Positions 1 through 49,851 of a DNA stretch of 49,851 bases are shown in pieces. Source of the stretch: Candidatus Hydrogenedentota bacterium (GTDB lineage: Bacteria; Hydrogenedentota; Hydrogenedentia; Hydrogenedentales; CAITNO01); assembly GCA_012730105.1 (NCBI GenBank), contig JAAYBJ010000287.1, positions 1 to 49,851 on the forward strand, given 5' to 3'. The position numbers and the translations under genes were made by a program. The notes beneath the pieces were generated by a model, which worked only from the letters and a program-made list of their open reading frames with translations, was not told the DNA's origin and did not search any database. The stretch's first letter is position 1, and every line of letters begins with the position of its first letter.

Positions 1-1
1 A

Positions 2-154
2 TGGATACAGTATGCCCAGTTCCAAATCTCGAACAGCAACGCGAAAGAAGCCCGTCAAGCCTACCTGAAAGCGCTTAAATTTACTGATAAGGCGGACATT
101 AGCGAACGGCATTATATTACGGAAGAGTTGGAGAGGATAATTGAAGTTCCCTGA
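2..154 (+). CDS. C-terminal tail of an unidentified protein (5' end outside window)
   Basis: An open frame runs from the left edge for 50 codons to a TGA at 152-154. The residues (for example AKEARQAYLKALKFTDKADI) are helical and charged, with alanine and tyrosine spacing like the last helix of a tetratricopeptide repeat, but this is too little to name a family. The C-terminus ends in a glutamate-rich helix followed by VP. It converges on the radical SAM gene, whose stop lies about 18 bases downstream, so the two face tail to tail. The frame could in principle be chance, but the composition looks coding. Confidence 0.5.
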   Translation, partial: WIQYAQFQISNSNAKEARQAYLKALKFTDKADISERHYITEELERIIEVP

Positions 155-172
155 ACCGGCAAAGAGAAGTTT

Positions 173-1591
173 TCAGGGAAACAGCCCCTTAAACATTCTA
201 TCCGCGACAATGGGCAGGTACAGAGGCAACAAACTCCGCTGCGGATAGTCCCGCAGGATCCGGTAGAGCCGGTCGGGTTTCAGAAAGAAGGTCCGGTTCG
301 CTTTCCGCTGGTAGTAGTACAGTTTTTCATCGGACACGGCGGAAAGATTCGCGCGCATGGCGCAGAAATCCATATTGGAGTAGTTTACCGCCGTGAGTTT
401 ATCGGGGTAGTGCTCCAGGGCATAGTCATACAAAGGCGTTCCCGGAAAAGGCGTCACGGTATAGAAGGAGGCGGTATGCAGGCGGGACTCCGTGGCCATA
501 TATATGGTAGCCCGCATTTCATCTTCCGTTTCCTCCGGAAATCCCAGCATCATGAATCCGTTGGTGAAGATTCGCTTGGCTGCAGCAAGTTCCACCGCAT
601 GCAGGAATTTTTCGAGATTCATGTTTTTATGGGTCAACTTTTGTATGCGTGGCGAAGCGCTTTCCAGGGCAAAACTGCAGAAATACATTCCGGACTCCGC
701 CAGTGCGTCCATGGTTTCTTCATCAAGGAGGTCTGCCCGAACGCCATTGGGGAAGGCTATCCTGATACGGATGTCTTTCTTCCGCAGCAAATCGGCAACT
801 TCAATTACCCGGTTGCGCTTGAGGTTAAAGCAATCATCAAGGAACTCAATATCGTTGATATGGTAACGTTCCGTATATAACCTTATTTCATCAACGACTC
901 GTTCCGGTGAGTGAGCGCGGAACCCCCGACCGAAGATATTGTGGCACCACATGCACCCGTAAGGGCAGCCACGGCTTGTTACCATGGAAACATACCGCCG
1001 TCTTGGAATGGGGGCGATGGATTGCACATGCCAATACTTGGGCAAATCGATCAGATCGTAGGCGGGCATGGGCAATGAATCAAGATCTTCAACAATGGGA
1101 ACATTGCCCGGATTGACGGTGATTTCTCCTGAAGCGTTTCGCCATGCCAGGCCGGGGATTGCATCCAGACTTCCATTGCCCAGAAGGGCGTCCAGGTACA
1201 TGGCAAGGCTGATTTCCCCTTCACCGATGAAGGCGGCATCCGCCGGGATATCCTCCATCACGACAGGCCCGAAGGCGGAAACATGCGGTCCACCGATGAT
1301 TATTTTGGTGTCAGGCGAGGCTGCCTGTATGGCCCTGGCCACGATCGGCATCCCTTGGGACGAGGGCGTTATACACCCCAGCCCCACGACATCCGCCTCG
1401 AAATCAAGCGCCATTTTTGCCAGGGCTGCATTGGAACAACCTTCCATGCGCTGGTTGACGACACGAATTTCAACGGGGAAACGCTCGCGCACATACGCGG
1501 CCAGATAAAGCAAGCCCATGGGCGGAGTCGTTAATTGGTACAGGGGGCTTCGCAGGCCTATATTTGCAAGAAAAATCCGTAATTTTTTCAA
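173..1591 (-). CDS. B12-binding-domain radical SAM protein
   Basis: Likely an iron-sulfur radical SAM enzyme with an N-terminal cobalamin-binding-like Rossmann domain (about residues 5-135) and a radical SAM barrel from about residue 195. The cluster motif is visible as C209-PYG-C213-MW-C216, the canonical CxxxCxxC. A conserved FLDDCF stretch and GFMMLGFPEET in the barrel fit the B12-radical SAM superfamily that includes methyltransferases and the HpnJ and BchE groups. The B12 domain lacks the DxHxxG lower-ligand motif; the equivalent stretch is NQRMEGC, so cobalamin would bind without a protein histidine or not at all. The start is TTG at 1591: an in-frame TAG lies five codons upstream and no ATG is available near the domain start. 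It stands alone, divergent from the oxidoreductase block. The substrate cannot be told. Confidence 0.85.
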   Translation of the reverse strand: MKKLRIFLANIGLRSPLYQLTTPPMGLLYLAAYVRERFPVEIRVVNQRMEGCSNAALAKMALDFEADVVGLGCITPSSQGMPIVARAIQAASPDTKIIIGGPHVSAFGPVVMEDIPADAAFIGEGEISLAMYLDALLGNGSLDAIPGLAWRNASGEITVNPGNVPIVEDLDSLPMPAYDLIDLPKYWHVQSIAPIPRRRYVSMVTSRGCPYGCMWCHNIFGRGFRAHSPERVVDEIRLYTERYHINDIEFLDDCFNLKRNRVIEVADLLRKKDIRIRIAFPNGVRADLLDEETMDALAESGMYFCSFALESASPRIQKLTHKNMNLEKFLHAVELAAAKRIFTNGFMMLGFPEETEDEMRATIYMATESRLHTASFYTVTPFPGTPLYDYALEHYPDKLTAVNYSNMDFCAMRANLSAVSDEKLYYYQRKANRTFFLKPDRLYRILRDYPQRSLLPLYLPIVADRMFKGLFP

Positions 1592-2033
1592 AAGAGGCTA
1601 CCTGATTGGGAACACCATATTAGAACCGTGACATACAAAGGAACAGGCCTTCACCGGCTGTGAATATTCGAAAATTCAGTCCATCATCATCTGCATGCAA
1701 AAGCAATAAACCTTGTAAGACATCATCCCGCACGGTGTTTGTCATAAGCGATGCAATTCCGTTCATTTTTACAAAACAGTCTACGAAACCGTCTTATTCG
1801 GGAAATGCTAAACAATAGTACCATTCTTTACAAGATTTCGGCAAACTTCCCAGGAGTATGAATCTCATAGGTAATTTGGAAACGTTTCCACGGAATTCAA
1901 AGAACTTATTGTTTTTTCTGATAGAATATTTTTGATAAGGTGCAAAACGCAGGCGTACACCTTGATTTGATATAGTTGTTACGCACGCTGATGCAAAGGT
2001 ATAAGTCTACGATACTCTTAGAAGGAAAATTTG
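1592..2033. other. Intergenic region between divergent radical SAM and oxidoreductase genes
   Basis: About 440 bases without a credible gene, AT-rich compared with the flanking coding sequence. It must contain the promoters of two divergent genes. The one clear signal is the perfect palindrome at 1877-1890. Downstream of it TAGAAT (1922-1927) resembles a -10 box, but I see no good -35 partner. GAAGGA (2021-2026) is the ribosome binding site of the next gene, seven bases before its ATG. Confidence 0.6.
1877..1890. promoter_or_regulatory. LacI/GalR-family operator-like palindrome
   Basis: TGGAAACGTTTCCA is a perfect 14-bp palindrome with the central CG and flanking A/T steps typical of LacI-family (GalR/CcpA-like) operators. 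It lies about 145 bases before the ATG of the first oxidoreductase gene and about 290 bases from the radical SAM start, in the right place to control the sugar-oxidising block. No LacI-family regulator is encoded in this window. The palindrome is seen directly; its role is inferred. Confidence 0.5.
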
Positions 2034-3410
2034 ATGAAGAAAGAAATCTCTCCGAGAGGAATTAACCGCCGTGAATTTATGGCCGCAAGCACGGCCTTCT
2101 CCCTGTTTACAATTGTGCCCCGCCACGTCCTGGCGGCCTCGGGACAGGCCGCCCCCAGCGATAGACTGAACATGGCTTGTATCGGGGTGGGGGGGATGAT
2201 GGGTTCCGGCGATGTGCTGGGTGTCAGCAGTGAGAACATAGGCGCCCTTTGCGACGTCGACGACAATGAAATGGCAAAAACGGCAGCCATGCTACCCGAG
2301 GCTAGGGTGTATAAAGACTTCCGAGAAATGCTGGACAAAGAGTATAAACACCTGGACGCGGTCACCGTCACCATACCCGACCACATGCACGCCACTGCGG
2401 CCTTGTGGGCCATGGAACGCGGCCTTTCGGTACATTGCCAGAAACCGCTGACCCAGAGTGTCTGGGAGGCCCGGCTTCTGACCAAGGCAGCCCGGAAATA
2501 CAACGTGGTCACCCAGATGGGCAACCAGGGATATTCCTGCGAGGCGACCCGGGTGGCCTGCGAAATGATCTGGAACGGGGACATCGGCGATGTTATCGAG
2601 GTGCATTCCTACAGCGGCGGCGGATTTGCCCGGGACATCACCGAATGGCCGCCCGTGGAGGAGGTGCCGAAAACGCTGGACTGGAACCTGTGGCTGGGAA
2701 GAACCGAAGAAAAACCGTACAGTTCCAAAATACACCCGATCAACTGGCGAGGGTTCCAGAACTATGGCTCCCAGATGATAGGCGACTGGGGTATCCATCA
2801 ACTGGGGCCGGCCAACTGGGCCTTGCAGTTGAGCAATCCGACCAGTGTCGAATGCGTCGCTGTGGAAGGGGTGAATCCTGTCACCTATCCCCATTACGCC
2901 TGCAGGATGGAATTCCCGGAACGTCCCAACCCTTATGTGCCCTCGGGGAAAATGCCCCCGGTAACGGTCTATTGGTACGAAGGGACTATGGCGGGAACCT
3001 TTCAGCCGCCCGAAGGCCTGACCCAGGAGGATGTGCAGGATTTCAATGAGATCATTGTCGGCACCAAAGGCTTTATCGGCACCAAGGGAAGGGGCGAGAG
3101 CGTCAGCCTGCTGCCTGTAGCGAAAATGAAGGACTACCAACCGCCCGCGCCGGTGCTCAAACGTGTTACTGCCGGACATTATGACAACTTCCTGCAGGGC
3201 TGCAAAGGCGGAGAGGCGCCCTGTTCCAACTTCAGCATCGCAGGCCCCTTCACCGAATGGCTGCTGCTGGGCTCCATCTGCTGGCGCTTCCCCCATGAAA
3301 AACTGCTGTGGGACGGGCCAAACCTCCGTTTTACCAACAATGACAAGGCAAACGAATATGTAAAACCCGCCTTCCGCAAAGGCTGGGAACTGAACGACAT
3401 CCAGGCATAA
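2034..3410 (+). CDS. Tat-exported Gfo/Idh/MocA family oxidoreductase (first of three)
   Basis: An NAD(P)-dependent sugar or polyol dehydrogenase-like protein, probably periplasmic. It opens with a twin-arginine signal (NRREFMAAS, R12-R13, then a hydrophobic stretch ending near VLA). The Rossmann dinucleotide site follows (IGVGGMMGSGD, about residues 52-62). The usual EKP motif reads CQKPLTQS, a variant common in the bacterial Tat-exported branch, and the family signature QMGNQGYS follows. The C-terminal substrate domain includes GDWGIHQLGPANWAL. The ATG at 2034 is preferred over an adjacent TTG because GAAGGA sits seven bases upstream. It is followed after 25 bases by the DUF1080 gene, suggesting an operon. 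The substrate is unknown; relatives oxidise or reduce glycosides at a sugar hydroxyl. Confidence 0.88.
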   Translation: MKKEISPRGINRREFMAASTAFSLFTIVPRHVLAASGQAAPSDRLNMACIGVGGMMGSGDVLGVSSENIGALCDVDDNEMAKTAAMLPEARVYKDFREMLDKEYKHLDAVTVTIPDHMHATAALWAMERGLSVHCQKPLTQSVWEARLLTKAARKYNVVTQMGNQGYSCEATRVACEMIWNGDIGDVIEVHSYSGGGFARDITEWPPVEEVPKTLDWNLWLGRTEEKPYSSKIHPINWRGFQNYGSQMIGDWGIHQLGPANWALQLSNPTSVECVAVEGVNPVTYPHYACRMEFPERPNPYVPSGKMPPVTVYWYEGTMAGTFQPPEGLTQEDVQDFNEIIVGTKGFIGTKGRGESVSLLPVAKMKDYQPPAPVLKRVTAGHYDNFLQGCKGGEAPCSNFSIAGPFTEWLLLGSICWRFPHEKLLWDGPNLRFTNNDKANEYVKPAFRKGWELNDIQA

Positions 3411-3435
3411 TCCATAACCGGGAAAGGTGTGAACA

Positions 3436-4035
3436 ATGAATGCAAAATTTCTGTGGCGTTGTATCTTGGGCGGCCTGCTCCTTCTCAGTCCCATGCTCGG
3501 GGCTGAGGAGTGCGAACGAATCCCATTATTTAACGGCAAAAACCTTGAAGGTTGGTCCATACTCGGGTGCGAAGCAAGGGCTGACAATGGGGACATCCTC
3601 ATTGAAGACGGGAACGGCCTGATACAGACCGAGGCCAAATATTCCGATTTTGTGCTGGAATTCGACTGGAAACCCTTGGCGAAGGACAACTGGGACAGCG
3701 GCGTTTACTTCCGCTATGACGAGGTTCCCAAGGGCAAACCCTGGCCCGCGCGTTACCAGGCCAACCTGCGCAAAGGCATGGAAGGCAATGTGGAAGGCAT
3801 CGAAGGCGCCGTCAGCGAGGGACTGATTAAGGAACATGACTGGAACGCGTTCAAACTGACTGTCAAGGGAAACGCCGTTGAACTTGAAATCAACGGTAAA
3901 CCCGCCTGGAAGGCCGATGGACTGTCCGGCCCCGCCTCCGGATTCATCGCTCTGCAGGCGGAGGTGCCGAACGGGGGACAACACCGGTTCAGGAATCTCT
4001 ATTTGTGGACGAGAAAGAGTATACGGGACAAATAG
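3436..4035 (+). CDS. DUF1080 (3-keto-disaccharide hydrolase-type) secreted protein
   Basis: A 199-residue exported protein with a Sec signal peptide (residues 1 to about 23, ending LGA) followed by one DUF1080 domain. The family hallmark appears at once: IPLFNGKNLEGWSI (about 28-41), then the concanavalin-like beta-sandwich with LEFDWKP, DSGVYFRYDE and GFIALQAEVPNG. Some family members hydrolyse 3-keto-glycosides made by Gfo/Idh/MocA dehydrogenases, and this copy lies 25 bases after such an oxidoreductase, which fits a shared periplasmic pathway. The ATG at 3436 has GGAAAGG just upstream. The domain assignment is firm; the catalytic role is inferred from family and neighbours. Confidence 0.85.
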   Translation: MNAKFLWRCILGGLLLLSPMLGAEECERIPLFNGKNLEGWSILGCEARADNGDILIEDGNGLIQTEAKYSDFVLEFDWKPLAKDNWDSGVYFRYDEVPKGKPWPARYQANLRKGMEGNVEGIEGAVSEGLIKEHDWNAFKLTVKGNAVELEINGKPAWKADGLSGPASGFIALQAEVPNGGQHRFRNLYLWTRKSIRDK

Positions 4036-4135
4036 CATTGTGGCTGTATCCGATTGTTTTCTTGATAACTCCAAGGTAAGTTATGATAACTGAAAATCAC
4101 AGGGATAATAATCCTCTTAAAACTAGGGAAACGCT

Positions 4136-4513
4136 ATGAGTGCTTGGGTGACTGTAGTTATCATTATAGTAACGCTGATTTTTCTGGCAGTCATTACAGA
4201 TAAGATCAAGCAACGTAAAATACACAGGGAAGCTTCAAAAATACTTCCGGAAGTGAGACTGCATATACAGACCGGTCGGCATTACAATATTTTTCTGAGT
4301 CATGGAAAGATGCTCAATAATGTGCGTTTTCTAGGTATATCTCCATCTCATAATCCCACCGACTATCCATTGCCTTTCGTTCTCTGTTCATGGATAATTG
4401 TGGAATATCCTGATGGTAGGAGAGCGTATTTAAAACCCGAATCCATCAGATACTATGAAGATTTTTCCGGAAGTGACCTTGAATCTCAGGCAAACAAGAA
4501 TATTAACGCTTAA
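4136..4513 (+). CDS. Small single-pass membrane protein of unknown function
   Basis: 125 residues. One strongly hydrophobic segment (about residues 4-23, VTVVIIIVTLIFLAVIT) is followed by a basic stretch (KIKQRKIHR), so the rest should be cytoplasmic. The soluble part (about 35-125) contains SHGKMLNNVRFLGISPSH and WIIVEYPDGRRAYLKPESIRYYED, which look like a small beta-rich domain. I do not recognise a family. It has its own ribosome binding region (AGGGAAACGCT before ATG) and sits between DUF1080 and the second oxidoreductase, on the same strand. It is more AT-rich than the neighbouring enzymes. Confidence 0.7.
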   Translation: MSAWVTVVIIIVTLIFLAVITDKIKQRKIHREASKILPEVRLHIQTGRHYNIFLSHGKMLNNVRFLGISPSHNPTDYPLPFVLCSWIIVEYPDGRRAYLKPESIRYYEDFSGSDLESQANKNINA

Positions 4514-4558
4514 TCTCATTGTGTCAGCGCATAAAGAAATTTACATAAGAAGGAAATA

Positions 4559-5899
4559 ATGATGATTAAAACTCCGGAACGTGTTACTCGCAGAGAATTT
4601 GGAAAACGTTCTTTGGCCGCGGCCTCAGCGGCAGTGGCATTTCCCGCCATAATTCCTTCGTCCGCTTTGGGTCTGAGCGGCACGACCGCGCCCAGCAACC
4701 GCGTGGTGGTCGGTTGCATCGGTGTGGGGGACCGGGGGAGTTACCTGCTGGAAACTGTCCTGCAGGAAAAAGGCGCCCAGGTGGTGGCCGTATGCGATGT
4801 GAAAACCGACCGGCGCGAGCGGGCCTGCAAGATGGTGAACGACTTTTATGAAAACCAGGACTGCGCCGCATACGTCGAATACGAAAAAGTGGTCGGCCGC
4901 GACGACCTCGACGCCTGTATCATCGCCTCCTGCGACCACTGGCACGCGCTGCTTTCCCTGGCGGCTACGAAAGCGGGGAAGGGGGTCTATTGTGAAAAAC
5001 CGCTTTCGGTCAGCATGGAACAGAATCGGGCACTGCGCGAGGCCGTGCGCGCCAAGAAAACCGTGTTTCAGTTCGGCACCCAACAACGCTCTGACGAAAA
5101 ATTTCTGCAGGCCTGCGAATTGGTGCGCAACGGACGCATCGGCCAGTTGAAATCCATCAATGTCTGGTCACCGGAAAGCGCCTCCGGCGGTCCCCTTGAA
5201 GAGGCGCCCGTTCCGGCCAACCTGGATTATGAACGTTGGCTGGGACCCGCCCCTCTCAAGCCCTACACCAAGGAGCGTGATTCCAATGCCTGGTGGTGGT
5301 TTATCGAGGATTACGCCCTCGGTTTTATCGCGGGGTGGGGGATACATCCCCTGGATATCGCCCTGTGGGGCGCGGGCGACCTCATGCGCACCCCGGTTGT
5401 CGTGGAGGGTACGGGTGTTTTCCCCAAAGAGGGCCTGTGTAATACCGCCACGAAATGGGAGGTGCGCCTGAAATATGAAAGCGGCATTGAAATAGACTAT
5501 CGGTCCCAGCCCGCGCCCGGGGAATGGGTAGAACGCTACGGCCTCACCGACAGCCACGGTACCGCCTTTGAAGGCACGGAAGGCTGGGTGGCGGTGAACA
5601 GGAACGATATCACCGCTTCCAAAGAGGGACTGGCGCGGGACAAGATCAAAGACGATGAAATCCGCCTCTACAAAAGCCGCCATCACATGCGTAATTTTGT
5701 GGAATGTGTGCGGGACGGCAAAGACCCGGTATCACCCATCGAGGAAGCCGTTGATGGGGACGCCCTGTGCCATATCAGCGATATCGCCATCCGGCTGAAC
5801 CGGCCGCTGCGCTGGGATCCTGCGCTGGAACGCTTTGAGAATGATGATGGGGCCAACGCCCGGCTTACCCGTCCCATCCGCGAACCGTGGAATGTGTAA
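4559..5899 (+). CDS. Tat-exported Gfo/Idh/MocA family oxidoreductase (second of three)
   Basis: 446 residues with a twin-arginine signal (TRREFGKRS, R11-R12, then an alanine-rich hydrophobic core up to SALG), so probably periplasmic. The dinucleotide site is IGVGDRGSYLLE (about 55-66). The catalytic-lysine motif is the canonical YCEKPLS, unlike the CQKP of the other two copies. The C-terminal domain carries WGIHPLDIALWGAGD. Its sequence is clearly different from the other two, so this is not a recent duplication. Two adjacent ATGs (4559 and 4562) follow AAGAAGGA at 4547-4554; I take the first. The substrate is unknown; context suggests a role with the DUF1080 protein in oxidative sugar processing. 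Confidence 0.87.
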   Translation: MMIKTPERVTRREFGKRSLAAASAAVAFPAIIPSSALGLSGTTAPSNRVVVGCIGVGDRGSYLLETVLQEKGAQVVAVCDVKTDRRERACKMVNDFYENQDCAAYVEYEKVVGRDDLDACIIASCDHWHALLSLAATKAGKGVYCEKPLSVSMEQNRALREAVRAKKTVFQFGTQQRSDEKFLQACELVRNGRIGQLKSINVWSPESASGGPLEEAPVPANLDYERWLGPAPLKPYTKERDSNAWWWFIEDYALGFIAGWGIHPLDIALWGAGDLMRTPVVVEGTGVFPKEGLCNTATKWEVRLKYESGIEIDYRSQPAPGEWVERYGLTDSHGTAFEGTEGWVAVNRNDITASKEGLARDKIKDDEIRLYKSRHHMRNFVECVRDGKDPVSPIEEAVDGDALCHISDIAIRLNRPLRWDPALERFENDDGANARLTRPIREPWNV

Positions 5900-5983
5900 C
5901 AGGATGCTCCGTGATCACGAGAGACTTCAGATATTCCATTTCTCCGCATTTCGGAATTAAAATAACAGCATAGAGGATTTGCC

Positions 5984-6874
5984 ATGCTAAAAGCGGTAAA
6001 AGCTGTGCAATTATTTTGGTCCTTCCTGTTGCTCATCGTCTTTGGGTTGGGATATATGATTTCTTTGGGCAATGGTCAAGAAAAACCGCTTTCCATCCTG
6101 CTGTTGACTGTGGGGGCTGTCGTCTATATAGCGGTGGCGTTTCTCTGTCAATATAATTATCGTATTGCATGGTGGCTGGCCGTACTCATACCAGCGGTTC
6201 CCCTTTGTTTATCTCTGCCGGGCGTACTGCTTAACATGTGGATGTTTTGTACGGGGCATGACCTGTATCTGGATTCGCCGGCCACCATTCTTATTGTGGG
6301 AATCTATGCGATTGTGCTGGATTTGCCAGCCTTATTCCTCTATTTCGGCATGTTCATCGAGCGCAGGACGATAATCGCAATTCTCTTTGACAGGGCCCAG
6401 AACCACCCACCTGTTGGAAAAGCCGAGCAGTTGGTCACCTTGTACGGCATCAAATGGATTCTGTTGGGATGGGCACTTATCCTGATCCTGTACTATGGCC
6501 TGGCCTTTGCCAACGTGATGATAAGACCGGAAAATGAGATATACTACACCATCATGTTTTTTGGCGCGACAGCGTATCTTCTCGCCACGATAAAGTGCTT
6601 TTCCGATAATCGGGTGGCCTGGATGGCTGTTCTGCTGCTACCACTTGGGCCAATCACCCGGAATGTGTTTGCGTTGATTCATTACCTACGGATCAAAGAG
6701 GGTATTGGGGAAATGGATATGGGTCTTGGCAATAATTATGATGCCATAGAAGCCATCCTGTTCTTTGTCCTGCCCATGCTGTTGTTGTACTACCAACTTT
6801 TCCATCAAAGAAAAGAGTTATCCAGTATCCTCTTAAAAAAGAAATCGCTTGACCTTCAAGAAAGTAGGGGATAA
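5984..6874 (+). CDS. Polytopic membrane protein of unknown function
   Basis: 296 residues with about seven or eight hydrophobic segments (roughly 9-28, 38-56, 62-82, 98-121, 155-175, 187-203, 208-226 and 251-270) and a short basic cytoplasmic tail (LLKKKSLDLQE). I recognise no family signature; no transporter or permease motif is evident. GAGGA lies nine bases before the ATG. It sits between the second and third Tat oxidoreductase genes on the same strand. A membrane partner for the block (transport or electron transfer) is possible, but nothing in the sequence proves it. Confidence 0.72.
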   Translation: MLKAVKAVQLFWSFLLLIVFGLGYMISLGNGQEKPLSILLLTVGAVVYIAVAFLCQYNYRIAWWLAVLIPAVPLCLSLPGVLLNMWMFCTGHDLYLDSPATILIVGIYAIVLDLPALFLYFGMFIERRTIIAILFDRAQNHPPVGKAEQLVTLYGIKWILLGWALILILYYGLAFANVMIRPENEIYYTIMFFGATAYLLATIKCFSDNRVAWMAVLLLPLGPITRNVFALIHYLRIKEGIGEMDMGLGNNYDAIEAILFFVLPMLLLYYQLFHQRKELSSILLKKKSLDLQESRG

Positions 6875-6967
6875 ATGACAGAATTTAAGATTTAGGACTT
6901 GCCAATTTGATGTGAAAATGCAAAACCATAAAGATGTTATCTTTTTGACATAAGGAACTCTTTCTAC

Positions 6968-8341
6968 ATGCATACCGATTCCCTGACACGTCGTGCCTTT
7001 CTGGCAACGACGACAACAAGCGCGGTGCTGGCCACTCGGACAACACGCGCCAATACGGCCCGGGTGGTGCCAGGCCGAATATCTCCCAATGAGAAACTCA
7101 ATATCGCCGCCGTCGGTATCGGGGGCATGGGACGTTCCAATATTGACGCCTGCGCCACGGAAAATATTGTCGCCCTCTGTGATGTGGATGAGCAGTATGC
7201 TGCCGATACGTTCAAGACCCACGAGAAGGCGCGCCGGTATCGGGATTTCCGCGACATGCTGGACAAGGAAGCGAAAAATATAGATGCCGTAATTGTGGCC
7301 ACGCCGGACCATACGCACGCGGTTATTGTCATGGCAGCCCTGCGCGCCGGAAAACATGTGTATTGTCAGAAACCACTTGCCCACAGCATTTATGAAGTCC
7401 GCAAACTCACCGAAACAGCTCGGGAAGCGGGCGTCCAGACACAGATGGGCAACCAGGGCCATTCCTCCGAGCAAATCCGCCGTCTTCGCGAATGGGTACA
7501 GTCGGGCGCCATCGGTAATGTCCGGGAGGTACATGCGTGGAGCGACCGCCCGGTCGGCGGCGATCCATGGTCGGACTTTCCCATTATGAAACGACCCGAA
7601 GATACGCCGCCCGTGCCGGATACACTGGACTGGGACTTATGGCTGGGTCCGGCCCGGGAACGCCCGTACCATCCCGTCTACCATCCTATGTCCTGGCGCG
7701 GCTTCTGGGATTTCGGGACCGGCGCATTGGGTGACATGGGCTGCCACATTCTTGATCCCGCCTTCTGGGCCTTGGATTTGGGATCGCCTGAAAGTGTTCA
7801 GGCAACCACCACCCATTATGAACCCGGGGTCAGCGAAGAAACCTTTCCCCGGGCCTCCATTGTGCGCTACCAGTTCCCGGCGCGGGGAAGCATGCCGCCC
7901 GTAAAACTCACTTGGTATGACGGACGCCTTAAACCTCCCATTCCCGCCGATTTTGAACCGGGGCGTACCTTGGACAGCAACGGCGCTATTCTTATCGGAG
8001 ACCAGGGCACGGCCATACACGGTTCTCATGGCGCGGGCGGGCTGCAGTTCCTGCCCCGGGCAAAGATGCGTGATAAAGGCCCTGAAAAAACACTGCCCCG
8101 GGTGCCCCAGCGCGATGGCGCCCATGAACAGGATTGGATTCGCGCCTGCAAGGACGGGCATCCCGCCAGTTCCAGTTTTGAGTATGGCGGCCCCCTGACC
8201 GAAATGGTCCTCCTGGGGGTGCTCGCCATGCGCGCCAAGGACCGCGAACTGGAATGGGACGCGGCGAACCTGCGAATAACCAACGACCCGGAAGCAAACG
8301 CGCTGGTTAATCCGCCATACCGAACGGGATGGAAACTATAA
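6968..8341 (+). CDS. Tat-exported Gfo/Idh/MocA family oxidoreductase (third of three)
   Basis: 457 residues. A twin-arginine signal (LTRRAFLATTTTS, R8-R9) predicts export. The Rossmann site is VGIGGMGRSN (about 49-58). The EKP motif is CQKPLAHSI and the family signature QMGNQGHSSEQ follows, making it close to the first copy (CQKPLTQS, QMGNQGYS), while the second copy has CEKP. The C-terminal domain includes ALGDMGCHILDPAFWALDLG. The gene ends with TAA at 8339-8341, overlapping by six bases the stop of the convergent beta-helix gene. Probably an exported sugar dehydrogenase; the substrate cannot be read from sequence. Confidence 0.87.
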   Translation: MHTDSLTRRAFLATTTTSAVLATRTTRANTARVVPGRISPNEKLNIAAVGIGGMGRSNIDACATENIVALCDVDEQYAADTFKTHEKARRYRDFRDMLDKEAKNIDAVIVATPDHTHAVIVMAALRAGKHVYCQKPLAHSIYEVRKLTETAREAGVQTQMGNQGHSSEQIRRLREWVQSGAIGNVREVHAWSDRPVGGDPWSDFPIMKRPEDTPPVPDTLDWDLWLGPARERPYHPVYHPMSWRGFWDFGTGALGDMGCHILDPAFWALDLGSPESVQATTTHYEPGVSEETFPRASIVRYQFPARGSMPPVKLTWYDGRLKPPIPADFEPGRTLDSNGAILIGDQGTAIHGSHGAGGLQFLPRAKMRDKGPEKTLPRVPQRDGAHEQDWIRACKDGHPASSSFEYGGPLTEMVLLGVLAMRAKDRELEWDAANLRITNDPEANALVNPPYRTGWKL

Positions 8342-10408
8342 AGATGGCATGCTTTCCGGCGATTCTCTCTTCATCCCGATCCTATTGAATGGGATCGCTT
8401 CAAACCCCGGGATTTTCCGAAACACCTCCGCGTCTTCCCGTAACTGAAAGTTCATGGCGGCCGCATCCACAAAGCCCGGGTCAGTATCGGTCACAAAATT
8501 ATCGTTCTCCTCCCAGTCGCCGTCCAGCAGCATGGGACAGCGCACTGCCACATTGCGTTCCGTAAAGTTGGTTCTTTTTTCGCCATTGAACTCAAAGAAT
8601 CCCTTCAATTCCGGGTAGCGTTCCGTATAAGGCGGTTGGGTAATATCCACGTCCTGCGTCAGCCATTGTTTCCAGAGATCGCCCTGGACCCACTCCTTCC
8701 ACCGTTCATCGTCCCAGCGCACCTGGCGCATAGCCGCCTTGCAGTCGATGAAAATGTTGTTGTACACCCGGTTGTTGTGTCCGCCATGAACGAACACGGC
8801 GCCGAAGTTCCCGCCGGCCGCACGGAGAAACACGTTGCCGTAAACGGTCTGGCCGCCGGATCCGTCGTCAAAATACACGGCACAACTGCCGTGTGAACGG
8901 GGGCCGCCCGTATCCCGCCAGAAATTGTAGCGGAGCAGGGAACCCCGTTCCGAGGGGTTTCGCCCCATGTAAAAGGCGCCGCAATCATCGGATTCCTGGC
9001 AGATGTCAAAAATTTCGTTGTATTCGATCACATGGTCATTACCGCCAAGGCCGATGGCCTGGTGGGGCGCGTGGTGGATGCGGTTGTGGGCCAGGCGCAT
9101 GCCGACCCCGCTGATATGCACGTTATAAGCGTGAGTCCGTTTGCGCCGGCCGACATTCCAGATGTCGTTGTTCACCGCTTCATGACCGCAGGAGGTAAGC
9201 GTTTTTCGGTCACCGCCCCCGATTACAAGACCACCCGTGCCCGTCTCAAAAATGTCACACGCCTCCACAAGGTGCGTGTTTCCCTCCTGCACAATGATGC
9301 CGTCAAGCCCCGTATTCCGGACAATACAACTCCGGACAACAACCTCGTTGCCGCTCTCGACCCGAATAGCCGATCCGGCGCAACAGGATATCGTAATACC
9401 TTGAAGGTGTATATGCGAGGCGTCTTTGATCTGGATCACCGGGTCTTTCATTACCGACAGAACGGCGTCACCGGTGGTTATGGGGGCCGGCGGCCAGAAG
9501 TACAGGCGCCCCTGTTCCCGGTCGATATAGTATTCGCCCGGCGCATCCAGTTCTTCGAGCAGATTCAAGGCGCAGTACCGCCGTTCCGCCGGGTTGCCGG
9601 AACCGATCCCGTAGACATGGGGTTTTAACAACGATAGGCGATGTTGTTCCGTGTCAATCGATTTCACGCGGATCGTTTCGCTGGCCCAGTCAAAACACCA
9701 GTATCCGTACAGCCAGACCGCGGGCGCGGAGGTCCAGCGCGTCGGACGGTCCCCGGAGTATTCAAAGGTACCTGTATCCTCGGAGGCATGATTCCGCCAC
9801 GGCGCGGGTCCGCTGTCCACTACGCCGGCCACGGTTGCCCATTCCGCGCCATTGGGCCAGCGTGCAAGCGTCATACGCTTCCCCTTGAAAAAAAGTTCCG
9901 GAAGCGCCGGGGGAGTGTTATAACTGTCAGGAAATTCGCCCAGGTTCTGAATTCCCATTCCATAAAGATCAACAACGCGGATTTCCTCTCGCACGGCAGG
10001 GTCAATCCGGTCCAGCAGGAACGTGTCGGTCACAGGCACAAAGCCCTCCGGCAACAATACCCGCCCGCCTATAAGTTCAGGGGATTCACCGGGTGCCGCG
10101 CGATACCCGATGGGCCCCTCTTTGCCGCCGCCGTCTTCTTCCAAAAGAACCAGGGGGGAACTCAATTCATAAACACCGTCATGAATCCATACTGTAGCGC
10201 CTTCTGAAAAGGTTTCCGGGTGCGCTTTGCGTGTCTCCCGAAGCAGATTCCGTACCCTTTCCAAGGTTGCCAGGGGCGCCTCAAGTGTACCCGGGTTGTC
10301 ATCCTTTCCCCCGGGCGACACATGCACTTGAACCATGGCCATAGCATGCGTAGCAGTAAACAACAGCAATGTCGAGACAAGGATCAAAGAATGTGCGAAA
10401 CGAAACAT
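8336..10408 (-). CDS. Secreted right-handed parallel beta-helix repeat protein
   Basis: 690 residues with a Sec signal peptide (1 to about 24, ending THAMA). The start of the mature protein (VHVSPGGKDDNPGTLEAPLATL) is the typical entry of secreted polysaccharide-active beta-helix proteins. A jelly-roll-like insertion follows, then beta-helix coils from about residue 335 with repeated patterns such as HIHLQGITISCC, EVVVRSCIVRNTGLDGI, HVIEYNEIFD and NNRVYNNIFIDC. The fold is shared by polysaccharide lyases and some glycoside hydrolases; catalytic residues cannot be assigned by eye. AGGAAAG precedes the ATG. It converges on the third oxidoreductase gene with a six-base stop overlap. It may act on an extracellular uronate or galactan glycan. 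Confidence 0.82.
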   Translation of the reverse strand: MFRFAHSLILVSTLLLFTATHAMAMVQVHVSPGGKDDNPGTLEAPLATLERVRNLLRETRKAHPETFSEGATVWIHDGVYELSSPLVLLEEDGGGKEGPIGYRAAPGESPELIGGRVLLPEGFVPVTDTFLLDRIDPAVREEIRVVDLYGMGIQNLGEFPDSYNTPPALPELFFKGKRMTLARWPNGAEWATVAGVVDSGPAPWRNHASEDTGTFEYSGDRPTRWTSAPAVWLYGYWCFDWASETIRVKSIDTEQHRLSLLKPHVYGIGSGNPAERRYCALNLLEELDAPGEYYIDREQGRLYFWPPAPITTGDAVLSVMKDPVIQIKDASHIHLQGITISCCAGSAIRVESGNEVVVRSCIVRNTGLDGIIVQEGNTHLVEACDIFETGTGGLVIGGGDRKTLTSCGHEAVNNDIWNVGRRKRTHAYNVHISGVGMRLAHNRIHHAPHQAIGLGGNDHVIEYNEIFDICQESDDCGAFYMGRNPSERGSLLRYNFWRDTGGPRSHGSCAVYFDDGSGGQTVYGNVFLRAAGGNFGAVFVHGGHNNRVYNNIFIDCKAAMRQVRWDDERWKEWVQGDLWKQWLTQDVDITQPPYTERYPELKGFFEFNGEKRTNFTERNVAVRCPMLLDGDWEENDNFVTDTDPGFVDAAAMNFQLREDAEVFRKIPGFEAIPFNRIGMKRESPESMPSL

Positions 10409-10985
10409 GGCGGTGAACTTTCCTGTTACTGTTCAGATTAGAAAAAATTTACACAAATTATAATGACAGAAAAAAAAGAACATCTTAAACCATAAGGCAA
10501 TGCGCAACCCATCTTATCATGAAAATCCAGTTGCGATTTATGGAAATCCTCATGAAAAGCAACAACAAGTATACGCGATGAGTACCTATCGGCGATAAAT
10601 GTCCCGGATCCATGATTTACATAAAAATAATATCAGTGCGATTTTATACTACTTTTTTCATACCGTTTGGTAGGTATTGTTATTCGTAGATTTCCAGGCG
10701 GGTATTCGAATCAAAATAGTTCTAACCCGTTATAGAAGGTCTTTTGGACTCTTTCATGGTGAGGATATAAAAGTTGCATTGTCACCGGACCTTCAGATAT
10801 CATACCGCATGGAATGTCATTAGACTGTTTCCGCATCCTCGCTGAATGCTGCTTTTTCTTAGAGATTTCTCTCGAAACTTCTGGCAAACCAACTTTCGGG
10901 CGAGATGTATATGCCGACAAACAGAAGGGCCTGTCGAATGATTGCGGGCCATACAAACCACAGAACCAGTTAAGGAAATGTGAAC
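10409..10985. other. Intergenic region upstream of gltB
   Basis: About 575 AT-rich bases between the divergent beta-helix and gltB genes. The region should carry both promoters and probably nitrogen-responsive control of gltBD. I found no convincing sigma-54 or -35/-10 pair. AAGGA at 10972-10976 is the gltB ribosome binding site. A 12-base near-palindrome AGAGATTTCTCT lies at 10861-10872. Short frames here have no coding character. Confidence 0.5.
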
Positions 10986-13900
10986 GTGGAAAGCAATTTT
11001 CCCTTAAATCTACTAGAACGTCACGGACTCTACACGGTGGCACAGGAACACGATGCCTGCGGCATAGGGTTTCTGTGCAACATTGACGGGCGCCAGAGCC
11101 ACGATATCGTTGTGAACGGGTTTAAGATTCTGTACAACCTTACCCATCGCGGCGCCTGCGGGTGCGACCCGGATACGGGCGACGGTTGCGGCATGCTGCT
11201 ACAGCTGCCGCATCTTTTTTTTGCACAGGAAGCGGAAAAACTCGGATTTGAGCTTCCCCCGAAAGGCCGCTACGGGGTGGGCATGCTTTTCATGCCGCAA
11301 GATGCCGATACCCGCGCCACAGCGGAAGCGCTTATCAATCAAACCATTGAAAAAGAAGGGCAGACACTGCTGGGCTGGCGGGACGTACCCCGGGATTCGG
11401 ACAGTATCGGATGGCTTGCTCGCCGCAATGAACCCGTCATACGCCAGGTGTTCATCAAGGCGGCGGACCGCTTGGATGAAGACGCCTTCGAACGAAAACT
11501 ATATGTTATCCGGAAGTCCTCTTCCATCGCGATTCGCGGCATGAATCTGCCCGGGGCGGACAGCTATTACGCAGCCAGCATGTCCGCGCGCACTATCGTG
11601 TATAAGGGCCTGATGCTTCCTGAATCCGTTGACCGCTATTATCTCGACACGCGCGATCCACAGTTTCAATCCGCTCTGGCTCTGATTCATCAACGCTACA
11701 GCACCAACACGCTGCCTTCCTGGCCTCTTGCCCAGCCGTTCCGTTTCCTGGCCCATAACGGCGAGATCAACACCCTCCGTGGCAATATCAACATGTTCGC
11801 CTCCCGGGAACCCCATTTCATCAGCCGACTTTTCGGGGGTGATATTCAAAAGATACAACCGGTGCTGACACCCGGCTTCAGCGATTCGGCCATTTTCGAC
11901 AACGCCTTCGAACTCTTGGTGCGCGGCGGGTATCCCATGGATGTGGCCATGGCAATGATGATCCCGGAGCCCTGGGACAACCACAAGACCATGAACGACG
12001 CGCGCAAAGCCTTTTACGAGTTCATGGCCTGCAAAATGGAACCCTGGGACGGGCCGGCATCCATGGCCTTCACCGACGGCACGCGCATCGGCGCGGTGCT
12101 CGACAGGAACGGGCTGCGCCCTTCCCGCTATTGGCTTACGTCAGACAAACAGCTCATCATGGCGTCGGAAGTGGGGGTGCTGGACATCCCGCAGGAAAAT
12201 ATCATTAGAAAGGGACGCCTGGAGCCCGGAAAAATGTTCATGGTGGATACGGCCACCAGCCGTATTATCGGCGACACCGAAATCAAGACCGTGTTTGAGA
12301 AACGCAACCCGTACCGGATCTGGCTGAACCAGAACCGGGTGTCCCTGCCGGATACTCCACCGGCCGCGCCCCAGGTGGAACCGGCGCCGTTGCATGAGCG
12401 GGAAATCGCGTTCGGATATACCCGGGAAGACAGTGAAATCCTATTGATGCCCATGGCCCAAAACGGCAAGGAACCGGTGGGCTCCATGGGCAATGATGCG
12501 CCTCTGGCCGTTTTGTCCGAACGGCCGCAGCTGTTATTCAACTATTTCAAGCAGGTGTTCGCGCAGGTGACCAATCCACCCATAGACCCCATTCGGGAGG
12601 AATTGGTCATGTCTCTGAAGACCACCATAGGCAGGGAACGCAACCTGCTTTCAGAAACCCACGAGGACTGCAGGCAGCTGTTTTTGAAGTCGCCCATTCT
12701 GACCAACGAACAACTGGCCCATATCGCAACACTGGATCAAAAAGATTTGCGCAGTCGCGTTATTTCCACGCTGTTTCCGGCGACTGACGGTCCCGGGGCG
12801 GTAGAAGTAACCCTGGACCGCATCTGCGCTAAAGCGGAAAAGGCGGTGGATGAGGGCATTACGCTGGTTATTCTTTCCGATCGCGGGGTGTCGGTGGCGC
12901 AAGCGCCGCTGCCCAGCCTTCTGGCCGTGGGCGCCGTGCATCAGCACCTGTTGCGCGTGCATAAGCGCTCTAATTGCGGCATCATTATCGAAACCGGCGA
13001 AGCCAGGGAAGTCATGCATTTCTGCCTTCTGACCGGATATGGAGCGGGCGCCGTAAATCCCTGGCTTGCCTTCGAAATCATCACGGGCCTCGTGGAATCC
13101 GGCAAGATCACCGAAAACGCTCCGGGGCAGGCCATCAAGAATTACATCAAGGCCGTGGAAAAGGGCATGTTGAAGACCATGTCCAAGATCGGTATATCCA
13201 CCCAGCACAGTTATCGGTCGGCCCAAATCTTCGAAGCCCTGGGCTTGGGGGACGCGGTCATGGAACGCTGTTTCACCGGAACGGCATCACGTATCGGCGG
13301 CATCGGCTTTGCCGAGGTGGGGCGCGAAACCCTGATGCGCCACGCCGGCGCCTGGCCTGAAAGGCCGTCGCACCGTCCCTATCTTGATCCGGGCGGTCAA
13401 TACCGCTGGCGACGCCGGGGCGAATTCCACCAATGGAACCCGGACACCATCGCTTCGCTGCAACATGCCACAAGACAAGACAATTCGGAGACGTATGAAA
13501 GATTCGCCGAAGAAGTCAACAACCGCAACCGCACCCTGGCAACCCTGCGCGGGCTCCTGAAATTCAAGCAGGGCACGCCCATTCCCATAGAAGAGGTAGA
13601 ACCCGCCTCGGCGATCGTAAAGCGCTTCTGCACAGGCGCCATGTCCTTCGGCAGCATCAGCCGGGAGGCCCACGAGACCCTCGCCGTGGCCATGAACCGC
13701 ATCGGCGGACGCAGCAATACCGGAGAGGGTGGGGAGGACCCTCGCCGTTTTGAACCCGATGATAACGGCGACCTGCGCCGAAGCGCCATCAAACAGGTGG
13801 CTTCCGGACGCTTCGGCGTCACCAACGAGTATCTTGTTAACGCCGATGAACTGCAGATCAAAATGGCCCAGGGCGCCAAACCTGGTGAGGGCGGCCAGCT

Positions 13901-15524
13901 GCCCGGCCACAAGGTGTTTGAAGAAATTGCCAAAGTCCGGTATTCCACACCGGGCGTGGAACTGATCTCGCCGCCCCCGCATCACGATATTTATTCCATT
14001 GAAGACCTGGCCCAGTTGATTCATGACCTGAAGAACTCGAATGTGCACGCCAAAGTATCGGTAAAACTGGTATCGGAAGCGGGCGTCGGCACCATAGCCG
14101 CGGGCGTATCCAAGGGCAAGGCGGACCTGGTGCTTATCAGCGGACATGACGGCGGCACCGGCGCGTCCCCCCTGAGTTCCGTTAAGCACGCCGGCCTGCC
14201 CTGGGAACTCGGGCTTCCTGAAACCCACCAGGTGCTCGTCGCCAACGACCTGCGCGACCGTATCCGCGTCCAGGTCGACGGCCAGTTGAAAACCGGACGG
14301 GACGTGGCTGTGGCGGCCCTGCTCGGCGCCGAGGAATTCGGTTTCGCCACCGCCCCGCTCATTGTCAGCGGTTGCATCATGATGCGCAAATGCCATTTGA
14401 ACACCTGCCCGGTGGGTGTGGCGACCCAGGATCCGGAATTGCGCAAGAAGTTCAGCGGCAAACCAGAATACGTGGTGCGCTATTTCTTCTTTGTGGCCGA
14501 GGAATGCAGGCGCATCATGGCGTCATTGGGCTTCCGGACCATGAACGAGATGGTGGGCCGCGCGGATATGCTCGAATTCGACCCGCTGCCCGAACATTGG
14601 AAAGCGCGCCATCTCGATTTCTCCCGCATCCTGCACTGCGAAGCGCCCTGGGAGAACTCCTCCCTCTACTGCACGAAAACGCAGGATCACGGTATTGACA
14701 AGGCGCTCGACCATGTCATTATGGATAAAGCGAAAGCGGCGCTCGAAAACAAAACACCCGTACGATTTGCCATCAATGTCCGGAACGTGCACCGTACCGT
14801 CGGCGCCATGCTGTCCAGCGAACTCACACGGCGCCACAAACTCGGCATGTATACCGGCAGCCTGCCGGAAGACACCGTGTGGATCGACTGCACAGGTCAG
14901 GCGGGCCAGAGTTTCGGCGCCTTTGCCATCCAGGGCGTGACCCTGTCCGTGGAAGGGGAGGCGAATGACTATTGCGGCAAAGGACTTTCCGGCGGCAAAA
15001 TCATCATCAAACCGCCCGCCCGGTGTTCCATCGTTCCGGAGAAGAACATTATCGTGGGCAATGTGGCGCTTTATGGCGCCACGGGCGGCGAGGCCTATTT
15101 TAACGGCATCGCGGGCGAACGCTTCTGTGTCCGCAACAGCGGCGCCTGGGCAGTGGTGGAGGGGGCGGGACGCCACGGCTGCGAGTACATGACCGGCGGG
15201 CGCGCTCTGATCCTTGGAGAAACGGGCCGTAACTTCGGCGCGGGCATGAGCGGTGGCATTGCCTTTGTTTACGATCCCCGGGGAAACTTCGCCATCGACT
15301 GCAACACGGACATGGTGGACCTCAAGCCGCTTCATGAAAAAAGCGTACCCGAGGTCCGGTACCTGTTGGAACGGCATGTGCAGTATACCGGCAGCGCTCG
15401 AGCGAAACAGATCCTGGACAATTTTGAAAAAAGCCTGAACCAATTCGTACGCGTGATGCCCCGCGACTACGCGCGGGTGCTTGAAGCCCGTCAGAAAGAG
15501 GAGTCCTGCCATGCTGCCCGATAA
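10986..15524 (+). CDS. gltB: Glutamate synthase (NADPH) large subunit
   Basis: The large chain of GOGAT transfers the glutamine amide nitrogen to 2-oxoglutarate; it is cytoplasmic and pairs with GltD. About 1512 residues, normal for the family. It begins with a short propeptide, then the class-II glutamine amidotransferase nucleophile Cys in HDACGIGF (residue 25 with the chosen start), exposed by processing. A central FMN/synthase domain follows (GEGGEDPRRF; QGAKPGEGGQLPGHKV; SGHDGGTGASPLSS), then the 3Fe-4S motif CIMMRKCHLNTCPVG. The GXGXG-type C-terminal beta-helix is also present (NDYCGKGLSGGKIIIKPP). Two in-frame GTGs are possible; 10986 is nine bases after AAGGA, while 10980 is only three. 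The 3' end overlaps gltD by 14 bases. Confidence 0.96.
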   Translation: MESNFPLNLLERHGLYTVAQEHDACGIGFLCNIDGRQSHDIVVNGFKILYNLTHRGACGCDPDTGDGCGMLLQLPHLFFAQEAEKLGFELPPKGRYGVGMLFMPQDADTRATAEALINQTIEKEGQTLLGWRDVPRDSDSIGWLARRNEPVIRQVFIKAADRLDEDAFERKLYVIRKSSSIAIRGMNLPGADSYYAASMSARTIVYKGLMLPESVDRYYLDTRDPQFQSALALIHQRYSTNTLPSWPLAQPFRFLAHNGEINTLRGNINMFASREPHFISRLFGGDIQKIQPVLTPGFSDSAIFDNAFELLVRGGYPMDVAMAMMIPEPWDNHKTMNDARKAFYEFMACKMEPWDGPASMAFTDGTRIGAVLDRNGLRPSRYWLTSDKQLIMASEVGVLDIPQENIIRKGRLEPGKMFMVDTATSRIIGDTEIKTVFEKRNPYRIWLNQNRVSLPDTPPAAPQVEPAPLHEREIAFGYTREDSEILLMPMAQNGKEPVGSMGNDAPLAVLSERPQLLFNYFKQVFAQVTNPPIDPIREELVMSLKTTIGRERNLLSETHEDCRQLFLKSPILTNEQLAHIATLDQKDLRSRVISTLFPATDGPGAVEVTLDRICAKAEKAVDEGITLVILSDRGVSVAQAPLPSLLAVGAVHQHLLRVHKRSNCGIIIETGEAREVMHFCLLTGYGAGAVNPWLAFEIITGLVESGKITENAPGQAIKNYIKAVEKGMLKTMSKIGISTQHSYRSAQIFEALGLGDAVMERCFTGTASRIGGIGFAEVGRETLMRHAGAWPERPSHRPYLDPGGQYRWRRRGEFHQWNPDTIASLQHATRQDNSETYERFAEEVNNRNRTLATLRGLLKFKQGTPIPIEEVEPASAIVKRFCTGAMSFGSISREAHETLAVAMNRIGGRSNTGEGGEDPRRFEPDDNGDLRRSAIKQVASGRFGVTNEYLVNADELQIKMAQGAKPGEGGQLPGHKVFEEIAKVRYSTPGVELISPPPHHDIYSIEDLAQLIHDLKNSNVHAKVSVKLVSEAGVGTIAAGVSKGKADLVLISGHDGGTGASPLSSVKHAGLPWELGLPETHQVLVANDLRDRIRVQVDGQLKTGRDVAVAALLGAEEFGFATAPLIVSGCIMMRKCHLNTCPVGVATQDPELRKKFSGKPEYVVRYFFFVAEECRRIMASLGFRTMNEMVGRADMLEFDPLPEHWKARHLDFSRILHCEAPWENSSLYCTKTQDHGIDKALDHVIMDKAKAALENKTPVRFAINVRNVHRTVGAMLSSELTRRHKLGMYTGSLPEDTVWIDCTGQAGQSFGAFAIQGVTLSVEGEANDYCGKGLSGGKIIIKPPARCSIVPEKNIIVGNVALYGATGGEAYFNGIAGERFCVRNSGAWAVVEGAGRHGCEYMTGGRALILGETGRNFGAGMSGGIAFVYDPRGNFAIDCNTDMVDLKPLHEKSVPEVRYLLERHVQYTGSARAKQILDNFEKSLNQFVRVMPRDYARVLEARQKEESCHAAR

Positions 15525-17028
15525 AGCGCACGGATTCATGACCTTCGGCCGCGAACTGGCGCCGAACCGTCCGGCCGATGAACGCACAAAAAACTTCAAT
15601 GAATTTGTCCGGTCCCTGCCCCCGGAAGACCTGAAAAAACAGGCCTACCGCTGTATGAACTGCGGGGTGCCTTTTTGCCACAGCGGCTGTCCCCTGGGCA
15701 ATATGATTCCGGACTTCAATGACTATGCCAAGGATGACGCCTGGCGGGAAGCCCTGGAAATTCTGCATTCCACCAATAACTTTCCCGAGTTCACCGGCCG
15801 GATATGCCCCGCACCCTGCGAGAGTGCCTGCGTGCTCGGCATCATTGACCCGCCGGTTACCATCGAAATGCTGGAGCGGGAGATCGCCGACCGGGGCTGG
15901 GAACTCGGCTGTATAGAACCTGAACCGCCCCGGCAACGTACGGGTAAGCGCGTGGCGGTGGTCGGTTCCGGCCCCAGCGGCCTTGCTGCGGCGCAGCAGT
16001 TGAACCGCGCCGGCCATGCGGTGGTGGTCTATGAGCGCGCGGACGCGCCTGGCGGCCTGCTTACCTACGGCATCCCCAACTTTAAACTGGACAAGAATCT
16101 GGTCTTTCGCCGGGTAAAACAACTTGAGGATGAGGGGGTAATCTTCCGCTGCAACGCCGAGGTGGGCAAGAACGTTCCAGTGGAGGAACTAAATGCTTTT
16201 GATGCCGTGCTGCTCGCCATCGGTTCTACGCGCCCCCGTACCTTTGAGGGCATGAACGTACCCGGCTGGGACCTGAACGGCATCCATCCCGCCATGGATT
16301 TTCTGACGCAGCAGACCAGGCGCGTCCTGGGCAAGGTTGTGGACGGCCCGGAAATTCTGGCCGCAGGAAGGAAAGTCGTCGTCATCGGCGGCGGCGACAC
16401 CGGTTCCGACTGTGTCGGCACATCCATACGACAGGGTTGCGCGTCGATACTCAACATTGAACTCTTCCCGAAGCCCCCGGCGCAGCGCGCCGAGAACAAC
16501 CCCTGGCCCCAGTGGGACGCCGTGCTGCGCACCTCGTCAAGCCACCAGGAAGCGCCCGGCGGCAATTGCAGGGAGTGGAGCATCAACACCAAATCCTTTG
16601 AGAACGACGGCAAGGGCAATGTCTGCGCGATTCATACCGTTCGCGTCGAATGGAGCGCTCCGGACGCGACAGGCAGGCGCACTATGACCGAAATCCCGGG
16701 TTCCGACATGCGCATTGAATGCGACCTGGTCCTGCTGGCCATGGGCTTCACGCAACCGGAAGCGGACATGTTTGTCAGCGGGCTGGGACTGGAAATGGAA
16801 AAGAACCGTTTCGGTGCGGCTATCAAGGCCTCCAATTTCCAGACCGGCAGGTCGAACATCTTTGCCTGTGGCGATGCCCGGCGTGGCCAATCCCTGGTCG
16901 TCTGGGCCATTCACGAAGGCCGCGAGGCGGCCCGTGCCATCGATTTGCACCTTATGGGCTATACCGACCTGCCGTCCGCGAACGGATTTCTTTATGAGGC
17001 GGTCCGACCCGGAGTCGTGGAAAAATAG
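15511..17028 (+). CDS. gltD: Glutamate synthase small subunit
   Basis: 505 residues. This NADPH-oxidising chain supplies electrons to GltB. N-terminal 4Fe-4S ligands are visible: C48-MN-C51-GVPF-C56-HSG-C60, with a second group in GRICPAPCESACVLG (about 99-107). The FAD site is VAVVGSGPSGLAAA (about 150) and the NADPH site VVVIGGGDTGSDCVG (about 290). It ends with the FACGDARRGQSLVVWAI signature. ATG at 15511 is chosen because GAGGAG lies seven bases upstream and the protein then begins MLPDKAHGFM. The start overlaps the end of gltB by 14 bases, indicating translational coupling. Confidence 0.96.
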   Translation: MLPDKAHGFMTFGRELAPNRPADERTKNFNEFVRSLPPEDLKKQAYRCMNCGVPFCHSGCPLGNMIPDFNDYAKDDAWREALEILHSTNNFPEFTGRICPAPCESACVLGIIDPPVTIEMLEREIADRGWELGCIEPEPPRQRTGKRVAVVGSGPSGLAAAQQLNRAGHAVVVYERADAPGGLLTYGIPNFKLDKNLVFRRVKQLEDEGVIFRCNAEVGKNVPVEELNAFDAVLLAIGSTRPRTFEGMNVPGWDLNGIHPAMDFLTQQTRRVLGKVVDGPEILAAGRKVVVIGGGDTGSDCVGTSIRQGCASILNIELFPKPPAQRAENNPWPQWDAVLRTSSSHQEAPGGNCREWSINTKSFENDGKGNVCAIHTVRVEWSAPDATGRRTMTEIPGSDMRIECDLVLLAMGFTQPEADMFVSGLGLEMEKNRFGAAIKASNFQTGRSNIFACGDARRGQSLVVWAIHEGREAARAIDLHLMGYTDLPSANGFLYEAVRPGVVEK

Positions 17029-17252
17029 CCGTCACGTGATATCGTACCGCCTTCATCATCGTGCTTCTACTGGCGGCCATGGGCGGCTTACACCGGTATT
17101 CTGCTCTGGAAAACCGTCAGGAATCTGATACGCCAAGAATCTGAAAATTGAATGAACCGCATCAGAGGCGGTACACTTTCAAGGTCTCTGGAGTTTATTT
17201 CAATCGGGCCGAACCTCAGCCTCAAACCAGTCAACGGGGATACACAACGACA

Positions 17253-17975
17253 ATGAACGATAAAGCAAATGAAAAAACGATGGGCGCCGCGGGCAATCAG
17301 GATGCCGGCAAGGTGAAAACCAGTTCCATGGCGAACGCGCGTCCGGCACAACCGCAGCGTGAATCGGGGTTGTTTTCAAAACTGAGCGGGCGCATTAACA
17401 CCACCCTGCAGACGAACCGCGGGGGAGGCGGCATGCCCGTTTCCACACCGCCGCTCACGCAGCGTCCCACGGAAGACCTTTCGCTGGCACGGGCTCGTAG
17501 TAACAAGGGACAAAAAATGTACATTCCCGAGGGCGTCGTCATCGAAGGTTCCGTCACCGGCGGCTCCGAAACGGAAATACACGGGCGCGTCGAGGGCAAT
17601 GTCGCGGTGAACGCCACCCTGTTTCTTGGCAAGACCGCCCTGGTAACCGGCAACGTGCGCGCAGGTTCCTGCCAGGTGGAGGGAACCGTACAAGGCGGCA
17701 TCGAATGTACGGATGACCTGATTGTCACCTCAACCGGGCGTCTGGCATCGGATGCCGGGGCCGGCAAGCAGATTCGCGTGGCCGGCAGCGTTGAGGGCAA
17801 CGTGAACACGCCGGGCACGCTGCGGATTGAAGCTGGCGGGGTTGTCAACGGCGACGTGCAGGCGCGCGTTTTCTCCATGAGCGAGGGCGCCGAGCTGAAC
17901 GGCCGTTGTTCCATGCGCGCGCCGGATCAGCAGGAGAACCTGTTTTCGCCCCCGAACAAAGGTGAAGGTAAATGA
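17253..17975 (+). CDS. Bactofilin family polymer-forming cytoskeletal protein
   Basis: 240 residues. A disordered N-terminal region (1 to about 88; Gln, Pro, Gly and Ser-rich) precedes a bactofilin beta-helix (about 90-225) made of short strands: VIEGSVTGGSETEIHGRVEG, KTALVTGNVRAGSCQVEGTV, then RVAGSVEGNVNTPGTLRIEA. Bactofilins polymerise without nucleotides and scaffold cell shape or polar proteins at the membrane. The ATG at 17253 is preferred over an upstream TTG (17148) that would add 35 residues of unlike composition, though its ribosome site is weak (GGGGA 12 bases away). Its stop overlaps the start of the next gene (ATGA), so a bactofilin and a membrane protease are coupled. Confidence 0.88.
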   Translation: MNDKANEKTMGAAGNQDAGKVKTSSMANARPAQPQRESGLFSKLSGRINTTLQTNRGGGGMPVSTPPLTQRPTEDLSLARARSNKGQKMYIPEGVVIEGSVTGGSETEIHGRVEGNVAVNATLFLGKTALVTGNVRAGSCQVEGTVQGGIECTDDLIVTSTGRLASDAGAGKQIRVAGSVEGNVNTPGTLRIEAGGVVNGDVQARVFSMSEGAELNGRCSMRAPDQQENLFSPPNKGEGK

Positions 17976-18670
17976 TGTTTCCTTATATGTTTCATCCCGC
18001 GGACCTGCTGATGATCCCGGCGATGATCATTGCCTTGTGGGCGCAGCTGCGCGTAAAGTCCGCCTACGCGAAATACGCGTCCATACGGACCCAGGCCGGA
18101 GTGACCGGAGCCCAGGTCGCCCATCAAATCATGCTACAGGCCAACGTGGCGGGCGTTGCTATTGAGCCTATCGCGGGCCAGATGACCGACCATTATGACC
18201 CGAAGGCGAAAGTGTTGCGCCTTTCCGAAGGCGTATACGGGGGCGATTCCATTGCAGCGCTGGGCATCGCCGCCCACGAGGTGGGGCACGCGATTCAGGA
18301 CGCCAACAGTTACGCACCCATGCGGTTACGCCATCTCATGTATCCTATATCGTCCATCGGGTCCACGCTGGCGCTCCCCCTGGTTTTCATCGGGCTTATC
18401 TTCAATTCCTCTTTCAGTGGGTGGCTGGTGAGCCTGGGTATCTGGCTGTTCACGGCGGCCGTTGCGTTTACCCTGGTTACGCTGCCCGTTGAATTCAATG
18501 CCAGCAACAGGGCTGTCAAAGCCCTGGAAGCGGGCAACTACATGAGCCGGGAAGAACTGGCGGGAGTGCGCAAGGTGCTCGGCGCCGCCGCAATGACCTA
18601 TGTGGCCGCGGCCGCCACAGCCCTGCTGCAACTGCTGCGCCTGCTCATGATAGCCCGCAGCCGCGACTGA
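17972..18670 (+). CDS. Membrane zinc metallopeptidase (YugP-like)
   Basis: 232 residues, an integral membrane peptidase of the neutral zinc-metallopeptidase (YugP/DUF2363-type) family. The zinc motif is H102-E103-VG-H106 within AAHEVGHAIQDA, and a likely third ligand, E174, lies in LPVEFNAS. Hydrophobic segments are at about 10-27, 130-145, 152-172 and 205-225. The start overlaps the bactofilin stop as ATGA (17972-17975). Pairing with bactofilin suggests a role in envelope or cell-shape protein turnover, but the substrate is unknown. Length and motifs fit the family. Confidence 0.88.
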   Translation: MMFPYMFHPADLLMIPAMIIALWAQLRVKSAYAKYASIRTQAGVTGAQVAHQIMLQANVAGVAIEPIAGQMTDHYDPKAKVLRLSEGVYGGDSIAALGIAAHEVGHAIQDANSYAPMRLRHLMYPISSIGSTLALPLVFIGLIFNSSFSGWLVSLGIWLFTAAVAFTLVTLPVEFNASNRAVKALEAGNYMSREELAGVRKVLGAAAMTYVAAAATALLQLLRLLMIARSRD

Positions 18671-18677
18671 TGATACC

Positions 18678-19829
18678 ATGTCCCCCGACACACACACATC
18701 ACTGCCGGCACGATTCAAACGTGCCCGGGCAGTGATTTTGTGTTTTTTGCTGGCCGCTACGTCCACGACATCCTGGGCCGATGATTTGTTGACCGTGCGC
18801 ATGAAAGGCAGCGCCGAAGGCGTCGGATTGGCTGCGCGCAAGATGGCGGTGGAAAACGCCCAGGCCTTGGTGATGGAAGAAGTGCTGCAGGCAATGACCA
18901 ACTCCTCGGACATGACCCTTTTTAAACCCGTCCTGGGACAGGCATCCCGCTATATCCAGCGTTATGATCTCCTTCGTAGCGATATTGTCGGCACTGTCAC
19001 AGAAGTGGAAATCGACGCCCATGTGCTGGAAAAACCACTGAAACGCGACGTGGCCGCCATCATGTTGCCGCGACTGCCGCGCAAGCCGGTCGTGCGCCTG
19101 TTGCTGGCGGAATATATAGGCCCGGAAGCGCAGGCGGGCGGGCCCACCTTTGACATTGCCGAAGCGGTCTTTCGCAAGCCCATGGAGGATTTCGGCTTTT
19201 CCGTAAAAGGTGTTCATGATCTTCTCGATCACTATGAGATCGGCCAGTTGGTCGGCATTACACAGGGAGACGTCCCGACCACCGCGGCCTTTGCCCGCGC
19301 CAACGCGGAGGATGTCGTCGTGGTGGGTTCCATTACTACGACCCATGAGCCGCTGACCCGGGAATCAAACATGTTGCGCAACCGGGCGCGCGCCGTAATG
19401 CGGGTTGTTTCGGGACCGGACGGCAAAATCCGCGACACCTTGACGGCCGAGGCCGCGGTGCAGAGTGTGGAACCGGTGGAAGGGGGTATCCAGGCCGCCC
19501 AGGATGCCTGTGGCAAACTGACCGGGGACTGTGTCGTCGCCATCGTGCTGGCCATGCTGGGCATGGAGGATGAAACCCGGGTCATCGTCCGCGTGGAAAA
19601 TCCGGGAAATCAGGAAACCCTTGACGCGCTCGTTCAGGCGCTTGGCGGGGTGGATACGGTCGGCACCGTGGAACCCCTGTTCTTTTCCGAAACGCTCGCG
19701 CGGCTTGCCGTCGATTATTACGGAGACATGGCGTTTTTTTCGGATGCCATCACGGGACTTGCCGCCGGCGGGCGCAGGGTGGAGGTGGCGCGCTGCGTGA
19801 GACGGGAAATCACGCTGGTCTTAAAATAA
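18678..19829 (+). CDS. Secreted FlgT/LPP20-like domain protein of unknown function
   Basis: 383 residues with a Sec-type signal (about residues 20-37, ending TTSWA). The mature N-terminus (VRMKGSAEGVGLAARKMAVE then NAQALVMEEV) matches the pattern of FlgT and LPP20-type periplasmic domains, in which an Ala-rich helix packs on a beta-sheet. The later part (residues 140-383) has GDVPTTAAFARANAEDVVVVGSITTT and HEPLTRESNMLRNRARAVMRV; repeated alpha/beta units are plausible. No flagellar genes are near, so a general periplasmic scaffold role is as likely. It begins eight bases after the peptidase stop, suggesting a three-gene operon. The function is not established. Confidence 0.72.
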   Translation: MSPDTHTSLPARFKRARAVILCFLLAATSTTSWADDLLTVRMKGSAEGVGLAARKMAVENAQALVMEEVLQAMTNSSDMTLFKPVLGQASRYIQRYDLLRSDIVGTVTEVEIDAHVLEKPLKRDVAAIMLPRLPRKPVVRLLLAEYIGPEAQAGGPTFDIAEAVFRKPMEDFGFSVKGVHDLLDHYEIGQLVGITQGDVPTTAAFARANAEDVVVVGSITTTHEPLTRESNMLRNRARAVMRVVSGPDGKIRDTLTAEAAVQSVEPVEGGIQAAQDACGKLTGDCVVAIVLAMLGMEDETRVIVRVENPGNQETLDALVQALGGVDTVGTVEPLFFSETLARLAVDYYGDMAFFSDAITGLAAGGRRVEVARCVRREITLVLK

Positions 19830-19949
19830 CCAAAAAAACGATGCACGGATGGGATGGGGCAGAATGTCGCCATACAGCGCATTGCACCCGAATAAACCAT
19901 GCTGTTATCCTTTGCTCACGGAGAATCAGGATTCGAGGAGACGCAGGAA

Positions 19950-22397
19950 ATGAAGTTACTTCATGTTATGGGCGCGACAGCGGCGGTATCCCTCTTTTGC
20001 ATGCTCACCCAGGCGGACACGGGAATGAAAGACTATCCTATAGCGCCGGTAGAATTTACCAAGGTGCGTTTTGAAGACGGTTTCTGGCTGCCGCGCCTGG
20101 AGACCAACCGGACCGTCACATTGCCGGCCAACTTCAAGAAGTCGGAAGAAACGGGCCGCATCAGTAATTTCGCCAAGGCCGGCGGGCTCATGGAAGGGAA
20201 ACATGAAGGCATCTTTTTCAACGATTCCGACGTGTTTAAAATCGTGGAGGGGGCGGCTTATTCCTTGTCGATTCATCCTGATCCCGAACTGGACAAGTAC
20301 CTGGACGGGTTGATCGCCCTGTTCGCGGCGGCCCAGGAAGAAGACGGTTACCTGTACACTGCCCGCACCATCGACCCGGAAAACGCCCCGAAAGTCATTG
20401 GCAAAGAACGGTGGGACAATATTCGCCATGCCCACGAGTTGTATAACGTGGGGCACATGTACGAGGCAGCGGTGGCTCATTTCCAGGCGACAGGCAAACG
20501 GAATTTTCTCGATGTCGCCCTTAAAAACGCCGACCTGATCTGCAGGGTATTTGGTCCGGGGAAGAAATATGCGGTTCCCGGGCATGAGGAAATTGAAATC
20601 GGCCTGATCAAACTGTACCGGGTAACGGGCAACCAGGATTACCTGGACATGGCGCGGTTCTTTGTGGAACAGCGGGGGAATTCAGAAAACCGCGAACTAT
20701 TTGGCGACTATTGCCAAGACCACCAGCTCCTGGCGCAACAGGATGAGGCGGTCGGTCATTCGGTGCGTGCGGGCTATTTTTACGCGGGCGCGGCCGATGT
20801 GGCCGTTCTCACGGACAACCCGGCCTTCGTGGAAGCTCTGGACCGTATCTGGGACAACATGACAGGAAAAAAGATGTATCTCACCGGCGGCATCGGCGCG
20901 CAACGCCGGGGGGAGCAGTTCGGCGCAAATTATGAACTCCCAAATGATTCCGCCTATGCGGAAACCTGCGCCGCCATCGCCAGCATCCTCTGGAACCAGC
21001 GCATGTTCCTGATGAAAGGCGAATCCAAATACATTGATATTCTGGAACGTGCCTTGTACAACGGTTTTCTTTCGGGGATCTCACTTACTGGGGACGCGTT
21101 TTTCTACGTCAACCCGCTGTCCTCGGACGGGTCGTCCCCCTTCAATCACGGCAGTTGCCTGCGGCAACCGTGGTTTGACTGTTCCTGTTGTCCTACAAAT
21201 ATAGTGCGCATTTTGCCCTCCCTCAGCGGATATGTTTATGCCATACAGGACGATATCGTATACGTTAACCTCTATATTGGAAGCAAGGCCTCGTTTACCG
21301 TCAATAGTGCGTTGCTCACGCTGGAACAGCACACGGACTATCCCTGGGACGGCGCCGTGAACCTAACCGTATCACCCGAGCGGGCCGGGAGTTATGAAGT
21401 ACGCCTGCGTGTTCCCGGCTGGGCGCTGGGCAAACCAGTGCCGGGGGATTTATACCGCTATACAGACGGGACCACCAAACCGGTCATCCTCCGGATAAAT
21501 GGGGGAGAGGCCCCTGCCAATATCGATGAAAAGGGCTATATATGCGTGCGCCGCACCTGGGAACCGGGAGACACCGTATCACTCGAGTTTCCAGTGTCGG
21601 TGCGCTTCGTAGTCGCTCATGATGCGGTGGAAAGTAACCGCAACCGTATCGCCGTTGAGCGGGGCCCCCTGGTCTATTGCGCCGAGGGCGCAGACAATGG
21701 CGAAAAGGTGCGGCACCGCTTCCTCAATACGGAAGCGTCATGGGAAACGAGGCCGTTGGAAATACTTCCCGGCACAACGGTAACAGCCTTGTCCGGACCG
21801 AGCGGCGCTGTTTACCGGGAGTCGGGAAACGAATCGGAACATATTGATAATGAACCCCTTACCTTGATTCCCTATTATGCCTGGGCCCATCGGGGAGCGG
21901 GGGAGATGCAGGTCTGGATTGCCGCGGATGACGGCACGGCGGAACCGTCGCCACCACCCACGATCACCTCTACAGCACGGGCCACCGTGTCCCACACCTG
22001 GCAAAGTGATACACCGGCCGCGCTGAACGACCTGCGCGAACCGGCTTCCTCCAAAGACGATTCCATTGCGCGCTTTACTTGGTGGCCCCATAAAGGCTCC
22101 CGGGAATGGGTTCAATACGATTTTGACAGAGAGGTTACGATAAACAAGACGGCCGTTTACTGGTTCGATGACGCGCCCGAGGGCGGTTGCCGCGTTCCTG
22201 CAGAGTGGGAAATCCAGCATCTCGTTGATAATGAATGGGTGCCCGTGCTCAACGCCTCTGAATACACCACCGCGTTGAACTCGTATAATGAAGCATCTTT
22301 TGAACCTGTAACCACCAAATCCCTGCGACTCGTTGTACGCCTGCAGCGCGACTACTCGGCGGGGATACTGGAATGGAAGGTTTTTGAAAACCAGTGA
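19950..22397 (+). CDS. GH127-type beta-L-arabinofuranosidase, exported
   Basis: 815 residues (DUF1680/GH127 family). It removes beta-L-arabinofuranosyl groups from arabinan or hydroxyproline-rich glycans and is probably periplasmic: the signal runs from MKLLHVMGATAAVSLFCML to about TQA. The toroid opens with EFTKVRFEDGFWLPRLETNR. The zinc/catalytic cluster is visible: E338 and C340 (AYAETCAA) and C413-C414 (DCSCCPTN). A beta-sandwich follows and, from about residue 675, a discoidin-like C-terminal domain (WVQYDFDREVTINKTAVYWF). ATG at 19950 is chosen for its GCAGGAA and the good signal; an upstream ATG (19899) would give a poor leader. Xylulokinase is next on the same strand, which suits pentose catabolism. 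Confidence 0.9.
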   Translation: MKLLHVMGATAAVSLFCMLTQADTGMKDYPIAPVEFTKVRFEDGFWLPRLETNRTVTLPANFKKSEETGRISNFAKAGGLMEGKHEGIFFNDSDVFKIVEGAAYSLSIHPDPELDKYLDGLIALFAAAQEEDGYLYTARTIDPENAPKVIGKERWDNIRHAHELYNVGHMYEAAVAHFQATGKRNFLDVALKNADLICRVFGPGKKYAVPGHEEIEIGLIKLYRVTGNQDYLDMARFFVEQRGNSENRELFGDYCQDHQLLAQQDEAVGHSVRAGYFYAGAADVAVLTDNPAFVEALDRIWDNMTGKKMYLTGGIGAQRRGEQFGANYELPNDSAYAETCAAIASILWNQRMFLMKGESKYIDILERALYNGFLSGISLTGDAFFYVNPLSSDGSSPFNHGSCLRQPWFDCSCCPTNIVRILPSLSGYVYAIQDDIVYVNLYIGSKASFTVNSALLTLEQHTDYPWDGAVNLTVSPERAGSYEVRLRVPGWALGKPVPGDLYRYTDGTTKPVILRINGGEAPANIDEKGYICVRRTWEPGDTVSLEFPVSVRFVVAHDAVESNRNRIAVERGPLVYCAEGADNGEKVRHRFLNTEASWETRPLEILPGTTVTALSGPSGAVYRESGNESEHIDNEPLTLIPYYAWAHRGAGEMQVWIAADDGTAEPSPPPTITSTARATVSHTWQSDTPAALNDLREPASSKDDSIARFTWWPHKGSREWVQYDFDREVTINKTAVYWFDDAPEGGCRVPAEWEIQHLVDNEWVPVLNASEYTTALNSYNEASFEPVTTKSLRLVVRLQRDYSAGILEWKVFENQ

Positions 22398-22458
22398 TGC
22401 CTGGAAACGGTCTCATTTGATGTGAGCTAAAAACAATACTATCCAGGGAGAATGATCT

Positions 22459-23994
22459 ATGAGCAGCCTTCCCATATGTATTGGCGTGGATGTGGGCACC
22501 AGCGGCACCAAGGCCATCGCCATGGATATCCGGGGCGCCGTATTGGCGTCCGCACTCCGGGAATATCCACTGGCCAGTCCCAAGGCGGGCTGGGCGGAAC
22601 AGGATCCCGCAGACTGGCGCCGGGCAGTTCTGGAGGCCCTCACCGAATTGGCAGCCAAAGTGGATAGCCGGGCAGTCGTTGCCATAGGACTCACGGGACA
22701 GATGCATGGGTCCGTCTTTCTGGATGCTGAGAACAAGGTTTTGCGTCCTGCGCTTTTATGGTGTGATCAGCGAACTGCGGAACAATGTGAAACCATCACT
22801 GAAAAGGCCGGGGGAGAGGCTGCACTGGTAGCCATGGTTGCCAATCCGGCCCTGACAGGGTTTACGGCACCCAAAATCTTGTGGTTGCGTGACAATGAAC
22901 CTGAGTTATTCGAAAAGACGCGAAAAGTACTATTACCCAAGGATTATATTCGGTGGGTGCTTACCGGGGAGTATGCCACCGATGTGGCCGATGCTTCCGG
23001 TACGCTTCTGTTTGACGTCCGTAATCGATGCTGGCATAAAGGCCTGATGTCCAAGCTGGACCTGGATCCATCGCTTATGCCGCGCGCATTCGAAGGGACG
23101 GAAATTACCGGGAGCCTGCTGCCCGAGATAGCGTCACAAACCGGCCTGCCCGCCGGGATTCCCGTAGCCGCCGGTGGGGGAGACCAGGCGGCTGGCGGGG
23201 TGGGATGCGGCATCGTGCGCCCGGGAATCGTGTCCTCATCCCTTGGCACCAGTGGCGTCGTCTTCGCCTTTTCCGATGGCGTGCATGCCGATCCCAAGGG
23301 CAGGGTGCATACGTTCTGTCATGCCGTGCCCGGAAAATGGCATGTCATGGGGGTAATGTTAAGCGCCGGCGGCGCCCTGCAATGGTACCGGAATACACTC
23401 TGTCATGAGGAAATGCACCAGGCAAAATCTTCCGCTAGAGATGCCTATACCTATATTACAGATCAGGCACAAACGGTGTCTTGTGGTGCCGAAGGGCTTT
23501 TATTTCTGCCCTATTTAACGGGTGAACGCACCCCCCATCGGGATCCCTTCGCAAAAGCGGCTTTCGTAGGTTTGTCACTCAGACACACCAAAGCCCATAT
23601 GGCCCGGGCGGTCATGGAAGGCGTTGCTTTCGGCATGCGTGACAGCTTAGATATCATGCGTGAAATGGGTATACCCCTGGAAGTCTCCCGGGTGTCCGGA
23701 GGTGGCGGACGCAGTGAACTCTGGCGGCAGATTCTGGCGGACACAGGACGTATAGAAATTGCGCAGATTAATGTGGACGAAGGTCCCGCCTTCGGTGCGG
23801 CCATTTTGGCGGGAGTGGGGGCTGGACACTTCAAAAGCGTTGAGGAAGCCTGCGACAACATCATTAAGGAAACACACCGGATTCCAGTAATTGAGGAAAA
23901 CGCCGTCTGCTACGAATCCTACCTGCAGGAATTTCGTGCCTGCTATACCGTTCTCAAGGGCGGCTTTCAACGAATGGCGGAAATCGTAGGATAG
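22459..23994 (+). CDS. xylB: Xylulokinase
   Basis: 511 residues, FGGY kinase family, phosphorylating D-xylulose to xylulose 5-phosphate in the cytoplasm. The phosphate-binding N-terminus is GVDVGTSGTKAIAMD (about 7-21), and the FGGY signature regions GLTGQMHGSVFLD, LLWCDQRTAEQC and the C-terminal SGGGGRSELWRQILAD are present. It lies 61 bases after the GH127 gene on the same strand. No xylose or arabinose isomerase is seen in the window, so the sugar must enter the ketose stage elsewhere. Other FGGY members (L-ribulokinase, glycerol kinase) look less like this sequence; the length and QMHGSV motif favour XylB. Confidence 0.9.
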   Translation: MSSLPICIGVDVGTSGTKAIAMDIRGAVLASALREYPLASPKAGWAEQDPADWRRAVLEALTELAAKVDSRAVVAIGLTGQMHGSVFLDAENKVLRPALLWCDQRTAEQCETITEKAGGEAALVAMVANPALTGFTAPKILWLRDNEPELFEKTRKVLLPKDYIRWVLTGEYATDVADASGTLLFDVRNRCWHKGLMSKLDLDPSLMPRAFEGTEITGSLLPEIASQTGLPAGIPVAAGGGDQAAGGVGCGIVRPGIVSSSLGTSGVVFAFSDGVHADPKGRVHTFCHAVPGKWHVMGVMLSAGGALQWYRNTLCHEEMHQAKSSARDAYTYITDQAQTVSCGAEGLLFLPYLTGERTPHRDPFAKAAFVGLSLRHTKAHMARAVMEGVAFGMRDSLDIMREMGIPLEVSRVSGGGGRSELWRQILADTGRIEIAQINVDEGPAFGAAILAGVGAGHFKSVEEACDNIIKETHRIPVIEENAVCYESYLQEFRACYTVLKGGFQRMAEIVG

Positions 23995-25345
23995 CCGATC
24001 TAAATTGCGTCTGTTACGCTCTGAAAACGGGGTGTAATTCGATACAAACCAGCCTGAAATCCGAAAAAGGGCGTATAGGCCTTTTCAGCGCGTCCAAATG
24101 CCCAAAAGCCTTTTTGGAGCCTGAGAGTTGAAGAATCTATGGGGAAGAAAGGCCTTGTTCCTATTATGCCACACCATACTCTAGACTTTACTTATGGAAA
24201 CTTTCATCTCCACATAACGTCTGATAATATATATTATGTTTCGTTTTATATTCCTAAAATCTGGCGATACTCCCAAACCCGGCAACTCATGTTTTAAAAT
24301 GAAGATTGGCGCAATTTGATACATATCCATGTTCTCATCTGTTGTTTCAAAAGAATGCCGTTGCAGCACGGGATTTTTAAGCAAATAAATACCTTACATT
24401 CAATATGAAGTTGAAAGCATTTTCTCTTTTTAAGAAAGGCATAATTGAGGCTTATATCTTTCATAAATCATTTCTGACGCGCTAAATTTTCAGTACTTTT
24501 GAACCCCTGTCCTTTTTTGAAAAGACCTTGCGATCATAACGTGGCAAGTGTGTTTAGCCCATGAGTACCATTTAGTTCTCCAAATCGTTCTTATAAAGAG
24601 TTCTGTTATAAAACATATTCACTTTAAGAAATGCGGATGATTTAAAACAAAACATAACGCTCTCCCCTGCTTTCAAAGCTGCCTCCAGGCTTATCATGAA
24701 TTCGACGGCGTAATTTTGGAAGGAGGAACCATCCCCTGGAAGTTTCACGTTTCGAGCCGGCGCATATCGGAGGGCGGTCACCATTCACTCAGACAACATG
24801 AACCCCAGCGGTTACAGGTATTTTTCCAGTCCCCGAGCATTGTCCATCTGCCCTCGCCTTCCCCTGATTCCCTTCACCCGATACTCTGGCTCCTTCTGGA
24901 AAAAACTACCATTCGGTGATATTCGATTTTTCTTGGAGTCAGGATTTTCGTGGGCGATGACAGTCCGAGCGGGCCTTTTTAGCAGCCGATCTGGTACCAC
25001 AACAGGGTAAAATCACCGCCCCGCTCATCGGAATCTATATCCCCTGTTTTGTCCGGTGCCCCCTCCTGATTTTCCCTTTTCCGGAATGACTTTTATCCTC
25101 AACTGCCTTGTCCTATTAGCAAGCACTTATCCCTAGTTGCATCCAGGCGAAAAATTTGAGCGGGTTTCATGATGTTAAGGGGGGCCAAAACGAACAGAAT
25201 ACACTTCCACCTACTTCCCGACACAGGGCGGGTTTGCCTTTATGGATTCATAACTAGATGGCACTCTCCCCTGCCCCTGTCTTAAAATTTAATACACTAA
25301 AGAACTATTTGATAGTATATACAATAATTACATTATGTTTTATAA
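23995..25345. other. Long intergenic region without a credible gene
   Basis: About 1.35 kb. The left part (24180-24720) is AT-rich; the right part is more mixed and has homopyrimidine-rich runs. No open frame has family features. On the minus strand, 24572-25000 stays in one frame with only two stops (near 24812 and 24786) and could be a decayed gene (it includes PLGFMLSE and FQNYAVEFMISLEAALKAGE), but chance is not excluded. Short AT-rich inverted repeats occur after xylB (stem CCAAAA/TTTTGG at 24102-24117) without a convincing T tract. I see no tRNA or other RNA gene. Confidence 0.5.
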
Positions 25346-26362
25346 TCAGGTTGCGCATTTGGCACATACGCCATGGGTCAATGCACCAGCCCGTTTTCCT
25401 TCTTGATATTCTCGGATATTTTTAAGAGTTGCCACCGCGATTTTATTCAATGCTTCCCGAGTTAGAAAAGCCTGATGACTGGTAATTAACACATTATTGA
25501 ATGTCAGCAATCGGGCGAGCACATCGTCAGCGATAACGTCTTCCGACCTGTCCTCAAAGAAGTAATCAGATTCCTCTTCATAGACATCCAGACCGGCACT
25601 GCCGATTCTGCCGTTCTTCAGGCCGCGAATCAAGGCTTTTGTATCTACCAGTGCCCCCCGGCTCGTGTTAATCAACATGATGCCCGGCTTCAATTTTGCA
25701 ATACTCGTGTCATTGATAAGATAACGCGTATCCGGCAACAGAGGCACGTACAGGCTGAGGATGTCCGAATTCGCATAAAGTTCGTCCAATTCCGTATAAC
25801 GCACGCGCGGGTTCCTTGAAAGCGCCTGGTCGGGATGGAGGTCGTACGCAAGGATTTCACATTGAAATCCCGTCAAAATTTCAGCCGCATGCCTCCCGAT
25901 CCGGCCCGTGCCGATAATGCCCACGGTTTTACCGCACATCTCAAAGCCAACCAACCCATTCAGGGAGAAATTCCCCTCCCGCACCCTTGCGTGGGCGCGG
26001 ATGAGATGCCGGTTTAGGGCCAGCATAAGGGCGATACTGTGTTCGGCCACCGATGGCGGCGAATAGGACGGCACCCGGACAACGCTGATACCGTGGCGTG
26101 CGCAGGCGTCAAGATTTATGTTGTTGTAGCCGGAGCATCTCAGGGCGACTAAACCGACCCCCATTTCGCCAAGTCTTTCCGCCACTTTCCCGTCGATTGT
26201 ATCATTGACAAACACACACACGGCATCATGTCCAACCGCTGATTCGACCGTATCACGCGTTAGTTTGTGTTCATAATAAGTGATAGTCAAATCCTGTGAC
26301 ACATACTCTTCAAAAGGCTTCTGGGAATATGGCTTGGCATCGTAAAAGGCAATTTTTGTCAT
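25346..26362 (-). CDS. D-2-hydroxyacid dehydrogenase (D-lactate dehydrogenase LdhA-like)
   Basis: 338 residues. An NAD-dependent reductase of 2-oxoacids in the D-isomer-specific family, cytoplasmic, probably pyruvate to D-lactate. The start IAFYDAKPYSQKPFEEYV is characteristic of the LdhA group. The dinucleotide site is GTGRIG (151-156). Catalytic residues are seen as the Arg of NTSRGALVD, an acidic patch in DVYEEESDYFFED and the His of ITSHQAFLT. I prefer the ATG at 26362 because GGAAG lies eight bases before it; an earlier ATG at 26377 would add five residues. It is divergent from the NPCBM protein with 124 bases between the starts. It may regenerate NAD during sugar fermentation. Confidence 0.88.
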   Translation of the reverse strand: MTKIAFYDAKPYSQKPFEEYVSQDLTITYYEHKLTRDTVESAVGHDAVCVFVNDTIDGKVAERLGEMGVGLVALRCSGYNNINLDACARHGISVVRVPSYSPPSVAEHSIALMLALNRHLIRAHARVREGNFSLNGLVGFEMCGKTVGIIGTGRIGRHAAEILTGFQCEILAYDLHPDQALSRNPRVRYTELDELYANSDILSLYVPLLPDTRYLINDTSIAKLKPGIMLINTSRGALVDTKALIRGLKNGRIGSAGLDVYEEESDYFFEDRSEDVIADDVLARLLTFNNVLITSHQAFLTREALNKIAVATLKNIREYQEGKRAGALTHGVCAKCAT

Positions 26363-26486
26363 CAGATTTACTTCCATTTAAACTATTTTTATGCTATATT
26401 CCTCCAACACAATCCGGAATAGATTTGTTCCAAAAGCATTCAACAGATACGGCGTGTATTCATAAATCTGATGAGAAAGGCCGCCA

Positions 26487-29400
26487 ATGAAATATTTTAT
26501 ACATATATTAATAATACCCTTTGTGGCCTGCGCATATGTCGCTTTCAGCGAAGTTCCCGATGTGTTTGAACAACGGATAACCTTCGCTGAAATGGGCTGG
26601 GGGGAAATGGGGCTGGGCACTGCCGCCCATGCCAAAGACAAACCCGGGCGCCCGCTGCAAATCGGTGACAAGCACTACGAAAAGGGACTGGGAGTTCATG
26701 CGCCGGGGCGCATTGTGGCCGATCTGGGCGGCGAGTATCGTTTGTTTACCGCCCAAACAGGCGTACAAGCCCATCCTGATCATGATCAGGGCAGTGTGAT
26801 TTTCAGGGTTATTGCAGACGGCGTAGAACGTTTCAACAGCGGTCTCATGAAGCAAAACGATCCGGCGCTGTCCATACGGGTGGATGTGACGGGCGTGGAC
26901 GAACTCGAACTGGTAGTCGAAGACGGTGGTGACGGCCGCGAATTTGACTTGGCCAACTGGGCGAACCCCTCCCTCTTGCCTGTGGAAAGTAAAGCGCCGC
27001 GCGCGCAGGAGCCGTCCTTTGATATAGCATCTTTCGCGCGAGTCATGAGCTGGCCTCCGGAGCAGCGGAAGTCCCAGCCCGGCCGCGTGGAAGAACTCAG
27101 TACGGATCAGATTTTTCTTGGCACTCCCCTTGTTCCGAACGTTGACGGCCTTTACACGGCGCCTTTCACGTCAGGCGAACCCTCCTGTATCGGCCTTCAA
27201 TGGCATGAAAATCGCTATCCGGCGGAGGCGACACTCTGTCCTCACGCCGATCTCGATCCGGCAGTGGTGTCCGGCGCGCGACTCGAATGGTGGGCAGGCG
27301 AATCGGAATGGCAAGGTGAATGGCAAGACTTAAACGCCGAAGTCACGTCAGCCGGAAATGACTGGCTATTTCGCATACCACGAAGCGCGCTTTATAAGGC
27401 CAAAATTGGTGTTCAAAAACTGCGCTGGGTATTCCCCCCTTCCCCATCCCCCATCCGCATACACACGATGAAAGTATCCTCCACGTCCCGACAGGTTACA
27501 AGCCGGATACGCATAGCACTGGAAAGGTCCGATTTGTCTTCCAACGCGGTTTTGGAACTCTATAACGCCGTCTTTTTGGAACCGGCGCCTGAAGGAAACG
27601 GTTCTTCTCTTTGTGTTGACCTGTCCGGGGAACTGCGTTTCACACTGAAGCATCTCAAGCCAAGACCGGGCCAAGCCAAATCCGACCGCGGTATACTGCG
27701 CCTGGAACTGCCCCGTGGTCGAACGGCCGTAGCTATTGACGACGTCCTGGAACAGGGCTGCGTTTATATGCCGGATTATGGTTTGTTTATTGCCCGCGAG
27801 CCTGACGGTCCAACACTGGAGCAGCACAAAGAAACCCTGAAAGAACGCGAAAGCATACTGGATGCCGTGCGCTCCCGGCCCGATCAATGTTTCGAGCAGG
27901 CCTTGAAAAATGTGCACCGCGAGATACAAAACAATGGCCCGACAATGCTATCCCTGGCCTGCGACAATCACAAATTTACCGTATATGAAAATGGCGGAGT
28001 TGAACACCGTATTGACCTCCCCATCGCCCCCGGCAAAGATCGCCGGGAAGCGATTGCCGCCCCCGAATACCCGCTCCTCATGGATATGAGATTAAACGGC
28101 GCTTCGTTGAAAAAGAATCTCCGCCAGATTGAAGAGGGCTGGATGCCCATCCAGAATACTGCGTATGCGGCCGATAACGGGACAGTATTGCGGCAACGCG
28201 TTTTTGTTGCGCCTTTCGGCTTGGAACGCCCCTTGGAATCGACAGGATGGCTCCAGCCCAAAGCGCTGTTCGTGGCGGAACTCGTTCTGGAAAATCCCGC
28301 CGAACTCCCGGCGGAAACGGAACTGGAACTACATTTCTTTCTGGATATGAAGCGTCAGACATTTCCGGAAATCGTTCCTCTGCCGCAAGGCGCGGCGGTC
28401 ATGCGTAACAACGCCCTGCTCGCCTGCTTTGAAACTTCGAAATCCGAAGGCGAAACAATCACCATGGAAACGGGCCGGTTGTCCATAGGAATCACTTTGG
28501 AGCCCCAAAGCCGTCGGTTCTACCAACTGTTCCTGCCCGCCTGGGATGCTTCCGTGGAGCAATGCGCGTCCTTTGCCGACGCAACAGGCCTGGATGAGGC
28601 CACGAAGGCGTACTGGAACACGATATTAAAACCTGCGCTACAGGTGGACATCCCGGAGGCGCTACTGCAGGATATCATCTGTGCCGGCCAGGTCCACTGC
28701 CTGATGACAGCCCGCAACGAGGCACAGGCATTGAGGGTGGCTCCCTGGTGCGGCGCGGACCGCTACGGGCCGCTGGAAAGCGAGTCACAGGCTATCATCC
28801 ATGGTATGAGTCTGATGGGACATCGGGAATTTGCCCGCCGCTCCCTGGACTATTTTATCGAACGCTACAATCGCGACGGCCTGCTCACCACCGGCTATAC
28901 GCTAATGGGTGTGGGATGGCACTTATGGACACTGGCGGACCATTATGCCCTTTACCGGGACAAGGCGTGGCTGGAGGAAACCGCCCCCAGGATTGAAAAA
29001 GCGTGCCGGTGGATCGTCTCGGAATGTGAAAAAACAAAGCGCATGAACCCCGACGGCACAAAGCCCTTCGAATACGGCCTGGTCTCCCCCGGCGTTTCCG
29101 CCGACTGGAACCGTTTCGCCTACCAGGCACGTCCCCAAGGCGAGTACTACGCGGGCCTCGCGGGCATATCGCGTGCTTTCGCCGACATTGGCTATCCCGG
29201 TGCGGAAGACCTGGCAAAAACGGCGGCGGATTTTCGTGAGAGTATTGTGCGAGCCTACACCTGGACACAGGAACGCTCCCCCGCCGTCCAACGCCGTGAC
29301 GGCGCCTGGATCCCCTACTGCCCCGCTCACTTTGGCTGTTTTGGCAGGGTAATGGACCTGTATCCCAACGAAGACGGCGGCCGCTCCTGGGGCAAAGATA

Positions 29401-30128
29401 TGAGCATGGGCGCCCACAATCTGGTAACACTGGGGGTGCTCGATCCCACTGGGCAACAACAGGAAACCGCGTGGATCGCGGAATATCTGGAGGACTTCTG
29501 GTGCCTCCAGGCCGGGATGGGCGCCTATACCCTGGAGGAAACTGCGGCGGACTGGTTTAACCTGGGCGGGTTCTCCAAGGTACAGCCTTATTACACGCGG
29601 CTGGTGGAACTGCATGCGCTTCGCGACGACATCAAACCCTTTCTTCGCGCTTACTTGAATGCCATTCCCAGCCTGCTTAACAGGGAGAACCTGAATACCT
29701 GGGAACATTTCGGCAACGGTGGCGCGTGGGACAAACCCCATGAGACCGGATGGTTTCTAGCGCAAACCCGGCTGATGCTGGTCATGGAACGGGGTACTGA
29801 ACTTTGGCTGGCGCCCTTTGTCTCGCAGCATTGGATGGATGACGGAGAACATGTTTCCGTACGCAACGTGCCGACCCGGTTCGGGGAAATAGCCTACACC
29901 CTGTCCTCCCATGTCGACAGCGGTTATATCGAAGCCGATGTGGAACTGCCGGACCCTTGCTCCGCATCATCAGTTGTAGTACGGTTACGGCATCCCCGGG
30001 AAGCACGGATGCTTTCCGTGTCGGTAAACCAACAACCTCATACGCTCTTCAACGCTGAACGGGAGTGTGTCTTTCTTCCCGAAGCACGGGGAAAACTCCA
30101 TATCCGCGTGAATTACCCCGTGGAATAA
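26487..30128 (+). CDS. Large secreted NPCBM-domain glycosidase-like protein
   Basis: 1213 residues. It has a Sec signal (1 to about 21), then an NPCBM carbohydrate-binding domain (about 30-165: EKGLGVHAPGRIVADLGGEY, then GVDELELVVEDGGDGREFDLANW). Mixed beta-rich regions follow, and from about residue 700 a helical (alpha/alpha)6 toroid typical of six-hairpin glycosidases (VAPWCGADRYGPLESESQAI; GYTLMGVGWHLWTLADHYALY). The last 100 residues look like a C-terminal beta-sandwich. The catalytic acid cannot be fixed by eye. AAAGG lies just before the ATG. It is likely a polysaccharide-active enzyme of the periplasm or cell surface; the exact GH family is unknown to me. Confidence 0.75.
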   Translation: MKYFIHILIIPFVACAYVAFSEVPDVFEQRITFAEMGWGEMGLGTAAHAKDKPGRPLQIGDKHYEKGLGVHAPGRIVADLGGEYRLFTAQTGVQAHPDHDQGSVIFRVIADGVERFNSGLMKQNDPALSIRVDVTGVDELELVVEDGGDGREFDLANWANPSLLPVESKAPRAQEPSFDIASFARVMSWPPEQRKSQPGRVEELSTDQIFLGTPLVPNVDGLYTAPFTSGEPSCIGLQWHENRYPAEATLCPHADLDPAVVSGARLEWWAGESEWQGEWQDLNAEVTSAGNDWLFRIPRSALYKAKIGVQKLRWVFPPSPSPIRIHTMKVSSTSRQVTSRIRIALERSDLSSNAVLELYNAVFLEPAPEGNGSSLCVDLSGELRFTLKHLKPRPGQAKSDRGILRLELPRGRTAVAIDDVLEQGCVYMPDYGLFIAREPDGPTLEQHKETLKERESILDAVRSRPDQCFEQALKNVHREIQNNGPTMLSLACDNHKFTVYENGGVEHRIDLPIAPGKDRREAIAAPEYPLLMDMRLNGASLKKNLRQIEEGWMPIQNTAYAADNGTVLRQRVFVAPFGLERPLESTGWLQPKALFVAELVLENPAELPAETELELHFFLDMKRQTFPEIVPLPQGAAVMRNNALLACFETSKSEGETITMETGRLSIGITLEPQSRRFYQLFLPAWDASVEQCASFADATGLDEATKAYWNTILKPALQVDIPEALLQDIICAGQVHCLMTARNEAQALRVAPWCGADRYGPLESESQAIIHGMSLMGHREFARRSLDYFIERYNRDGLLTTGYTLMGVGWHLWTLADHYALYRDKAWLEETAPRIEKACRWIVSECEKTKRMNPDGTKPFEYGLVSPGVSADWNRFAYQARPQGEYYAGLAGISRAFADIGYPGAEDLAKTAADFRESIVRAYTWTQERSPAVQRRDGAWIPYCPAHFGCFGRVMDLYPNEDGGRSWGKDMSMGAHNLVTLGVLDPTGQQQETAWIAEYLEDFWCLQAGMGAYTLEETAADWFNLGGFSKVQPYYTRLVELHALRDDIKPFLRAYLNAIPSLLNRENLNTWEHFGNGGAWDKPHETGWFLAQTRLMLVMERGTELWLAPFVSQHWMDDGEHVSVRNVPTRFGEIAYTLSSHVDSGYIEADVELPDPCSASSVVVRLRHPREARMLSVSVNQQPHTLFNAERECVFLPEARGKLHIRVNYPVE

Positions 30129-30197
30129 ACGCCCTGATCCAGAATTTCCGCGGCATCATTGGGACGCGACAGCACGATCCTTTTACCGGCCCTGCCC

Positions 30198-31475
30198 CTA
30201 ATTCATGTCCGTGATTGGCCCATCCAAGGCATAATAGGCCGGAGCGTCCGTCAGCAGGAGCGTGCCGCCTTTGACGTGTTCAGCGGGATTCCCCAGCCAA
30301 TCCACGCCTGCATCCAAACACAAGCCCTGCGGCAACCGTATCTCATGCGTTTCACTCGCAGTCCAGAGGGCAATCCGCCGGGAACGGTTCTTTTTGAAAA
30401 CAACCGCGAAATCAGCATCATTTCCAAGTTGCAGGCGTTTTTCGGGAAGATATCCATTGAATTGCGCAATCAGTGTTTCCATCGCGGTATAGGCAGGTTT
30501 GGTCTCATAGTCCCAGGTTACCGTACCAAAGTGGTGCTCCCGCTCTTCCGGATCCTGGCCATCATCGTGCCAGTCGTACCAGATACTGACAGGAATTCCA
30601 ACGGACAGGTTTGCCAGCCACTGCCGCGCGAGGTACTTGCCCTGCAATTCCGGGCTGAGTTCTTTCGTGGTATATCCCCATTCGCCGCTGATAATGGGAA
30701 TAGGACCTCGTCCCGACGGCGTCATCTCATCTATCAGTTTTTGCAGGGCCTCATATTCCTTCAGAGCGCTCTCTGGGCCCTTTTCATGGGAACGATAAGG
30801 GTGAACGCTGATACCGTCCACCAGTTCAAGCAAACCACGCTCAAAACACTTACGCAAGAAATTACGGTCCACCCCGGAAACGGCGGGAGCGATAATACAG
30901 GCCTTGGGATCGGCTTCCCGGATGGCCGGCACCACCGCATGGCACCAGGCCATATAGGCGTCAACATTTGGTTCGGGTTTCCAGAAGTGATCCAGGTTCG
31001 GCTCGTTCCACAGTTCCCAGATGATGCGTTTTGACGCATATCGTTCCGCCAAGGCGGCACAGAACCGCGCCGATGCCTGCCGGCATTCCTCAGAACTCGG
31101 CGCGAGCCCCCCGTCATACAACTCGTTTCCATAGTCGATGATGAAAAGTATTCGGATGCCACGTGCTTCCATATCGCCAACCAGATGGTCATAGTGACTG
31201 AAATCATAGGCACCGGGCGCCTTCTCCGCCCCATTCCAGCTGATGTCCATGCGGATGATCCCCATTCCCGAGGACTCAATCATGGCAAGGTCCTTTTCAT
31301 TGCCTTGATAGAAATGAATATTCACGCCCAAGCCTTCCGGTATGGGTCTCATTTGGAGTTCCGGATGCACATCAGTGGTCTTTCCTGCGGCTGAATAATC
31401 ACCGACTCCGCCATGTTGGCAGCCAACACAAAGCAAAAAGGACAACAGGATGAGTAGTTCAGGCCATCTGCGCAT
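30198..31475 (-). CDS. Lipoprotein glycoside hydrolase of the GH5/GH39-like clan
   Basis: 425 residues. A lipoprotein signal is clear (LSFLLCVGC, acylated C19), placing it on a membrane. A TIM barrel follows with both retaining catalytic glutamates readable: acid/base E158 in IIWELWNEPN and nucleophile E265 in IIISGEWGYTT-type context (PIISGEWGYTT). The WNEP and GEWG patterns point to clan GH-A (GH5 or GH39-like, for example cellulase, mannanase or xylosidase); which family is not decidable by eye. GGAGGAAAC lies before the ATG. It is convergent with the NPCBM gene and divergent from the sulfatase. Confidence 0.82.
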   Translation of the reverse strand: MRRWPELLILLSFLLCVGCQHGGVGDYSAAGKTTDVHPELQMRPIPEGLGVNIHFYQGNEKDLAMIESSGMGIIRMDISWNGAEKAPGAYDFSHYDHLVGDMEARGIRILFIIDYGNELYDGGLAPSSEECRQASARFCAALAERYASKRIIWELWNEPNLDHFWKPEPNVDAYMAWCHAVVPAIREADPKACIIAPAVSGVDRNFLRKCFERGLLELVDGISVHPYRSHEKGPESALKEYEALQKLIDEMTPSGRGPIPIISGEWGYTTKELSPELQGKYLARQWLANLSVGIPVSIWYDWHDDGQDPEEREHHFGTVTWDYETKPAYTAMETLIAQFNGYLPEKRLQLGNDADFAVVFKKNRSRRIALWTASETHEIRLPQGLCLDAGVDWLGNPAEHVKGGTLLLTDAPAYYALDGPITDMN

Positions 31476-31622
31476 TGTGTTTCCTCCGTAGGTTTTTGAA
31501 TAGTGTCCACATTATACCGCCATACGAGCGCATGTTACACGAATCTGATTAACATCGTTGGCGCATCCACCGGGATTGCGCATCCCCTCGCCTGTGGTTT
31601 ACACTTTTTAAGAGGAGAAGCC

Positions 31623-33074
31623 ATGAATAAAAATATCCCTGCCCATCTGTTAGACAGACGCGAATTACTGCGAAGCGGTGTGGCGGTCCTGACAGTCCTT
31701 GGCCTTTCACGCCAAAGCACCGCTGAAAACCTGCCCCCGGCCAGACCGAATATTCTTCTGCTCCATTGCCATGACCTGGGCGCCTACCTGCACTGTTACG
31801 GCGCGGAAACAGTGCAAAGCCCAAACCTGGACGCTTTGGCGGCGGGAGGGGTGCGTTTTGCCCGTAACTTCTGTACAGCCCCTCAGTGCAGCCCGTCCCG
31901 AGCCTCTATCTTCACAGGCCGCTACCCGCACAATAACGGAGTCATGGGTTTGTGCCATGCCGAATTCGCTTGGGATCTAAATCCCGAAGAGGTCCACCTT
32001 GCCCAACTGTTAAAAGACGCGGGTTACAGGGCGGAATCGGTGGGCATCATTCATGAGACCCGTTCCGGCGCGGCACGGTGCGGTTATGAAAAACATGCAG
32101 GCAAAAACCGTGCCTCGGAGATGGCCTCCGCCGCAATCGAGCGTCTTCGTTATTTTGCCGAAACTCCAGAGAAACCCTTCTTCCTCTGCGCCGGCTGCAT
32201 TGAACCCCACCGGATGCGTTTCCCGGAAGAAAAAGACTACATAGGATTCCTATCCCCGGAATTCGGACCGGACGAAACACTGGGCGTGAACGTTCCCGGC
32301 TTCCTGCGCGATACGCCCGGCACGCGAAGCGAACTGGCCGAACTACAGGGCGCGGTACGCCATATGGACGCGCAGATGGGGCGCATAGTCTCCGCTCTTT
32401 CAGAACTCGAGCTTGAGCAGAATACCCTGGTCGTGTTCACCACGGACCACGGCTATGCCATGCCCCGCGCCAAGTGTTCACTTTATGACCCTGGCATTGC
32501 CACAGCGTTTATCCTGCGTCTGCCGTCCCGGCCGGGCTGGCACGGCGGCATTGTGAAAGAGGAACTTGTTTCCAACATCGACCTCCTCCCCACACTGCTG
32601 GACGTGGCAGGCGTACCGATTCCTTCCAATGTCCAGGGACGCTCCCTCATGACCTTGCTCGACGGGGACGCTTATTCCGCCCGCGACACGATTTTTGCCG
32701 AGATAAGCCATCACGATTATTACGATCCACGACGGTGCATCCGGACGGAAACCCATAAGTTGATCGCTAATTTCGCTTCCGCCCCGGCATATATGGACCC
32801 CTCCCAGTCCTGGCGGCCCAGATCGGACACGGTGGTGCCGGAAGACCACGCCACCGCCTACCATCCATGCCTGGAACTGTATGACCTCCGTACAGACCCC
32901 TGGGAACAAAACAACATCGCTGAAGCCCCGGAACACAGCGAGACACGCGCAATGCTCCTCGACCGTCTGCGCTATCACCTCATTGAAACAGAAGATCCTA
33001 TTCTAGACGGAGCGATCACACCGCCACAACATGGGAAAACACTCGGTTTGATGGGGCTACCCTCCAAGCGTTAG
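31623..33074 (+). CDS. Exported sulfatase
   Basis: 483 residues, alkaline phosphatase-superfamily sulfatase removing sulfate esters or N-sulfates from glycans. An N-terminal DRRELLRSG followed by a hydrophobic stretch looks like a Tat-type leader. The formylglycine site is C89-S-P-S-R, the Cys-type motif that needs a separate activating enzyme (not in the window). Metal ligands include CHDLG near residue 51 and VFTTDHGYAMPRAK. The HCHDLG form is common in heparan-sulfatase-like members of planctomycete-type genomes. ATG at 31623 has AGGAGAAGCC directly upstream; an earlier start would add 40 residues without signal character. It sits among carbohydrate enzymes, suggesting a sulfated polymer as substrate. 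Confidence 0.9.
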   Translation: MNKNIPAHLLDRRELLRSGVAVLTVLGLSRQSTAENLPPARPNILLLHCHDLGAYLHCYGAETVQSPNLDALAAGGVRFARNFCTAPQCSPSRASIFTGRYPHNNGVMGLCHAEFAWDLNPEEVHLAQLLKDAGYRAESVGIIHETRSGAARCGYEKHAGKNRASEMASAAIERLRYFAETPEKPFFLCAGCIEPHRMRFPEEKDYIGFLSPEFGPDETLGVNVPGFLRDTPGTRSELAELQGAVRHMDAQMGRIVSALSELELEQNTLVVFTTDHGYAMPRAKCSLYDPGIATAFILRLPSRPGWHGGIVKEELVSNIDLLPTLLDVAGVPIPSNVQGRSLMTLLDGDAYSARDTIFAEISHHDYYDPRRCIRTETHKLIANFASAPAYMDPSQSWRPRSDTVVPEDHATAYHPCLELYDLRTDPWEQNNIAEAPEHSETRAMLLDRLRYHLIETEDPILDGAITPPQHGKTLGLMGLPSKR

Positions 33075-33112
33075 CTGTTGAAAACGAAAAAACGACAAAA
33101 GCGGGCATACCA

Positions 33113-34099
33113 TCAGGGTTTATAGGCCTCTACCAGCCCGTCCATCATCATGCCTTCCTGCAACAGGGCGATCCGCTCAAAACCCGCCTCCGCCAGGGTT
33201 CTTTGTATGTCCTCAAAAGTATAGCAATTGCCGCCCTCTGTGGCCACGAGCATGTTGACGGCGAAGATCGCGCCCGCCACAGGCTGTGTGCGATCCGGGC
33301 TTAATACATGATCACGCACCAGGATGCGCCCCCCGGGCTCCAGCGCCTCAAAACATTTTTGATACAAAGCGGTGTTCTGTTCAGGGCTGTTCTGATGGAT
33401 GATCGCGGAGAGAAACACCAGGTCATGCCCCCCGGGCAGGGGATCGTCATAAAAGTCACCCGCCGCCAGGGCAATCCGGTCACGGACTTCCGAGGCAGCA
33501 AGACGGTTTTCGGCCATTTTAATGACCAGCGGCCGGTCGAACACCGTGGCACGTAGTCCCGGGTACCGACGCGCAAAGGCCTCGGCATAGGTACCGGTAG
33601 CGCCGCCCACATCCAGTAGCGATTTGGCGTCTTCCGCCTTGGCGCGCGCTGCCACCGCGTCCGCCAGATGTCGCCCAACCACATGCATGGCATAGATGAA
33701 TGCGGTTAATTCTTCGTCTTCAAATAAGCCCGCCGGCGGGCCGCTCTTCTTACCGGAACGCACCACATCACTGAGTTCCGACCAACGATCCCAAACACTG
33801 GCGGAATGCAGAATCATGGGGCGCACGGAATTCGGCGCGTCCGAAGACAGGAGACTGGCAATTTCCTGCGGGCAGTTATACCGTCCATCTTTTTTCTCAA
33901 GCAACCCCATGGCCGACAAGGCATCAAGCAGGATTTCCGTTCCGCGTTTCTGGGATCCCATTGCGGCCACCGCCTCATCCAGGGTTTTCGGCGCTGATAA
34001 ATGGGTAAACACATTCAATTCGGCGCCGGTCAACAAGAGACGCGCTCCCATAAAGGCACGGGATAGTTCCAGGATGGATTCGGCATTCCAGGTTTTCAT
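33113..34099 (-). CDS. SAM-dependent O-methyltransferase (dimerising winged-helix type)
   Basis: 328 residues. An N-terminal winged-helix dimerisation domain (about 10-80: LTGAELNVFTHL, AAMGSQKRGTEILLDALSAMGLL) is followed by a Rossmann methyltransferase domain with the SAM motif LLDVGGATGTY (161-171) and an active-site-like His in FLSAIIHQNSPEQN. This is the plant O-methyltransferase / acetylserotonin methyltransferase-like superfamily; bacterial members often modify secondary metabolites or tetrapyrrole-like substrates. GGAAAG precedes the ATG. It is alone on its strand between two carbohydrate genes and has no obvious partner. The substrate is unknown. Confidence 0.82.
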   Translation of the reverse strand: MKTWNAESILELSRAFMGARLLLTGAELNVFTHLSAPKTLDEAVAAMGSQKRGTEILLDALSAMGLLEKKDGRYNCPQEIASLLSSDAPNSVRPMILHSASVWDRWSELSDVVRSGKKSGPPAGLFEDEELTAFIYAMHVVGRHLADAVAARAKAEDAKSLLDVGGATGTYAEAFARRYPGLRATVFDRPLVIKMAENRLAASEVRDRIALAAGDFYDDPLPGGHDLVFLSAIIHQNSPEQNTALYQKCFEALEPGGRILVRDHVLSPDRTQPVAGAIFAVNMLVATEGGNCYTFEDIQRTLAEAGFERIALLQEGMMMDGLVEAYKP

Positions 34100-34187
34100 A
34101 TTTTCTTTCCATTCTTTTGGGTAAGGCCAATGGCTACCGTACGTTGCATTGTTTTATTCACAACGGCCCTCTATACCTTCAATTTTT

Positions 34188-34217
34188 GCAGGAAAGGGAT
34201 GCAAAATGCAATCCTGC
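34188..34217. repeat. Inverted repeat upstream of the GH28-like gene
   Basis: GCAGGA at 34188-34193 is matched by TCCTGC at 34212-34217, enclosing AAGGGATGCAAAATGCAA with its own TGCA repeats. It lies about 90 bases before the ATG of the GH28-like gene, in a 210-base divergent intergenic space. It could be an operator or an RNA hairpin. A nearby TTGACG (34219) and TATAAT (34237) are only 12 bases apart, too close to be a normal promoter pair. Confidence 0.3.
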
Positions 34218-34309
34218 GTTGACGGATGGGAAGGCGTATAATACCTGCGTTCGTATATAACACCTTCATGCTGGTGAAAAAGGACTAACTGCTTGGGAAG
34301 GAAAGAGAA

Positions 34310-35998
34310 ATGATTATCCGGAAAAGTTCAAGGTGTTTCGGCCCGACTTTGGCGATTATTGCCTGTTGCTGTTTTACAATTTATTCGTGGGCGAATTCTC
34401 AAGGGCAATGGAATGTTCTGCGGGAACACGGCGTCCGGGGAGACGGGAATTCCCTGAATACAAACGCGCTGCAGCAGGCGATAGACAAAGTGTCGGAATC
34501 GGGCGGCGGCACGCTGATCTTTCCGGCCGGCACCTATCTCACGGGAACCCTATGGCTTAAAAATAATGTTACACTCCACCTGGAACCGGGCGCTGTGTTG
34601 CTGGGCAGCCCCGAGATTATGGACTATCCTGAAATACAGGTTCCCTTCCCCACCATGAATAATCCCTTTTACCGTCATACCCTTTTGTATGCAGAGGGGG
34701 TGAATAATATAGCCATAACTGGCCAGGGAGTGATTGACGGGCAAGGAGATGCCCGAGGATTTAAGCGGCGCAGCACCAAGGCGCCCGAACGCTATATGAA
34801 CCGGCCTTCCGTCATCCGTTTTGTAAACTGCGGCGGCGTTCTCCTTCGGGACGTGGGCGTCAAGGATGCCGGCTTCTGGGTAACTCATTTCCTGGCCTGC
34901 GATGATGTCGTTATTGACGGCGTAAATGTAGATAGCCGAACGGCCAACTACAACAATGACGGCTTTGATATCGACTGCTGCAGCAATGTGCGGGTGAGCA
35001 ACTGCCATATCAACAGCCAGGACGATGCCATTTGCCTGAAATCCACCGGGCAGCGGGTCTGCCGTAATGTAATCATCTCCAACTGCGTACTCTCCAGCAA
35101 CTGCAGTGGTATCCGTTTCGGCTGTGAGGCATTCGGCGGCTTCGAGGACATTGTCATTTCCAACATTACCCTGAACAACGTGGGGGCTTCGGCCATCCAA
35201 CTGCAGGTGTTTGACGGCGGTGTACTTGACCGGGTTATCCTGTCGGGGATTACCATGCGCGACGTGAACCAGGGCATATTCATCAATGTGGGACATGAAA
35301 TGTATCCCATCGGCATAGCGAAGGAGGACCTACCCCTCAAACACCCAGAAACCATCGGCAAGGTCCGCAACATTGTCCTGCGCGACATCCTGGCCGAAGG
35401 TGTCGGCCGTTGTCGGCGGCAGGACGTCGGCGGGGGGGAAAACATGAGCGAAAATAAACTGGCCTGCCTGATAACAGGAATGCCCGAATCCCACCTGGAA
35501 AACATCACGTTGGACAACATACGTATGCGTTGTGTCGGTAAAGGCACGGCTGAAGATGCTGCCAGTGATTTGTCCGGGGTAAAAACGGGATTCAACGCGG
35601 GGTCTATGGGTATGACACCGGCCTACGGGTTCTATTGCAGGCATGTGGATAATCTGCGCCTGCGCGACATTGACATCTCTTATGAAAACGACGACTTAAG
35701 GCCTGGCCTATTCCTGGAGCACTGTGCCACAGTTGATGTGTTCAACGCCGACGGGAAGGTGCACCCTTCCGTCACAGCGTTTATGCGCATGCGTAACGTC
35801 AGCGGCGCTTTTGTACATGGTTGCCGCCTGAAAGACATGCATGTCTTTCTGTCAGTTGAAGGCCCCGATACTTCCGATATCAGCCTGGCCGGAAATGATT
35901 TTAGAAAGGTGCCCTCCCCCGTCATTGCCGCTCCCGATGTGCCGGGCGATACAGTGACCCTGGCACACTCTGAATGGATTCCCGTAAACGGAGGCTAA
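34310..35998 (+). CDS. GH28-like polygalacturonase family beta-helix protein, exported
   Basis: 562 residues with a signal peptide (to about WA28). A family entry motif GDGNSLNTNALQQAIDKVSE and TLIFPAGTYLTGTLWLKNNVTLHL precede a right-handed beta-helix. GH28 acidic residues are visible as NNDGFDIDCC (D217, D220, D222) and SQDDAICLKS (D238-D239). The following segment reads CSGIRFGCE where a GHG histidine motif is usual, so one catalytic-site element is altered. GAAAGAG lies just before the ATG. It probably acts on pectin-like uronans or a related glycan; activity on galacturonan is not certain given the missing His. It converges with the DUF4832 gene. Confidence 0.83.
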   Translation: MIIRKSSRCFGPTLAIIACCCFTIYSWANSQGQWNVLREHGVRGDGNSLNTNALQQAIDKVSESGGGTLIFPAGTYLTGTLWLKNNVTLHLEPGAVLLGSPEIMDYPEIQVPFPTMNNPFYRHTLLYAEGVNNIAITGQGVIDGQGDARGFKRRSTKAPERYMNRPSVIRFVNCGGVLLRDVGVKDAGFWVTHFLACDDVVIDGVNVDSRTANYNNDGFDIDCCSNVRVSNCHINSQDDAICLKSTGQRVCRNVIISNCVLSSNCSGIRFGCEAFGGFEDIVISNITLNNVGASAIQLQVFDGGVLDRVILSGITMRDVNQGIFINVGHEMYPIGIAKEDLPLKHPETIGKVRNIVLRDILAEGVGRCRRQDVGGGENMSENKLACLITGMPESHLENITLDNIRMRCVGKGTAEDAASDLSGVKTGFNAGSMGMTPAYGFYCRHVDNLRLRDIDISYENDDLRPGLFLEHCATVDVFNADGKVHPSVTAFMRMRNVSGAFVHGCRLKDMHVFLSVEGPDTSDISLAGNDFRKVPSPVIAAPDVPGDTVTLAHSEWIPVNGG

Positions 35999-36043
35999 TA
36001 TCTGAATGTAATCAAACGCGTTGATTTGATCATTCACCCTGTT

Positions 36044-36072
36044 CGGGTCAGTGGGTTCAAGGCACTCACCCG
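36044..36072. terminator. Hairpin between convergent genes (possible bidirectional terminator)
   Basis: CGGGTCAGTG (36044-36053) can pair with CACTCACCCG (36063-36072) with one mismatch over ten positions, around a nine-base loop. It sits between the stops of the GH28-like gene (35998) and the DUF4832 gene (36083), where a shared terminator is expected. No long T tract follows in either direction, so intrinsic termination is uncertain. A second, weaker hairpin ATCAAA/TTTGAT is just upstream at 36011-36030. Confidence 0.45.
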
Positions 36073-36082
36073 GACAAAGCCC

Positions 36083-37732
36083 TTACTCTGACGCTTCCAG
36101 CACGTGAAGCGCACCAAGCAGGTTTATTCCGTATTTGCCGTCATCAGCAATCCAAAACGGCACATCGCCGTTGGCGACACGCACGGCGTATTCCGGCCTG
36201 AAACGCAGGCTTTCCGCCGCATCTGGCAGCCACAGTCCAAGCATGTACCATCCGGCCTCCGGCGACTTCATCTCCCCGGTGATCGTGTGATTCAAAGGGA
36301 CAAAGGCAGCATCACCGGGCTGGTGCGGATGCCAGCGCCGCACATCAATATTCGGAACGGGAAAGGTATGTACATCCCCTTGCGGAGTGATCAGGACGAA
36401 TTCGACAGGGCGCGCATTAACCGGTGCGGCGAATCCCCGGTTCACAAAATTTACATCTACGTTCATTTGTTCCCCAGGTCGGACTTCATTTATGAACGAT
36501 GCCCGTTGAAGTTCAACCCGGTATCCCAGGTGATCGCGGATATATTCAAACTGCGTCCGCGATACGGGGTTCCCGTCAGCATCCCGGAAATAGCCGTCCG
36601 ATACAGGCAACAAAGCCGAGGTTACCTCCTCCTCGGTAAGCGGCGTTTCCATCCACACATCCATGCCGTATTTCGCCCCTTCACGGCCGGAATAACTATG
36701 GGCAAGGCTGAAACTGGTATAGTGGTGGAGCCGCAAGCGCGCGGCGGCCTTAAATCCGTCCACGCGCCCGGAGATATCCGACCAGAATAATTCGCCGTCC
36801 ACAGGGACAAAGGCTGACTCCACCGTCATATAATCAAATTCCGGATTGCCGGGACTGGAAAACAGGGGCGCCTCCGTCCAGGTTCCCCCACAGGTATCCC
36901 CAGCGAGAAACCCGTCATTGTGAAAACCGATTCGCGCCGCTGGTCTGCCCGACTGGGCTGTTTCTGAATCGAGGATTTCGTAGGCATTTATTCTAGGGGA
37001 TTCCAATACCCAGCGCTTGTATTTGGGTACGCGTACCTGGGTTGTTCTGTCCGGAGGCAGGATTTCCAGCATTCTGGCCATGACAGCCGCCAGGTTTTCG
37101 TGGTCACCTTCCAATTTCCGCGCGGAGCTGTGCCATTCCCCCCAGGCACCAATAAAACCCGCTTGCAGCACATAAGTGATATCCTTGTTCCTTTCCAGGA
37201 AGGGCGCGAGCTGCTCCATGTGCCCGAGGATGGTTTCCAGGACCGGCCCCTCGGTCTGGTTCATGTCCTTTTCATAGGCGAAACGGAGCAGGGCTTTCAG
37301 GCCTTTTGACCGGAGAGTATCAAGGCTGCGCTGCAGGCAGGCCAGTTTTTCCTCGGATAACGGCTGGGCCATGAATTTGTCCAGGTAGCAATAGGCCTGC
37401 ACCAAGGTCAGTCCGAAAGGAGCATAGGCTTCCGCGTCAAGTACCCACCAGTCATCGCTGTACGCCGGGGCAACACGCCCGGCCAAGTGGTGGGCAGGCC
37501 CCCATACCCCCGTAGCCCCTTCCGGCTCCGCTATCAACGTTTCAATACGCAAGCCCCGTTCCGGGTTGCACAGGCCGCAGCGGCCGTTGGGGTCATCAGG
37601 CCTGATGCCGCGGTATTCAACGGTTACAGGCGCTGGCTCCGCCCAGACATATATCGGGCCATTCAAAGACAGAAACGCCAATAACGCCATCCCAGTCCAA
37701 TGTTCTATACCGATGAAGATCGTCTGATGCAT
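36083..37732 (-). CDS. DUF4874/DUF4832 domain protein, exported
   Basis: 549 residues. A signal-like N-terminus (to about VWA31) is followed by a DUF4874-type TIM-barrel-like region (GLCNPERGLRIET; LTLVQAYCYLDKFMAQPLSE; YVLQAGFIGAWGEWHSS) and a C-terminal DUF4832-type region (about 300-549) with beta-sandwich character (NVDVNFVNRGFAAPVNARPV). The acidic GEWH and the barrel shape suggest a glycoside hydrolase-like fold, but no activity is established for the family as far as I know. AGAGGA precedes the ATG. It follows GH43 on the same strand with a 39-base gap, so the two are probably co-transcribed. Confidence 0.75.
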   Translation of the reverse strand: MHQTIFIGIEHWTGMALLAFLSLNGPIYVWAEPAPVTVEYRGIRPDDPNGRCGLCNPERGLRIETLIAEPEGATGVWGPAHHLAGRVAPAYSDDWWVLDAEAYAPFGLTLVQAYCYLDKFMAQPLSEEKLACLQRSLDTLRSKGLKALLRFAYEKDMNQTEGPVLETILGHMEQLAPFLERNKDITYVLQAGFIGAWGEWHSSARKLEGDHENLAAVMARMLEILPPDRTTQVRVPKYKRWVLESPRINAYEILDSETAQSGRPAARIGFHNDGFLAGDTCGGTWTEAPLFSSPGNPEFDYMTVESAFVPVDGELFWSDISGRVDGFKAAARLRLHHYTSFSLAHSYSGREGAKYGMDVWMETPLTEEEVTSALLPVSDGYFRDADGNPVSRTQFEYIRDHLGYRVELQRASFINEVRPGEQMNVDVNFVNRGFAAPVNARPVEFVLITPQGDVHTFPVPNIDVRRWHPHQPGDAAFVPLNHTITGEMKSPEAGWYMLGLWLPDAAESLRFRPEYAVRVANGDVPFWIADDGKYGINLLGALHVLEASE

Positions 37733-37771
37733 TGAAATCCTCTTCCCAGAATACTATGTTGATAATTATCG

Positions 37772-38713
37772 TCAGGGTAATACCAGGGGACGCACCGGGC
37801 TGATACCCCCATCCGTGAGGTTGATCTCAAAAAAACGCGCCCGTTCCCGGGCCTTTTTGTTCGGCTGGTGCAGGGACAATACCAGAGTTCCATCGAAGGT
37901 ATTAAATAGCATGCCATGTCCCCCGTCATTTTCGTAAATCGTGGTCGGTGACACTTCCCAAGGACCGGTAATTTCCCCGGAGGCGCTGCATGCGGTTCCG
38001 GTCATATAGCGGCGCCCTCCCCCGAAAGAAGACCATAACATCAGCAGGCTGCCGTCCCGATTGCGATGAAGCCAGGGGCCATCGGTGACGAGCCCTTTCC
38101 GATTATCAAATGCAGCCCCGTTTACCCAGGAAGCCCGGGAAGCGTGAAACAGGGTTACCGGCGTTCCTTCCGTGTGGGACAGATCTTCAGACAGGCGTAC
38201 CGCGCAAATCGCACCGTCATTGATTTGCACCCATTCATGACAAAACACCATCCAGGGCTTCTCTTCTTTGTCAGTGAACAACGTGCCATCCAGAGCGGAC
38301 CAGTCCGCAGGGGTTACGGGACCTTTAGAATGGGGCAAAAACGGCCCTTCCGGCTTATCAGAGACCAGAATAGCGGTACCGCGATACCCTCCGCTTTCCG
38401 GCGAAAAGGTGGCAAACATATAATACCGCCCTTTGTAGGCATGTACTTCCGGCGCCCAGAAATCACGTTGCCCCCAGTAATCTTTGTCCGGACGAAACAC
38501 AGGGAAAGGTCCCTCCCACTGTTTTAAGTCCTTGCTCTTATACGCGTCGAAACCCTTTTCGCCCAAGGGACGACCGGTGCCGTACAGGTAGTAAAGGCCC
38601 GCCTCCTTGACCGGCAGGACAAAGGGGTCGCGTATGTGTATTTCATCAAGGGACTTGAAAGGAAGCGACGGGGCCGGCTGTGCCGTAAGCATCGCTATGA
38701 AAAGAAACCACAT
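37772..38713 (-). CDS. Glycoside hydrolase family 43 protein, exported
   Basis: 313 residues. A short signal (MWFLFIAMLTAQPAPS) precedes a five-bladed beta-propeller of GH43 type. The catalytic base is D29 (HIRDPFVLP), the blade motif FWAPEVHAYKGRYYMFATF is diagnostic, the pKa-modulating Asp is in SALDGTLF and the general acid Glu is in VFCHEWVQ. GH43 enzymes are arabinofuranosidases, xylosidases or arabinanases; the exact one is unclear. It pairs naturally with the GH127 gene and xylulokinase in this window. AAGGAG lies nine bases before the ATG. The next gene downstream on the strand is the DUF4832 protein. Confidence 0.87.
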   Translation of the reverse strand: MWFLFIAMLTAQPAPSLPFKSLDEIHIRDPFVLPVKEAGLYYLYGTGRPLGEKGFDAYKSKDLKQWEGPFPVFRPDKDYWGQRDFWAPEVHAYKGRYYMFATFSPESGGYRGTAILVSDKPEGPFLPHSKGPVTPADWSALDGTLFTDKEEKPWMVFCHEWVQINDGAICAVRLSEDLSHTEGTPVTLFHASRASWVNGAAFDNRKGLVTDGPWLHRNRDGSLLMLWSSFGGGRRYMTGTACSASGEITGPWEVSPTTIYENDGGHGMLFNTFDGTLVLSLHQPNKKARERARFFEINLTDGGISPVRPLVLP

Positions 38714-38772
38714 CGTCGGTACTCCTTAAGGGTTTATCTGAAAGACCCGTCTTTATGCTCCCGGGTTTTGTA

Positions 38773-39879
38773 TTATTCTGGAAAGGGATGTACTACGGTT
38801 GCACTTTCCAACGCCTCCGGGAGTTCGCCCGGTTGCACAAGGTCAAGAGGCGTCAGTAATCCCGTCCTGTTGATCTCTCCCCGCAGAAACTTCCCCGCGA
38901 GATAAACCGGCAGACAGGCTGTTGCCACGGCGCCGTCCCGAAACAGTATCTGGCGGCTTTCCGTCTTATCTTGGTCGGAAACCGTCACCATGAGCAGACT
39001 TTCCGGCCCGACACCTGAAGCGATGGCCTTTTCCGTATCGCTTGCGTTGATACGACGCATGACGGCCTCGACAAGACGATACACCCAAGGCCTGCGCTGG
39101 GGTTGCAGCGCGCGGATGATATCCAGAAGCCATAAAGGCAGATCACCCATATAAAACCAGGTATGGTGATCCTGAATCTGGAAATACCGGGGAAGTGTCA
39201 ACGCATCGATAGTGGGCAACTCCATAAGCCTTTGGGAACCAAAAGGCGCGGGCAGTTCCACGGTCTTCATGGATTTGCCTAATCTGACGGGCGTCAGTTC
39301 GCCTGCATGCATTGTCGATGGGCTTTCCAATGCCTCGAGAATCCCACTCATCATGGAGGCAAGCCCTGAATCGGCGTAAGCGTGTCGGAACTGCGCCCAA
39401 CAGCACTCTACGCATGTGCCTGACGCAGCCTGCTCCAATAACAACGCGGTGAGTAGCGTCGAGCATCCCGGTATCGCTCCGGCGGCGGTAATTAAAGGCG
39501 CTTCCTTTCTGCAGGCAAGGTCATGCAATACCTTCAGGTTGTGATAATGTCGCTGCTCATTTGCGCAGTCAAGATAAGGGCGGCCACATTCGATCACAGT
39601 CCGGGCAATGGCCGCGCCGTTACGCGCGAATGGGCCCACCGCATTTATGACGAAGGATGCTTCCCTGCATACGTCACCCAGGGCGGCGGCATCGGTCGCG
39701 TCCAAGACACGCGTCTGTAGGCGCTGGGTTAGCAGCGCGTTGTACAGCGCCTCCAATCTCACCGGGTCGCGTCCTGTCGCTATTATTTGGAACGGTGTCT
39801 TTTCCCGAAGCCGTTCCACGATAGCACGCCCGGCAAGGCCGTAAGCGCCCAGTACCAGGACTTTGTGAGCATGTTCCAT
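38773..39879 (-). CDS. Saccharopine dehydrogenase-like NAD(P)-binding protein
   Basis: 368 residues. The N-terminal Rossmann fold reads VLVLGAYGLAGRAIVERL (about 8-25) with FVINAVGPFARNGAAI, the saccharopine dehydrogenase family pattern. A C-terminal domain contains a long insertion. Family members range from lysine-pathway enzymes to trans-acting enoyl reductases and many of unknown role. It follows iolG on the same strand with a 62-base gap, so it may be the last gene of the iol transcript, but no inositol step needs it. I cannot assign a substrate. Confidence 0.75.
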   Translation of the reverse strand: MEHAHKVLVLGAYGLAGRAIVERLREKTPFQIIATGRDPVRLEALYNALLTQRLQTRVLDATDAAALGDVCREASFVINAVGPFARNGAAIARTVIECGRPYLDCANEQRHYHNLKVLHDLACRKEAPLITAAGAIPGCSTLLTALLLEQAASGTCVECCWAQFRHAYADSGLASMMSGILEALESPSTMHAGELTPVRLGKSMKTVELPAPFGSQRLMELPTIDALTLPRYFQIQDHHTWFYMGDLPLWLLDIIRALQPQRRPWVYRLVEAVMRRINASDTEKAIASGVGPESLLMVTVSDQDKTESRQILFRDGAVATACLPVYLAGKFLRGEINRTGLLTPLDLVQPGELPEALESATVVHPFPE

Positions 39880-39941
39880 AACTCTTTACCCGTAACGAAC
39901 AGAAGCGGAAATAATCCAACAAAACGGGAAGCAACAACGCG

Positions 39942-40967
39942 CTATTTTCCCTCGATTTCCTCCAGGCGCACAGGACGGTTCTCTTCATAGGAACGGCGCG
40001 CGGCAATGCCCAGGGCTACTGCGGCACGTCCGTCCACACCCGTAACCGGTATCGGCGCGTCATCCAGCACCGCATCTACAAAGGCCTTCATTTCCACAAG
40101 GAAACTGTCCAGATAGCGGTCCATGAAGAAATTCAGAGGCAGGTCGCGCCGCACACTCGTGGCATCACTGATTACAGTCGTATTCGGGTGATTGTTAGAC
40201 ACCACAGCACCACCCGCGCTACCTAATACCTCTACGCGCTGGTCATATCCATAGACCGCCTTGCGGCTGTTGTCAATCACACCAAGCACGCCGTTTTTGA
40301 ACTTGAGTGTCACCAGCGCGGTATCCAGATCGCCGGCCTCGCCGATGGCGGGATCTACGCGCACCGCGCCTGCCGCGTAGATTTCTTCGACGTCATCGCC
40401 CGTCAGAAAACGGGCCATATCGAAGTCATGGATGGTCATATCCAGAAAAATACCGCCGGAGACTTTGATATATTCTATGGGCGGCGGTCCGGGGTCACGA
40501 CTGATAATGTGGAGCAGGTGGGGTTCCCCCACTTCCCCTTCCAAAATCGCCCGGCGCACCCGGTCGAAATTCGCGTCAAAACGGCGGTTGAATCCGATTT
40601 GTAGTTTGATGCCGGCCCGCTCCACCGCATCCAGCGCCTTGTCAATCTCCCTGAGGGTACGAGCGATGGGCTTTTCACAGAAAATGTGCTTGCCCGCCGC
40701 CGCTGCTTCTTCAATCATAGTTGCGTGCATGTCCGTGGGCGAGCAGATGACCACGGCATCTATGTCCGGGTCATTCATAAGGGCATGATAGTCGGCCTCG
40801 ATTTTACCAATGCCAAGACGTCCACCAACGGATTTCGCTTCCTCCAGGTTCACATCTGAAATGGCCGTCAGTTTTGCCCGCGGGATGCGGTAGGACAGGT
40901 GTTCCCCGTGCACTTTGCCAATACGGCCCACACCAATCAATCCAAGATTCAGTTGCGTATTTTTCAT
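39942..40967 (-). CDS. iolG: myo-Inositol 2-dehydrogenase
   Basis: 341 residues, cytoplasmic Gfo/Idh/MocA oxidoreductase lacking an export signal, unlike the three in the left part of the window. It oxidises myo-inositol to 2-keto-myo-inositol with NAD. The dinucleotide site is LGLIGVGRIGKVHGEHL (about 8-24), the catalytic lysine is in CEKPIARTL, and the IolG-type substrate motif GGIFLDMTIHDFDMARFL is intact. It begins one base after the stop of the upstream iolE-like gene (TGA-A-ATG), with AGGA eight bases ahead of its ATG. Other IdhA/IolG paralogues acting on scyllo-inositol or D-chiro-inositol remain possible. Confidence 0.88.
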   Translation of the reverse strand: MKNTQLNLGLIGVGRIGKVHGEHLSYRIPRAKLTAISDVNLEEAKSVGGRLGIGKIEADYHALMNDPDIDAVVICSPTDMHATMIEEAAAAGKHIFCEKPIARTLREIDKALDAVERAGIKLQIGFNRRFDANFDRVRRAILEGEVGEPHLLHIISRDPGPPPIEYIKVSGGIFLDMTIHDFDMARFLTGDDVEEIYAAGAVRVDPAIGEAGDLDTALVTLKFKNGVLGVIDNSRKAVYGYDQRVEVLGSAGGAVVSNNHPNTTVISDATSVRRDLPLNFFMDRYLDSFLVEMKAFVDAVLDDAPIPVTGVDGRAAVALGIAARRSYEENRPVRLEEIEGK

Positions 40968-40968
40968 T

Positions 40969-41898
40969 TCACAATCCTAGTGTTTTTAAATATTCCCGGT
41001 TTCGCCGTGCGCTTTCCTTGGGTGCGCCCATGCCGGGCAATACATCCTGTTCCACGGTAATAAATCCCTTATATTTACTCTCGCGCAACCACTGGGTGGT
41101 CCAAGCGAAGTCCACACAACCTTTGCCAAGTTCACAGAACACTCCCTGACCCACGGACTGAAAATAGTCCCAACCTTCCGCTGCGGACCGTTCGGCAACT
41201 CCGGGCTCGCAATCCTTGTAGTGCATGTGTGTAATACGGGAGGCGAACCGTTCCAGCCCGGTACGAGTCAGACTACCATCCCGGTCGCCCGCGCCAAAGG
41301 CATAGTGGCCGGTATCAAAAACCAGGCCGAGCAATTCAGTGCTGGTATGTTTCAACAGCGTCTCTATCTCAGCTGGTGTTTCCACATAGCCCGCGCAGTG
41401 GTGATGAAAGCCTACAGGGAGGCCGGTCGCTTCCTGCACCGCACGCGCGACCGCTTCAACGCCCTGGGAGAACACACGCCAGCCGTCATTGTCCAACCCC
41501 ATGGCAGATGTCACCCGGCCGGCATTCGCCGTCCTTTGCGCCACCGTCCCGTTTTCGTCGGCAAGAATGATCATCGGCGCATGGTCTGGTGATGCCGCGC
41601 CGGCCAGCAGGTGCGCCACTTTTACCGCGGCTTCCGCCCCGGACGCGTGAGCCGTAACATTGATAAAACGCACGGGCACAAAGGCGCCAACCATGGTAAC
41701 ACCTCGCTGCTCCAAAATCGTTCGCAGTGCCGCCGGCTCAGTGGGCATGAACCCCCAGTCCCCCAGTTCCGTGCCGGTATACCCCGTCTCGACCAGTTCG
41801 TCCAGCATGCGTTCACAAGTGAGCGGCTGACCGCCCAGTCCCTCGAATTCCAGGCTGCCCCAGGAACAGGGCGCATTAGCGATGCGTATGGTTGTCAT
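40969..41898 (-). CDS. iolE: Inosose dehydratase-like TIM-barrel protein (IolE-like)
   Basis: 309 residues of the xylose-isomerase-like TIM barrel superfamily, probably catalysing dehydration of 2-keto-myo-inositol. IolE-like landmarks are visible: IANAPCSWGSLEF at the start, YTGTELGDWGF, the HHH motif VGFHHHCAGYVETP, metal ligands Asp in LVFDTGHYAFG and His in THMHYKDCE, GKGCVDFAW and the terminal Glu of ITVEQDV. The context (iolA upstream, iolG one base downstream) supports IolE. A sugar phosphate epimerase-like relative without dehydratase activity cannot be excluded by sequence alone. GAGGAAG lies just before the ATG. Confidence 0.82.
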   Translation of the reverse strand: MTTIRIANAPCSWGSLEFEGLGGQPLTCERMLDELVETGYTGTELGDWGFMPTEPAALRTILEQRGVTMVGAFVPVRFINVTAHASGAEAAVKVAHLLAGAASPDHAPMIILADENGTVAQRTANAGRVTSAMGLDNDGWRVFSQGVEAVARAVQEATGLPVGFHHHCAGYVETPAEIETLLKHTSTELLGLVFDTGHYAFGAGDRDGSLTRTGLERFASRITHMHYKDCEPGVAERSAAEGWDYFQSVGQGVFCELGKGCVDFAWTTQWLRESKYKGFITVEQDVLPGMGAPKESARRNREYLKTLGL

Positions 41899-41926
41899 GA
41901 AGATCTTCCTCGGTCTTGTTTATTTT

Positions 41927-42014
41927 ATGGACGTACTGGACCAAATGGACTGAATGGACAGAAATATGGGTTGTCTTCACTGTTCATTGTGTCCATCATG
42001 TCCATACAGTCCAT
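41927..42014. repeat. 9-bp-phased inverted array (element A)
   Basis: Four hexamers ATGGAC, CTGGAC, ATGGAC, ATGGAC start at 41927, 41936, 41945 and 41954, exactly nine bases apart, with variable three-base spacers. After a 22-base centre, four inverted hexamers GTTCAT, GTCCAT, GTCCAT, GTCCAT start at 41982, 41991, 42000 and 42009, again nine apart. The arms can pair as helices of six separated by unpaired threes. It fills most of the space between iolA and the iolE-like gene. It may be an mRNA-stabilising or attenuating hairpin, or a protein-binding array. See also element B. Confidence 0.85.
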
Positions 42015-42032
42015 CCTTAACTGTAGCGCTGC

Positions 42033-43505
42033 TTAGAATTTCCGGCTCCATTCTTTGGGCCAGCGTTCCACGACAATCTTGGTTTCGGTGAAGAACTCCA
42101 CCGCGTGCTCCGCCTGGCCGTGCAAGTCGCCAAAGAAACTGTCCGCCCAGCCGCTAAAGGGGAAAAAGGCCATAGGCGCGGCGACGCCGATATTGACGCC
42201 TATGTTGCCGGCGTGGGTCTCGGTGCGAAACTGCCTTGCGGCGGCGCCGCTGGCTGTAAAAATACAGGCCATATTGCCGAAAGCCCGGTCGTTGACCATG
42301 GCAATGCCTTCTTCCAGCGTATCGACATGCATCAGGCTGAATACAGGACCGAAAATCTCTGTCTTCGCGATTTCACCCTGGGGCGGCACATGGTCCAGCA
42401 GCGTGGGAAACATATAACTGCCCTGTTCGTAACCGGGCACCTTTTGCCCACGTCCATCCACCGAAACCGAGGCGCCTTCAGCCTCGGCAACGCCAATAAG
42501 TTTTTCAATACGCGCTTTGCTCTCCGCGCTTATCACCGCGCCCGTTTCCACGCCTTCCTCCAGGCCATACCCAACCTTGCGAGCCTGTGTGGCTTCGCTG
42601 AAGCGTTTCCGGAAAGGCTCCTTCGCCTCCCCAACAGTAATGCCCACCGACAAGGCCAGGCAGCGCTGTCCCGCGCAGCCGTAGGCGGAATCCGCCAGGA
42701 TGCGCGTGGCGGTCTCCATGTCAGCGTCGGGCATGATCAGAACGGGGTTTTTGGCGCCGCCCTGGCATTGTGCGCGTTTGCCGTTCGCGGCGCTCCGCGC
42801 ATAAATAGCCCGCGCGGCCGGTGTGGAACCCACCATGCTGACAGCGCGCACAACCGGATGATCCAGGATGGCTTCAACCGTATCCCGGGCGCCGTTCACC
42901 AACTGCAGCACCCCGGGTGGCAAACCGAGATGATCAATCAGTTCGAAAACGCGTTGCTGGGTCACGGGGCATTTTTCGCTCGGCTTCACAATCATACAGT
43001 TGCCCGTGGCCAGCGCGTAAGGCAGAAACCAGAAAGGAATCATGCCGGGGAAATTAAAGGGGGCGATCATCGCCGTGACCCCCAGGGGCTGGCGGAACAT
43101 GTGCTCATCAATGCCCCGGGCAATGTCCTCGTTGTTGCGTCCCTGCATCAACATGGGAATGCCGCAGGCCACCTCGACATTCTCGATGGCGCGCCGCAAT
43201 TCCCCCTTGCTTTCATTGAAGGTTTTGCCACACTCTTCCGTGCAGGTCCTCGCCAGAAAGTCCAGATTCTCCTCCAACAACTGCTTGAGTTTAAACAGGT
43301 ACTGAATGCGGTCGGGGGCAGGCACGCGCCGCCATTCCCTGAAGGCCACAGCAGCGGCCTTTGCCGCCGTGTCCACCTCTTGCGCCGAAGACAAAGGTAC
43401 ATCGGCGAAATGCTCCGCTGTACCGGGATTGATAATGGGAAGACATTCCGTTGCCTTCGATTCAGTCCACTGACCATTGACGTAGTTTAGTAATCGTTGG
43501 GTCAT
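42033..43505 (-). CDS. iolA: CoA-acylating methylmalonate/malonate-semialdehyde dehydrogenase
   Basis: 490 residues, cytoplasmic aldehyde dehydrogenase fold converting malonate semialdehyde to acetyl-CoA (or methylmalonate semialdehyde to propionyl-CoA) with NAD. The oxyanion Asn is N151 ([13 protein letters not shown]), the catalytic Cys is C282 ([13 protein letters not shown]) and the CoA-acylating subgroup shows [11 protein letters not shown] in place of the usual ELGGK glutamate, as expected. This is the last iol step. It is flanked on both sides by 9-bp-phased repeats (41927-42014 and 43554-43634), which separate it from the iolE-like and iolD genes. Confidence 0.93.
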
Positions 43506-43553
43506 GCTGCTCTTTCTATTGCGGGGCTGGCCGCGCTGTTGTTGTTTGTTGAC

Positions 43554-43634
43554 GTAGGACGTGCAGGACCGGTAGGACAGGTAGGATACTACGAAACCAC
43601 GCGTAAAACGGTCCTATGCGTCCTACATATCCTA
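43554..43634. repeat. 9-bp-phased inverted array (element B)
   Basis: Units GTAGGAC, GCAGGAC, GTAGGAC, GTAGGAT start at 43554, 43563, 43572 and 43581, each nine bases apart with two-base spacers. After a 23-base centre, GTCCTA, GTCCTA, ATCCTA start at 43611, 43620 and 43629. The arms are inverted, as in element A, but the hexamer is TAGGAC rather than ATGGAC. It lies between iolD and iolA and ends 12 bases before the iolD stop. The shared nine-base phasing with a different core suggests a repeat family rather than coincidence. Confidence 0.85.
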
Positions 43635-43645
43635 CCACCATGAAT

Positions 43646-45514
43646 TTAAAAGAAATACCGTTCTTTGGCGCGCATTTTTTCCCACGCCTTTCGGGCTTCG
43701 CGCACGGATTCCATTTCGCTGACTTCCGCCACGTGCACATCCCACCAGCTGTCGTAGCCGGGCACGCCCACGTACCGGTCATTCTGGATATAAATGACGG
43801 TGGTTTTGTCGATGGATTCCGCCGTTTTTATAGCCTTGGCAAAATCGTCGTAAGTCATACATTCTATGACATGGGCGCCAAGACTCCGCGCGTTGGCGGC
43901 AAGGTCCACCGGCAGTACCACGACATTCTCTCCCGCATCATCCCCGGGCAGCACGTCGTCCTTTGGATAGACATAGCGCGTGGCAAAACCTTCCTGGCCC
44001 AGCGAGCGGCTGAGCCCGCCGATGCTCTTGTAGCCGAAATTATCGAAGATAATAATCGTCAACTTATAGCCTTCCTGAATGGAAGTGACTATTTCAGCGT
44101 TCAGCATCAGGTAGCCGCCGTCGCCCTGCATGATGTACACTTCCCGGTCCGGGGCGGCCATCTTGACGCCCAGCCCGCCGGCGATCTCATAGCCCATACA
44201 ACTGTACCCGTATTCGAGGTGAAAGTTCTTTGGGTGCCGGGAACGCCATAGTTTGTGCAGGTCACCCGGTAGCGAACCTGACGCACATACCATGACGCTC
44301 TCCGGTTTGCTCAGTTCATTTACTGCGCCGATCAGCTCGCCCTGGCTGGTCAACGGGGTATTACGTATCGCGTAGATACGGTCGACCTCGGCCTCCCAGG
44401 CATCGTGCAGTTCGCGTGCCTTGGTTTCGTATGCGGGGTCGGCCTGATAGCCCTGCAGTATTTCCACCAGGTCCTTCAGCACTGTCTGGGCATCGCCGAC
44501 CAACGGCAGGGCACAATGCTTGTGCGCGTCAAATTCCGCCACATTGATGTTGACAAAGCGAATAGCCTCGTTCTGAAACGCTGTTTTGGAAGCCGTGGTA
44601 AAGTCGCTGTACCGGGTGCCGATGCCAATAACCAGGTCGGCGTCGTGCGCGATGCGGTTGGCGGCCAACGTGCCGGTCACGCCGATAGCGCCGAGGTTCA
44701 GCGGGTGGTCGTAGCGCAGGCTGCCCTTGCCGGCCATGGTCTCGCCCACGGGGATGCCTGTCTGGTCCACAAAGGCCTTGAGCGTGTCGCAGGCGCCGCT
44801 GTATATGACACCGCCGCCCGCCACAATCAGGGGACGTTTCGCAGCCTTAATCCATGCCGCCGCCCGCTGTAAGGCAGCCTTGTCCGCGCGGACGCGAGGA
44901 ATGTGCCAGACCCGCTTACGGAAAAATTCCTCGGGATAGTCAAAGGCCTCGGCCTGCACGTCCTGCGGCAGCGCCAGGGTCACCGCGCCCGTATCTGCGG
45001 GACTGGTCAGAACACGCATTGCTTCCGGCAGTGCACAAAGAATCTGGTCCGGCCGGTTGATGCGGTCCCAGTAACGGCTGACCGGCTTGAAACAGTCATT
45101 AACGGAAATGTCCTGGCTCTGGCCAGATTCCAACTGCTGCAGCACGGGGGCCACATTGCGCCGCGCAAAGATGTCCCCCGGCATCAGCAGCACCGGCAGA
45201 TGGTTGATGGTCGCGCCCGCCGCACCGGTCACCATATTCGTAGCCCCTGGACCGATCGACGAAACGCACGCGAAGGTCTGCATGCGGTTCTTCATCTTCG
45301 CGTACCCCGCCGCCGCATGCACCATAGCTTGCTCATTGCGAATCTGATAATAGCGGAAGTCCGGGTTCTGCTGCAGCGCCTGGCCGATACCGGCTACGCA
45401 TCCGTGACCGAAGATACCGAAACAACCGGCAAAAAACTGTTGCTCCTCGCCGTCCCGTTCGACATACTGTTGCTTCAGAAACCCTATCACTGCCTGCGCC
45501 ATCGTCAATCGCAT
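43646..45514 (-). CDS. iolD: 3D-(3,5/4)-trihydroxycyclohexane-1,2-dione hydrolase
   Basis: 622 residues, thiamine diphosphate-dependent enzyme opening the ring of the diketo-inositol to 5-deoxy-glucuronate. The N-terminal ThDP half holds the proton-relay Glu region YYQIRNEQAMVHAAAGYAK; the C-terminal half shows the ThDP/Mg motif QGDGGYLMLNAEI (about 460-472) continuing to IIIFDNFGYKS. The family-specific GCFGIFGHGCVAGIGQAL is at residues 28-45. Length is normal. GGAGGA lies before the ATG at 45514. It should be transcribed from the 125-base space before it, since a terminator ends the lipoprotein gene upstream. Confidence 0.94.
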   Translation of the reverse strand: MRLTMAQAVIGFLKQQYVERDGEEQQFFAGCFGIFGHGCVAGIGQALQQNPDFRYYQIRNEQAMVHAAAGYAKMKNRMQTFACVSSIGPGATNMVTGAAGATINHLPVLLMPGDIFARRNVAPVLQQLESGQSQDISVNDCFKPVSRYWDRINRPDQILCALPEAMRVLTSPADTGAVTLALPQDVQAEAFDYPEEFFRKRVWHIPRVRADKAALQRAAAWIKAAKRPLIVAGGGVIYSGACDTLKAFVDQTGIPVGETMAGKGSLRYDHPLNLGAIGVTGTLAANRIAHDADLVIGIGTRYSDFTTASKTAFQNEAIRFVNINVAEFDAHKHCALPLVGDAQTVLKDLVEILQGYQADPAYETKARELHDAWEAEVDRIYAIRNTPLTSQGELIGAVNELSKPESVMVCASGSLPGDLHKLWRSRHPKNFHLEYGYSCMGYEIAGGLGVKMAAPDREVYIMQGDGGYLMLNAEIVTSIQEGYKLTIIIFDNFGYKSIGGLSRSLGQEGFATRYVYPKDDVLPGDDAGENVVVLPVDLAANARSLGAHVIECMTYDDFAKAIKTAESIDKTTVIYIQNDRYVGVPGYDSWWDVHVAEVSEMESVREARKAWEKMRAKERYFF

Positions 45515-45597
45515 GATCCATCCTCCAGATGCGTTTCCTGAACCTGTGTTATTGGATTGTGGGCGAAGCCCTTATACGCCATTATATCGAAATAAAA

Positions 45598-45637
45598 CTG
45601 GAAAAATATACACGGCAGATGGCTGTTCCAGTCTGCC
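45598..45637 (-). terminator. Intrinsic terminator after the small lipoprotein gene
   Basis: On the minus strand, GGCAGA (45637-45632) can pair with TCTGCC (45619-45614) with an interior mismatch and two further G-C pairs, followed by GTGTATATTTTTCCAG, a T-rich stretch. It starts three bases after the lipoprotein stop. This fits a Rho-independent terminator separating that gene from iolD. Confidence 0.55.
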
Positions 45638-45639
45638 GA

Positions 45640-46194
45640 TCATTCCTGTTCAGGCTCGTTCCAGACCACCATAATATACATAAGGCTACGGCCTGAACTT
45701 ACCTCCCTTAATCCCGCATAATAATTCGTTACGGTATAAAACTTCCGCGGTTTAGATTCACCGTCAAAACGGTCAAAAGAGTGTTTCACCACGCTTACCA
45801 TACCGAAACAGACTGCTTCTTCCGGCTTCCACCAAGGGCATTTCTCCGTCAGGAAGGGGCGTTCCTTTAATAACCAGTCCCTTGCTTTACCTGATTCAAA
45901 AAACTGTCTTCTCATAGGGAAATGGGGTGATTCATCCAAAATCTCCTCGAGTTCTTCGGTCCGCGCATCAAAACACCCAATAAGCAAACTGCCGACAGGC
46001 CAATGTTCCATATATGCATGAACATTACGGGCTGTAGAAGGTAAAGCGCCCGTCGGCAACAAACCTTTCAACGCGGCCCTCGCGTCCCTGCCTTCCTCGT
46101 ATAAGACCATGTTCTTTGATACAGTCTCGCATCCTGTCAAAATAGCTAGCGTCACAACAACAGCCGGAAAGAGTACGGCACAATCTTTATTCAT
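45640..46194 (-). CDS. Small lipoprotein of unknown function
   Basis: 184 residues. A lipoprotein signal is clear (VVVTLAILTGC, acylated Cys at about 22). The rest has helical and mixed segments with several Trp residues (HWPVGSLLIGCFDAR; ARDWLLKERPFLTEKCPWW; KFYTVTNYYAGLREV). I recognise no family. GAGGAG lies before the ATG and an apparent terminator follows the stop, so it is likely a single-gene unit. It interrupts the run of iol genes and shows no link to inositol breakdown. The composition is slightly more AT-rich than the flanking iol genes. Confidence 0.65.
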   Translation of the reverse strand: MNKDCAVLFPAVVVTLAILTGCETVSKNMVLYEEGRDARAALKGLLPTGALPSTARNVHAYMEHWPVGSLLIGCFDARTEELEEILDESPHFPMRRQFFESGKARDWLLKERPFLTEKCPWWKPEEAVCFGMVSVVKHSFDRFDGESKPRKFYTVTNYYAGLREVSSGRSLMYIMVVWNEPEQE

Positions 46195-46348
46195 GGCCGG
46201 TTACTCCTCATTGCACTTGTGTTATCAGGTTTACTGCCTTTTATAGGACGTTCATCGTTCTTATCTGGTTTCGATGAATAACGATAAACCAGCGTTCTCA
46301 CCCTTGAGTCATACTTCCGTTCGCAAGCGTAATTTTCTACAGCCCCCC

Positions 46349-46386
46349 GGACGTCCACAAATCCCACAGCCTCTTCTCAGGTGGGC
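46349..46386. repeat. Segment resembling the 3' end of iolC
   Basis: By hand alignment, 46349-46386 matches 47451-47488 (inside the end of iolC) at about three quarters of 38 positions. Read on the minus strand it gives PT-stop-EEAVGFVDVRG where iolC has PTWDEVMEFVDARG, so the Trp codon would be a TGA. Similarity continues weakly after a two-base shift (GGVIVE against GAIVVT). It may be a decayed copy of a PfkB kinase end, or chance in a GGAC/GTGGAC-rich repeat class. Confidence 0.4.
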
Positions 46387-46487
46387 GGGAAGTCCGTGCA
46401 CAAAGATTCGTCTCGACAATGACACCGCCCGCGCTCAGGATAGTAGACGCCCCAACAGGATAGCAGAACGGGTCAGGTCCATCCCAC

Positions 46488-46517
46488 TGATAGATTTGAG
46501 AATGATAGATTTGAGAA
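46488..46517 (+). repeat. Perfect 15-bp tandem duplication
   Basis: TGATAGATTTGAGAA occurs twice in direct contact (46488-46502 and 46503-46517). No coding frame is affected. It is probably a replication-slippage product in the region before the toxin-antitoxin pair. Confidence 0.85.
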
Positions 46518-46560
46518 AGTATTCGAGTAAGCGCTGTTCGGCTTAAGGAATAGTCAGTAC

Positions 46561-46583
46561 GACCGTTGAGTGGGACCGTTGAG
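46561..46583 (+). repeat. 10-bp direct repeat, 13-bp period
   Basis: GACCGTTGAG at 46561-46570 recurs at 46574-46583, separated by TGG. It lies directly upstream of the proposed antitoxin promoter, so it could be a pair of binding sites or simply a slippage repeat. Confidence 0.75.
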
Positions 46584-46584
46584 T

Positions 46585-46613
46585 TTTAGATTTTTCGTTA
46601 GTCCTGCTATACT
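46585..46613 (+). promoter_or_regulatory. Possible promoter of the toxin-antitoxin pair
   Basis: TTTAGA (46585-46590; four of six to TTGACA) and TATACT (46608-46613; five of six to TATAAT) are separated by 17 bases. Transcription would start about 30 bases before the antitoxin ATG. It is the best -35/-10 pair I found in the window, but is unproven. Confidence 0.4.
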
Positions 46614-46651
46614 GATATCCGCGAAATGATTCCAAATCGGAACGAATGCCA

Positions 46652-46909
46652 ATGAACAAATCTATACAAATCCAGTGCCCTCAAGAAATATTACTGGGGC
46701 TGCATCTTGATGCCGAGCAATTTTCCTCGCTGGTTGCCGAGGCAGCGGCGCTGAGCCTCTTTCGTGAAGGCAAGCTTTCATCGGGCATGGCGGCACGCTG
46801 GTTGGGTATGCCTCGGGCCCACTTTCTTCTGAAAGCTATGCGAGAGGGGAATGCAAGCCTCCTTGAGGACAACGAGGATGATTTCAACCGAGAGACTTCA
46901 CTGCTTTGA
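46652..46909 (+). CDS. UPF0175 family antitoxin-like protein
   Basis: 85 residues. The family pattern is clear: SLVAEAAALSLFREGKLSSGMAA followed by RWLGMPRAHFLLKAMREG, a small helix-turn-helix-like DNA-binding domain. UPF0175 proteins are usually encoded just before DUF3368 PIN-like toxins, as here. GGAA at 46639-46642 sits nine bases before the ATG at 46652; an in-frame ATG at 46646 would be only three bases away, so I choose the later one. The stop (TGA 46907-46909) overlaps the TTG start of the toxin by two bases, indicating translational coupling. It probably represses its own operon. Confidence 0.85.
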   Translation: MNKSIQIQCPQEILLGLHLDAEQFSSLVAEAAALSLFREGKLSSGMAARWLGMPRAHFLLKAMREGNASLLEDNEDDFNRETSLL

Positions 46910-47388
46910 AAGTATTCTCGAATACCACGCCGTTTATCGCGTTGTCATGTATTCAGCAACTGAACCTGTTGCCGCAATTGTTTGGCAGGGTTCATGTTGC
47001 AGAGTCTGTACATGCTGAGTGCACGGAGGGTGGGCCGATCATTGTGCCTGATTTAAAACGGCTTTCGTGGGTAACGGTGGTTTCCGACGAAAGAGCACTG
47101 ATGCTTCCCATACAGTTTGAACTTGACCGCGGTGAGAAGCAAACCATTGCGCTTGCGTTGAAGCATACCGCTGACCTGGTCATTATGGACGAACGCATCG
47201 GACGGCGTGTGGCAGAGTATTTCGGACTTCATGTCACAGGCACACTCGGAGTGCTTGTCAAGGCAAAAGCACAGAATTTGATCTCCTCTTTTTATGAAGC
47301 GGCTATGGGTATGCGCGAAGCGGGCATTTATTTCAATTGTGCGTTAATAACCCGACTGGCTCGGCACCTTGGGGAAAATATACCCTAA
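46906..47388 (+). CDS. DUF3368 PIN-like toxin protein
   Basis: 160 residues of the DUF3368 group of PIN-domain-like nucleases, the usual partner of UPF0175 antitoxins. It starts at TTG 46906, overlapping the antitoxin stop. The N-terminal motif reads FSNTTPFIALSCI, with Asn where a PIN Asp often stands (an NT form also common in DUF3368 proteins). Later acidic positions are present: LDRGEKQTIALAL and VIMDERIGRRVAEYFGL. The GTLGVLVKAKAQ stretch is a family mark. Ribonuclease activity is inferred for the family, not shown here. The pair is on the opposite strand to the iol genes. Confidence 0.85.
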   Translation: MKVFSNTTPFIALSCIQQLNLLPQLFGRVHVAESVHAECTEGGPIIVPDLKRLSWVTVVSDERALMLPIQFELDRGEKQTIALALKHTADLVIMDERIGRRVAEYFGLHVTGTLGVLVKAKAQNLISSFYEAAMGMREAGIYFNCALITRLARHLGENIP

Positions 47389-47436
47389 GAACGTAAGACA
47401 ATCGAACCGCGCGCATCACCTTAAAGTCCACCCCGC

Positions 47437-48465
47437 TTACAATCCTCCCCGGGCGTCCACAAATTCCATTACTTCGTCCCAAGTAGGCATAAAATTTGCG
47501 CAGCCGTGCTTGGTCACAACGATGGCGCCACAGGCCGCGCCAAGGCGTCCTGCCTTGCGCCAGCCCATTCCTCGCAGATATCCGCAAATAAAGCCCGCAG
47601 CAAAAGCGTCGCCTGCGCCGAGGATGTTGTAGACCTCCACCGGGTATCCCGGCGAATCTATCTGCTCGATGTTGCCGTCTTCCCGTTTCAAGTGGGTTCT
47701 CGCACCGTGGATGCCCCGTTTCTGTACCAGCGCTTTCGGGCCACGCGCCAGCATCAACGCAATGCCCCCGTCCACGTCGCCCGCCACTTTGGTGTCCGAT
47801 ACCTGCGAATGGGTCAGCGTAATCTGGGCGGGGTCGCGCAGCATGGCCGCGTTGATTTCATCGTCCGTGGCCAGCACAATGTCCACCAGGGGCAGAATCG
47901 CCCGGGCCATCACGCCGAAAGCGCGCGGGTCATGCCATTGGTCGGGCCTGAAATCAACATCGAAAACGACCTCCGCCCCCGCCGCTCGCGCCTGTTCCGC
48001 AGCAAAGAAGGTGGCGCTGCGGCTGGGCTCCTTGGACAGGTTCGTGCCGGCGAATTGAAATACCTTGCAACGGGTCACCGGCGATGCCAGCACATCATCA
48101 ATGGTCAATTCGATGTCTGCGCAGTTGTCCCGATAATACACCAGCGGGAATTTATCGGGCGGCTCGATGCCCAGCACGACGGCGCTGGTCCGGCGGCCGG
48201 GTTTGCGGGGAATGTAAGCCGTTTCCACCCCTTCCTGTTCCAGAAAATGCAGGATAAAATCGCCCACCGGATCCACGCCCAACGCGGTCAGCGCCACGGT
48301 GTTCAAGCCAAGGCGCTTCCCCCCCACGCTGATATTCAGCGGCGACCCGCCCACATAGGCCGCAAACTTGGTAATCTCCACAAAAGGTGCGCCCACGTCA
48401 TCGCTGTACAAGTCGATAGAGGAACGGCCCATGTGTACTGAGTCAAAATTGTTTTCTTGTTTCAT
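47437..48465 (-). CDS. iolC: 5-Dehydro-2-deoxygluconokinase
   Basis: 342 residues, PfkB-family kinase phosphorylating 2-deoxy-5-keto-D-gluconate in inositol breakdown. The start DSVHMGRSSIDLYSDDVGAP is typical of IolC, the substrate region FAAYVGGSPLNISVGGKRLG (35-54) is intact and the anion-hole/catalytic motif is G283-A-G-D286 in ILGAGDAFAAGF. The C-terminus ends MPTWDEVMEFVDARGGL. GGAAGAG precedes the ATG. The gene is cut off from iolB by the forward-strand PAAR gene and from iolD by the toxin-antitoxin pair and lipoprotein, so it probably has its own promoter in the 258-base space to its right. Its 3' end resembles a segment at 46349. Confidence 0.93.
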   Translation of the reverse strand: MKQENNFDSVHMGRSSIDLYSDDVGAPFVEITKFAAYVGGSPLNISVGGKRLGLNTVALTALGVDPVGDFILHFLEQEGVETAYIPRKPGRRTSAVVLGIEPPDKFPLVYYRDNCADIELTIDDVLASPVTRCKVFQFAGTNLSKEPSRSATFFAAEQARAAGAEVVFDVDFRPDQWHDPRAFGVMARAILPLVDIVLATDDEINAAMLRDPAQITLTHSQVSDTKVAGDVDGGIALMLARGPKALVQKRGIHGARTHLKREDGNIEQIDSPGYPVEVYNILGAGDAFAAGFICGYLRGMGWRKAGRLGAACGAIVVTKHGCANFMPTWDEVMEFVDARGGL

Positions 48466-48724
48466 TACTCTCTTCCACGTTGTTTTGCGGATATCAGCGT
48501 ATTATTAAAGGGGAAAACAAAGAGATATACAACACCAACGAAAGTGTAGCAGGGTCCTTACGGCGCATCAAAAGATGTCGTACAGTTTGGTATTGTAACG
48601 TATTCGTCGAATCGTGAAAAATTTTCCCTCGATATCCAAGTTTCTGGTTTATAATAGTTTCTGCGGTAGATTATTTTACCTGGGAAATGCATGGGTTACG
48701 ATCCAAATCCAAAGGAGTCCGGTA

Positions 48725-49567
48725 ATGAAGAAAATCACCGCCTTTTCGCTGATTCTTTTTAGTTGCGTGGTGCTGCCCGGGACGGTATATTCAAACGAGG
48801 GTGAATCCAAACAAATTGATATGGGTTCCACAAGTGGTGGACGGGGTTTCACACAATGGCTTGCGCCAGTCAACGATCCTGAATTCGCCGAGCGGGTATC
48901 CCGGGGCATGGGCGCCCGGGACCGGACACAAGCGGCCTCGTATGTACTTCTGGAGTTTACATATCCCGCAGGTAAGAGTCCCTCCATATTTCCCAAAGGC
49001 TGGGTTTTCGGGGCAAAGTGCATAGCCAACCCTGGACAAAGCAATGAACAGGATTTGTCAGCCCATGTTAAGTGGAGCGGCACAGGCGAATTTGACCCGC
49101 CGGTAGGCGCCCTGAGCTGCCCTTCCTTTAGCACTCCCGGAACGCACACTATAACGATAGCGGCAGAGGTGGATGGCAAGATTCATCAGCAAAGTATTAC
49201 CGTATCTGTGGTCAGTTTTTTCGCAACTAACGGCTCCTTCAAATATGCCGCGATAGGCGACAAGGTCACCGGCCAACCTCACGGTCACGGTTGCCCGGCC
49301 TGTCCGCACGCCGACATCAATGGCGTTATAGTAAGCGGAAGTCCAAACGTTCTGTTAGGCGGACTTCCGGCCGCCCGTAAAGGAGATACGGGGGTTCATT
49401 GCTGTTGCTGCGGTCCCAACACCTTCACCATTGAAGAAGGCGACCCGAATGTGCTTATTGACGGCCGCCCTGCCGCCAGACTGGGCGACAAAACCATGCA
49501 CTGCGCTACGGCACCGGGAAAAATAGTCGCTATTCGTGACCATTATAATCGATCGGAAGCACCGTAA
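48725..49567 (+). CDS. Sec-exported PAAR-domain protein
   Basis: 280 residues. A Sec signal (1 to about 23, ending VYSN) is followed by an Ig-like beta domain (about 70-165, ending THTITIAAEVDGKIHQQSITVSV-like strands) and a C-terminal PAAR domain (about 175-270). The PAAR part has zinc-ligand candidates HGHGCPACPH (186-195), CCCC (226-229) and MHC (258-260), and duplicated SPNVLLGGLPAARKGD / DPNVLIDGRPAARLGD. PAAR proteins normally cap type VI or related injection spikes and are not Sec-exported; this one is. AAAGGAGTCC precedes the ATG. No T6SS gene is in the window. A surface or periplasmic zinc-bound spike-like role is inferred. Confidence 0.82.
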   Translation: MKKITAFSLILFSCVVLPGTVYSNEGESKQIDMGSTSGGRGFTQWLAPVNDPEFAERVSRGMGARDRTQAASYVLLEFTYPAGKSPSIFPKGWVFGAKCIANPGQSNEQDLSAHVKWSGTGEFDPPVGALSCPSFSTPGTHTITIAAEVDGKIHQQSITVSVVSFFATNGSFKYAAIGDKVTGQPHGHGCPACPHADINGVIVSGSPNVLLGGLPAARKGDTGVHCCCCGPNTFTIEEGDPNVLIDGRPAARLGDKTMHCATAPGKIVAIRDHYNRSEAP

Positions 49568-49626
49568 AATTTCAGCCGTTTTTATTTCGCTCTTTTTGTC
49601 AGGCCTTCTGCGCGCGAGAAAAGTCC

Positions 49627-49851
49627 TCAATATAATGGTAATCGGTCATCCGTGCTGCGATAGTTCTCTTTTACCCAACTGTAGTGGGGATCATCCTGGT
49701 TGGCCAGAACCTGCGCACTGCCGGCCAGCACATTGAGGTAGTAGGTGGTATAGCCCGGCGCGCTGACCACGGGATGATAGCCTTCCGGCACCAGCACCGC
49801 GCACCCGTCCTCGGCCATGACCACAGCGTCTATGGGGAACCCGGCTCGATG
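49627..49851 (-). CDS. iolB: 5-Deoxy-glucuronate isomerase, C-terminal part (continues past window)
   Basis: The last 74 codons of a minus-strand gene open at the right edge. Residues such as HRAGFPIDAVVMAEDG, VLVPEGYHPVVSAPGY and TTYYLNVLAGSAQVLANQDD with the closing DDPHYSWVKENY match the C-terminal cupin of IolB, which isomerises 5-deoxy-glucuronate to 2-deoxy-5-keto-gluconate, between IolD and IolC. The PAAR gene lies between it and iolC. The 5' end cannot be described here. Confidence 0.9.
   Translation of the reverse strand, partial: HRAGFPIDAVVMAEDGCAVLVPEGYHPVVSAPGYTTYYLNVLAGSAQVLANQDDPHYSWVKENYRSTDDRLPLY

What the first reader, a model, noticed from the sequence alone, without database searches (positions are those of the whole stretch)
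41927..42014. Element A: inverted array of GGAC hexamers at strict 9-bp period between iolA and iolE
Eight hexamers in two opposed arms all start exactly nine bases from the next, with variable three-base spacers and a 22-base centre. The cores are conserved while the spacers are not, so selection or copying acts on the hexamer and its phasing. A nine-base step does not match the DNA helical turn, which favours an RNA structure (stacked six-base helices with three-base internal loops) or a modular repeat-binding protein. I know no named element with this layout.
Basis: seen in the sequence. Interest (0 to 1): 0.72.

Follow-up and report, generated by a model that had tools for sequence, protein, structure and literature searches.

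The report
Protein-paired inverted nonamer repeat arrays
The odd repeat between two inositol genes is one copy of a large family of scattered DNA repeats, found in many bacterial phyla, in which each repeat type goes with its own version of a small helical protein of unknown function; it looks like a new kind of selfish repeat-and-protein system.

Summary
In detail: eight hexamers (seven with GGAC) at exact 9-bp steps in two facing arms around a 22-bp centre, 41927-42014; 0 of 5000 shuffles match it. A second array, type TAGGAC, lies at 43555-43634 between iolD and iolA. The array belongs to a genome-wide family (56 hits against 2 for a reversed control), and such inverted arrays occur in many phyla. 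Similar arrays flank, or lie in frame inside, genes for 'four helix bundle suffix' proteins (TIGR04258, unknown function): 50 of 60 genes against 11 of 136 ordinary ones. They sit in the disordered linker and the ends, never in the helices. Hexamer type, and even period (9 or 10 bp), follow the protein tree almost perfectly: 9 changes where 8 is the minimum; shuffled mean 40.8. One gene-plus-arrays cassette sits at three unrelated sites in three sister species, with homology ending at the arrays. The iol spacers of relatives hold no array, other types, or other repeats. Best reading: arrays are recognition sites of cognate S23-fold proteins and spread as a selfish system, like REPIN-RAYT but with an unrelated protein. 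Pairing is shown; binding and the moving enzyme are inferred.

The parts
41927..41959 (+). Element A, left arm: ATGGAC gta CTGGAC caa ATGGAC tga ATGGAC
41960..41981 (.). Element A, 22-base centre
41982..42014 (-). Element A, right arm (reads ATGGAC on the - strand): GTTCAT tgt GTCCAT cat GTCCAT aca GTCCAT; innermost unit degenerate
43555..43634 (.). Element B, same architecture, type TAGGAC: TAGGAC CAGGAC TAGGAC TAGGAT / GTCCTA GTCCTA ATCCTA, 23-base centre, in the iolD-iolA spacer
42033..43505 (-). iolA-like CoA-acylating methylmalonate-semialdehyde dehydrogenase (context)
   Evidence: TIGR01722 above cut-off
40969..41898 (-). iolE-like gene (context)
   Evidence: TIGR04379 E 1.2e-53 but below its cut-off
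43646..45514 (-). iolD (context)
   Evidence: TIGR04377 above cut-off

Best explanation
Element A is a stand-alone (gene-less) copy of a two-part system. Part one is a gene for a 'four helix bundle suffix' protein (TIGR04258, S23/23S-rRNA-IVP fold, here called 4HBS). Part two is its cognate array: a hexamer repeated every 9 bp (10 bp in some clades), usually as two facing arms. SHOWN: each 4HBS clade has its own hexamer and period; the arrays surround and enter its genes; gene-less copies are scattered between genes; a gene-plus-arrays cassette occurs at different sites in sister species with homology ending at the arrays; the iol copies are absent or of other types in relatives. INFERRED: an oligomeric 4HBS protein grips one hexamer per subunit, which sets the step; it brings the two arms together and thereby enables copying or moving of the DNA between or beside the arms. 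Solo arrays such as A (cognate of the ATGGAC gene on C7) and B (cognate of the TAGGAC gene on C271) are non-autonomous products that settle in tolerated places such as operon spacers. The cutting or joining enzyme, and whether DNA or RNA is bound, are unknown.
For: Type and period follow the protein tree: 9 changes (minimum 8), shuffled mean 40.8, 0 of 200 shuffles as low; flank-only labels 7 changes (minimum 6) against 24.2. In-gene type equals flank type in 34 of 34 genes. Arrays in or within 400 bp of 50 of 60 genes, against 11 of 136 ordinary genes, odds ratio 57; 29 in the linker, none in the helices, and the linker is predicted disordered. Genome level, type-specific: TGGAC arrays with the RTGGAC clade, odds ratio 20; TCGGAC arrays with the TCSGAC clades, odds ratio 12; most mismatched pairs not significant. 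The G000 sample has no arrays of three types whose gene it lacks. Cassette of about 870-885 bp at three sites, and the same radical-SAM gene without it in G001. iol spacers empty or with other repeats in relatives. Arms face each other 26 to 1. One Lentisphaerae genome holds many copies with shared centre and flanks but varying unit number and spacers.
Against: No insertion was seen directly; no target-site duplication or fixed ends at A or B. No known catalytic domain in 4HBS; foldseek only finds S23 proteins. 7 of 60 relatives have 10 or more TGGAC hits but no TIGR04258 hit (incomplete assemblies or lost genes are possible). Array number also correlates with Y1 transposase number and genome size, and neither that table nor one search is corrected for kinship. 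TATAGGAC arrays against the TAGGAC/TGGGAC clade is weak by Fisher test (p 0.3). The G000-G002 hexamer conservation could also mean a site-specific function at iol.
Confidence: 0.68

Rival explanations
1. 4HBS proteins are regulators and the arrays are their operators (or mRNA sites); array A regulates iolE and downstream genes, and arrays in the 4HBS genes are for autoregulation. Spread is slow and selected for regulation.
For: Cognate pairing is equally expected; arrays are mostly intergenic (19 of 23 between genes, 2 at contig edges); hexamers conserved at the orthologous iol site; Geobacter authors proposed 'global regulator binding sites' for similar paired tandem repeats (PMC2700814).
Against: The iol spacers of relatives hold no array, other array types or unrelated repeats; arrays occur in convergent, co-directional and divergent spacers; cassette at three unrelated sites.
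Confidence: 0.18
2. The arrays act as RNA hairpins (stacked six-base helices with 3x3 loops) in the polycistronic mRNA, for processing, termination or stability; proteins are secondary.
For: Both elements fold with z -3.7 to -4.0; arms face each other 26 to 1; elements lie inside an operon.
Against: Spacers pair only slightly above chance; single-armed arrays are common; hairpin function does not predict hexamer and period following a protein clade; no Rfam family.
Confidence: 0.07
3. The arrays are carried by ordinary transposases (Y1/RAYT or DDE) and the 4HBS genes are passengers in array-rich places.
For: Y1 domains in 50 of 60 relatives and correlated with array number; in G000 one AAGGAC array type rides in a MITE with terminal inverted repeats CCTAAAAACGGC and 5-bp target duplications.
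Against: A passenger gene would not share hexamer and period with its clade across phyla; the MITE ends were not found around element A; arrays are inside the 4HBS reading frame.
Confidence: 0.06
4. Plain slippage minisatellites without partner or function.
For: Unit number varies among copies, and some arrays are long and nearly uniform.
Against: Exact period, facing arms, conserved hexamer with free spacers, protein pairing.
Confidence: 0.01

Closest known systems
REPIN-RAYT systems (PMC3116915)
   Same: Short inverted-repeat doublets scattered between genes, each class tied to a cognate gene next to which the repeats lie, with repeat-protein co-evolution; several classes per genome.
   Different: Protein is an S23-like four-helix bundle with no Y1/HUH domain; units are 6-bp hexamers every 9 or 10 bp in arms of 2-16 units, not one palindrome with a GTAG tag; arrays also lie in frame inside the gene; a gene-plus-arrays cassette occurs at several sites, whereas RAYTs are described as not self-mobile.
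23S rRNA intervening sequences with S23 protein (PMC4990558)
   Same: Selfish-looking element with inverted repeats and an S23-family four-helix-bundle gene of unknown function (homopentameric in Xanthomonas).
   Different: Not in rRNA; protein has an extra linker and suffix; repeats are tandem hexamer arrays dispersed genome-wide.
Paired tandem octa/heptanucleotide 'global regulator binding sites' of Geobacter metallireducens (PMC2700814)
   Same: Tandem short repeats in pairs on opposite strands with variable distance, many copies, between and within genes.
   Different: Other units and periods (8, 7); no partner protein named; link to 4HBS or its relatives not tested here.
MITEs, including BrickBuilt of Porphyromonas gingivalis (PMC4596501)
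   Same: Non-coding, dispersed, intergenic, containing tandem repeats.
   Different: Element A has no recognised terminal inverted repeats or target duplication.
bAvd of diversity-generating retroelements (recalled, lead only)
   Same: Four-helix-bundle nucleic-acid partner protein.
   Different: No reverse transcriptase or template repeat was looked for or seen here.

Membership tests
REPIN-RAYT | Cognate gene encodes a Y1 (HUH) transposase | tested here: not met
   Pfam scan of five 4HBS proteins gives 23S_rRNA_IVP only (below its cut-off) besides one chance hit; no Y1_Tnp
REPIN-RAYT | Repeat is a 20-40 bp palindrome with a GTAG/CGTC tag | tested here: not met
   Units are hexamers with GGAC at 9-bp steps
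REPIN-RAYT | Inverted doublets; repeat class co-evolves with its gene | tested here: met
TIGR04258 4HBS-array system (the partner gene, elsewhere in the genome) | Gene with TIGR04258 and TIGR02436 domains carrying the same array type in or beside it | tested here: met
   C7 gene with ATGGAC; C271 gene with TAGGAC (only TIGR04258 scanned for this one)
S23/23S rRNA IVS | Lies in a 23S rRNA helix | tested here: not met
   Element lies in an iol operon spacer; no Rfam match above its gathering score
S23/23S rRNA IVS | Encodes an S23-fold protein | tested here: inconclusive
   Element A encodes none; 4HBS model best matches 2RLD (S23 family), probability 1.00 but E 0.25; PF05635 below cut-off
MITE | Terminal inverted repeats with target-site duplication | tested here: not met
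   The G000 MITE ends were not found at A and no duplication is visible in its flanks; met by AAGGAC copies in G000
Transposable element | Unit found at different sites with sharp homology ends | tested here: met
   ATTGAC gene-array cassette at three sites; not shown for element A itself
Transposable element | Catalysis of movement by the encoded protein | not testable with these tools
   No assay; no known catalytic domain

The most novel reading that the evidence does not exclude
A class of mobile elements built on an S23-type four-helix-bundle protein with no known recombinase fold, in which an oligomer reads tandem hexamers; sequence and step (9, 10, perhaps 11 bp) are set by the protein clade, so that the family is a natural set of re-specified repeat-binding modules.
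Probability: 0.35. Interest if true: 0.92.

Novelty: categorically new. Interest (0 to 1): 0.82.

Why it matters
It gives a partner to a widespread protein family of unknown function (TIGR04258), links it to thousands of unexplained intergenic repeats in many phyla, and makes the old question of what S23-type proteins do directly testable: mix each protein with its own and with other clades' arrays. If the proteins move their arrays, it is a new kind of mobile element; if they only bind, it is a new repeat-reading family with a built-in specificity series.

Tried and rejected
A raw gene-presence against array-number correlation (Spearman 0.59) was set aside as weak proof, since Y1 transposase number and genome size correlate almost as well; the type-specific and tree tests replaced it. 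RNA covariation was not pursued because spacers scarcely pair. Rfam: nothing relevant. PADLOC, PHROGs, phage records: nothing; plasmids: one Prevotella hit. Paper searches for the repeat or for TIGR04258/TIGR02436 found nothing; the library holds only open papers, so prior description is not excluded. Polarity counts were discarded because most of those loci had been chosen with a facing-arm pattern; one search repeats the count without them. An element count that allowed any GGAC pair had a high reversed control, so stricter three-unit or typed patterns were used afterwards.

Full report
CHECK. Seven of eight keep GGAC. The layout is far beyond chance in the window, in its spacer and in the genome (56 hits against 2 for the reversed pattern). 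Periods 7, 8, 10 and 11 give almost nothing. A second element with TAGGAC units lies at 43555-43634 between iolD and iolA. Both spacers are inside an iolD-iolA-iolE-iolG operon.

FAMILY. The genome has arrays of several hexamer types: ATGGAC, GTGGAC, AAGGAC, AGGGAC, TAGGAC, TGGGAC. 45 of 60 relatives have TGGAC-type arrays, one with 577 hits. A few of those hits may be chance or coding repeats.

PARTNER GENE. Copies on contig C7 lie just upstream of, and in frame inside, a gene. The same gene type is beside or around the array in more than a dozen loci from several phyla. NCBIfam names it: four helix bundle suffix domain-containing protein (TIGR04258 with TIGR02436, both above cut-off in five of five tested). 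Pfam's 23S_rRNA_IVP matches weakly. The window's genome has eight such genes on eight contigs; 37 of 60 relatives have at least one.

PAIRING. I fetched all these gene loci and took from each the commonest array hexamer and period around the gene. On a tree of 91 proteins built without the linker columns, nine type groups need nine changes (least possible eight; shuffled mean 40.8; 0 of 200 shuffles as low). ARGGAC, ATTGAC and the 10-bp CACGGAC group are each one side of a well supported branch. Labels taken only from outside the gene give 7 changes (least 6) against 24.2. In-gene and flank types agree in 34 of 34 genes. Of 60 genes, 50 have a three-unit array inside or within 400 bp, against 11 of 136 ordinary genes of like size. 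The arrays fall in the linker (29 genes), the N-terminal (13) and C-terminal (9) ends and the flanks, never in helices 1-3 or the suffix helix. An AlphaFold model (pLDDT 82.7, pTM 0.73) shows helices at 17-36, 42-64, 69-96 and 157-190 with residues 135-151 disordered, the stretch that the array encodes; its best structural match is the S23 protein 2RLD (probability 1.00, target TM-score 0.61, E 0.25). At genome level TGGAC arrays go with the RTGGAC clade (odds ratio 20) and TCGGAC arrays with the TCSGAC clades (odds ratio 12), while most mismatched pairs are not significant (not corrected for kinship; local arrays of the genes contribute). The exception is TGGAC arrays with the TAGGAC/TGGGAC clade (p 0.005).

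MOBILITY. The ATTGAC gene occurs in G000, in G003 and twice in G002; homology covers about 870-885 bp and ends in the arrays. G003 and one G002 copy share a site; the other two sites have unrelated neighbours. The gene left of the G000 copy is present in G001 without the cassette. At the iol locus, the iolA-iolE spacer holds ATGGAC arrays in G000 and G002, a TCGGAC array in G004, a decayed array in G010, another repeat family in G009, G014 and G016, and nothing in G025 and G036. The iolD-iolA spacer holds TAGGAC arrays in G000 and G002, none in G007, G009, G010 and G036, a TCGGAC array in G025 and an ATGGAC array in G031. Loss and gain cannot be told apart at each site. Between G000 and G002, hexamers of element A differ at 1 of 42 sites and spacers at 9 of 15: constraint, re-homogenisation or separate insertion of the same type. 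In one Lentisphaerae genome about eleven copies share centre and flanks but vary in unit number and spacers.

FORM. Neighbouring opposite arms face each other 26 to 1 in the loci not chosen for that feature. Among 144 inverted arrays, facing spacers pair 0.99 of 3 against 0.79 shuffled; 8% pair fully. Both window elements fold better than shuffles (z -3.7 to -4.0), as expected from inverted arms.

MECHANISM. The simplest account of clade-specific hexamer and step is direct recognition of the array by the protein. S23 proteins can be homopentameric rings of four-helix bundles (stated in PMC4990558), and common arm sizes are 2-5 units; one unit per subunit is an inference. That arrays crowd around and into their own gene, that the gene with its arrays changes place, and that gene-less arrays are scattered between genes, fit a selfish element with non-autonomous copies. 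How the DNA is moved is open: no nuclease or recombinase domain is known in the family, and host enzymes may do it. In this reading element A is a passenger of the iol operon, not its regulator.

KNOWN. The logic is that of REPIN-RAYT (PMC3116915), but the Y1 domain was tested and is absent. The fold is that of S23 proteins of rRNA intervening sequences, which have been called selfish elements and possible mobile elements (PMC4990558), but the place and the repeats differ. Paired tandem octamers and heptamers in Geobacter (PMC2700814) may be related; this was not tested. Searches of the open literature for the family names or the repeat gave nothing, which does not prove that none exists.

LIMITS. 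Array labels come from the same loci as the genes, so near-copies inflate the tree statistic, although clades span phyla. No binding or movement was observed. The 'categorically new' rating rests on failing the defining tests of the nearest families and on an open-access literature search only; if one counts any gene-plus-dispersed-repeat system as one kind, it is a new variant of that kind.

Noticed in passing
window 43555-43634: Second inverted array (TAGGAC type) in the iolD-iolA spacer; cognate type of the 4HBS gene on contig C271.
   Followed up: yes
L248 3642-3814, L255 18618-18781, L214 10714-10877, L219 7207-7379 (G000): A 164-173 bp MITE with terminal inverted repeats CCTAAAAACGGC and 5-bp target duplications (TTCAA, TTCAA, TTTAA, ATAAC) carries an AAGGAC inverted array; the transposase was not sought.
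   Followed up: partly
L186, L187, L189 (iolA spacers of G016, G009, G014): Another dispersed repeat (CATTGCGAGCGAAGCGAAGCAATCTC-like) occupies the spacers that hold arrays in G000.
   Followed up: no
L179 1160-1320 (G024): Array with an 11-bp step (TCTTGCCCG...) near a 4HBS gene: perhaps a third period.
   Followed up: no
L343 3200-3290 (Prevotella nigrescens NZ_CP082843.1): Possible 9-bp CTAGGA-type array just downstream of a 4HBS gene on a 568-kb plasmid/chromid in Bacteroidota.
   Followed up: no
L146, L166, L173, L176, L178: One 4HBS clade ends in a cysteine-rich stretch (CPxCGxPM...FWGCxxYPxCKG) that looks like a topoisomerase-type zinc ribbon; not tested with a profile.
   Followed up: no
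L057 about 1570-1870, L124 about 1865-2160: Sequence upstream of 4HBS genes reads like ends of type I restriction genes (hsdR, hsdS); by eye only.
   Followed up: no
window 46488-46517: Two exact 15-bp tandem copies of TGATAGATTTGAGAA.
   Followed up: no
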